DNA of 64,000 nt from Tomocerus qinae (taxonomy: Eukaryota > Arthropoda > Collembola > Entomobryomorpha > Tomoceridae), in contig CM034549.1 of NCBI GenBank assembly GCA_020055645.1, forward strand, positions 2,666,001 through 2,730,000. Reading direction: 5' to 3'. The notes under the pieces are model-generated. The model was given only the letters and a program-made list of their open reading frames with translations. It did not search any database and had not been told where the DNA came from. A program made the translations under genes and the position numbers. Below are positions 1 to 64,000 of the stretch, one piece after another; the first letter of the stretch is position 1; each line of letters starts with the position of its first letter.

Positions 1-1088
1 CTTAAAGGGCGTCTAAGCTTAAGTCTGTATAGCACTCACGAGGATCCAGTCGGTTTTAATAAAATGGTGGACCCTAACCATTTGTGTCACAATATGGACG
101 ACGCAGAGCAATCCCAACATTTGAATAACACAAACACTGAAGCTCGGGAAGATATCAGTAGCGAGTGGGCAGCTGCTTTACCCCATTTGGTTTCAAGAAG
201 AGGAGCTTTGATTCCACCCCATTCATCAAACTCTGTTTCATGTGTTTCTGAGGACTCACGACGCCCATCATGCGATTCGGCTATGTCAGAGTTGGCTGCC
301 CGCAATCTACAAAGTTCGGGTTCAGTGCATGACAGATCTGAATACAAAAAGTAAACAATATTTTATTTGTATTTTACACGTTGCAATAGTAGTCCTTCAA
401 GCATTAATAAAATTAAATGATTTGTTAAGGAGCCGACGACGAGATTGGTTTCGAATGGCTCGTAGAAGTCGAAGTAGCAAATGGGGATATCCTTGGCGTC
501 GGGGTACAGCAGGAAGTTCTTCCTCTCTAGAGAGCAATCCTGGATCTCAGCCTCAAGTAAGTCATCGTAACTAAAATTGAATAAATAGTAAATAATTTAT
601 AGTCATTAATAAAATTGTTTTTTTGCCCTATAGTATTATTTCTTAAGTTCACTATCATGTATTAAATATTTTAGATTCTTCCTGCAATAACTGCACTGAT
701 AGATAAACGTCTGAAATTAAGTGGAGATGACCCACAATTAATGCATCCGAATAACCTTCATGGGGGCAACAAACCTGTTATTATGAAGGAGTTCGCCGTG
801 CAAACAAGTTTGGAGAAACTAACATTGTCACCTAAGTCTACAAAGGTGTGCAATGTCAGCAATAACCTGACTTGTGACAAAGCGACTCAATCAAGTCTCG
901 TGAGTCTTCACGAAGTCGCAACTCAGACGAAGAAATCAGCGACAAAAAAGAAAGACAAGGACAAGTCACACTATAAAGAGCGAGGTGATGGGAAAAGTGG
1001 AAAGGAGATTAGAGAGAAAGACAAAGCAAGTATTCCTATTGATCCTGATGCGGATGACCCCGTATTAAAGTTACTAACTCCTAACTGA
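1..1088 (+). CDS. C-terminal exons of an unidentified protein (5' partial)
   Basis: Three exons join in frame: 1-350 (open from the window edge), 430-556 and 675-1088, stop TGA at 1086. Introns are short (79 and 118 nt) with GTAAAC and GTAAGT donors and TAAG/TTAG acceptors, and phases match (2, then 0). The encoded tail is about 295 aa. It has a Ser-rich stretch, a very basic Arg/Trp patch (RRRDWFRMARRSRSSKWG), then a Lys/Asp-rich segment and ends KLLTPN. In the last exon FAVQTS, KATQSS and EVATQT resemble dynein light chain LC8 (DYNLL) docking sites. I do not recognise the family. The C-terminus of a large scaffold or channel-associated protein would fit, but that is a guess. The exon structure is well supported; the identity is not. 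Confidence 0.72.
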
Positions 1089-4000
1089 CACTATAAATAA
1101 TTTGCATAAATTTGACAGTATATAGAGAGCTATAGAAGCTTATTATTATTATCATTTACAACTTCTGTCTGACTCAGAGTATCTTTACAGTATGATGCAT
1201 AATGAATTAATTAAGTTTACTATAATTTAAAAATGAATGTTCGATGCTACATGCAACATGTTGCCTTTGTCGGAGTGCCTTAATTGTTTAGGTGTAGACT
1301 TAAGAAGAGACTTGTGAATCTCATTGAACCGACTGTGCCATATGTGTATGAATGAAATGGCAATCCTCCTATTTTTGTACATATTTTCTACGCTATTGTA
1401 AGGTATAAGGACCTACTTACTATATTAATAATTTCAATAATGTACCCCCAACGTATACCTCTATGTATTAAATTTAGCACACGAAGGTATGCGTTGGGGG
1501 AACATTATTGAAAACATTAATTATATCCCTAGAGAGGATTCTTGTGTATGTGCCAGATGTCAAATTATGATAATTAAATAGCAACTGTTATTTTTTGTTT
1601 TTTTATTCGAATATGGATTACAAATCGAATGCAATAAAATTTTAAAAACTATCTACCATTTTACAGTTATTATGCATTGCACTATGTCGTATTTATGTAT
1701 GTTCTACCTTGTATTTATGTTGTACCAATATTAAACTTTCCTATTTTGGTTTTATTAATGACAAAGTTCCGTCAATGTACCTACATTGTATTATTAATCA
1801 ATAACATTATGATTAATTACACAATTTAAAGCTAGCAATGATTAATTAATTATTGGTTTTCGTGATCAACGTTTGCATACAAATGCTTTAAAAATTTACA
1901 GCTAGTTTACTTTTTGTTACCGTCCATTACATAACATACTTTTATCTTAAATATTTAAAGCTTTTGTTTGTGACTTGCATTTTAAAGCTACGAAACTATC
2001 GAACAATCAGAAAAAAACTTATGAAGTATAATGTGATTTGTTTTGTTTATTGATGTTTATTTCCGATCTTGTTTATTGATGGTCACTCCTAAGAAAAAAT
2101 TAAATCTCAAGTTACTATTCCTATCTTCGTAGGATTCAATTTTATACGTCCTAAAGTTGATTCCTTACACTAAGCCCTAATTTATGCCCCTATATACTTC
2201 AATTCCAGAAACATTTGCTAATTGCAATTACTGCACTATAATGAAGTACAACACAAATTGTTACTTTACTTGTTGTAACTTTATAAAGCTAACGATTCCA
2301 GTTTTCGGGGGCTCGTAATTTGAAAGAAACATCGTCGCTGAGGACATTAATTAAACTAATAATAATTATTATAATGGGCATTTATATGTGGGGTGTGGAC
2401 TGTGGGGATACATAATAAATTTTAGGCCTTACCACTTTACAAGATTATATAAGCTTAAAAATAACACAAAAATTCAATAGTACCATTACCATTCATATAC
2501 TGGCCTATCATCATTCATTAAAAATGTCATTTTAGATAATTTAAAACTGTTATAAAATAATACAATTCAATATTCCATTCCGCAACGCATTTATCATGCG
2601 GAATAACAGCATAATATGCCACAACTTAATAATTTACTTCCTGTACTTTGTGGAGGACTTGGACTAAAAATGCTTTACTTAAAAGCTTCTGCTGCCAATC
2701 TATTAAAGTTGCGTCATATAAAACTGTGTTGAGTGTCATTAAACCTCATACCAACATTTTTACACCAAATTATTCACTACCTGGATATGGATTTGTAGTT
2801 TCTATTATAATTCCCTATAACACTTTCTTGACACTTCTTTACAACTTACTTTGTGGGATGGAAATTATTTAGAATCTAATAAGTCTAATATTTAATAGTC
2901 TAAATGAAAAAAGTTCGCTGTCGACTTTAATATTTCACAAAACTCACAACTTTCTTTTTCAAAGCACCACTATCCCTATATAATCATTATCGTATAACTC
3001 GATTCAATTTACTAGGGTTAACTATAGCTCGGTGGTGATAGATGCTATTTACTGAGTGGTTTAGTTGAGTTTGAATGATTTGTCACTTGAATAAAGCTGA
3101 ATTAATTATGAACGTCTATTTTTGGACAAAATTAACAGTTGACTTCTGGAGGATGAACTAATGAATTAAATGTTTTTGGCTTCCTATTGAAAACACAAGA
3201 TTGATCACCAATTTGAAATGGGGTGCATTGAATCGAGTTATATGTCGTAACAATTTAGCATATTAATGATATTACGTACTATACCTATATTATAGACAGT
3301 TTCACCTTCCACCACCATTTCCTATATCACATGGATTAATTTCAAGTAATTCATTAAGATTGTGAATCGTGAACAATGAAATACTGAGACTGAGAATAGC
3401 TCCTAGACATTTTTTTGATTTTGGCACACGTTTACCGACGAATCAGAAATTAAATTATTTCAACAAGGTTTAGAACATGCTTTACGTAATTATGTTTTCA
3501 AATAAACTAGTAAATACGAATACGTTAAATTAAAATTTACTAGCACCTTTACACAACCTTTTGCATCTGATGACATAAGTGAAGCTGGTCAATAGCTGTA
3601 CTGCTGTTAACTCAAAAAGCAAAACATCATTTTATCATGTTTTTGGTAGAATCGATTTGTTTTCTCTGTTATTTTTGTGAAGAGATTAGATGTTAGTGTT
3701 CTGAATAAATAATATAACAATATAATATAACAACTTGACATTGCATTGTGGATTTCACATTGTCATTTAAATTAGCACTTTTGATTGATTAATGATGACT
3801 ATATAGCTAGTAGTTACAGCACATCATAAAATGTAGTGTCTACCCTAAGCCATTTTTACTAATTAGTAATTAAAACTTTTCTAGCATTTTACTTTTCAAG
3901 TCTTTTAGCAAAATGAGGAACTACTTAAAGTTATTTTGTCTAAGTATTGCTTTATAATACACTAGTTTCCGATCACACCAACTCTCGATCCAATAATATT

Positions 4001-4894
4001 TTCTAAATCTAGGCAGTGCACATTGAGCATAGTAGTATCATTTCAATGATATCGAATAGAACTTAAAACAAAACTGACCGTAAAAGAGTTAAGTTAGGTG
4101 TAAAGGCAAAGTGTAATGTAAAGTATACAACTATACATGTACAAATATTTGGATGTCTTTAAGCCATTGGCTGTGGAATGAGTATAAGTATATATAATAG
4201 TAAATAACTAACCATTAATTACACAGTATATTGTATTTGATTTGAAAAGTTGTACCCTATATATACAAACAAATAAATAAATAACCATGAAATATTAAAA
4301 TAAGTTCATTTATGAATTAAGTATACTTGCCAAAGTAGTGGACACCCTGAACCCTGGCGCCTATACCAACTTGACTTCTTTGGAAAAAATGGAATCTCAC
4401 CATTCACCCGACTACTATTTCATTGTTTAATATTAAGTAATTAAGTTAAAATTCCTATCATTAGTCCAAAACCGCAAGTTTCTATTCCATATCTAAAATT
4501 TTAAGTGCGTCCTTTTAAGAATGTACTTGCGGATTGTGTTTGGATGTTTGGACATTGACATTGCATAGTATAAAACCGTCTACGTCAACCCACATTCGAC
4601 ATGACAATAATATTTTTGCATTTAAAAGACTTGACGACGTCACCGAGTGATTGTTTAAATTGCAATACAGATCAATTCTTTTGCATATAGTTACCAAATT
4701 GACAGAAAATTAATCAATAGTTAACATTATCCTTAATTAATTGTGACACTGGAATGTCCTTGATAATCAGTGCTATAAAGGAACAGTTATAGTACCCATG
4801 TACTAAATAGAATGGTATTTATCTAGCAGACTGGACTCATTTCAAATTGGCAGCAGCAGTGTTACTTTTATCCAGAATGCCTCTCTAAACTCCA
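1089..4894. other. Gene-free AT-rich stretch
   Basis: Apart from the stem-loop at 1432-1513 I see no coding exon. The first part is probably the 3'UTR of the upstream gene. The rest is AT-rich with only short random reading frames. It ends at the stop codon of the convergent AIG1-like gene. Confidence 0.5.
1432..1513. other. Long near-perfect stem-loop downstream of the first gene
   Basis: Arms 1432-1460 and 1485-1513 are 29 nt each and pair with one A-A mismatch and one G-U wobble, around a 24-nt loop. The size and shape resemble an animal pre-miRNA. A structured 3'UTR element or a tiny palindromic transposon relic are alternatives. It lies about 340 bases after the stop codon of the first gene. 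Confidence 0.6.
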
Positions 4895-7197
4895 CTACTT
4901 GTTCTTCCGCTTTCCTTTCGATGTTACTTTTCCTCCTTTAGAGGGTCCTCCTTTGCTTTCAATCTTTCCTCCTGAAATAATTTAAGCATTTTTATTAATA
5001 ACTGTTGAAATTAAACTCCTAAATTACTTTACTGTCACTAGAGTTGAAGAGTTAACAACGAAATTTTGTGATACTTACCCCAGCGCCAAGTGTTGAGAGC
5101 TTCTCCAAGAAAGTAGAACCCCAAAATGATGACACCACCCATACCCAAAAACAAGGCCCTTTGGGGCGTATTGAGTATTTCCAGAACGGGATAGGCCCAA
5201 ACTCCACTATAGTGGTTAACCCAAGTGATCCTTAAAACATTATGTAATAGAACTGTTAATTATATAAAGAACATAAAGCACACTATTAACAAAATATGTT
5301 TACAATAATTAGTACATTTCCGTACTATATTTAGGGTAGTCAACTTAAGGGATATTGATAAGAAATAAAAGTGGACTTTGCTTTTAGTTTAGTACCATGA
5401 GAGATACCAAGCGATTCCTCCTATGAGTATAGATGCCCCGACCACAGATCTGGGGTACAAATGAGGAACTAGCAAATTTGCGACGATTACATAGACCAAA
5501 GGGGCAGAATGCAATGCATGGTTTAACCAACGGGGAAATATCCGATCGATGATTACAGGTAAAATCAGTTCCCGGTCTGCCGCGTATATTGACCAAAACA
5601 CAACGCAAACAAACTAAAACATAAAATGCGAACACTATAACAAACGTTGCAAAAATTATATTGAACAATTTATTTGGGGGTTAGTAATAAGCTAGCAAAT
5701 AGTTGTTAGTTTGGTAGTTTAACTACTCTACCTTAAAAATGAAATACTATTGCCACAATTGATACATAAACACTCGCATATTATTTATAATGGAGTTAGA
5801 TGTCTTAATAAATTTGATTGGGTGCTTGAGTTACATACATCTAAAGACAGGCTACAGCGTTAGTAAGGTCAGTTAAATGCAGGGCAAATGTATAGTTACT
5901 GTTACTGTTAAGGTTGGAACTGGAAGATGATGATGCCTCCAAAATCCTAACATTTGTAGAAAATCAGAAATGCAATTTTTCATACACCGCTTACTTCCAC
6001 AAACCCTTTACATAATTATGATCTGAACAAACAAACCCCTAAACAATCAATGAGAAATCCCAATACTTAACGAAAACATTACATACATACATGCCCTCCC
6101 AGACAAACTTCACCTATCATTAAAAATGCATTTGTTAAATTGTTGCTCAATGTTACATTTAAGTTCTTATACATGAAGAATTGAATAGAAGCAACGCAAA
6201 CTCAAACAGGTAAAATATAATTATCCAACATGACCACAACCTCAACAGTTTACAATCTACGATTATATATATATCAAGTGTTAGTGAAAAAAGGAAATTA
6301 CGGTTAATTTAGATTTTAGACTTCAACCCAAACCCTTACCAGGCTAAATACGTAGCACTGAAGCACAGATTGCCCGTAATGGCTAAAGAACGAGACGGGA
6401 AAATTTTAGGGACAGAGTAAATTTCCGCTGTCAAGAAAAGGATCGGACTTGTGTGCACCGCATGGTTAAGCCAATTAGGAAAGAATGTGTCCATCTCTTT
6501 TGGAAACACCAGAGCCCGATCAATGGAATACAATGTCCAAAACGACAGCGACACGAACTATCCAAAATGTCATTGTCAATGATTTAGTCATGCATTTGCA
6601 AGAATTCGCTAACTATCAGTTTATACTACAAAAATTCACAATCACCAACAAATAAACACTATTTAAAATTTAAAAAGATTTTCAATGTTAATTTGTATTG
6701 TATTGCATACAACTATATCGTTTTAATAATAGTAAATAGAGCCATTTTTGTCAGGTGAACATACGATTCCTGTGGGAAAAGCCCAGCTAGCAAAGAGGCC
6801 ATCCCTAAACTTTTGTAAGGAAGATTGTCTTTTGACATTCAACTCATTTGATCCAACAACATCATTAGCAAGTCCTACAGCATGGTACACCAATTGCAGA
6901 ACCTTTAAACAATATTTAAAATAATATTTAATTTTCAAATATTCAGTTCATATATATATTCAGTTCAAATATTGTGTTTAGAAAAACGAATGTAACATAA
7001 TTTATTATATTTATACTCACTATGTTCCATATTGTAAGATACTTTGCCTTCCCTGGAAATGCAGTCATTGATTGGAAGTTGGCATTATTTGCCAAATTAG
7101 CTGGTAAATGCACGTAAAGTAAATCATAATACAGTGCATAGCCAAATGTGGCCACCCCGGACGCGTGAATTAACCCATATAGCATTTTCCCTGCCAT
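4895..7197 (-). CDS. AIG1/ADTRP family membrane hydrolase
   Basis: Coding exons on the minus strand are 7197-7021, 6902-6765, then 6557-6340 or 5613-5396, then 5230-5079 and 4971-4895 (TAG stop). All have GT-AG ends and phases fit, giving 253 aa, normal for this family (about 240). The ATG at 7197 (MAGKML) matches the usual family start; the frame is open further upstream but without another ATG. Family features are KYLTIWN, which carries the conserved Thr, and WLNHAVH with the conserved His (human AIG1 uses Thr43 and His134), plus several hydrophobic membrane segments. The C-terminus is Gly/Lys-rich (SKGKRKNK). AIG1 and ADTRP cleave fatty acid esters of hydroxy fatty acids in membranes. The substrate here is inferred from the family. 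The duplicated third exon is the main oddity. Confidence 0.88.
5396..5613 (-). other. AIG1-like gene, alternative exon 3, distal copy
   Basis: This second 218-nt copy has a TTTTAG acceptor and a less usual GTACTA donor. It encodes FVCVVFW to IAWYLS with IFPRWLNHALHS. By eye it shares about 24 of 72 residues with the proximal copy, with no gaps. Using both copies (436 nt) would break the frame, so they must be used alternatively if both are functional. Confidence 0.82.
6340..6557 (-). other. AIG1-like gene, alternative exon 3, proximal copy
   Basis: This 218-nt exon has an ATAG acceptor and a GTAAGG donor. It encodes 72 residues from FVSLSFW to SATYLA plus two bases of a Trp codon, and includes the family signature FFPNWLNHAVHT. 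It enters at phase 0 and leaves at phase 2, exactly like the copy at 5396-5613, so either can join exon 2 to exon 4. Confidence 0.85.
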
Positions 7198-10030
7198 CTT
7201 TTTTGATAGACTTATTTCGTCAATACGTTTGTAGTACTTGTCTTGATAACGAATTGGCTTCCAACTGAATGATGAGGAATTAGGTGAACTAATGGAAGTA
7301 TCAACGATGAAAGTTCGACGAAAATTGGTCACCAAAACTGTAGCTTACAGAAAATCACCTACGGGTAAAAAGTATCAGATTAAAAATAAATGGTATCTAC
7401 CTATAATCTAGCTATAAGATACAGTAAAACCTTGTTTAGCCACAAAAACGCTTAGGATACACCGATATACAATGATATTAATGAAATTGTAGAAACCTTG
7501 TCTATCTATAAGATTGTTTATTAATCTGTTTAGATTAAATCAAGAAATGTCCATTCTATGAATAAATTTATATTATACTATAACAAGAGAACTGTTAAAA
7601 GTGGGAATTGTTGTAATTCATGTCCAGTAAAATTTTTATCTATGACGGAAGGCCTACACTACAGTCTACGAACAAAATAATTTTTTTTCATTGCATGTAA
7701 TGTGTAATCTAACAGATTTAAAACGGAAATTGGAAAACTTAATACAGTGTTGTTACTGTACGTAAGTAAAATAAGGATTGGAGAGGAGTCCTGTCAAAGT
7801 CCAGAGTCCAAACAGTCCAAGCCAGAGAGAGGGAGTGCCTTAGTAAAGGTATTTAAAAGAGGTTTGACTGCAAATAGCACGTAGTATTATATCCACATTC
7901 TCTATACTCTTTTAAAAAACTTAAGTAATTTAATTACTATGAACTGCAAAAAATTATGGTGAACGTAACGAATGGTTTGGTACTGTTGGCAAGATAATAT
8001 TTGAGTTCCACTCATACTATCCATTTACTAATTACTAACTATTACCAAACCTGTATTGTTCTGTTTGTGACAATTACCGATTAGATAATGATATAATGTC
8101 AAAAGCAAAAGTGTGTCTGTCTTGTCTGTAGTGCATGTACTTAACTTTCCCCTTTATCTTATAGCAAATATAATACTATCAGTATTTTGCTTGTCATCGA
8201 AATTTTAATTTTGTAATGACATTAAAATCTTTTCATTAAATTTATCTTATCACCTTTCCTTTCATGGCTTGTTAAGTCATTCTTCATAAGTGAAGTTCGC
8301 TTGCTTCTCAATCAGAAATAAACCCGCAGTAGACTCGACACTCGACATTATTATAACTATATACAAAATACAAACTAAAGAAAAAACTAAAATGGTAAAT
8401 GATTAATGATAAACATGTTCAGTCACAACACTCACAATCAAAAAATCATTACTTAATACGTGATCCGTGAAATATTGAACATGTGAAATTTTTAGATTTC
8501 TAAGAAATGATTAACGTTATATTTTAATGTCGCAAAATATCCCCAAAAAAGATTTTGTCGCCATAAACGATAGTATTATAGAGCCCTTGGCAATGGTTGG
8601 AATGCAGCAAACGGTGCGTGAAAGTTAGAGTCCCAAGCCACCTCTATATCTCGGAATATTTAGACATGACCCCCCAATGTTTCATCGGATCTTTACCAGA
8701 CATGACCTGAAGGTCACGTCTACACCCTCCCCACCCCGACGGGGGTTTGAGGAAAATGACATTCCACCGGTTTTGGACCTAAAATCGGTCATTAAGTTTA
8801 TTTCATTTAGGTTAGGGGATGGATTGGGGAGGGTGGAAACGTGACCTCTAGGTCATGTCCGATAAAGATCCGATTAAACATTGGGGGGTCGTGTCTAAAT
8901 ATTCCGAGATATAGAGGTGGCTTCGGACTCTAACTTTCACGCACCGTTTGCTGCACTCTGACCCTTGGCCATTATTTCCTCTACTGTCTACAGATACACT
9001 TATTAATATGAATACCCCAGACCCCAAAACCCAACCGAAAAGTTTTAAATGCCAAAAAAATGTTGGAACTAGAAATTGTTGGGAAAAATGCTGCCTCTGA
9101 CATCAGACATCAGAAGCAATAACAAATATAACCTTTCCTTCAAAACATTTTATAAAAAATATAAATGTTTATTAAAATGTCATTTATTGTTTACGAATAC
9201 GGCTTATTCACAGATGACAGATGAGAGCAACCCTATCAGTTATTGCATCTCGTTCACCGTTACTAATATTCTCCTACATCCTACAGTCAAGAGTCAACAG
9301 TTTTATTAGCTTTGTACTTGATTTAGTCTGTATGACTATTTAGCTTATAATAAAATTATTTAATCTCAACAAATATTTTAAATGTTATATTATGTGATGT
9401 GATATGAAATGTATACAAATCATGAACAGTGACAAAATAGATACCAGTTTGTATGTGTCAATGTCACCCAGTCACAAAAGTTTAGATTGAGGTCCTTTTT
9501 CTACTGTCTGTCTGTCTACTCACTATTTGATGTTTGAAGATTATCGAAAACAAATAAATGGCACTAATTAAGTAATACCTGTTAAAAACTTTTGTTTCTT
9601 TCTTATCTGCTTTACCATTTACGATTTATTTCCAAGTTGTAAGTTAGAACTGGGAGCGCAGCAAAGACACGAAGACAGAAAAGGAGAGATTGAATGAGAT
9701 GATGAGAGATGGATCAAATGTTTTTAATGGTGTAGTCGTAGTGTAGTGTATATAGCATAGTGCAAAGTAAAGATTAGCACACTGACGGCCGGAACGGAAG
9801 TCAGTAATATAGCGAAAGTTATAATAATGTAGTTTATATACCTAATATATAAGCAGCGCAGCTTTTATATCATAGTTGTCTTCTTCCGTCGTCGTCTCCA
9901 TCTTCAATATATTTTCTGATTTTATGTTGACCCCGGTTGACCGTCTAAATAGTGTAATGTGAACAATGTGACGAATTTGTGGGCTGCTACAATGGAAGGC
10001 ATGCTGTTGTGATTGGGTCTAATAAAAGCG
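7198..10030. other. Intergenic region between AIG1-like gene and MCM3
   Basis: It contains the divergent 5' flanks of the two genes and one inverted-repeat transposon (8591-8967). Short reading frames such as the one at 9076 have no family resemblance and no convincing splice context. Confidence 0.5.
8591..8967. mobile_element. Non-autonomous inverted-repeat transposon (MITE)
   Basis: The left arm (from 8591, strong from TGCAGCAAACGGTG at 8603) and the right arm (ending CACCGTTTGCTGCA at 8954, weaker to 8967) are long, nearly perfect inverted repeats of about 150-165 nt, separated by roughly 50 nt. The arms are GC-richer than the surroundings. There is no coding capacity. The outer CAA...TTG ends recall hAT elements, but I do not see a clean target duplication, so the superfamily is uncertain. 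Confidence 0.8.
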
Positions 10031-10032
10031 GC

Positions 10033-10048
10033 TTTTTAGCGCGGGATG
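10033..10048 (+). promoter_or_regulatory. E2F-like site in the presumed MCM3 promoter
   Basis: The string TTTTTAGCGCGGGATG contains a GCGCGGGA core preceded by a T run, close to the E2F consensus. MCM genes are classic E2F targets. A purine-rich, 5'UTR-like stretch follows (about 10050-10180). It may join the acceptor TTTTAG at 11654, 34 bases before the MCM3 ATG. Promoter and leader intron are inferred from position, not observed. Confidence 0.4.
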
Positions 10049-10326
10049 AGCATCTTCTTTAACCTTTCAGTTCTCCTACTCACACATTTCATTGTCAGAC
10101 GGAGTCCAAAATCAGAAAGAAGACAACGAAGAAGAGTGAAGAGTTGGAGACACTTCTGTGTGTGAGTGAACAAAGGATTTATAACAAAATCCACATTATT
10201 ATCTTATTAAATTGATATCCCATCATCGGTTGACGTTCAATTTCAACTTTTACATTTGATATTAGGTAACAATTTATAATTGTGTTACTTTGTAACTTTT
10301 TAATAATTAATTTTTATTGTCGTTCT

Positions 10327-10550
10327 CAAGGTACTTTAAATACCATGGCGACCTAACAAGGTATGCTGATAGTGGGGATTAAAATTCACTCAGAACCACT
10401 TATGGGGGAAACGTACAGGCGTCCCCATGCCATTGAGTAATACTCTATGGCTCCTTCTCCTTTGATCCCCATTAGTGGTTCTGAGAGATTTTTTTAAAAA
10501 CTATCAGCATACCTTGTTAGGTCGTCATGGTATTTATTTAAAGTACCTTG
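10327..10550. mobile_element. 224-bp hAT-type MITE with 8-bp target duplication
   Basis: The element begins CAAGGTACTTTAAATACC and ends with its inverted complement (GTACCTTG). The terminal inverted repeats are about 48 nt, with a 4-nt insertion in the right arm. It is flanked by a perfect direct repeat GTCGTTCT at 10319-10326 and 10551-10558. An 8-bp duplication and CA...TG ends indicate the hAT superfamily. There is no transposase. It lies in the presumed 5' intron or upstream region of MCM3. Confidence 0.88.
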
Positions 10551-10569
10551 GTCGTTCTTATGTTATAAA

Positions 10570-11597
10570 CAGGGCCGGTGAAGTTTTCATGCTGCCCGGG
10601 CAAATGCTATTTTGATGCCCACTATATACTAACTTTAAAGTCATTCCAGAATTTAATTATACATGGAAAAATTATTATTGTAGCACATAATTATACTAAA
10701 ATAGGGTAAGTAATAGAAAGCCTAAAGCTCATACAATAAGACTTAAGACTGAGACTTTTCGTGTTGACACGGTTTGGGTACGTCAAGAATGTTGACAGGA
10801 TTGGGTTTCGGGGGGGGGGGACTAACATTTCATATAGATATCTGAAATGTATACATTCGCGCGTAGCGCGAAAATTTTTGGCATTTTTTGACGAAAATGA
10901 GACAAAAATAGCCTAAAAACTGAAAACAATCGCGCGGAACTCGATTTTTTGCTATTTGCAAAAGCCTAGTTGGATTGAGACGGTTTGCTTTGAAACAGTT
11001 TGGATTGAGAAGGTTTGGCTTAAAACAGTTTGAATTGAGACGGATTAGAATGAAACAGTTTGTGTTGAGACGGTTCAGTTTTTGGGAAAGCTTGGGTTGA
11101 AGTTGAAGCAGTGTGAATGATGATAGTTTCGAATGTTAAAATATATATTTACTCGGAGCATAAGAAAATTTTGAAAAAATCACAAATTAATTCAAAAAAC
11201 CAAATATCAGAATTGATAAACTTTATTAGCTTAACTTAGTAATTAAAACACTAGGTTATTAGAAGAAAATTTTGAATTTAACTAAATGGTGAATAGATAG
11301 GCAGATTTCTAATGCGCAAAAATATCTATTATTTCAAACTCATTTTGAAGAAATATTCTGATGTGATTATTACTAGTAAATCGATTTTAGGATTTTTAGA
11401 AAAGGTTATTTTACGTTTCGTACATAATATAAAAATGCATATTAAATAATCGCAACAGGTATTTTGTGATTATAGTTTCTTTGGAATACTAACAGATCGG
11501 TCACATAAAAAATATTATTTTTCTTTTATTTTGCTGCCCCCCTCAGCTTGATGCCCGGTGCAGTCGCCCCGGTTGCCCCCCCAATTTTCCGGCCCTG
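10570..11597. mobile_element. 1.03-kb non-autonomous hAT element with 8-bp target duplication
   Basis: The ends are CAGGGCCGG and CCGGCCCTG, flanked by perfect GTTATAAA duplications at 10562-10569 and 11598-11605, diagnostic of hAT transposition. The interior has no transposase frame. It holds a run of 12 G (around 10810), an imperfect tandem repeat around 10970-11070 (variants of TTGAGACGGTTTG alternating with GAAACAGTTTG), and a C-rich right end. It inserted only 3 bp beyond the target duplication of the 224-bp MITE. Confidence 0.9.
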
Positions 11598-11688
11598 GTT
11601 ATAAAGTTGTAAATCATGCATGATTGTTTCTATTTCCTTTCATTTTGCTTTTAGCTTCATCACTTGTTAAAGGACTATTTCAGTCAAT

Positions 11689-21192
<9,504 letters not shown>

Positions 21193-21796
21193 TTTTTTCA
21201 AGTATTTTTTGATCTGGCTAAAAACCTCAATTTTTATCTATTCCGACTTCCGCCTTACATGTTTTATGATTCATTCATGCATACACGATCCCAATGAACA
21301 GAATATGACCCACCCACTAGTAAACAATCCCAAAAAAATCAATCTGGGCCAAAGTGAGTCTGTATCAAAAGTAGAGCAATATCTAGATATTTTAAAATGT
21401 GAACACATAACGAAAAATACTTTTGTTGGGACCCTCACCTGATGCCTTAAGATATGCCTGGTGCCCAAAACTGGTATGAAATTTAAAAAGATATTAAAAT
21501 TCAACATGACGATTTCGATGTTAAAAATTAAGCAAGGCATGCAAGTGCAGAGAGCATGCATTAAAAGACTTGTTTTTGAATTAGGCATTTATGTAAAAGC
21601 GTTAAGTAAAGACAAATGCGATATGTTGTAATTTATAATTGTAGTGCCACTGAGGGATTTTAATAAGAAACGCACTATTTTCAATTGTTTTAACACAAAG
21701 GACCAAAATAGTTGTTTTATCTAAAAAATGATACTAGTAAATAAAGTGAATTTAAGTTTAAGTTTTTGATTGACACAATCAAAATTCTATTGACTA
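21193..21796. other. Convergent 3' flanks of MCM3 and ROMO1
   Basis: The 604 bases between the two stop codons presumably hold both 3'UTRs. An AATAAA for MCM3 lies near 21740. No further gene is seen; the overlapping short frames at 21176 and 21271 are chance. Confidence 0.5.
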
Positions 21797-22619
21797 TTAG
21801 CATCGGATTCCGGTTCCAATTGCCATAAATGTTCCGAATGTTCCTCCACCTTGAACCATTACTTTCCCAACATTGTTAATCAACTCTCGGCCTCGCATGC
21901 CATATCTGAAAACATAAAAGTCATCCAGCTTGTTAAATTATATTTATTATGAATCCAACCAAATCAACTTTCGAAATTAATTCCCAAATATGAGATTTTG
22001 GATACACAGGATATCTTTTCTGCTACTTTACCCTTATTCAAAACGCAAATTAAAAGGTAATTCCAAATGAGGCCGTTCTGATTTAAAAATGTTTTGGAAT
22101 TTCAAATGGGACAGATTAGCATCAAACGTAACAAGCTCGGATTTTTATTTTTAATAATTTGCATGGATTTTGGTCTAGTATTGGTCAAGGTTAAATAACT
22201 TCAATGAAAACTCATCCTGAATGTAGAGTAGGACGTTGGGTGGGAGTCGGGATGGGAGTACATAAATTGGGCTTACAGATGCAGCAATAGACTTAAAATA
22301 TTTTTTGGGAGACATCAACCCGAAATCTAAGTTTGAAGTTAAGAAAAATTTTACACCGTCGGTCCATACCCTACTTCATGCTTCAAACTAGAGGTAGTTG
22401 CTAATTTGCGATATTAACATACAGGAGTAATAATAAATAGTACGTGAAAAGAATTTTAAGTTAGAGGTACAAAATTAATGAATGAACGAACCTTAATGCA
22501 CTAAAACCTCCAAAAATTGCTCCGGAAGCCATTCCAATACAAAATCCTAGCATGAATCCCGTTTTCATTCGGTCAAAGCAGGATGGACCTTGATGATACA
22601 TTCCCCCAGGAACTGGCAT
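21797..22619 (-). CDS. ROMO1: Reactive oxygen species modulator 1 / inner-membrane protein ROMO1
   Basis: Two exons, 22619-22492 and 21905-21797, encode 78 aa (human 79). The protein starts [19 protein letters not shown] and ends [13 protein letters not shown], matching the family along its whole length. It has two hydrophobic Gly-rich helices ([19 protein letters not shown] and the [12 protein letters not shown] segment). ROMO1 is a small mitochondrial inner-membrane protein linked to cristae structure, the TIM23 import machinery and ROS. The intron (22491-21906) has a GTTCGT donor, weaker than usual, and a TTTCAG acceptor; phase 2 is consistent. It is convergent with MCM3. Confidence 0.96.
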
Positions 22620-25408
22620 TTGGATATTGGAATTTTATCCAATATAACGAAAAGTGCACGAAATGTAAATGTTGATCTCGGTAATTGCTAATCGAAGAAA
22701 TGAATGTTGAATAACCTGCTGATGTGAAAGATTTTCATAAAAAAATTATTTGAATTTCCCCCAACACTTGTGCATTAACAAGTCTTACGCAATATACAAT
22801 GATATCCAAATAAATTCCCAAAGGCTCAACGTACCCCACATTTGTATAGATTACGCGTAGATAGCCGATGAGTACACTACACCCTACCCTTAACTCTACC
22901 CTTCATCTACCTAGTATAATATTTATACCGTGCATAATAGTATGGTCTTTAACTCCATTACTCCTTTTCCTTTCTATTTGTTTCCTTGCGTTTCTATTTA
23001 TACTAAATACTATCTATACGAGCCTTGCCTACTTTTAAATAAAGATGTGAAATTGTTGTGAGTGACACGCTGCAGAGGACTACATGTTGCAAGATTTGAT
23101 TCGTTCAACCTTCTCGACCCGATCCGATCTGAAACAGAATCATGCAAAATTCTATATTATACCCTATTCATTCATTTATTCTTTTCTCACCTTTTGTTTA
23201 TCGAGTTCAAATCTTTAAATTACTAACTACAGATCACAATAAAAATATTCATTTATGCGTGAACGTGAATTCATAATAATCCATAAAATATGCTGTGATT
23301 TGTGTTTAGCTAGTACCTATTATCTTTTATAAGTTGATACTTTTATTATATACACAGTTACAGTCACCACACTGCCTGCACTACACACACATACACACCA
23401 CATATACAGCCATACGCACATACCAATAATCATTAGTTTCTTATTTCTTTAGTGGGTCAGACTAAAACTGATTTTTGTTTTCATTTCACTTTCCGTTTCC
23501 ACATGGTGAATTTTGAAGGGAAGGAATTGGTCGAGGAATGAGGTTAGGAACTAGAAAGTGTTGGGAGAGCTCGATTATGACAGTGGCCGGTTGGTCTAGT
23601 GGTATGATTCGCGCTTCGGGATATGTCGAGTGTGCGTGAGGTCCCGGGTTCAATTCCCGGACCGGCCCTCCAAGTTTTTGGACCACTTTTAACTTGTATT
23701 CAATTTTAGGTCATAGTCATAATATTATTTAGACTTGGAGTAAATTACACTTTAGTTCACGCTGTATCTGATATCATTTGCTTAATACCGTTGGCGTCCT
23801 TGATTAGCTTGCTACTAGTGATTGATGAAGAAAAGCGGTCATAATTTTTATACGATAATAAATACATGTATCGTATAACATGGTATAACATGTAATGACA
23901 TTCATGAGGAGCTAAAAAATAAATATGTAATGAGTAATGAATAATACTGTGTAATCAAGGTGAATGAAGAGCGCCATAATATACATTCGTAAAGTAACAT
24001 AAAGGACGGAGTAAAGAATTACTTTATTACTTATCTACTCTACTCTGGTATAATTGTAATGCCAATATTTTATTGCATCTCTATGTTCCATGTCCATGAT
24101 CATTGATCACTATCCATAGACAGCAACTGCGACCGTGTACATAAAATGATTTTTTTCTGCCTATATGCATGGGCTCCGCTCTGCAAACTCAATGATTTTA
24201 TTGCAATGAGTTATAACTTCACCAACTTTCGATAAGTCTTATACGACACCACACCATGCAGCTGCAGCTATACATATTGTATTTAATGTGATGTATATAA
24301 TGTAGGTATATATATAGGTCATCAGAATTAAATAAAAATTGAAATAGTACCTTAACCACGTAACATGAACATGCGTGTATGTTAACGTGTTAACTGTATA
24401 CTAAATAACTTAATTTTGTAGTGACTGTAACCTATATATACTACCTTGTTATTTTATCTCTCGGACATATTATGTTAAAAATCAGAGATAGAATTGCCAG
24501 CTTTATCTCTCAAATTGGTCTTCTTTTTGTCCTTCACTCACATTCTAAATGACAATCTCTATTACATATGGTTTTCATGTTTTATCTATAGGTGCTCCTT
24601 ACTACATCATGGAATCGGACGAGAATCCCTATTTCATCATTTAGCCCTTGAAGTAGTTATAATAACAGCATTATCATTATCAAGTATTGCATGTATTATA
24701 TATATTATAACCTCAACTATAACGATAATATTTTAGGTACTATTGGCATATACACTGAACAAATTACTTAACTTTTACGTCATTTTTAACGATCAACAAA
24801 GATAACGTTGACATTGAATAAGTATGTAGAGCCACATTATGCAAAATAAATTATGGTTTAATTCAGAGTATCTATGAGGTGGTTTTATATTCTTACCCGC
24901 ATTTGTATTTTTATTAAGAATTATTTTTGCGTTTTAATGACCAATAAACAAAGTTTTATAGATAATCCAAAAACACAGTTTCCACACTTTTCTGATAGTC
25001 TAAATATCAAACCGACGCTAACATAATATCAAGAGAATATAAAGTAAGGCTTTATTGCTTTCTTCATGCAAAGAAATGACATTTCTCTTTTAAACTTCAT
25101 ATAAACTTTCGCATGTGAAAGTGCCATGTTGAAACTCAAATTGCTTTCACATGTGAACCTATATGAAATAGGATTGCAAAGAGAAGGTATATAAAGCTTT
25201 ATTTTATGCATTTCCTGTATTTCAAAATAACAGACAAACAATCTCCTGGCTCAGTTCGAGCCTATTATATCGTTCCTTATTTAGTTATTTAATTACATAA
25301 ATTGATCACTTCCATATTCCCTATTTTACCATTATTGCACCAAAAGGTGATCCATTGAATCAAAGAATTAACGAATAGCTACCGGTAAAGCATTGCTACT
25401 AGTAAAAC
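22620..25408. other. Intergenic stretch around the tRNA gene
   Basis: Apart from the tRNA I see no gene. It is AT-rich with short CA-rich patches (near 23380-23400). The nearest landmarks are the ROMO1 promoter side on the left and the start of the kinase-etherase gene on the right. Confidence 0.45.
23585..23668 (+). tRNA. tRNA-Pro(CGG) with a 12-nt intron
   Basis: A complete cloverleaf is visible. The acceptor stem is GGCCGGT with ACCGGCC. The D-arm matches eukaryotic tRNA-Pro (TGGTCTAGTGGTATGATTC). The anticodon stem CGCGC (23610-23614) pairs with GCGTG (23634-23638), and the T-arm is CCGGGTTCAATTCCCGG. The anticodon is CGG at 23617-23619, followed by G37 and a 12-nt insertion at 23621-23632, the canonical intron position 37/38. 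Removal gives a 72-nt tRNA. A T run at about 23676-23680 is a Pol III terminator. Confidence 0.93.
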
Positions 25409-28400
25409 ATGTACACGTTGGCGATAGAATGTGGAGCAACGAGCTCAGAAGCATTTCTTGTGGATAAGAATGAGAATTCTCAAAAGCAAATGATTTTTGG
25501 TTCCGCAAACTTTCAACTCATGAACGAACCACAACTGGAAAGTTTCTTCTCAAAAATTCGGGAGTATTTTCTTGAGTTTGACGTAGAGGCGATTGGCGTG
25601 GGTATGCCTGGTATTTTGGACGATGCTGACAAACAGGTATGTAAATAATGTCCCTGATCTTATTTGATGGGGAGGATCTCGAGATATTCCATGGCATATG
25701 TATGTAATGGTATCTCATAAATCGTCATAAATTCCATAGTAGACATCCACTCCCGTATCAACGTTATAATATATTGTCAATTGTGTGTGAGAACTGTGCA
25801 CATGCTTTCCCTTTGAACATTTGTAGAATAAAACGAGGAAGAGAGTATGAAAGTGGGACAAGATAATATTTTTCAGGGATTTATAACGACGACTATATAC
25901 TCCTCTTTTAATAGTGTGTGGGGAAAGTAATCCGGAAATTGTGGCCAGACGTGAAAGGTCTGTGGATTGGGAATGATTTACAAACGGCTTTGGCATGTAT
26001 TGACGACGCATACGAATTGAGAGCTGTGGTCGTGGCCGGAACTGGTTCCTGCTGCTACGGGACAAATGGCGAAAATTCAGGGAAGGTCGGTGGTTATGGT
26101 CATCGCATAGGTAAGTAACACTTAACACATACATATACATTAGGTGAAAGCAATGAGGGGAACCAACAAATCCAAATTACGTAATTCCCTTGATCGTCTG
26201 TACGGAATTTCAAAGCTATTTCGTGCTGAGTCCAGCAAGAGACACCGGATGCATACTTATACAAGTTACAGGAATGTTTGCATTTATTTATGAGACGATT
26301 CTACTTACATGTTGTCTAAACTTGTCTACTTCTACATAACACTATACTGCACCTTTTACGCTTGTATCGACACTAAACTCGGATGTACTACAATGCCCTG
26401 CTATGTACTAAAACTCATTCAAATGCCTATCAAGTATCATAAATCAAGATGTCAACATTTTTTAAATGTGGCTCAATGGAACCAATTTCCAATGGAAATG
26501 AATATTATGTGGAATCTTAGTCATTGCATTATTAGGAGCAAGTATAAAATGGATTTATTGAGACATTTATTTATCTTTTGAACAATATCGTCAACTTTGA
26601 TGCTCATTTCAATGGTCTAATAGTTGTCAGTGTGTTTTAAATTAAACCGAGTTTAGTTAAGTACAAACGTAACGCTAATCAAAGCAAAGTTTTATAACAA
26701 TTGTTTGAAATTGGTTGTCTGTGACGCTTGTCTGAGATTGCATTTTGATTGTCTAAATCTCTACTGTATTATAATGCCAGTCTTAGATAGATCAATTTTA
26801 CTTACCTATATGTTTAAGTTGTTCCGGGAGTCACTGCAAGTAAGCCCTCGCGGCTTGAGCGGTAGCATAGTTCTACTAATCAATAGTAGTAACCATGCTC
26901 TCCCCCTAACACACACACTACCTATATGTTTATGTATATACTGGGCCCCCAGTAGTGTTATTGAATTTCCAAAGATTTGTGCGTTGACATTTGGTTTAAA
27001 TTTCGAAATATGCTAATGTTATCCCAGAGGATAGTTCCTGTTTTATGCAATAATATACATTATACATACATTGCATATATGCAGAAAACAATGAACTACA
27101 CTTTGGGTTAGTATTAGCATAAAATGATATAATGTATTAGCATTCGAAATTACGTCAAAATTGTAAAATCGTTGGTAGTCTTTTGAAATTCAATAACAAT
27201 CCTGGTGGCGTAGTACAGTGATATAAAAGCTGGAATGAAAACGTATTTCTACGTAGGTGATCGAGGGTCTGGTTATGCACTAGCGGAGAAAGCAATCCGA
27301 CTGGCCCTTCGCCAGCACGAACATAATTGCCCATTGATGCAAACGTTAGATTCAGCTGAAATTTCTTCAGATATGCTGTCTGCTATCATGGAACAAATTG
27401 GAATACGCACAATTAAGCAGCTCGTAATTTGGATGTTGTCAGCCAAGAAGGATGAAATCGCCTCATTGGCTGCTCTTGTTCTTCTCAAGTGGAAGCAAGG
27501 AGATGAGCTCGCGAAAAGCGTCGTGGTGGAAGCTATTCAGGATTTATCTGCTGACTGCATCTGTCTTGTTAACAAATTATTGAAAACTGTTAATCAAAGG
27601 GACAGAGTGGAAGGTGCTGATACTTCAGTTTTTAATCTGGGAATTGGACTCACAGGAAGTTTATTTACAAAAGACGCTGTCTTTGCTGACACCTTCAAAA
27701 GGTGTTTAGTCTCACAACTGCCAAAGGAAATTAGTGTAGGTAATTGTTCCATTGAGATTCTAGAGAGTACAGCTCTAGGGTCGGTGAAAGCCTTGCGGGA
27801 ATATACTCAGAAAACCCATTCAGAAAAGACATCTAGAGTGGAACCAACATTAGACGAGAGGGAGAAGCTTTTGGCAGAAAATATTTTGCCAGTGGCTCTA
27901 GGACTTTCTCTGACGGAACAGAGAAATGCGAAATCAATGTATTTGGATCGAATGCCTGTCGAAGAAGCCATTGATCTGATGATTGACGAGGAAAAGAGTA
28001 TCTTTGAGAGAATTCGTGAACAGAAGGAATCCATAGGAATTCTTGTGGACCGGGTGTGCACTGCATTTCAGAATGGTGGTCGGCTGTTTTATGTCGGTTG
28101 TGGGACAAGTGGACGTCTCGGAATTCTCGATGCGACGGAATGCCCACCGACTTTCAGGTCACCCCATGAATGGGTCCAGGGAATCATTGCTGGTGGCTTC
28201 TCTACTGTCAGTGTGGCCAAAGAAGGAGCGGAGGATTCCATCACGGATGGAATGAAAGCCATTGATGACAGAAAAATCAATAGCAAGGATATTGTCGTTG
28301 GTAAGCACTCTAAGTTTCTAAAGAATAAACAAAATTGCAAAAAACCGAAAAGCCTTGTCTCACGTATGGCCTACCAAAGGTAAAGGAAACCCTAAAAGCC

Positions 28401-29228
28401 ACCTTTGTCTGATCACATTCTCGATGAAAGATGACAGAGCAAACAGGAAACATGATTAATGAATGGCCTGCTAAACTTTAATTTTTCTTTGCATAGCTTT
28501 TTCGTAAGTTTTATTTCCTTGCGCAACTACATGAATTGAGTTTCTAGCAATATTATGAACAGATGAGTGAGAGATGTTGTCGATTCTGTGACAGACAGCA
28601 TTAAACTTACTTTGTAGTGCATGATCCGAACATTTCAACGAAAGTGCAGTATTTATAAGAGATGAAGTACATGTATGAGCTCGTTTCTTTAGTCACAGCT
28701 GCTTACATTCAGCTGAAAGCGAAGTCATTCATAACAGTACGCTGTAGTCATATTATTTTAAAATCCGAAATAAAATTTTGATGTGGTGTGGTTGAAGGTG
28801 TTATGGCCTGTGGGCGAACTCCTTATGTTTGGGGAGCGATTCACCGAGCGAAATCTCTGGAGGCTTTCACTGGCTGCTTAACATTTAATACGGAGCTTAA
28901 GTTGAAAATCGAACCGGATTTGTTCATTTCCATGAATCTCGGAGCAGAAGTTTTAACTGGGAGCACTCGACTAAAATGCGGCACAGCCACAAAATGCATT
29001 CTAAATATGCTGTCAACTCTGGCTATGGTTAAGTATGGTAAATGCTTTGAGAATCTGATGGTGGATTTGAACCCAGCCAATCAGAAATTGAAACAAAGGT
29101 CGCTGCGCATCGTTCTGCTTATGACAAGCCACGAAAAGAGGATTAGCGAGGAAGAAGCCAGGGATATCCTCATCAAAAATAACTATGATATACGCAGCAC
29201 TGTACAATCAATACGTGATCTTCCCTAA
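25409..29228 (+). CDS. BadF/NAGK-type sugar kinase fused to MurQ-type MurNAc-6-phosphate etherase
   Basis: Exons 25409-25636, 25915-26110, 27257-28300 and 28798-29228 join in frame (phases 0, 1, 1) to give 632 aa. An in-frame TAA lies just before the ATG, fixing the start. Residues 1 to about 330 are a BadF/BadG/NAGK-like kinase: ECGATSSEAFLVD (phosphate loop), GIGVGMPG, the catalytic Asp in GNDLQTALA, GTGSCC and GGYGHRIGDRGSG. Residues about 355-632 are a MurQ/SIS-domain etherase: LSLTEQRN, YVGCGTSGRLGILDATECPP, KEGAED, GRTPYV, EVLTGSTRLKCGTATK, NLMVDLNPAN, and a UBA-like C-terminal helix pair. The catalytic Glu pair (about 436 and 467) has the same spacing as E. coli Glu83/Glu114. Expected role: phosphorylate MurNAc (or GlcNAc), then cleave the lactyl ether to GlcNAc-6-P and D-lactate. 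The activities are inferred. The MurQ homologue GCKR lacks such a kinase. Confidence 0.92.
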
Positions 29229-31961
29229 CCAAATGCAAATGAAATGCTAATAATAAATAAAGTTCATTTACTGACATTTATTTCTTAACTTTGTTTCACA
29301 ACATTGTATTTTGTCCAATACATGGTTCATTTGTATCATATAGACATTCATCTTAGATAAGTTTTAGCTTTCGTATATCATTAAGACTTCATGTTACATT
29401 TTGTATTCTACAGTCAATTCAATCCTATTAAGTAAAGTACGTACATATAGGTACAATCATTTTCAATTCGTGCACAGTTGCATCTGTTTAATTATTTCGT
29501 ACATACCTACTTGCTGTTAATACAATTAGGCATGTTTTTCTGAGCAGTCATTCATTGTTTAATAGTAACCAATTTTTTTCTTAATCGTCTCCCAAGCATG
29601 GTGAAAGTTGAAAAGATGATTTATAATAGCTATAATTGGGTAATTTGTAATTGAACACCTCTTCATAATCTAATAAATTAGCTCGTTTCAGTATCGACTT
29701 CCTGAACTGCTTATAGCGTGGATTTTTCTGCAGATGCTGATGTTCCACTTTATTAGTTTTTACATCAGTGTGCTTTGCACAATTTATACAAACGTGGCTA
29801 TCTACCTATATGTAATAATACTATGCAGGTATTAACTTCTTGGGAAACGGTTCTGAGTGAGGATTAGGGTAACAGAGTAACTTTCGTAATGTAAGCAGTG
29901 AAGCGCTACTGAAGTAAGCTTTGCTTAAGCAATTGCTTTCTCTTCCCTAATGCTTTTATTTTTTCGTAACCCTATGACGCAGAGGAAACTTTTACTCCGA
30001 TTTGTGTCCATTAGATGAATGGAGAAAGTGAAGAGAAAGAAAGTGAAAGCCAATTACCTCGCTCGAGTCAGAACTTGGCTTTCTGATGAATTAACCAGCA
30101 TGAACATATACAGAAACAAGATGAGTATACAAAATGAAAGTTGGTAAAAGCTTATGAAACATTTGAAGGAAAGTTAAAACATTTTTAAATAGATGAGCTT
30201 AAGAACTTTCGGAAGTTAGAATTTTATGTGGGCAATTTATTTGATGCCATAATGGAATTGTGGCATAGTTTATGGTATCCTGTGCGGGTTGTGCTCTGGC
30301 ACTGTTTTTGTGCACTTAAATTTTAAAATAGTTCCATTCCCATCTTCAGACAGAGTATGAATACTTTGAGATTGAGCTTGATTCCCATCCAGTCAGACAG
30401 CATTACTATCTAGATGGAGAAAGCATTAGGCCTAAACATTCTTCTTGGTTAGCTCTTTATGACATGCAATGCTACATAACACGTATATAGCCTACATACT
30501 TGTATTATGCCTTTTAGGTCAGGGAGAGCGGATTTTGTGAAGCCCTCTCTGACATATGCTACAAATAGTACCCTACATTATTTCCCTATCAATTTCAGAT
30601 AACTAAAATAAATTCCAACTCACTCTGCATTCTGCAACATTCAAATTCACACGGTTAGATTAGATCTCGTAGCTACTGTGGTGGTCTGTTGTAGTACAAA
30701 TACTTCACATTTACACTTCTATCTATCACAAGTTGCACAGTACATGTTGAAATTGAAAGTAGATGTATTTGACGTATTATTGGTATATGCTAGCAAAGAC
30801 GGGTGATATCTTTAAAGATGTGTTTGTTTATTTTTTAATTGTTGCCCTATTTAGGATTAGTGAACTCAGATCACCTAATTTAGAGAATACCAGGGTTAGT
30901 ACCTATTTTTATCACCATCATTTTTCGTTTAGTTATCATGTAGATTGTATTGTGTATTGATAGGCCTAAATCGTGATTTTGTGATAATGAAATTTCTTGT
31001 TTCACATTTTTATACAATATGTTTTATCTAATTGCTTTGTATCAGGGCATGTGAATACCTATTGTGTATAACATGAAGTTTGTTCTATGTTGTAAGTTGT
31101 AATTTAGTCAATTAAGGTTTTAAAAAATCAAACACCTAGTAGTTGTACATACAGACTTTGTTATTAAAACAAAACAGACAAACCTACACATAATACAGGA
31201 ACATTATTAAAAAATTCTAAAGAAAAATATATATCATCCTACGTATACTGTACCTATAAAATGCTGCTGTGAAAAAATGGATGATAGATTTATACATACT
31301 GTTTCCACTATTAGTTTCAAAATCACATGAGTGTAATATTTACCGCATTATTATATACATTATGGTAAGCAACAAGACTATACTTTTTCAAATCACATAC
31401 TAAATAACTTATTTTCCAATGCTGTGCCAGATAACACTCCTTGCTTAAGATTTCAAGCTTTGGTATACATCAAGCAATCATATACTTTCCTATAGACTTC
31501 CATTTAGTACATTCAATTACTTATAATTATAAATACATCTAAACTCTGTTTAGACCTGTTTACAGTTTGCTTAAACATTTTAATATAACATTTATCTGTA
31601 CTTTTCCATAATGTAATTTATTCAATTATTAGCAATGTTTAAGACTTAGACATGGTCATTCTCAATTCTTAGACTTGTTAACTAATGAAACAAAGTGTGC
31701 GGTAATTCCACAACTCCAGAAAAATAATGACTCTAATCATTTAATACACAAAATGCTATGGTGTGGTGTGAGTAGTTGGTTTGGTATTGCACATGTTTGC
31801 ATAGATAGGTTACGTTATAATAATATTAACTAAAGAAATAATTTATGTCTTAATCATCCCTTTACTTCCTTAATGCCAGTATCCGCTACAGCAGTTGCAT
31901 CTGCTTGAGTAATAGCCTACTAATATTAGTTTTAATACCTTTTCCTCTTTCATAATGTTAC
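29229..31961. other. Gene-free stretch after the fusion gene
   Basis: It starts with a probable short 3'UTR (AATAAA at 29252). The remainder is AT-rich with no coding exon that I can recognise. I looked on the minus strand for the missing folliculin C-terminal exons and saw none. Confidence 0.45.
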
Positions 31962-34045
31962 TCATACAGTTTTTAAATAATTGTTATACTCGATTACACT
32001 AGATTTGGCAACCGTAGTCGCAAAGTAGGAGTCATCGTGTGAGCAGATACTTTCAAATGAGATGAAATTTGGTTTTTCAGGATCAAACTGACTTTTGCCC
32101 ATTTTATACAAAAAGCCAAAACGACTCCTTAGTCGGCATTCTCGTTGTAGTAGTAGACGAGAGTTCAGAAGCTCTTTATGGGAAATCTTTAGTTCATTGT
32201 GAAGATAGTTAAATCGATTCCACATCACGTCTGGATCTGTCAAAATACGAAGTGAATTTTAGGATACAAAATGACTAATGAAATTAAAATAAAATAAGTA
32301 AACAATAAACAAGATAAGATAGAAATAGAGTGTTTACGTTCCAGCCAGAGTCTAGGATGAGTTAATAGGAGCTGAACTATTTCTTCAGGTTCGAACCCCA
32401 TTTCTTCTTTGAATTTAAAGGTAACAAACTGGACACGATGTGTTTTACTGGCAATAAGCTTGGGTCCCACTGTAGCTAAAGTTCGAACTTGATTTCCAGT
32501 GAGTTTGAAAAACTTTTGAAAGAATCCTAACCGCCTATCGATCTCTGTCACACTGTAAACAATACAAAGACAGTCCACAACGTTTTAGTCACTTTTGCTT
32601 ACACATTTGATATATTGCATAAACTATTTGCACAAAACAGTAAGATATTTTATACAAGAGCTCCTCCTTGCAATACATAGTAACTAAACTCAAATACTAG
32701 TCTATATACACAAGAGCTCAAGAGCTAACAGTAACAAAAGGGGCGACAGGCGACTTACTTAAATGATAGCCAGTTAGGTTCAGAATTTATGATCCGGATA
32801 ATTCCTTCTTCGGTGAACTTCTTTGATCTTAAATATTCTATTCGCTTCTCCAGATTTTCTAAGTTCTCTTTCAGAATAAATGGATTCCGAGTAAAGTAAG
32901 CTCCTAGTTTATTTAAAGGAACTCCGTTGTCACAAAGAAATCTGTTAAAATACACAAACGCTTTAAATAAATTGGTAAATTTATGATGATATAAAACAGT
33001 ACAAAGATTAACAATAGAAGACAGAGAAAATATCTAACGCAGAAACGTGCATGTTTTGACTTTTTTGTGACATTGGCTTTCAAAAGTAGCTCATTTCGGT
33101 GAAAATATGTATTAAAAAAGAATTTCCCTTTATCATTTGTCATGTTGAGAAAAATTAAAAAAACCATTGAATTATAAGTAAATAAAATAATATTTAGCTC
33201 GCTCAATTTTAAATGAATAATGAAATATAAATCTGATTTAATTAATATTATACCAATTAGTGAAGATTCCACGTTCCACCAACAAACATTTAAGCACCCA
33301 TTTACTTCAATTCTGAACATTTAATCTTCGAGAATGTTACTACTATAAAAATTTCACTAAAAGAAAAGAAACTTTTCACATGTCCAGAATTAAGATAAAT
33401 ACTAGCTTCTTATTTTTACTTCACAAACAACTTAAAACATTTGGCATACCTTATGTAAGGAACGATATCTTGTTCAAAGTCCAACCGTAATATAAATTTT
33501 GGGCTTCTAGTTTTTCTTTCCAACTTAGAAAGATCTACTCCCAGATCAATTAACTTTTTAAGTGTGTACGAGTCGTTGACATAAGGAGCGAAATTAAATG
33601 TTATATTTGGAAATGCAGGTGCTGAGTTCCATATGAGATCCTTCTTTTCTTCATCATCTAATTCTAGCTCCCTTTTCCATTCAAAGCCACCAGAGTGAAG
33701 TGAATCGCGAGAAAGTTCTGATGACTTTTCAGGAGTAATCTCATCCAGGATGTGTGACTGAGTGCTGTTTGAAACATGCGAATGGGAAGAACTGAAGCTT
33801 TTTACTAGAGGACTCCTGTACCGAGATAATGAATGTTGTGAAGAACATCTCTGTAGATTTAAGTATATTATTCCTTGGGGCGAGTTCCCACAAAAGTTTC
33901 TCCCTCCTGAGTAATTAAAGTTCTTGGGTCTGGTTGTTGTGATAGCTGCGGTAACTGGAAAACGGATAGCATTTGAATTCACAACCCAAGAAGTGGTAAT
34001 CCTCGAAAGTGAGCTGCTAATCAAGTTATAAGTCAACATCGACAT
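31962..34045 (-). CDS. MTERF3: Mitochondrial transcription termination factor 3-like protein
   Basis: Five exons on the minus strand, 34045-33450, 32941-32759, 32552-32338 and 32236-31962 plus their GT-AG joins (four coding segments after the start; phases 2, 2, 1), give about 422 aa (human MTERF3 417). The N-terminus (MSMLTYNLISSSLSRITTSW) looks like a mitochondrial presequence. mTERF helical repeats follow, with LERKTRSPKFILRLDFEQDI, RRLGFFQKFFKLT, GFEPEEIVQLLLTHP and, near the end, QFDPEKPNFISFESI, the MTERF3 C-terminal signature. MTERF3 controls mitochondrial transcription and mitoribosome assembly. The first ATG (34045) lies inside the 3' end of the folliculin frame, overlapping it by 20 nt in another frame. 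That suggests either a shared transcript or a promoter within the folliculin exon. Confidence 0.88.
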
Positions 34046-35231
34046 GATGGAGGACTTTTGCAAATTTTTCGTGCAGGTCTAGAAACACGTGAGGATTGGC
34101 AGTGAGTAAAGGTAAACTGCGAGCTCCTGAAGAGTGACTTCGCGTGAAAACTTTATTGCTACCACTTCTGTTGAATGTGGCAGGAGCTGATGATCCAGAT
34201 GCGGATAAAGTGTTGGGATTTGTGCCTGCTACACTATCCAGGAAAGTAGTGAGTCTAAGGGCCCGCTGAGGGGACACAGATTGTTCTTTAAAATAAACTT
34301 TTTCGCACTCGCCTTGCAAACTTTTTGCCACGTTGTAAAATTCCTCAGTGATGTAATCGTAATAAGGAACTAGTGAGGGATAGCCGCAACCCGTTCCTTT
34401 GTAATCACCGTCGGAATAGTACTCATCCCTTTGCCCTCGTTCCCTCTGACTGTGATGCTGATTTTGATTACTAGGGCATTTACTTGAGCTGCTGCTGGAT
34501 TTCCTAGATTGCTGTCCAAGCGAGGATTTGCTGTTCCTTCCGCTGTGATTGTTGGATTGCGAATTTGTCAAAGACTTTGATCCCTCTGGGGGGCCGACTC
34601 CAACACCACAGCAGACTTGAGGCTCTGGTAGAAATGTGAAGATCAAACAGTATCTACGATGAAATCCTCTGGCTGTGGAATCCTTAAGAGAAAATGCTGT
34701 TCCAATCACCCAGATTTCCGAGGATGTAAAAGCGACTGAATTGCTAGGACTCAATTCACACGATAAAGTTCTTGCGATGCACGTGTGCAAGTGTGACAGA
34801 TGCGAATGGTCGTAATTGCTGTGACTGCAGTAATACTTTGTTGTTCCGGAAGGACCACTGTGTCTTCCGGCAACTGGAAAACTATCTTCGCGGGTTGAAG
34901 ATCCGCCTAATCGGTGCGACGAAGAGGAGGACCGAAGTTTAGGAAGAGAACTTGAGCCTCCAGCTGTCGTTTCTTCTGAAGATGAATTGTTCACTGTTGG
35001 AGAGGAGACGGATGCACCAGTTGGTGACAGCGGAGACTGGACCGGAGTCGAATGAACTGTTTGCACAGTAGAGATGTATCCTTCAAGTAAAGGTGCTTTG
35101 CATCCTGAGCAAAACTTCAAATCCGGGCATTGACTTACAAATTGAGGTTCATTTATATTTCGGATTGTGTAGAAAACTAAACGAGGACCATGGACCTCAC
35201 AAAAATGACCGAGAGCTACGACAGTTGACAT
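34026..35231 (-). CDS. FLCN: Folliculin-like protein lacking the C-terminal DENN domain
   Basis: A single open exon encodes 401 aa starting MSTVVALGHFCEVHGPR, as in folliculin. Family landmarks are FCSGC followed by EGYIS, CIARTLSCEL, and KDSTARGFHRRY, whose Arg (about 178) aligns with the human arginine finger Arg164 needed for RagC/D GAP activity. GARSLPLLTANPHVFLDLHEKF matches the end of the longin domain. Ser-rich low-complexity inserts are larger than in vertebrates. Human folliculin is 579 aa; this frame stops just where the linker to the C-terminal DENN domain should begin. The MTERF3 reading frame starts across that stop. Either the gene is truncated, or a donor before the stop splices to exons I cannot find. 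Confidence 0.85.
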   Translation of the reverse strand: MSTVVALGHFCEVHGPRLVFYTIRNINEPQFVSQCPDLKFCSGCKAPLLEGYISTVQTVHSTPVQSPLSPTGASVSSPTVNNSSSEETTAGGSSSLPKLRSSSSSHRLGGSSTREDSFPVAGRHSGPSGTTKYYCSHSNYDHSHLSHLHTCIARTLSCELSPSNSVAFTSSEIWVIGTAFSLKDSTARGFHRRYCLIFTFLPEPQVCCGVGVGPPEGSKSLTNSQSNNHSGRNSKSSLGQQSRKSSSSSSKCPSNQNQHHSQRERGQRDEYYSDGDYKGTGCGYPSLVPYYDYITEEFYNVAKSLQGECEKVYFKEQSVSPQRALRLTTFLDSVAGTNPNTLSASGSSAPATFNRSGSNKVFTRSHSSGARSLPLLTANPHVFLDLHEKFAKVLHHVDVDL

Positions 35232-37530
35232 AAAACAAAATATTTTACACCTTCATGCGGTGTCTCAGTCTTCCTTATCCTTATAATAGTTGCTCAAGAA
35301 TATTAAATTTAACTCTAATCCAATTTAATTACATTTTCACATTTGGGAAATGAAAAGACAGGCTAGAAAGAACTGCAATTAATTCTCAAACTTTAAAACA
35401 ATAATCCTTATAATTCTTTAATTAAAGACAGCAAAATCTAAGTTTCTTAATTAAATCTAAGTGATAAAGATGTTTGCACCAATACTTAATCTAATTACAC
35501 AATAACAACTCTGAGTGCTTTTAACCAAACTGACAAATTGTCTACATAAACTTCCTGTTTTAAATCTGTTTAGGAGTTTTACGGCACTTTGTGTTAGGCA
35601 CTTTAGCACTTTTATACTCAGACATTGACATCACACGTTCTCTGAAGTCACAAGACTCGTCTGTAAACTTGATGACGAAAAGTAATTGATAATAATAGAG
35701 TTCACTTCACAAGTTGAACACCTAACCTTGCATACGAATAGGAAACCCTCGCTTAGCTCGTCGTATTTTGTCTGATACTACAACATTTGCTTGTCTTTGC
35801 ATGTAAATAATGAGCTGAATATTAAAAATACCTAAATGTATGTGTAATAGGAGTAGGAGTAGGATTAGTAATACGATACATAAGGAAAGAAAGACAGAGA
35901 TGGGAATTTAAACTCGAAGCATGTGACTCAATGACCATGTAGACAATGTGTGACTCGTTTCTTCTATGATTCTCAGTTCTGGCTGGCTCTCGAGTGTTCT
36001 CTATGAATGAGTGCGACGTGAGACGAACAGATTGGATTGCAATTTGCAATTTGGGACTTGCTGGGTGAGATTAATTGAGGGTTATGTTTCTGCCTGAGAG
36101 GAACAGTTGAAGTCTTGAAGTGGAAACGATGAATATAAAATGGAACGCTTAAATGGAGATGTAGACTTGGAATTCCACGGCACTTTACGTCTCGTCCTCG
36201 TTACGTCCTTCCTTCCTTCCACTTTCTTCTTCAATTCAATCTCATTCTGAAAGAAAAAAGTGACGCATGTTGTATTTACTTTGGTTTGGTTAGACTGAGA
36301 GATAGATGCATAATATAATATTATGCTTGAAGGCTTTAAGTATATCTATTTTTATACTACAGAAACTGGAACGAACTTATGGGAATAATATTATGGAATA
36401 TTTGGAGGATAAACTAAAATGAGTTTATACAGGGTACGTTCAAGCATGTTCACCCTAAGAAAATGAAATTCCACATTCTAACGAAAGCATATAGTAAGGA
36501 AATTATTTTTCCCACAAAATAAATCGTTAAGTAAACGTGAAAATGGGAAAATGTCAAATGTTTTAATAACTTTTATTAGTCTAAAGTCTTACAAGCAGAA
36601 AGTGAAATTGCATTTACATGAGGAAACTGCAGGGTATATAGACTTCACTTTCTTTATACCCTGTAGAGAAAGATGTGAGGAGGGAACAAAGTACTGACGT
36701 AATAATGATTAATTCACTCAGAAAGTTTGGCTAGCACACAGAAATTCCAATATATAGTCAATAATTCCACTCACATTCTCAAATAGAGACAAAATCGGCC
36801 AAAAGTCAGTTTTTGGATCTCTCCCATAGGCCTCAACAGTAAAACCGTCTGAGATGGAAGAGAAAGCCAAGGAGTCTGATTAAGCCCCACATGATGAATA
36901 TTGAAGTATTTATTCGTTTTTTATTTCCTCCAGCACAGTTGCGTCCAATGCAGCAAGCAGTAGAGTTGGAGTCACAGCCACAGATTCAGCTAGCTGACTA
37001 CAGACAGACACAGTCAAGTCCACGACAGCTTCGGGTCCGACTTTCCTGGGATTGTCTTGACAGGCACTTTAGTCCTATAAAATGTTAAAGCTTATCAACC
37101 ACCGCTTTAACTTCTTTAGGCTTCTTTTTCGTCTTTCTCTCTGCTTCGCTCGTCACTCAGACTACAGGTCCGATCTGCGTCTATGGCTAGATACCTCTCT
37201 TGGCTGTTTACTTTCCCTGAGGAAGAAAAAAGAGAAAACTCACTGATTTCCGACAGATGATAGACAGAACACGACAGGGAATAAAGCGTATATTAAACTA
37301 CAAACACAAAATTCCTCAAAATAATAAAAAATAAAACTACTTATACACCAACTACATTATTTTGACGATAAACTCACTTTCACAGACTCGAGCAAGTTTT
37401 TTATCCCTCAAAATATTAAGTTTTATTTATTCAGCACAAATATCACCCTCGACAGAGGTCATTATAATATTAGAATAGTACACAATAGTATAATATGTTG
37501 GTAATATAATAGTATGTAGTATAATATAAT
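35232..37530. other. 5' flank of folliculin and possible small minus-strand exons
   Basis: No complete gene is recognised. On the minus strand there are good pyrimidine-tract acceptors at 36253 (TTTTTTCTTTCAG) and 37222 (CTTTTTTCTTCCTCAG). Short open stretches follow, for instance one below 37080 encoding TKVPVKTIPGKSDPKLSWT before a stop. These may be 5' non-coding exons of folliculin or a small unrecognised gene. The region is otherwise AT-rich. Confidence 0.35.
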
Positions 37531-37542
37531 ATGTAGTAATAA

Positions 37543-40500
37543 TTAATCCGTGCATATTGCACCACTGGCTACATCCTCAATACAAGAGTAATTGTGTACA
37601 TCTGTGATATCTGTGCATTCTTCTAATTGTTGTGTTAACAAGTACTTCTTAGCATTATTCTTAAAACTATTAATATTATTAGAGTCTCTTATAGTTACTG
37701 GTATGCTGTACCATAGTTTAAGTCCGGTATGACTCAACGTTTTTTTGTATAACTCCGTTTTCCCATTAAACGAGGGTATGGTATGTACATTGCTTCTAGT
37801 TACAATAGTATTAATCGCATTAAAATCAATATAATTAGAAAAATAGTCAGGGCAGGTTTCGTTAAAAATAGTATATGTCAACTTAAGTATTTCTAGCTTA
37901 TACATTTGATTAGGGAATAACCAATTGAGTGTTGAGGTAATATCATGTTTCACTGAATCATATTTGCCTTGCCCTAGTACGAATCGACCTAATCTACGAA
38001 CCAGCTTTTCTATTAAGTTTAGATTAAATTGTGGAGCTGTACCCCCAAATAGCTGACATATATCTGATAATAGGCATAATTTGAGTATTTACTACAGCTT
38101 TACGATTAGCCATAGTAAGATAAGGTTGAAGCGGATATAGAGACCATAGAATAGTATTGCACCTTGACATAACTTTACTAGTGTGTGCAGTCCAATTTAG
38201 TTGAGAATCTATAATAAGACCCAAGCACTTAATACTATCAACACTCTTAACAACAGTATCATTAATCTTAAAACTAACATTTCCTAGTGACTTTACAATG
38301 TGAGGTCTTCCAATTACCATGAATTGGGTTTTATCAACATTTAATTCCATTCTATTACAGTTCATCCAAGACAGCACATTCTGCATATCTTCTTCAATTA
38401 AATGAATAAGAGCAGCTATGCTACTAGGTGGGCCAGCAATAGATATGGTTGTATCATCGGCAAATAAAATACAAAGACTATTTTTTATGTGTATTGGTAA
38501 GTCATTAATATAAATGGAAAAGAGAATTGGGCCTAATATACTACCTTGGGGTACTCCTAAATCAGTATATCCGACACTAGAAACATTATCCTTATTTACA
38601 AAAACAAATTGACCACGATTCTCTAAATATGCATTGAACCATTTTGATTCTATGCCGTACCATTCTAACTTATTAATAAGGATATCTCTAGAAACTTTAT
38701 CAAATGCTTTACTCAAGTCTAATGATAATAACAAGCATACATTACCTAGGTCGATATTTTTATAGAAAACTCAGTAATTGCTATTTGAGCATGTACAGTA
38801 GAGTGTTTCGACCTGAAGCCAAACTGTTGCGAGCATAGAACACTACTGTTATTAAGGTACTCTACCAGACTATGATAAATACATTTTTCCATAATTTTAA
38901 GCAGTACAGGCTGATTACTAATCGGTCTTAAGTCTTTAGGGTGGGTCACATCAGGTAATTTTGGAGACGGAATGATTTTAGAAATTTTATAATTATCTGG
39001 TACTACTCCATGTCTGGTACTTAAGTTAATAATATTAAGAATTTCCTGGCCTACATTAGGTGAGTAGATACTATATTCTAACATTATTGGGGCTATACCC
39101 ATACAGTCTTCTCTTTTACTAGTCGTATTGTTTAAACTTTTCCATGCCTTATATAAATCAAAAAGATTATAACTAGGAATAATAAAATATGTACTACAAT
39201 TGTAAATATTATCAGGTTTGGTAGGAAAAGGTGGGTAATTAACATTAGGATTAGTGGTACTTATACTAATAAAGTAATTATTAATACTATCTGCAGGGAG
39301 TGTAACTTTGCTAAAGTTTTTAGGTTTAGTATTAACAAATGATTTAATACCATTGACAGGGCCTTTCTTTTCAATGGCAAGGTTTACCTGGTCTTAAGTA
39401 TCTTTAGCTATACTTAACTTAACCATTTTTTTCAATTCTCTATATTTATCTACATTATCAACTGTCGGGGACATACATTTAATTTTGTAAGCTTTGTCAC
39501 GTTGATATATAAGTGAAGTAGTAGATTGTGTAAAGGTAAGTTTTTTAGGATAACGAACAAATGTTTTACTTACTTTAGGAGCTAAGTCATCATAGATGCA
39601 TTGTATTTTACTACTCAACATATCAGATTTACAATTTAAGTCAGTCAAATTATCATCAAAAGTCATATTAATTACCTTAAGAGCTAAAGAACATACGTCA
39701 ATGCTATCATAATTACGATAGGTAATTGTATCTTTAGGATACTTAGTCTTTTTATCGCTATTAATATTTGCTGTCACAAGACAGTGGTCAGAAAGCTTAG
39801 GGTCATTTACAACTACATTAGTTACAGTAGATATATTATTAGTAATGAATAAATCCAATATAGAGTCTTTTCTTGTAGGTATATTAACAAGTTGATAAAG
39901 GTCATAACTCTTGAGTATTGAATTTAATTTGTCATATGTATTTTTGGTCTTAAGGTTAAAATCACCATGAATATAAATTACTTTTCCTAGAAGACTTATT
40001 TCTGATAAAAGCAAATCAAAAATCATCATATCATTTTCTATGCAGTCACTTGAGTAGTCAGGTGATCTATACACACACATTACCATAAAAGATTTTTCAT
40101 ACTTGTACTGAATACATAGGGCTAGGTATTCTACATTACAATTTTTATCAAATTCGTCAGCACATTTAAAATGATATTCTTTACACTTGTATAAGTCATT
40201 AACGAAAATACATACTCCACCACCACCGTTTTTATTAATATTATCTCTATCCTTACGTAGTAGGTTATACCCAGGTATAGTAATAGGAATAATAAATTTA
40301 TTCAGCCAAGTCTCACTTACACAGAGAATATCGATCATATTATTACATAGAAGATAAGACACATGAAACATTTTCTTTTTCAGGGTACGTATGTTAATAT
40401 GGGCTATGGAGAGTTTCTGTGTATCGGACTTGTCCGAAAATGGTGACTACTTTTTTTACGAGTGGTAACATTAATATCATTGATTGTCATGTTACCTTCA

Positions 40501-40660
40501 TCAGTACAATTAGCCCTAACAAATGTGGAGGTAGAGGGTATTGGGTCAATAGTATCATTATCATTAGTTTGTATAGTAATAATATTAGGATTTACGTTAA
40601 CAGAATTATCATTTACATATGCTTTACATATTAAGTTACTGATCTCTGCAACCATATCTT
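37543..40660 (-). mobile_element. Decayed jockey/CR1-like LINE retrotransposon
   Basis: Read on the minus strand, an upstream fragment (40655-40404) is followed by an apurinic-like endonuclease domain (about 40430-39394; LCVSETWLN, YRSPDYSS, HGDFNLK, SDHCLV). A reverse transcriptase follows in two shifted frames (39102-38746 and 38734-38024), with [27 protein letters not shown] and the catalytic FADDTT. A C-terminal region (37953-37543) comes last. At least three frame breaks separate these pieces, so the copy is dead. Its 3' side abuts an AT-rich microsatellite (37480-37545), common at CR1-type ends. No ORF1 zinc-knuckle region is evident, so it may be 5' truncated. Confidence 0.9.
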
Positions 40661-40670
40661 CGTACAGATA

Positions 40671-43600
40671 ATATAAATGGTTTCATGTTCATACTCAAGT
40701 TGGCTATGGGAGCTCAGCTTTCTCTAATATGATTGTGTGTGTATCATATAGCGTGGAACAGAACACTTTTTTCCTACTTTCACCAACAAAGAACTCTATA
40801 CACCATAACATAGTAATATGGATTCCATATTATGGAATGTTTTTAGACGACTGTTTGCACCTAATCTAATGTACTTGATAATATTGTAGGCTGCACTATA
40901 CACATTCACATGAAAGCTACAATAAATAAGAGAGAGACAAGACAAAACATCATGTCATGCACTGTAGACGAAGAACATTAAAAATATAACAAGCGACAAT
41001 ACTTAAGACTAAGACTGAATAATAGATAAAGATAATGTCTAATTCTATGTCGTAGGCCAGGCACTAATTCAGGATTAACAGTAATGTTGTCTGTATAAAT
41101 GTATATACTGACTGATGTAATTTACTTTTAGATAGTCTTTTTATGAAATTTTGCATTTTTGATTGAATTTTGATGAGATATTTTGATTCCTTTCCATTGC
41201 TTCATAGAAAATTACATTTTACTTGAGAAAGATTACAGCTCAAGACATCACTATTGTAGCTAGTTTTATATAGAATATTTGTTGTAAAGAAGAATTTTAA
41301 AACCCATATTTGTTGTCAAGCAGGATCACCGTAGAGTCTATAGGCTTACAAATACAATTGGCCTGGAAAGGTGGCAGACTTACTATGTCTATTATGTATA
41401 CTATACTATAAAGAATATATATTATGACAATGCCATGTTCCCATTAACTTTCTCATTGTATGGAAAGGGCAGGAGGAGTACTAAAAAAGAATCGTACATA
41501 ATAACTTTCACACACACAATCAAACAACAGTTTCATAAAAGATACGGCACGGTTTTTGCTACAGGATTTTTGTGGAGAAGGTATGAGTATGCGTCCCAGA
41601 AAATGCGCTAAAATGCCTATTAATGCTTAATAACTCGTTTTGTACTTATATAAAACAGGTATAAGAGTTATAAGTATACTGTAATAACATCCACACTTCC
41701 ACATACTGCATTTAATTAAGGCTTTTAAGGATCGATTAACAGTTTGTGCCGTGCTCACATAGCCCCTATATCAAAACCCACTCCTACCTACTTACTTCTA
41801 CTCTATCTATGGCAAGATAATTATCTTTCCATTCTCCACTTTGTTTGCATATCATCAAACGACTAGCCTTGTTGTACATTTCTACTGAGAAATAGTGATT
41901 CCATTATATGTATGTAATGTAGTTCCTTACATGATAGTCAGTTAATAAAGCATGTATAGAATACCTTCTAAATAATCTGCAGCTTTAACCAAAGCAAAAA
42001 TTATATAGAACATTAAAATCAGCTTATCATATCACTCCTCAACAATTTAAAGAACTTAGTATTAACAGTCAATTACGTTGTACAGTATCGAATTTTTGAA
42101 ATGAAAAAAATTGTCTACGTTAAAACTTATAAAATACGTTTATCTAATAGTAGTGATTGTGTAATAAATAATAATAATAAATTATTGTTATTTCGCTAGT
42201 TTAGCATACATTTAGTTCATGTTCAATCTTAGTTGCTCTTGATCTTTTCGAAATAGATGCAGATAAATTAATGTTAAAATGAGACGATATTGATATATGC
42301 AACTGTATCTGTATTGTAATAATACAAGCACTATACTATATTTAGAAGAGCAGATGTTTAAAAAAATTGTTATGATAGCTCACTCACCTTTAACAGCTTT
42401 TGTATGTATTAGGATGACATGAGATGATGTCTGACTGGTCCGAGTGATTGGATGACTCTTAGCTTACTTTACATATAGTTACTTATAATCGAAGAAACGA
42501 GCTGCCAAGAAAATCTTGCTAGCAAAATGACGAGGGATTTGATTATCTGCAGATATCAGTTTTGACATTTGAAAATTAAATTTTCAATTTGTAGTAGATG
42601 TACAAAATACAACAAGAAAGTAGGAGATAGATTACAACAATGTACGTTATAGTAGTAGGATATATAATTTAATTTATTATTATGTTAGTTGAGTCTGGGT
42701 CGGTGTTGTTGGCCTTGTTGATCGTATCGTAAATTGATAGTAGAATGGGTATTGTGGATTAATGAGGATGAGTAGGTGAGAATAAAAGATATAAAGACAA
42801 TCGTCGGATTGAGAGAGAGGAGAGTGTAAGCGAAGCAAGATGAGAAAAGTAAATAGACGATTGAGATTGAAAACGAAATAACCAAAAGTCGGAAATAAAT
42901 TGAGGGATGCGATGTGTGCGGTGGTGTGGGAGTAGAGTAGAGGATCTTTTCACATGGATACCTTGACTGGCTGCTCTGTTCCGTTCCTGGATATGCACTG
43001 CTGGAATTATGCCGATGTCGGCCCGTATCGTCTAAATCTTTTCTAGTAGTTACGTTACTTTCAGCGTTTACGCTCTTGTGTTAGGTATATCAGGACATAC
43101 GGCCAAATGGGATGCTAGATGGAAATTACTAAATTCTCTCCTCTCGTTGATATTGCTTTGCTGGGAATAGCATCTCTCTCTCTCTCTCTCTCCACGGATT
43201 CTGGATCATCGCACATCACACTCTTACGAAATACGAGCACGAACTCGACGGCATCGTCTGGCCTACTTTCTCCCCTATACATATAATCTCCAATGACCTC
43301 GCTTTTTGCTACAGAAAATCCATACTTCTCTCAGTGAATTTCCGTTCCAAGTCAAACTTTGTATCTTCCTCTGCTTTCACCAGCAATTTTTACCCAGCTC
43401 CAGTCTACACGCACTCACTCTCTTCGTTTCCCTACTTCTCTATCTCTACAGCTTTCTCTACAACACATAATAGTACTGCGACAGAGCGCGCCAGATGACT
43501 TCGTCTAGGAAATTCTTCTTTCACGTGTTTCTTCCCCGCCTTTCCACTTTCCAATACTCTTTTATTTATCTTGAAATTTACTATTATGATTAGTGTCTAA

Positions 43601-45050
43601 TTATTTTTTATCACGGTCACAGGTACAAAAAATTAATTAATTACAATCTACGTACCAAATATATTGGATGTAATATAAATTTAATTATATACGTTATATG
43701 ATTTGGTATTTTTAAAAGGGAGACAAATAGTATTTCCCCAAATATCATTAAACAGAACGGAGGCGAATTTTAGAGAAGATCAAAAACTTCACAGACCAGC
43801 TTATTTGTTATTAAAAACTAAGACGAGTAGCAAGCAAGACGGCCAGACACCAGAAGAGTAGACAGTAAAATAAACTTTTATACTATACATTAAACTATGC
43901 TATACTAAATTCTTAATTTTACTACTTTTGACTGTATATTTACTGCTACTTAAGTGCTTACCATACCCGGAAACCATCATAATTGTATATAAAATACCCG
44001 GAAATTAATGATTGATTGCAGTGCTTCGAATTTAATTGGAATCCTAATGTCCAGACGCTCTCATCTCTTCGTCCTCCATTGATTGAAGACTTTACCATTC
44101 ACTGACTGATCTATATGCATTTGACTTCTCTCAATTAAGTGAGTGTTATGCCTATACCACAATCTTTAGTTTAGTATTACTCTATTACTGCACATTTTCG
44201 TATAAAGCATGTCAAACATTTTCCGGGACTTGGGGAATAACGCCACGAACTTTTTTGAATCCCAGAAAATTATCAAGCCCAGGGAAGTGAAGGGTGTAAC
44301 ATGTCCCACAGGTCGTAACCTGTTAGACACATCTCTAATGAATTATATATTAGTGGATGTCATTGAAAAATCGTATCAATTGTTTTTTAAATTCTTTTTC
44401 CAATTGCAAAAATCAGTCAAAAAATTTTTAAATTTTGGGAAAACTGAAAATTTTCAGTATTTTCTAATAGAAAATAATTGGTTGGTACGATTTTTCTTTT
44501 TAACTCGTTTCCTAAAATCATTTTAATGCTTATTTTTATTGCTGTTGCTTCTGTGGGAACATTAAGAACATTTAAAGTACTAAAAAAGAATTAATTTTCA
44601 CCATATATGTACCATCTGGTGTATTGAGGTTTTATCGAAAAATATTTTTTTCCTATAGATTCCTCTCCCCATTCGACTCAAAAAAATGTAATATTTTTTG
44701 GTATTAGGTTCGATCCGTCCGTAATATGAAATCGGATTTTCTAAATAATTTGAAAGCAATCAGTGAATGAAAAGCCTTAATCTTGTAAAGGATTGCGTAT
44801 TTCTGAAGTTTAAGGATTATGCTGTGATTGCAGTCAAATTAAACCAATAATAAGTCTGACACTCATTGTAACTGGCTGTATTATGAGTATTAAAGATGAA
44901 CATTTTTCAATGTTAATTCTTTACGCTTTTATTGTGTGTATAGATTGTCTGAACCTGAGGGGAGAGATTTCTTGATAGCTTTGGTGTACATACTCTCGCT
45001 ATTGCACACTGACTGGTAATACTTATTTGGCCTGCTTAAACTGAATTAGA
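40671..45050. other. Gene-poor stretch between LINE and glutaminase
   Basis: No protein gene is recognised. It contains a TC dinucleotide run (43173-43192) within a GC-richer patch (43000-43550) that might be a promoter, and a small inverted repeat (44365-44496). A frame starting at 44209 (MSNIFRDLGNNATNFFESQK) has a clean ATG and about 28 plausible residues before running into that inverted repeat. It could be a further alternative first exon of the downstream gene, but support is weak. Confidence 0.4.
44365..44496. repeat. Short inverted-repeat element (MITE-like)
   Basis: GAAAAATCGTATCAATTG on the left and its imperfect inverted complement (CAATTATTTTC-type arm ending CGATTTTTC) on the right bracket 132 bp of very AT-rich sequence with further internal pairing. 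There is no target duplication that I can define. Confidence 0.5.
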
Positions 45051-45932
45051 ATGTTTTCAAAAAGCTTGCTGAACTTAAGACTTCTTCAAAAATTTGGTGG
45101 TGGTCGTGATGGAAAAATCTTTTCAAGTCGCACGTGCACTCACATATTGGCATCCAACAACAGTTCTACATCAAATGTACTTCAAAAACAAATGATTTTT
45201 TGTTTGCTTTATTGCTTTGTTTTATTTTATGTGCTATTGCTTGCTTGATGCTTAACTCTTAGATTTTGACGTATGCTCGAAAAGACGTATGTTTGACGTA
45301 AGATACGTTTCGATCACATTCTCTATCTTGCCAAATTGTATAAGTCAGCTTTCATCAAATAACATTTTCTTTTTGTGGAGAAGACAAAAAATTTCAAATT
45401 TTATGCTTTTTAGGCTGAAATATTTCTTTTCTGCATTTGGGATGATATAATTAATTTTGCTGTATTATAGTATTACGTGCATATGCTTTTGGTTATGACT
45501 TATTACATGGGACAACTTCTTTTTGTCGGCACTAACAAATTGTAATTTGTAAATTGTAGTGCCGTGCAGTAGTGTCTTTATTTTGATGATTATAATATAA
45601 ATATTAATACGTAGTTAATTTTTGAATTATTAATTTAGAGTAAACGTTAAATTATATAATGTAAGTATCTCTTTCCATGTAAATATATCATATATTATGA
45701 TATTTTGAATGATGTACTTACTTTTTTCTCTTAAGTTGATAGCACTTAGGCTTGCAAAAATGTAGATTTGGGTATTAGGTTGTAATAAATATTCAATATG
45801 CTTTGTTTTAATATTTCAGGTGAGTACAATAACAGTTCGGTATTGGTCATCGAAAAGTAAAGATCACGTCACGAGCAAGCAAGCTAAAGAATTCCAGTTA
45901 GCAGCCTCTCAACCATTAGAAGCCATTGGAAG
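45051..45932 (+). CDS. GLS: Probable mitochondrial-type N-terminal exons of glutaminase
   Basis: Two exons, 45051-45176 and 45820-45932, are open and join in phase 0. The second has a TTTCAG acceptor and ends GGAAG before GTAGCA. It leaves at phase 2, exactly what glutaminase exon 47275 needs. The encoded start MFSKSLLNLRLLQKFGGGR is basic, hydroxylated and nearly free of acidic residues, as mitochondrial presequences are. With the shared exons it would give a 614-aa protein, close to human glutaminase isoforms (598-669). Donors GTACTT and GTAGCA are weak. Read on instead of spliced, the second exon stops at TAG 45934, so an independent 80-aa protein is the alternative. Confidence 0.55.
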
Positions 45933-46332
45933 GTAGCAACCACAACAGCCAACAACTCCTTACCTATTCCAGACATTTATATAGATTTTTTAACGTTGAC
46001 ATTTAAAGTCTAAAATAGTCCCCATCAGTTTAGGCCCTAGTATAGGTAGTCAGTGTTACTAGTTACGCCATTACTATATTTTAGAAATCCCAAAAAAGAC
46101 GTGCCCCTTTTATAACCGGCATTCTAAAATTGCGAGAATCGAAAAATTTTTAACGGCAAAATATTGTGTTGTATTGTAGTTACTACTATAATAACTCACT
46201 TTCGGGCATTACATATTCAGTGAAGCTATTTATCATAATTGGTTCGTCTGGCTCCTTTGAATAATAACTCAATAATTCATAAGGCAATTATATAGATCAT
46301 TTAGCTTAACTGTGTGAAAGTGTTAATTTGTA

Positions 46333-49300
46333 ATGTCGAGCGGAGGTCAGAAAGTTGGAGAGCCGCGAAGGCCACCAAGACCAAGACGAGCAAAAGACGA
46401 ACATGACGCCTGCGAAAACGACCATAGTTCGTTTGATGATGAGGTGCCTATTCAAGAACTTTCCAAGGTGCAAACAATTGAAGTGGGTGAATCTAATTTG
46501 CCTATTGGTAATGACCATTTGTCGAAAAGATCTGAAAGTATTGCTAATGAATCAGGCGATAGGTGTGAGCGTCAGCATGAAGCGAAATCACACATAAAAT
46601 TTGAATTAATTAAGCCGATGGAAACACCCCAGATATCAATAACCAAACCTTCGGGCAAGAATGAACGCCGGAGAAACTCTTCGGTTTGGGTGGACTACTT
46701 GCTAGATGGAAACATAACAACTTCCGGAGTTGAGTACAGTGATGGTAACAGCGACCTAGACTCACATTTAGATCCAAATCGAAAACCTAAAGTTAAAAAA
46801 GAAAGAAGTCACGTCAATTCTAGGAAAATAAAATTCGGAAAAGAAACGGAAACAGATGAAGATGACGAGGATGATGATGAAATTGAACACGAAAGATGTG
46901 TGAGTCTATTGCCTAGAAGTCTTCGCTTCCCAAGAAAAGATTCAATTTTTGTTAAAAATATGGCTCCTTCCATTAAAAATGTTCGATCATCGGAATCGTG
47001 AGTTTAGAGGATATCACTTGTATATCTAGAGCAAAGCTTTGAAAGTTTGCTATTAGTAATGGGTGTGTTAGATGGAGAGCACGGTACCTATTATTGATAA
47101 GTATAGCTGGGATAACTAATGAGTAGCAATTTTGGATGTTATGATACTAATACAATAAAGAAAGGGTTCTAGTTCTAGTTAGAAATCGTAGTTCTTACAT
47201 CTATGTGGTAATACGTAACCGACTTTAGATTTTATTGTCAATATTGAAGATTGAACCTTATTCTTTATTATCAGAGACCAAGTACAAGCTCATAGAAATG
47301 TGGACGACCTCATATTTGATATGTTCAAAGACCGCGACGAAGATATGGTCCTCGTTGGAAAATTTCTCTCCGTAAATTGATTTACTTTTAAAAATTATTC
47401 TTAAAATTAGTCCAAACATGATTCCACTTACTATATGTTTGACAGGCTTTGGAGAAAACCGGATTGAGAAAGAAGGATCCTAGACTAAATGAGTTATTTG
47501 AAAATTTGAAGATTGTACACAAGGAACAAGAGATAGCTTTTCCAAAAAGGAATATTGGTTCTGTAGAAACTCTTCGACTGGATCAGGAGACTTTCAAAAG
47601 AGTTATAACTGACAACATAGTTCTAATTTCGAGAGCCTTTAGGCAACAATTCATAATACCGGAATTTCCAACATTCTGCAACCAAATCGAAGAACTGTTT
47701 ATGAAATGTAAGAATGTTACTGGGGGAAAGGTTGCTGCTTACATTCCACAATTGGCTCGCGTGGATCCCAATTTCTGGGGTGTATCCATCTGCACAATAG
47801 ATGGTCAACGATACTCTATAGGAGATACTAAAATCCCTTTTACTCTGCAGTCCTGTTCCAAGCCTCTCACGTAAGAAAAAAAATTTTTTTGAAAAGATTT
47901 TACAGATTTTTTAGATACCAGTAAACCAATTTTAATAACAGATACGCGATAGCTTTGAATGAACTCGGAGAAGAAACAGTTCATCAATATGTTGGTCAGG
48001 AGCCGTCTGGTAGGATGTTCAACGAACTCGTCCTTGATTACAATAGTAAGTGTATCATAGCTTAACTTAGATATTTTTAATTGATGTGCAGAAGTTGAAT
48101 TCTCACACTTGAGCCGTGATACAAATATAATATATCTTAAATACTGTAAATTATATTTTATTGCTTATAGTTTTAGAAAAAGCTTTATTATCTCCATCAA
48201 ATTCTTCATTTCATTAATACGTGTTTTCAAGGTTCTGGCTGACTTAAATTTTAGTAATTTACAATATTTTATATTAATTATGATTTTAGAAAAACCTCAC
48301 AACCCTATGGTTAATGCGGGTGCCATTATAGTTTGCTCTTTATTGAAATCAATGGTCAGACCAGAAATGACCCTCGCTGAAAAGTTTGATTACACACAGA
48401 ATTATTTTAAGGTAACTTATTAGTAGTTTATTAGAGTTTGAGAGTTTATTGATTTTATTTTAGTTAAATTCAAATTAGTATTATAACATGAAGTAAATAT
48501 TTCTTTAATATTAATTTCACTGAAACTATTTTAGCGACTTGGTGGTGGAGAATACGTTGGGTTCAACAATGCAGTATTTTTGTCTGAACGTGAAGCTGCT
48601 GATCGTAATTATGCCCTCGGATTTTACATGCGAGAGCACAAATGTTTCCCAGAGGGAACTAATTTGAAGGAGTGTATGGATTACTATTTCCAGGTACCTT
48701 GTATGGACTTTGTATGTATAACATTTTTGGAATTGAAAATTAATTTTATTTTATATGAATTTGTAGTGCTGCAGTATGGAGACCGACTGTGAGACAACGG
48801 CAGTAATGGCAGTATGTGATAAATTACAATAAATATTATACTATCTGTTTTACTTATTTACTAGTTAACTTAGAACATTAATGTATGTTAAGGCGACCCT
48901 GGCGAACGGTGGCATCTGTCCCATAAGTGGAGAGAAGGTATTGAAATCAGACTCTGTTCGTGATGTCTTGTCTTTGATGCATTCTTGCGGAATGTACGAC
49001 TACTCCGGTCAATTCGCTTTCAAAGTTGGACTACCAGCCAAGTCTGGAGTGAGTGGCTCGATAATTTTAGTTGTACCGAATGTGTTGGGAATGACAATTT
49101 GGAGTCCGCCCTTAGATGCGTTAGGTAATACCGTCCGAGGTGTTGCTCTTTGTCAGGTATACATCAATTAGCAATTTTCGTTATTACCCCATTAGTATAC
49201 CCTTGAACAGCCCATGAAATGGTCTTTATGCTCATTTTATTATGACAATTGCAGGAGCTTGTCGAAGTTTTCAATTTCCACAAATATGACAATTTGAGAC

Positions 49301-49734
49301 ATGCGTCACATAAGGTAGATCCTAGAAGACATCGTTATGAAACAAAAGGATTGAATATTGTCAATTTGTTGTTCTCTGCTGCTTCTGGAGATGTTACATC
49401 AATGCGCCGTCACCACCTCTCAGGTATGGATATGAGTGCTTCAGACTACGATGGAAGGACTGCTCTTCATTTAGCCGCCGCGGAAGGTCATTTAGAATGT
49501 GTCGAGTATCTTCTGAGGCACTGCAGCGTGTCACATAAACCAATTGACAGGTATACGTTTATTTAAAATAGTATTACTTGGCTTCATTAAATCGCTGTGA
49601 ATGGAAATAAGCTTTTAACGTTTTGACTCTGTTGTTTTAGATGGGGCCATTTACCATTAGACGACGCGGAAAGGTTTGGCCACGAGGATGTGGCCGAATT
49701 TCTAAGGCAGTGGGACAAAGATAATGCCGAATAA
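46333..49734 (+). CDS. GLS: Kidney-type glutaminase with ankyrin repeats
   Basis: Exons 46333-46997, 47275-47371, 47446-47870, 47942-48045, 48290-48411, 48535-48693, 48767-48811, 48893-49156, 49255-49550 and 49641-49734 give 756 aa. Glutaminase converts glutamine to glutamate and ammonia. The beta-lactamase-like catalytic core has the SCSKPL motif (Ser and Lys nucleophile pair), [11 protein letters not shown] (catalytic Tyr), [12 protein letters not shown], the filament/allosteric loop [24 protein letters not shown] and [13 protein letters not shown] four-helix regulatory domain precedes it ([22 protein letters not shown]) and ankyrin repeats follow ([31 protein letters not shown]). The first exon here encodes 221 charged, acidic residues that do not look like a mitochondrial signal, unlike the alternative upstream exons. 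The regulatory 45-nt exon 48767 is the conserved one. Confidence 0.94.
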
Positions 49735-52700
49735 AAATCTCCTGATATTTCTTCAATATGTAAGGCCGGCGGATGAACTGTAAATGCAAAAGCGTCTTTA
49801 ATTAGATACTATTTTATGTTTGTAAGACTCATACTTAAAAAAAATTATGATTAGGAATCCAACCGTCTATGTGAAGATGTTAAAGTTCACCTGCGTTTTA
49901 GCAACACTAGCAATTATGAACTCAACTGCTACGACGAGAAATAGTAATGCCGTAGTTTATTTCGATGTAAATATCAAAGTACAAAGAAATATCATCAAAT
50001 AAATCAAGGGACGGATTTAGGCAGGCGTCTAAAAAGTTCTTTGTCACAATAAAGAACAAGTAATAATATCTTGGTCACGTTTTATCATAAAGCTACTGTA
50101 CGACTGACCAGGGCAACTGTATTTAAATTCGCGTCCCTTATACACCTTTCCTGTTCCTAAATGTAATTCCTTTGCGTACTTCATGTGCGTTTTTGAAATG
50201 TGAAGCTACAAAAGCATAGTTTTTTGGCTAGCAATAATTAACTTTTTAATTTAAATAAACTATACAACACATTTTAACAAGGCAAGATTCGACAGTTACA
50301 GGAACAGTAAAGTTATTATTGTCATTTCATCAACCTTTCCATAAAATTGACAAAATGTGTTTTCAAAAAAACTACAAATAGTAAATGAGTCAAATAATTT
50401 AGAAGAAATAAACTGTACGTAAAGTGTTAGCTTGAAAACAATAAATGTACCTTACCTACTGTACTGAACTATTAAGTTTATGAATTTGTGATCAATGATG
50501 GTTGTTGAATTGTAATTCAGTATCCTATGATAATCGCGCATTAAGCCTTCACTGTCAGTAATTGTGTAATTTAAGTGTAAATTTGGAAGTCACAAGACTG
50601 TGACTATATTTGAACAATATTACTTAAGTGGACTAAATATCAGACAATAATTTCTGTGTAAATAATAAGATAGACATTGCTATTTATGCTAATTGATGCA
50701 ATGCACACAAATGTATTACTTAAAATCGTGGTCCTTAAAACGTGTATGAAAATATTATTCACTAATGCCAGGTCTAACAATTTAGTCTTCCTGTTTTACT
50801 TTAACGGTTTAGCTGTATATATATATCATATATTTATTCAGTAGTTTAAGTTAGGCTTAAAACTGTTTCTTAATTAGCAGGTGTACTTAAAGAATTGTAC
50901 GTGGTAAACGAAACTAGTCAGACTTAGAACCTAAAATGAAATTTTCTTGTGTCGATGGGTAATTTGTAGTTGTAGTTGCATTTCGCACGCATGTACTTGT
51001 GTTAGTATCCGCAAGGAAATCAAGTCTACGATAATCCTAAAATTAATTGTATCACAAGAAATGGATTGACAGGATACGTTTGTTGTTCATTGGTTAATAA
51101 TGCATGTCAATCGTATTAATCGAAACCAAACGATTCCATAAAAATCTATGAAGGTTTTTATTCAGGTCTACTTCAATTCAATGATCAGTGTATATCTAAA
51201 TTGTAGGTAGTTGTTATCCCAAAACTGCCTTATTACCTGTAGTAAGTAATGGGAATCTCAAAGAACCAAACAAGTATAATGTAATATGTATCTCATATCT
51301 ATGTGTAGATCTGATAAACATTTAGCCATTAATACATATGTGTAATGATAAATAACGCTACTAGTATTCTCTGTGTACATTATGTATTGATGTGGGTTAT
51401 GTACAATTGCATAATATTATAATCTCCTATAAGGACAAACGTGTGATCTAAGCTTTAAAATCATCACACAGTTTTTGTCTATATGTTTATGCATAAAGAT
51501 GGTCTATGAAAGCTGTGTATTCTTGTTAGACGTCCGTAGTAAAATGGAATTTCAATGTCGTTAACTTGATACTTGGTGTCCATTCATTTCATGTCATTGA
51601 TTCATATCATATTATCACCCTTTTAGAATTACCTCAATTTCATTTTTTGCCTCATTCGGTTTGTGTGTTCTTGCTAATGCACACTTTATGACACTTTGGT
51701 TTTGATTCACTTCTGTATCGGCATTTGTTTTCAATTTTCACAATTGCATGCATCAACATTTTATTTTTTATCTTAAAAATACAGGTAAGTTTATTAAAAA
51801 GGTCTCTCAAGGTTCGATTGTAGAAAACTATTTACTGCCTCAACTTGCATTTACCAGTAGAATCTTTTCCTTTTCTATAATTTTCAAACTGTCCTAATAT
51901 CAGCAGAATGATGATTTAATGATGTTAATTCAATTGGATTACTAGTAGACCATTGCGAAGTTCATGTTCATACAGATGTAAATAACACTTAATAAGCTTA
52001 ATAACACGTTGCAACAAGGTGCGATATGTCTAGGAAAGATTGTGGGTATTGTACTCCAGTTCTCACAGTGTGGTCACTCACTACAATACAAAAAATAAAA
52101 CCAACATACGTAATTCCTGATTTGTAGTTTTTGTAACATTCATGACTGTCAGTTAAAAGTCTTGCACTTCTATATAAATGGTCCTATACTCACTAGGATG
52201 ATGTGAAATCACAAAATGTCACATTTTCTCAAACTGATTTCCCAACATGTTTTTCAATCCCATTTATAAGGAACAATACATAGAAAAGTTATTAATCTGC
52301 TGTTAAGTTGTGTTTAGTGCAGTATTAACATATATTATATTATATTACCTGCTGGTCAGTCAGTACATATTATGTCTGTGTGGTGTAATCTCGTCTGTAC
52401 ATGCACATTTAATTTGGATCCCACAGGGGTGTATGTCATGTCAAAATTGTATTGTGAGAGAAGCAAAGTAAGTACTATATGAAACAACATCATGTCAGTA
52501 ATAAATAAGCCATTGTCAAGTGATTAGGACTTGAGGCTGAGATTAGAGCAAGATTGTGCAATAGAAACACGTGTTTCTCCTTCCTATACCAAAAACCAGC
52601 AAATCTCCTTCATCGCTTACCCAATCTCACCTTTACAATTTACTATAACGCAATATACTGTTGTCTGCTACTTATAGCTGGCTCCTTCCAACTCTGTATA

Positions 52701-53445
52701 ATATTTACATTTTCTATTGTACATTTACTTAGATGAAAGAAAACTTCGGTATATAGTCACTCACATCATATTTCCATCATAGGTAAACTGCGTCCCCTTA
52801 GAGAGAAATGTTATATCAGTATGCATCGTAGGGCGAGCAGATAGAGACGAGAAACGGAAGAAACAAAAGCAAACCACGAAAACCAAATGACATGCCCTTT
52901 TTTCTCTATCTCTGCTGAACTACCTCGTAATACCTTTAATGGAGGAATTGGTGTCCAATTTCTGAGATTTTAATCGCTGTCTGCTACTAAATTGACCGTG
53001 GGCTTTTAACAGACATAGATTTTAAATTATATTTATCCATATTGGATTACAGTTGACATTTGTACCACAAATCACAAGTACTTAATATATTATACCCATT
53101 AAGAGGCATGTTCATATACTATATAGCAAAAGTATCTTGCAGATCCCAACTGATCCTAAGAATGTTTTTTCTTCCATATAGTTTATGTTATTTATTTTAA
53201 CCTTTTTAGATGTGTTTCGCACCAAAAATAGCATCTAGCATTAATTATTTGTACAAACAATTTAGGCTTCAAAAATTAAATTACAGTAGAATCACGGCAT
53301 TTATGCACGTATGTATATTGCGTGATGTGTGGGTACCAATAAATTATACCATTCCACAAGTTAAGGCACTTACAGGGTATAATATTAAGTTTACATTACT
53401 TATGTTGTTGGATGACATAGCATAATGAAATGAGTAAAATGTAAA

Positions 53446-53481
53446 TGTAAACAGTTTGTAAACAGTTTGTAAACAGTTTAA
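53446..53481. repeat. Three tandem TGTAAACAGTTT units
   Basis: The 12-bp unit TGTAAACAGTTT is repeated about three times without interruption. Each copy contains TGTAAACA, a perfect forkhead (FOX) binding core. Function is only suggested by the motif. Confidence 0.5.
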
Positions 53482-54565
53482 TTTGTTTAACTTTATTGTA
53501 CAACATCTATGCAGTAAATCAGCAAAAGTTTGTTTTCGCTTTCATTTTGCATTTATTGTATGTGATATAACTTAACGAAAATCATCAAACCATAGGTCAG
53601 TATGTACCGTTTATCCCTTATCTACATAGTGTAACATCGGACTTGTTTAGGTAGAAAGCTGTGTGGAGTACATTGTGTTGTAACTATAGGCGTTTCAAAA
53701 CATTTCTGAAGCTGTTGTGAATTGCTTAACCCTAAGTCAATACACAACGCAGTGTTGATGAGTCTGTAACACACACATTGTTCTGTTCGGGACATCTCAT
53801 TTGGTCACTGTCACTATATTTACACAAATGCATCATGACTAAAACATAGACAGAATAGCATGTCATAAAATGTGCTCAGTTCTGTAGTTTTCATCGTGTC
53901 AGGAGAACTAATTGGAGATAGTGAAATCTGGACTAAACTACTAAATGGCCACACAGAACGGAAATTACTGACATGGATGTAAGTGTAAATGTATCGTGTA
54001 TTACTTTACTGCTGTAGTTCCTATACTTGAACCTCAACATATGAGTAAACCCTTTCCATTTACGACATGAAAGATAGAATATCCACTGAAGTTGAAGTTG
54101 AGACATTGTTTAAATCTGTTTTCGTCAATTGTCAACTTTGTCTAACTTACAGAAGATTGATTACCATATACTCCATTCACTAAGATATGTACACTTTGTT
54201 TATCATTTCAGAGAGATTATCCTCTCCTCCCCAATTAAGAATAGCCTACAGAGACGATGGCAATGAGCGCAGAGTGAGCCAACTAATCCTATACATTATA
54301 ATATAAGTTATCCTACACGCTCACATCTTTTATTACATATGAGACTGGATCTGATAGATATGAACATTAAAATATACCTAAACAACGTAAGCAATTCAAA
54401 TTGCCCTTGTTTATACTATATTCTCACACTGCCTAGAGCAAGTAGAGAAGCACCTACTATACTATGTGAATGCCTATTACATAATCTAAATCTAGTACTC
54501 CAAGCATTAGTATCTGCAGTAACTGAATAGTAACATTGAAAAGAGCGTGAAAGTAAATTACTTAC

Positions 54566-54666
54566 CTCATTCCCGCATAAGCAGAAATTAAAGGACCGAC
54601 CCTTCCAAGAGAGATGTTTGCATCGCATTTCGTAAATTACAATCGAGGCATCGAAGGGTATAGAGA
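54566..54666 (-). ncRNA. Possible non-coding exon (minus strand)
   Basis: On the minus strand the segment ends GGGAATGAG followed by GTAAGTAA, a strong donor, and is preceded by a possible acceptor (TTTCTATCAG at 54667). It has no long open frame. Together with 55615-55727 it suggests a spliced leader region or lncRNA transcribed right to left. Confidence 0.35.
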
Positions 54667-55614
54667 CTGATAGAAACTGAAGCCAATTAACTCAGCACAG
54701 ATTTCCTCTTTATTACCTTAAAGCAATTAACAGAGGAGCCCGTTGTTTGGATCTGTGGGCAACTTTCCATTTTAAGACATGCTTTATTACTTATACTTAA
54801 CTATTGTGTGTGTGGATGGGTTGGTGTGGGTGGGTACATTGCATAAGCGAGATAAACGACTAGCCATCAAACAGTTCTGCTTATAATTATAGTATGTGAT
54901 GACTATAAGGATATATAAATTCGAATTAAGAGTGCGCAACAAATTGGGTCAGCCTTGTCATACTTTACAACATATTAACACACAACTTATTAGTAATTAT
55001 CAAGAGCGAGTATCCATTATGCGTAATAACAATACTAGCTTATTGAAAACAGAATATAACTGCTTATTGAAAACGTATAATGTTCATACAAGTAGTGCAA
55101 CAACTTTACTTGATTATTCTTTCTACACGCAAAACAAGAGATAATAGTCCTCCCTGTGCTTACTAAATATTGTTCACTGTACTAAGTACATAAAAACAAT
55201 TCAATTTAGGCAGCTATTAATAGGAACTGGACAAACGTAATTAATGGAGTAAGAAATGGGAAGTCGCAGTGTAAATTGAATCATTAAATTATGATTTCTA
55301 TTTAAGACAAGGAAAACACAGAATTGGAATAAATAAGTATAGTAAAATTTAACAGGTGTGTTAATTTCATAGTTAACTAGTTGTGTGGAAGTTAGAAATA
55401 ATGTATAGGAAACAAATAAAGTAATGAATTCATTAGCAGTAAGCTAATGTATTTAGTAGCTATCAACTCTCAACTGTTTTTCCCTATTAAACATTTCTAA
55501 TCGTTTTCTTCTCTTGCTTAAGACACACAGAAGTGTAGCCAACATTGAACAGGTACAAAGAGTGTGTGTAAAGTAAACACGTTAATTGAGACCAGTAATT
55601 AGTTAAACACTTAC

Positions 55615-55727
55615 CTGAACTCAATTTAAAACAAGTCCAAAGTCAAGTGTGACTTCTTTCCACAATCACCGTTCATGTCGCAATTTAACTAGATCTTTTC
55701 CCCTTCTCTGTGGTAATCTTGAATGCT
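55615..55727 (-). ncRNA. Possible non-coding exon (minus strand)
   Basis: The segment is bounded by a good acceptor (TTATTTTCCAG) and a consensus donor (CAG followed by GTAAGTG). The only ATG frame is 14 codons long, so it is either a 5'UTR exon or part of a non-coding RNA. It is 113 nt, a typical exon size. Confidence 0.4.
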
Positions 55728-58700
55728 CTGGAAAATAAACGGTTTGAGCAATTAGCATTTAATAAAGCCAAACATGACAAATGACTTAATTGATACAACA
55801 GTAAACAACATCAAGAATTGTTTTGCATTCACAACGTTTTTTCATTCTGCAAAAAAAATCCCGAGCATGATTTTTAACAGAAAATTCACATCTGTCAGCT
55901 GTCTACTTGTATATGCAGGATGGGATTGGTCTTAATTTTGTGACGACGCCGTGGGTGGGGTGGTGACATGACTTCATTCTTAATAATGCATGCAGTGTAG
56001 TTGAACAATCAATTACGTGTATGCTTTTCTTTAGAAAGCAGACAAGAAAGTTTTTTTCCGGGAGAGTGAGCAGGAAGAAAAGTGTGGATAGAGAGAGAAT
56101 GATTTTTTAAGGAACCTCTCTGCATGTTTATCTACGGCTGCCAATTTCTTTGAGAATCAGACAACCGTAAAAAGTCAAGTGACAGAGTTTGACTTGACAA
56201 GCTTATTTCCTCGCATCTCGTCTCAGTGCATTCAAGAACTAACTTTATTCAATGCATAGCTTTTTGTCCGCCCTCGTAAGTCTAACTGTAGATATATAGG
56301 ATCCCACATGACATGATCATTGTTATTGAAAATCTAACAAAGTAGCTACGAATGTAAGGTTGACTGACATCAGAATGAATTTAAGTAAGCCCACGCGTCC
56401 CAAAACATTATCCCTTCCTAACCCAACACACGAGACTCATAACTTAATAAATGCTGCTCTAGATTCAACATAACATCAAAATATCACAGACCATCGAGGA
56501 ATATGGAAACATTATGTTAGGTGACTAGGATAATTTAATACTAGACCGAATAAATGCATAAGATAAATGAATTAATATAGTAATTTACATTGGAATACAA
56601 AATTATGCCCTGGATGAGTGTACAGTATCACAATGTACCATAAATAATCAGTTAAACTATAAAAGCTAAAAGTTTTAAGTGTGTATGAAAGTAGAGATTA
56701 TTGACTATTATAAGTTGAATTGAATTTATTAGCTTGTATTTGCTGTATGTGCTGTGTATACCGACCGAATATGTATGTACCTTTAAGACCTTCGCGACAA
56801 TAAATTGGATGACTTGTCATAATAATTCTAAAGACAAATATTTTATTTAGGCATAATATTATTATAGTGGGTGGGAATAGTAAATGGTGGTATTGTGTGT
56901 AGGAGAAAAGGTAAATATAATATAACGGAAGAATTGTCTGATGGGTATCTACCTGTCTGGATTGAAAATCATAAAATGATCGGGGAAGGAAAATAAATGC
57001 TGAATAAGCGGAGACGGAGACAGGCCGCCGGTGTGGGTGGATGTGGGAAGCTATCACTCAATAAGTGTTACAGTTACATATCCTTCCTTTCCATAATAAT
57101 TCAGCTTTTGCTTGGCAGAATTCAGAAATAGAAAAACTGTAAAGCATTTGAAGTTTGAACTTGTGGACAGACCCAGCCGAATGTTTATAACTGTGCTTAT
57201 GGTTTTATCTATCGATAGCATTTGCATATACCTTATATATTATCCTTCGACCTAGCAAGTACATACAGTACAGGACTGCTTTGCATACTTTTAAATTCTT
57301 AGCATTCTCGTCCAGTTTCATTGTACACACAATAAGCATTTGTTCTATCCTTCTCGACTTTAGGACTAAAAATTGTCTTTGGAGACTAAATTCCACTGCA
57401 GTTTAGGTAGATAAAGAGGGCCGAGCATATGGAGTTAAAATAACCTAAAAAGAATTTCAGTGGGATAACTGTACAAGCATAACTGTACTTTAATACTATC
57501 ATATCGCACGAATAATACTCCGATCATACCAAACACAATAAATATCTCTACTCCCTATGCTTATATAATTAGATATCTACTATGTATAGTGGTCAGAAAA
57601 GCCTTTCTGTGGGTTAAACTTCGTCTGGTCTCGTTCTTTCTGTCTCTTTCAATTATTGTTGGTGTTAATGTAACCGATATGCTACTTGTAAGACCACTTT
57701 TGTAAAGTCTACGCTATAGCTTCACTCTCCTCAACGTCCAGCAGCCAGATTCCACATACAGCCCTCCGCATTAATATATCGCTGTCTTGATGTCTTGTAA
57801 AAAGGAAAGTAGGATAAAGCATTCCGCAGTCAGTAGTCGTTAGTTTAAACTGTGTCCTAGGTAAGGGATCTTTCTATGTTGATACAACTATATCTGTATA
57901 TAGTCTTTGAAATGTATATTTTAGCTCTTCTCTCGCCATGCCTTGGAATTTCTTCTATTTCAGCTTTTAACTGTTTCTTCATTCTTATTTGGCTTTACAA
58001 TCCTTAACCTACTAACAAATGTATCCTAATCTCTTTTATCTACTCCATTCCTCTGTCCAATATTCAGCATAATAATAAAGATAAAGTAGACAACAAATAA
58101 ATACCTTTACCGCTCACAGTCATCTGCCTTTTCTATCGCTTATTTGCTATCTGAGATAGCTCGTAGTCTGAGTCTGCCATCCATTTCTTATTACATTTAT
58201 ATACTCAGAAAGAATTCCAATTATTCCATAGCTATTTTATCTTACTAAAAATGCATATTCATTGTATTGTATTACTTTTGTCAGAATGAGAATAATGTCA
58301 TTTCTATAATGTTGACATGTCTATTGAGTGATATACTTTTCGTCCTTTGAATAGAGGCTGACAATTTGCAACAATTTGTTTTGAGATCTTAAGTTTACTG
58401 TGAACTGTAGTAATATCAACATGTATTTATGAAGCCAGTCGTCTTTTAAGGGCATTAAAATTCCAAATTGGGTAATTGTTAAATTACAGTTTGATGATTT
58501 TTAAGTACTAGTAGCAGAACGTTTAGAAGCTGACTAATAGTGCATGTAATCTTAAAATGAACGAAAGGAAGGAGAATGTCCCCTTTACCAAAAATGAAAT
58601 GTAAAAAATATTCAAATAAGGACTATAAAGAGAATGATAAAGCAAGGAGGGATAAAAATGAGTATTTTGTGAAAAAAGGACTAAAAATGGAAGCACGCCA

Positions 58701-61700
58701 TCCTCGTGCTCACCAACCTAAACAGAACACAAGGTGAATGACTCTGTGCATAAATTACATTAGAGAGACATACTTTTTGTGGTATTTCTAAAGAACATTT
58801 AGAAAGGCATAGGAGAGGATAAAACGATACCAGATCAGACAATTTACAAATGCTGGCTGTAGGCAATGAATTATGTATATGATTGGGATATCCGTTGATC
58901 TGATCGTATATGCAGACTATATGCTTAAAAGGTTTCCTGAAAATAAAAGCTAAAATAGGTTTTTGTTGTTTGTGACTGTTTTTGTTCCATTTCCTTTCGA
59001 ATCAACAGAAAATAACGCAGCAAGTACTTTTTATATTCTTTCTTCCCTGCAAAAACATTCTTGAGTACAAAACAGAGGTAGATGGATATTACTCTGTCTA
59101 TACTATTTATTTTAAAGCTAGCTTAGCTTAAGAGCTCTTATTGTCACACCTATATGTACATATCAAATCGATTCGTTTTGCTTCCTTCTATCCATATAAA
59201 TATCAACGACATACATAATATCAGGTCCTGTTCTAGCTATATGCTAGTACTTAATTTACTACATATAGGCATAGTCGGTACATTTTGTGGTGTAAAATAG
59301 ATGGCTATATCCAATATTAAGGATATTTCAGCTTTATATTTATGTGCAGTCGTTAAATAGCCGTGTTGTGTAGTGTGCGGTGATTGTGAGGTGAAACCCT
59401 CCAGGATCCCATTGACAAGACACAAACCATTCAATTCTCTCATCAAATATCTTTTTCTATTTTTTCTCAAGTTTTCTGTTCCCCTATTTTTATTCTACAG
59501 GAGACACATTCCTATATAAATAACTGTTGGAAATATGTATTAGTACGAGCCAGGACACGAGCTACACTTTCTTTACTCGCAGCTCAACCGAACTGCTTCC
59601 TTACATGTGTACGTGCCGATAACAGACGATATAATACCTAATGTAATCCGCTGCAGAGTAACATCTCGATTTCCTTTCTTCTCTTCTGATTCCCCTGATA
59701 TGCTAAATCCAATATGCTTTGTAATAAATAAACCTGTAATTTTTTCTTTGCATTTACATTTACTAGTCCCTTTTACTTTCTTTCACCACGGGATTTGCTT
59801 CAGAAGACTAATCTTACATTTCAATAACGACAACACATAAGTAAATCATTTTTCATTTGACAGAATATACTAGACAGTGACATAAATGCTTCAAGGTACT
59901 ATGTCCATCATACAGTAGACATCACAAGAAAGATTCTAGGCAAAAAACTTTCAACTGTCGACTAGTCCACTATTAGGCCATGTGAAGCATAAAATGAATA
60001 TTTATTAGTCTTAATAAGAATTATGAAAATGTTTATTTTTTTTGGTAGCTACAATTTATTTAAAATCTGACATTATTGCTACATTTTTAAAATGTAGTGA
60101 AGACAAAAATATTTAGTTTTCTGCTTATTTTGTAAATGTAAAAAAGGAATGGTCAGTTAGAGGCATGACGGGAACAGTTTGGGAACACAATTCGGAATTG
60201 CTGAGATTGGGAGTGTTTTGAGTTTGTGGAGTAGAGTAGGAGTTAAAAGAGTGTAAAATGCAGATAGGTGAATCATCGGGTAGCGGCTGCAGTTTGGTGA
60301 AAACAGTTGGGGGATGAGGATGACTCGTTCATATGCATTTCGTGTAAAGAATAGTAAAAACTCGTGGACAGAAGGAAAGAGTGTAATTGAGGCTCGTGGC
60401 TTACTCACTCCGTCTAGTATGATAATATGGATATACTTTTCAGGGCTGTAGTGAAAAATGTGTGTGTGGCTGGAGTTGTTCTGAGTGGCACGTGGTGGGG
60501 GAGAGACGTTAACGTTCACATCGCATCGCACACACTTCCAGTCTGAACTATGAACTCCAAATTCATTACAAAAACACTCACTAACTTACTTTTTCTACTA
60601 AAACTCCCTTTTTATAGACCATTCTCCAACTATAGGCAATCTAAAACAACATCACCCCTTGCGTTTACATCTTACATCCACAAATCCTACCTTTTCCTTA
60701 TCTACTGAATCGCTACCACTATACTTATGCACAAAACTGTATACCTGTGTACCTGCAGCACTTTATCCATACCAAGCCTTCCTACTGCCAAGCTACCACT
60801 TCTCTATTACTCATTACAATTAAGTACAAATAGGCTTGGGTCAATATGAGAATGAGAAATGTTACCATTTAGGCATTTTGTTTTACAGTTATAAAATATA
60901 TTTCTATGTTTTTGTATCGATCAGCATAAAATATGTGTATAAGATCTTAGTAGCTATTTATGGCAAGCATAAACCCCAAGCCATAATTACCAATCTTTGT
61001 TCCCTTCTCCACTAAATGTAATTCAGGCTATTATGCCAGTTAAATTTTGCTTCATGTTGCTTATAAAATATTGCACTATTTGTAGATGGAAAATAATCTA
61101 GTGCAGCAATCTGCATCTGTACATTCTATGCGTTCATTTCACAGGTAAATATTAATGAACAGAGGGCTGTAGTAGAGAATTCCTGAATATAGCCACAAAA
61201 AATGAGTAGTTGGTCCTGGATTGTAGAAAGCAGTTGTGAAAAGAGGAGTTTTAGTCGACAAGAATGAACAGATGGGCGAAAGGGAAGAAGGGAGAGTGGG
61301 ACAAAGGAATACGCAATCACGATCATCTGGATGGAGTGAACCCAAGTGTTTTTTATTGGCTTGAGTCTAGTGAAATCCCTTTTTTAAAGGAGCAGAGTCC
61401 AACCCTGTCTGTTTTTTATCGGGCGGAGTTACTCTTTTTAACGATTCTAGTGGAGATCCAAGTCTATCTTCTTCACTAACCCTTGGACCTTTTTTAGCAC
61501 TCTCAGTTTTTTAATTTAAGCTACGCCTACTTTACTATTACATACTAAAAGTGTATGCGATTTTTATCCCTGAAATTTATAGAATGAGTTCGAGTTGTAT
61601 TCAAATATCTCTATTAAGTAAAGGTATTATATTAGCATGAAAATTTGTTTTATTTACGCTTTTGATATGCATGATTCGATTGTGAGTGTTGACAAAGTTA

Positions 61701-64000
61701 GAAATAAGTTCTTTCAGAGCGTTAACCCTTTGATGGCTTTGCCTTTCTAGCAGACAAAAGCACCGTTAAGGTTTTTAGGTTAAGGCGGAGTCTCCAGGCG
61801 AATGCGAGACAGTTATATCCAAAATTGATATTATTATCAGAGCACACAACCAGTTGCACTTCTAAAGCAGCTAAAATATTCTCCTCCTGTCGTTCGTGCT
61901 TATTTATGACAGAAAAGACTAAAGTGTACCCACAACAAAATCAGTCCATTCTCGTTTCGTCCTTTCTTTAATGACAGTTTTCTATTTTTGGGCTATTTCA
62001 ATTTTCTAAGCTGTAAACTCGTAAAACTTGATTGTTTGGAATAGCCTTTTAGGGCTAACACATATTTATATGACAAGAAAAGCTTTCAACTATCCCATTC
62101 GAATGTCCAGTTAAATCAATCTACACTAATTCATACCCCGTTATTCACTTCACTACTTATATTATACTACATTTCTCGCCAGTTATTTTCATTTACGGCA
62201 CTAAAAAGGAATTGAGTCAATTCGGGCCACTGCTCTGCTAAACAAACGGTCTCATCCAAACTGTCTGTTGTGTCAACCGTCAAAAAATACCGTTTAAAAT
62301 AGATAAAATAGTCCGTTGAATAAACGAAACATGGAACATGAAAATCCTTATCAATCCACTACTACTTGAATGTGGATTAAACAGGAGTGGAAGATGAATT
62401 ATACCGATTTTCCCCTTTTCAGGAGCAAAATAATAGCCTTTGAAACAATAATTTCCCGAAGAATTAGTATAGTTTAGTGAAATAAGAAATAACTTAAAAT
62501 AAACTCAGCAAATACAGATATTATGTAACTTATTCATCATGCATGATATGCTAAATTACCAACAACTACTTACATCAGCATATATTTTATATGTACGTAG
62601 TCCAATTCAATTGAGACCCGTGAGCTTTTGATAAGTTCGTAGCAGCTGTAGAGAGAAGTGTCTCTCTGCATAGTGCACTTGATTCCACAACAAAAGATTC
62701 ACTAGCCAATTTAGATTTCAGGCTCATTTTTCTCTTTTCAGAACAGCTACTCTGACTCTAATAGTGGACCCTTACTCCCCGGAGACTTCTGTATAGACAT
62801 GTAGTAGGTACATAATTGGGCATGCACATCTTCACCACAAATACTGTTCTGTCTTCCATGTAGATTTTGTAATACTTAACTAACAAAGTTAGCTTTGAAC
62901 AATAATTAAAAACCAATTTCTATATTCATCACTCATCTAGCCTACTTTAATCCTTGTTATTTTATGTTAAATTATGTTTATGGCGAATTATTAAATTATT
63001 GAATTGATCTTTCTCACTCTCTGACCATGTAATGTTAGATAACCAATTATTCGCTTTTGATTCATATGCCTAACTGATTTCATTACCTCAGTTAGTATGG
63101 ATTTAGTGTAGATAGAAGAATTAACATGGGTTTATAGTATGTGCAATAAATGCATTGATGCAATTGTAAATACAATAGGTAGAATGAATGAATGCATGGA
63201 TTCCTAAAGTGGAATATCTTGGATGTGAAATGTCATATTAAGTAGACTTGTTAAAGCACTTGGTTTTACATACTAACTCCCACAGAATAAAGCATTTTAA
63301 ATATAAATTGAATAACAATTGTGAGCTGGAATCAGACTGATTCTTATCTGTCACTTCAATTAGCAGCAAAGACGCATGAAGTTAGTTATGATCTGCCCTT
63401 AATTCTTGTCACTTGCATGAATTCGTAGAGATTTGTTCTACTAGGATTGACAGACAGCCCACAGACATTTAACGTGAAATATCTCCACCACAATAACGCT
63501 CTGCTTATAGGTAGGGAGCTTGTTATAAAATATCACTGTCAATTTATTCATCTGGGTGCTTGTTTTGAATGGTCTACTTATTTCAGTTATTTGCAACAGT
63601 TTTCTTTTCTCAATATGATTTAAACCATTGTGGGAGTATGTTTACTGATGGACAAAGGCGCAGCTCATCTACTGGAATAAGCTATACATACTGACAGTAA
63701 AAGAAAAAGGACAAAACGTATTTAATTGTGATCATATCCATTTAGTGTCAACCCCGGTCTCACCCACATTAACTGAAAACAAACCGAAGTTCATGAAACC
63801 AAAAAGAATGAAGATGAAAAGAATTGCTGGGAGAAATGTGTAGGAAAAAATGAATGTTTATGAATATTGGAGGTATACCTAGTACATACTTTCATAGGTA
63901 TAGTTGACTGGTGGAAGATGATTTGGGTGAGTGACATGACGTTACATGACATAGGATAACAATGTGTCATTGTACTGGGTCTCTTTGACTTGACGGTCAT

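Follow-up and report, generated by a model that had tools for sequence, protein, structure and literature searches.

An animal gene encodes, in a single polypeptide chain, a sugar kinase domain of the BadF/NAGK type followed by a MurQ etherase domain. The gene occupies positions 25409..29228 of the forward strand of the window (the whole stretch of DNA analysed here, 64 kb in length). We consider it probable that the gene was acquired as a ready-made fusion, by horizontal transfer from or near the bacterial order Verrucomicrobiales, and that it subsequently gained introns while its active-site motifs were kept.

Read from the sequence, the gene comprises four exons, separated by introns with GT–AG borders, that join in frame to specify 632 amino acids. 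The coordinates, the number of exons and the length of the protein agree with an earlier, model-made account drawn from the letters alone (the ‘sequence-only reading’); the phases of the introns are 0, 1 and 1. The features are as follows.

25409..25636, + strand: exon 1; residues 1–76, from the start codon into the N-terminal region of the kinase; GT donor at 25637
25637..25914, + strand: intron 1; phase 0, 278 bp
25915..26110, + strand: exon 2; region of the kinase catalytic Asp (D97), GTGS loop (118–121) and GGYGHRI; AG acceptor and GT donor
26111..27256, + strand: intron 2; phase 1, 1146 bp
27257..28300, + strand: exon 3; remainder of the kinase, linker (about 330–350) and opening half of MurQ, with ECPPT and EGAED
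28301..28797, + strand: intron 3; phase 1, 497 bp
28798..29228, + strand: exon 4; second half of MurQ (ACGRTP, LTGSTRLK, NLMVD); stop codon TAA at 29226–29228
29252..29257, + strand: AATAAA, a possible polyadenylation signal by sequence match only, 23 bp past the stop codon

The point at which the kinase passes into MurQ is within exon 3, in a single open frame, and so the fusion does not depend upon the splice model; wrong joining of exons is ruled out as its source. This frame extends for 389 codons from stop to stop, and approximately 2e-9 such frames are expected in a window of the same composition. All three splice joins fall in regions that are free of gaps when the protein is aligned with five bacterial fusions. 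The TIGR00274 profile finds only this one MurQ locus in the assembly (334 Mb, 115 contigs). The locus is situated on a contig of 33.8 Mb (C4, of which the window spans positions 2666001–2730000), among animal genes; the window also carries pieces of genes for MCM, Folliculin and glutaminase, as well as a reverse transcriptase, and Rfam has no matches within its 64 kb.

Two observations were made elsewhere in the genome. Contig C1 contains a mitochondrial insertion in which COX1 is readable under the invertebrate mitochondrial code, and in which the tRNA order is I-Q-M, W-C-Y, COX1, Leu(taa), Lys-Asp, Gly, A-R-N-S-E-F (with the remaining protein genes read by eye). A Leu tRNA between COX1 and COX2 is a mark of the Pancrustacea, and the gene order of the insertion suggests that the host belongs to this group. 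An isopenicillin N synthase probe, used to ask whether the host is a springtail, gave, as its top match, an intronless, oxygenase-like frame of 374 aa with 29% identity; inspected by eye, the surrounding frames of at least 110 aa included no peptide synthetase.

The C-terminal half of the protein is a MurQ domain. GTSGRLG (residues 424–430), TECPP (435–439), EGAED (464–468) and LTGSTRLK (542–549) are present, as the sequence-only reading had reported. Residues 359–626 match the MurQ subfamily model PRK05441 of NCBIfam at 313 bits (cut-off 168), a second MurQ model, PRK12570, also scores above its own cut-off, and the Pfam GKRP-type SIS domain covers residues 405–506. The description of this domain as a ‘complete’ MurQ needs slight qualification: the tail that follows NLMVD is only 53 aa long, and the equivalog model TIGR00274 gives 279.9 bits, short of its cut-off of 302. 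Among bacterial fusions tested against the same model, one (L008) also falls below, at 296.8 bits, and four (L011, L013, L016 and L060) lie above. Stand-alone bacterial MurQ proteins mostly have longer tails (67–93 aa in 68 of the 77 rows measured), but 7 of the 77 are likewise shorter; of the fusions, 22 of the 25 measured have a short tail, with five more outside the measurement. Because the short tail also occurs in those seven separate proteins, it supports kinship with the fusions without proving it. Across 138 rows, 55 MurQ columns show conservation of 93% or more, and the animal protein keeps 53 of them. E436, E464 and E467, invariant in all 138 rows compared, are among the residues retained; we take E436 and E467 to be the catalytic pair, equating them with E83 and E114 of E. 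coli MurQ. The departures at conserved places are C423, T458 and, in a column just below the conservation limit, C494, which replaces the Ser of the GRTP loop. The closest solved structures are stand-alone bacterial MurQ proteins (PDB 1nri, 4lzj and 4s12; E 5e-64 to 3e-61, best 4.9e-64), which lack a fused kinase and whose tails are mostly longer than that of the animal protein.

The N-terminal half had been described as an ASKHA-type sugar kinase, and Pfam bears this out: PF01869 (BcrAD_BadFG) matches residues 6–294 at 46.1 bits, against a gathering cut-off of 31.5. Its best solved match is the MurNAc/GlcNAc kinase MurK (PDB 8zo3; E 2.8e-16), an unfused protein with which the alignment spans query residues 59–250 only; NAGK follows at E 4.6e-5. 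Across 74 rows, 23 kinase columns show conservation of 90% or more, and 19 of these are kept, including D97, the GTGS loop at 118–121 and D143; A5, P67, W220 and S317 are departures. Although it too is a BadF/ASKHA-type sugar kinase, the animal's own NAGK is encoded separately in the same genome, by a multi-exon gene on contig C5 whose exons, once joined, give E 1.7e-71 against solved NAGK; in the kinase tree it stands by itself on a long branch. The fused kinase is thus not the animal NAGK, and on this point the sequence-only reading is supported. That reading had also named, as the result that would count against it, the placement of both domains inside the animal NAGK and GCKR clades; the tree puts the kinase elsewhere, and the separation of the MurQ half from GCKR is argued by similarity and architecture.

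Fusions of the same kind prove to be common in two bacterial groups, Verrucomicrobiota and Hydrogenedentota. A scan of genome contigs confirmed 594 relatives, of which the best 80 were kept; these included 11 single ORFs with both domains, ten from Verrucomicrobiota and one from Hydrogenedentes. Sampling was then enlarged around one of the fusions, L008, from a Phragmitibacter sp. MAG. In 288 genomes of its phylum, 115 gave matches (many through one domain only), and 19 of 28 newly extracted loci were fused, bringing the total to 30; in 288 genomes of its order, 121 gave matches and all 26 newly extracted loci were fused. The resulting 56 bacterial ORFs have the same order of domains; 55 come from the Verrucomicrobiota samples and one from Hydrogenedentes. 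Sixty of 68 Hydrogenedentota genomes also matched, with many frames of about 570–810 aa that carry both domains. In Planctomycetota, 174 of 294 genomes matched, and among the matches listed none begins before query residue 333 or extends into the kinase. Fusions on Rhizobium plasmids, suggested by tblastn, were discarded when the loci opened (L003, L005 and L007) turned out to contain adjoining but separate genes; in the Thermomicrobium and Bradyrhizobium loci, too, kinase and murQ are neighbouring, separate genes. Viral contigs gave 44 pattern matches and no relatives. The frequency of the fusion in Verrucomicrobiota and Hydrogenedentota means that it most likely reached the animal ready-made, and it gives no support to the view of the architecture as undescribed in nature, or as a product of the animal.

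The animal protein conforms to the layout of this family, a BadF-type kinase and then MurQ in one chain of about 600–650 aa, and it aligns from end to end with five bacterial fusions at 35–40% identity. It resembles the Verrucomicrobiales fusions (e.g. L008) in domains, domain order and length, and shares with them a short C-terminus and the six near-exclusive residues described below. It differs from them in short insertions at 162–171, 260–272, 303–306 and 601–604, and in substitutions at some conserved positions; and the animal gene has three introns where the bacterial fusions are single ORFs, in keeping with the later intron gain that the sequence-only reading proposed. An AlphaFold model of L008 has a pLDDT of 79.2 and a pTM of 0.53, with the MurQ stretch 397–438 below 50. 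No wall-metabolism cluster appears among the 10 adjoining frames at six bacterial loci. The family seems to have been little noticed: in the literature searched, we found no paper on it. Another wall-enzyme fusion, MurB–MurC, is reported for Verrucomicrobium spinosum (PMC4803751).

Whether built from the kinase, from MurQ or from the full length, the trees put the animal protein next to one and the same Verrucomicrobiales clade, in line with the bacterial origin first suspected. It groups with the same 12 fusions in the kinase tree (50 rows, support 99/97), in a quick MurQ tree (113 rows, SH-aLRT 94), in a careful MurQ tree (72 rows, 41 of the 82 separate MurQ rows being used; 100/93) and in a full-length tree (48 rows; 100/98). 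When 26 rows were added and unfused pairs left out, it became the sister of all 38 fusions of the enlarged clade (97/94). The label ‘Verrucomicrobiales’ reflects the assignment of six of the first 12 members to this order, the other 32 having come from the sample of L008's order; one further fusion from that sample (L111, genome G272) sits in the other verrucomicrobial clade. The AU test rejects joining the animal protein to unfused kinase/MurQ pairs (p 2.7e-5). It does not reject a tree in which the 26 other verrucomicrobial fusions form a group of their own, with the animal protein as sister to them all (p 0.062, or 0.196 for MurQ alone). The animal branch is long, at 1.4–2.6 changes per column; the tree package warns on such rows, and the placement is less certain for this reason.

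Individual residues were also compared, using a filter rather than positions chosen in advance: the animal state had to occur in at least 80% of the 38 clade fusions and in no more than 30% of the 82 separate MurQ proteins. Nine MurQ residues passed. Six of these (R442, W501, F519, P529, L564 and N581) are near-exclusive, being present in 34–38 of the 38 clade fusions, 0–2 of 18 other fusions and 0–4 of the 82 separate proteins; the remaining three, at positions 476, 480 and 554, are less so, occurring in 6–16 of the 18 other fusions as well. Under looser limits, the comparison points the opposite way at eight positions (378, 405, 406, 489, 499, 560, 561 and 562), where the animal protein has the state of separate MurQ proteins rather than that of the clade. 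The best trees nest the animal protein beside Verrucomicrobiales, and the six residues favour this nesting over the sister position, which the AU test does not reject.

We suggest, then, that a pancrustacean lineage would have taken up the gene by horizontal transfer, directly or by way of another eukaryote, from a bacterium of or near the Verrucomicrobiales in which kinase and MurQ were already fused. Three introns and a host-like composition would have been acquired after the transfer, and the active-site motifs retained. In the known route, as given in the available text of PMC5371407, MurNAc is phosphorylated to MurNAc-6-P, from which MurQ produces GlcNAc-6-P and D-lactic acid. The N-terminal domain of the animal protein would phosphorylate MurNAc, and perhaps GlcNAc too, at O6 with ATP; the C-terminal domain would cleave the lactyl ether of MurNAc-6-P; and the resulting GlcNAc-6-P would reach fructose-6-P through two ordinary enzymes of the host, a deacetylase and GlcN-6-P deaminase. 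That the gene is transcribed, that the protein has both activities and that MurNAc is its substrate, we infer. Judged by its sequence, the protein probably possesses the two activities, kinase and etherase, and conversion of MurNAc to GlcNAc-6-P and D-lactate is likely because the active-site motifs have been kept. The host genome has a clear match for GlcN-6-P deaminase (E 3.5e-85); an exon-by-exon search for a nagA-type gene found only a weak match, below cut-off at E 4.7e-7 and with stops inside one piece. These two matches, together with the conserved motifs, make salvage of bacterial wall sugar by the animal plausible, and the enzyme may serve in the use or clearance of bacteria that are eaten or hosted.

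Other accounts of the gene's origin can be set against this one. A bacterial-type protein in an animal assembly naturally raises the question of contamination or an assembly chimera, but the gene's three introns have the GC content of the host (0.34–0.36), its coding GC3 (0.43) is near that of host genes (0.31–0.38), it stands on a 33.8-Mb contig flanked by animal genes, and its MurQ part is no more than 55% identical to any of the matches listed; we reject this explanation as having practically no chance of being right. A pseudogene or unexpressed insertion is very improbable, since the 632 codons contain neither stop nor frameshift, the splice sites are intact and the active-site motifs have survived long divergence. 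An older acquisition by eukaryotes, such as bacteria-eating protists, followed by inheritance or by transfer from protist to animal, would leave the function of the enzyme as proposed, and deserves more weight although it too is unlikely. The length of the animal branch speaks for it, as does the age that three introns suggest; free-living protists with bacterial-type MurQ have been reported (Butenko et al. 2020, PMC7052976, in the text available), and transcripts for a GlcNAc kinase and an etherase in a ciliate (PMC6925433, likewise). Against it, the six diagnostic residues link the animal protein to Verrucomicrobiales in particular.

A different doubt concerns what the protein does. Its domains might have been retained for some other use, the kinase acting on GlcNAc or muropeptides and MurQ being weak, or regulatory in the manner of GCKR. 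In immune sensing, mammalian NAGK acts on muramyl dipeptide. Such a change of role would fit the replacements seen at conserved positions, namely C423, T458 and C494 (the last for Ser of the GRTP loop) in MurQ and P67, W220 and S317 in the kinase, and GCKR is a precedent for MurQ relatives turning regulatory; yet the three glutamates and 53 of 55 near-invariant MurQ columns are kept, and a single MurQ unit is present in place of the two MurQ-like halves of GCKR. We regard this outcome as fairly unlikely. As to identity, vertebrate GCKR (GKRP) shares MurQ-related SIS domains with the animal fusion, but it lacks a kinase, and on architecture the fusion is not a GCKR; its MurQ half is far closer to MurQ (E 4.9e-64) than to GCKR (E 7.8e-21).

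The transfer of murQ to ants and the occurrence of MurQ in protists are already published. In the available text of Rinke et al. 2026 (PMC13320244), murQ from Spiroplasma is reported in eight species of Camponotini, in clear-cut, clade-specific transfers that average about 75% identity to bacterial references; the transfer is presented there as previously unreported and potentially unique to these ants. Like the MurQ described here, the ant protein is an arthropod MurQ of bacterial origin, but its donor is given as Spiroplasma and that text mentions no kinase fusion, whereas the present gene encodes a fusion of the verrucomicrobial kind, has diverged and carries introns. The words etherase, muram and peptidoglycan are all absent from the main text of the Folsomia genome paper (PMC5490193), as available. 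Our search for a eukaryotic fusion of MurNAc kinase and etherase found no paper; Veiga-da-Cunha et al. 2009, which may describe eukaryotic relatives, perhaps fused ones among them, lay outside it. As far as these searches reach, and only so far, the kinase–MurQ fusion is new for an animal.

The existence of this gene weakens the suggestion that murQ transfer may be unique to Camponotini, as made in the available text of PMC13320244, and points to a different kind of donor. Our broadest proposal is tentative, and we would put it a little below an even chance: an arthropod may have domesticated a verrucomicrobial one-chain MurNAc kinase–etherase, and may run the complete route from MurNAc to fructose-6-P, in which case the animal itself, rather than its gut microbes, would feed on bacterial wall sugar or clear it. 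To our knowledge, animals are generally taken to lack both of the steps required for the use of MurNAc, and one acquired bifunctional gene would supply the two together. If the proposal is true, the animal would have an enzyme of its own for the catabolism of MurNAc, gained as a single gene carrying both of the missing steps.

The kinase-MurQ fusion looks common in Hydrogenedentota, too, whose genomes carry it in frames of about 570-810 aa; these are further from the animal protein than is the Verrucomicrobiales fusion. Within the animal assembly (G000), a weak match of BadF type (E 0.008; G000:C3:44961011-44961145, L088) contains an internal stop, and is either a relic or a chance similarity.

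Repeats and mobile-element sequences of the window include:

17393-18051, tandem array of a 144-bp unit, first of an adjoining pair
18062-18659, tandem array of a 144-bp unit, second of the pair
16271-16882, 19177-19344 and 19765-20437, arrays of a 40-41-bp AT-rich unit, flanking the 144-bp arrays
37543-40446, (-) strand, non-LTR retrotransposon pieces with endonuclease-like and reverse transcriptase frames

The consensus units of the two 144-bp arrays are mutual reverse complements, making these arrays satellites in an inverted pair. The AT-rich units of the three surrounding arrays look related.

Contig C1 contains a long stretch of the mitochondrial genome (about 36669500-36676200; L127, L128), with COX1 in frame, that represents either a recent nuclear insertion or an assembly join. 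Additional COX1 matches occur near C1:139.1 Mb and on C81. The same contig, C1, also carries:

G000:C1:120031245-120032126 (L129), 374-aa intronless frame, 2-oxoglutarate-dependent oxygenase-like by similarity

This frame is 29% identical to a fungal isopenicillin N synthase probe, and is a further candidate for horizontal origin.
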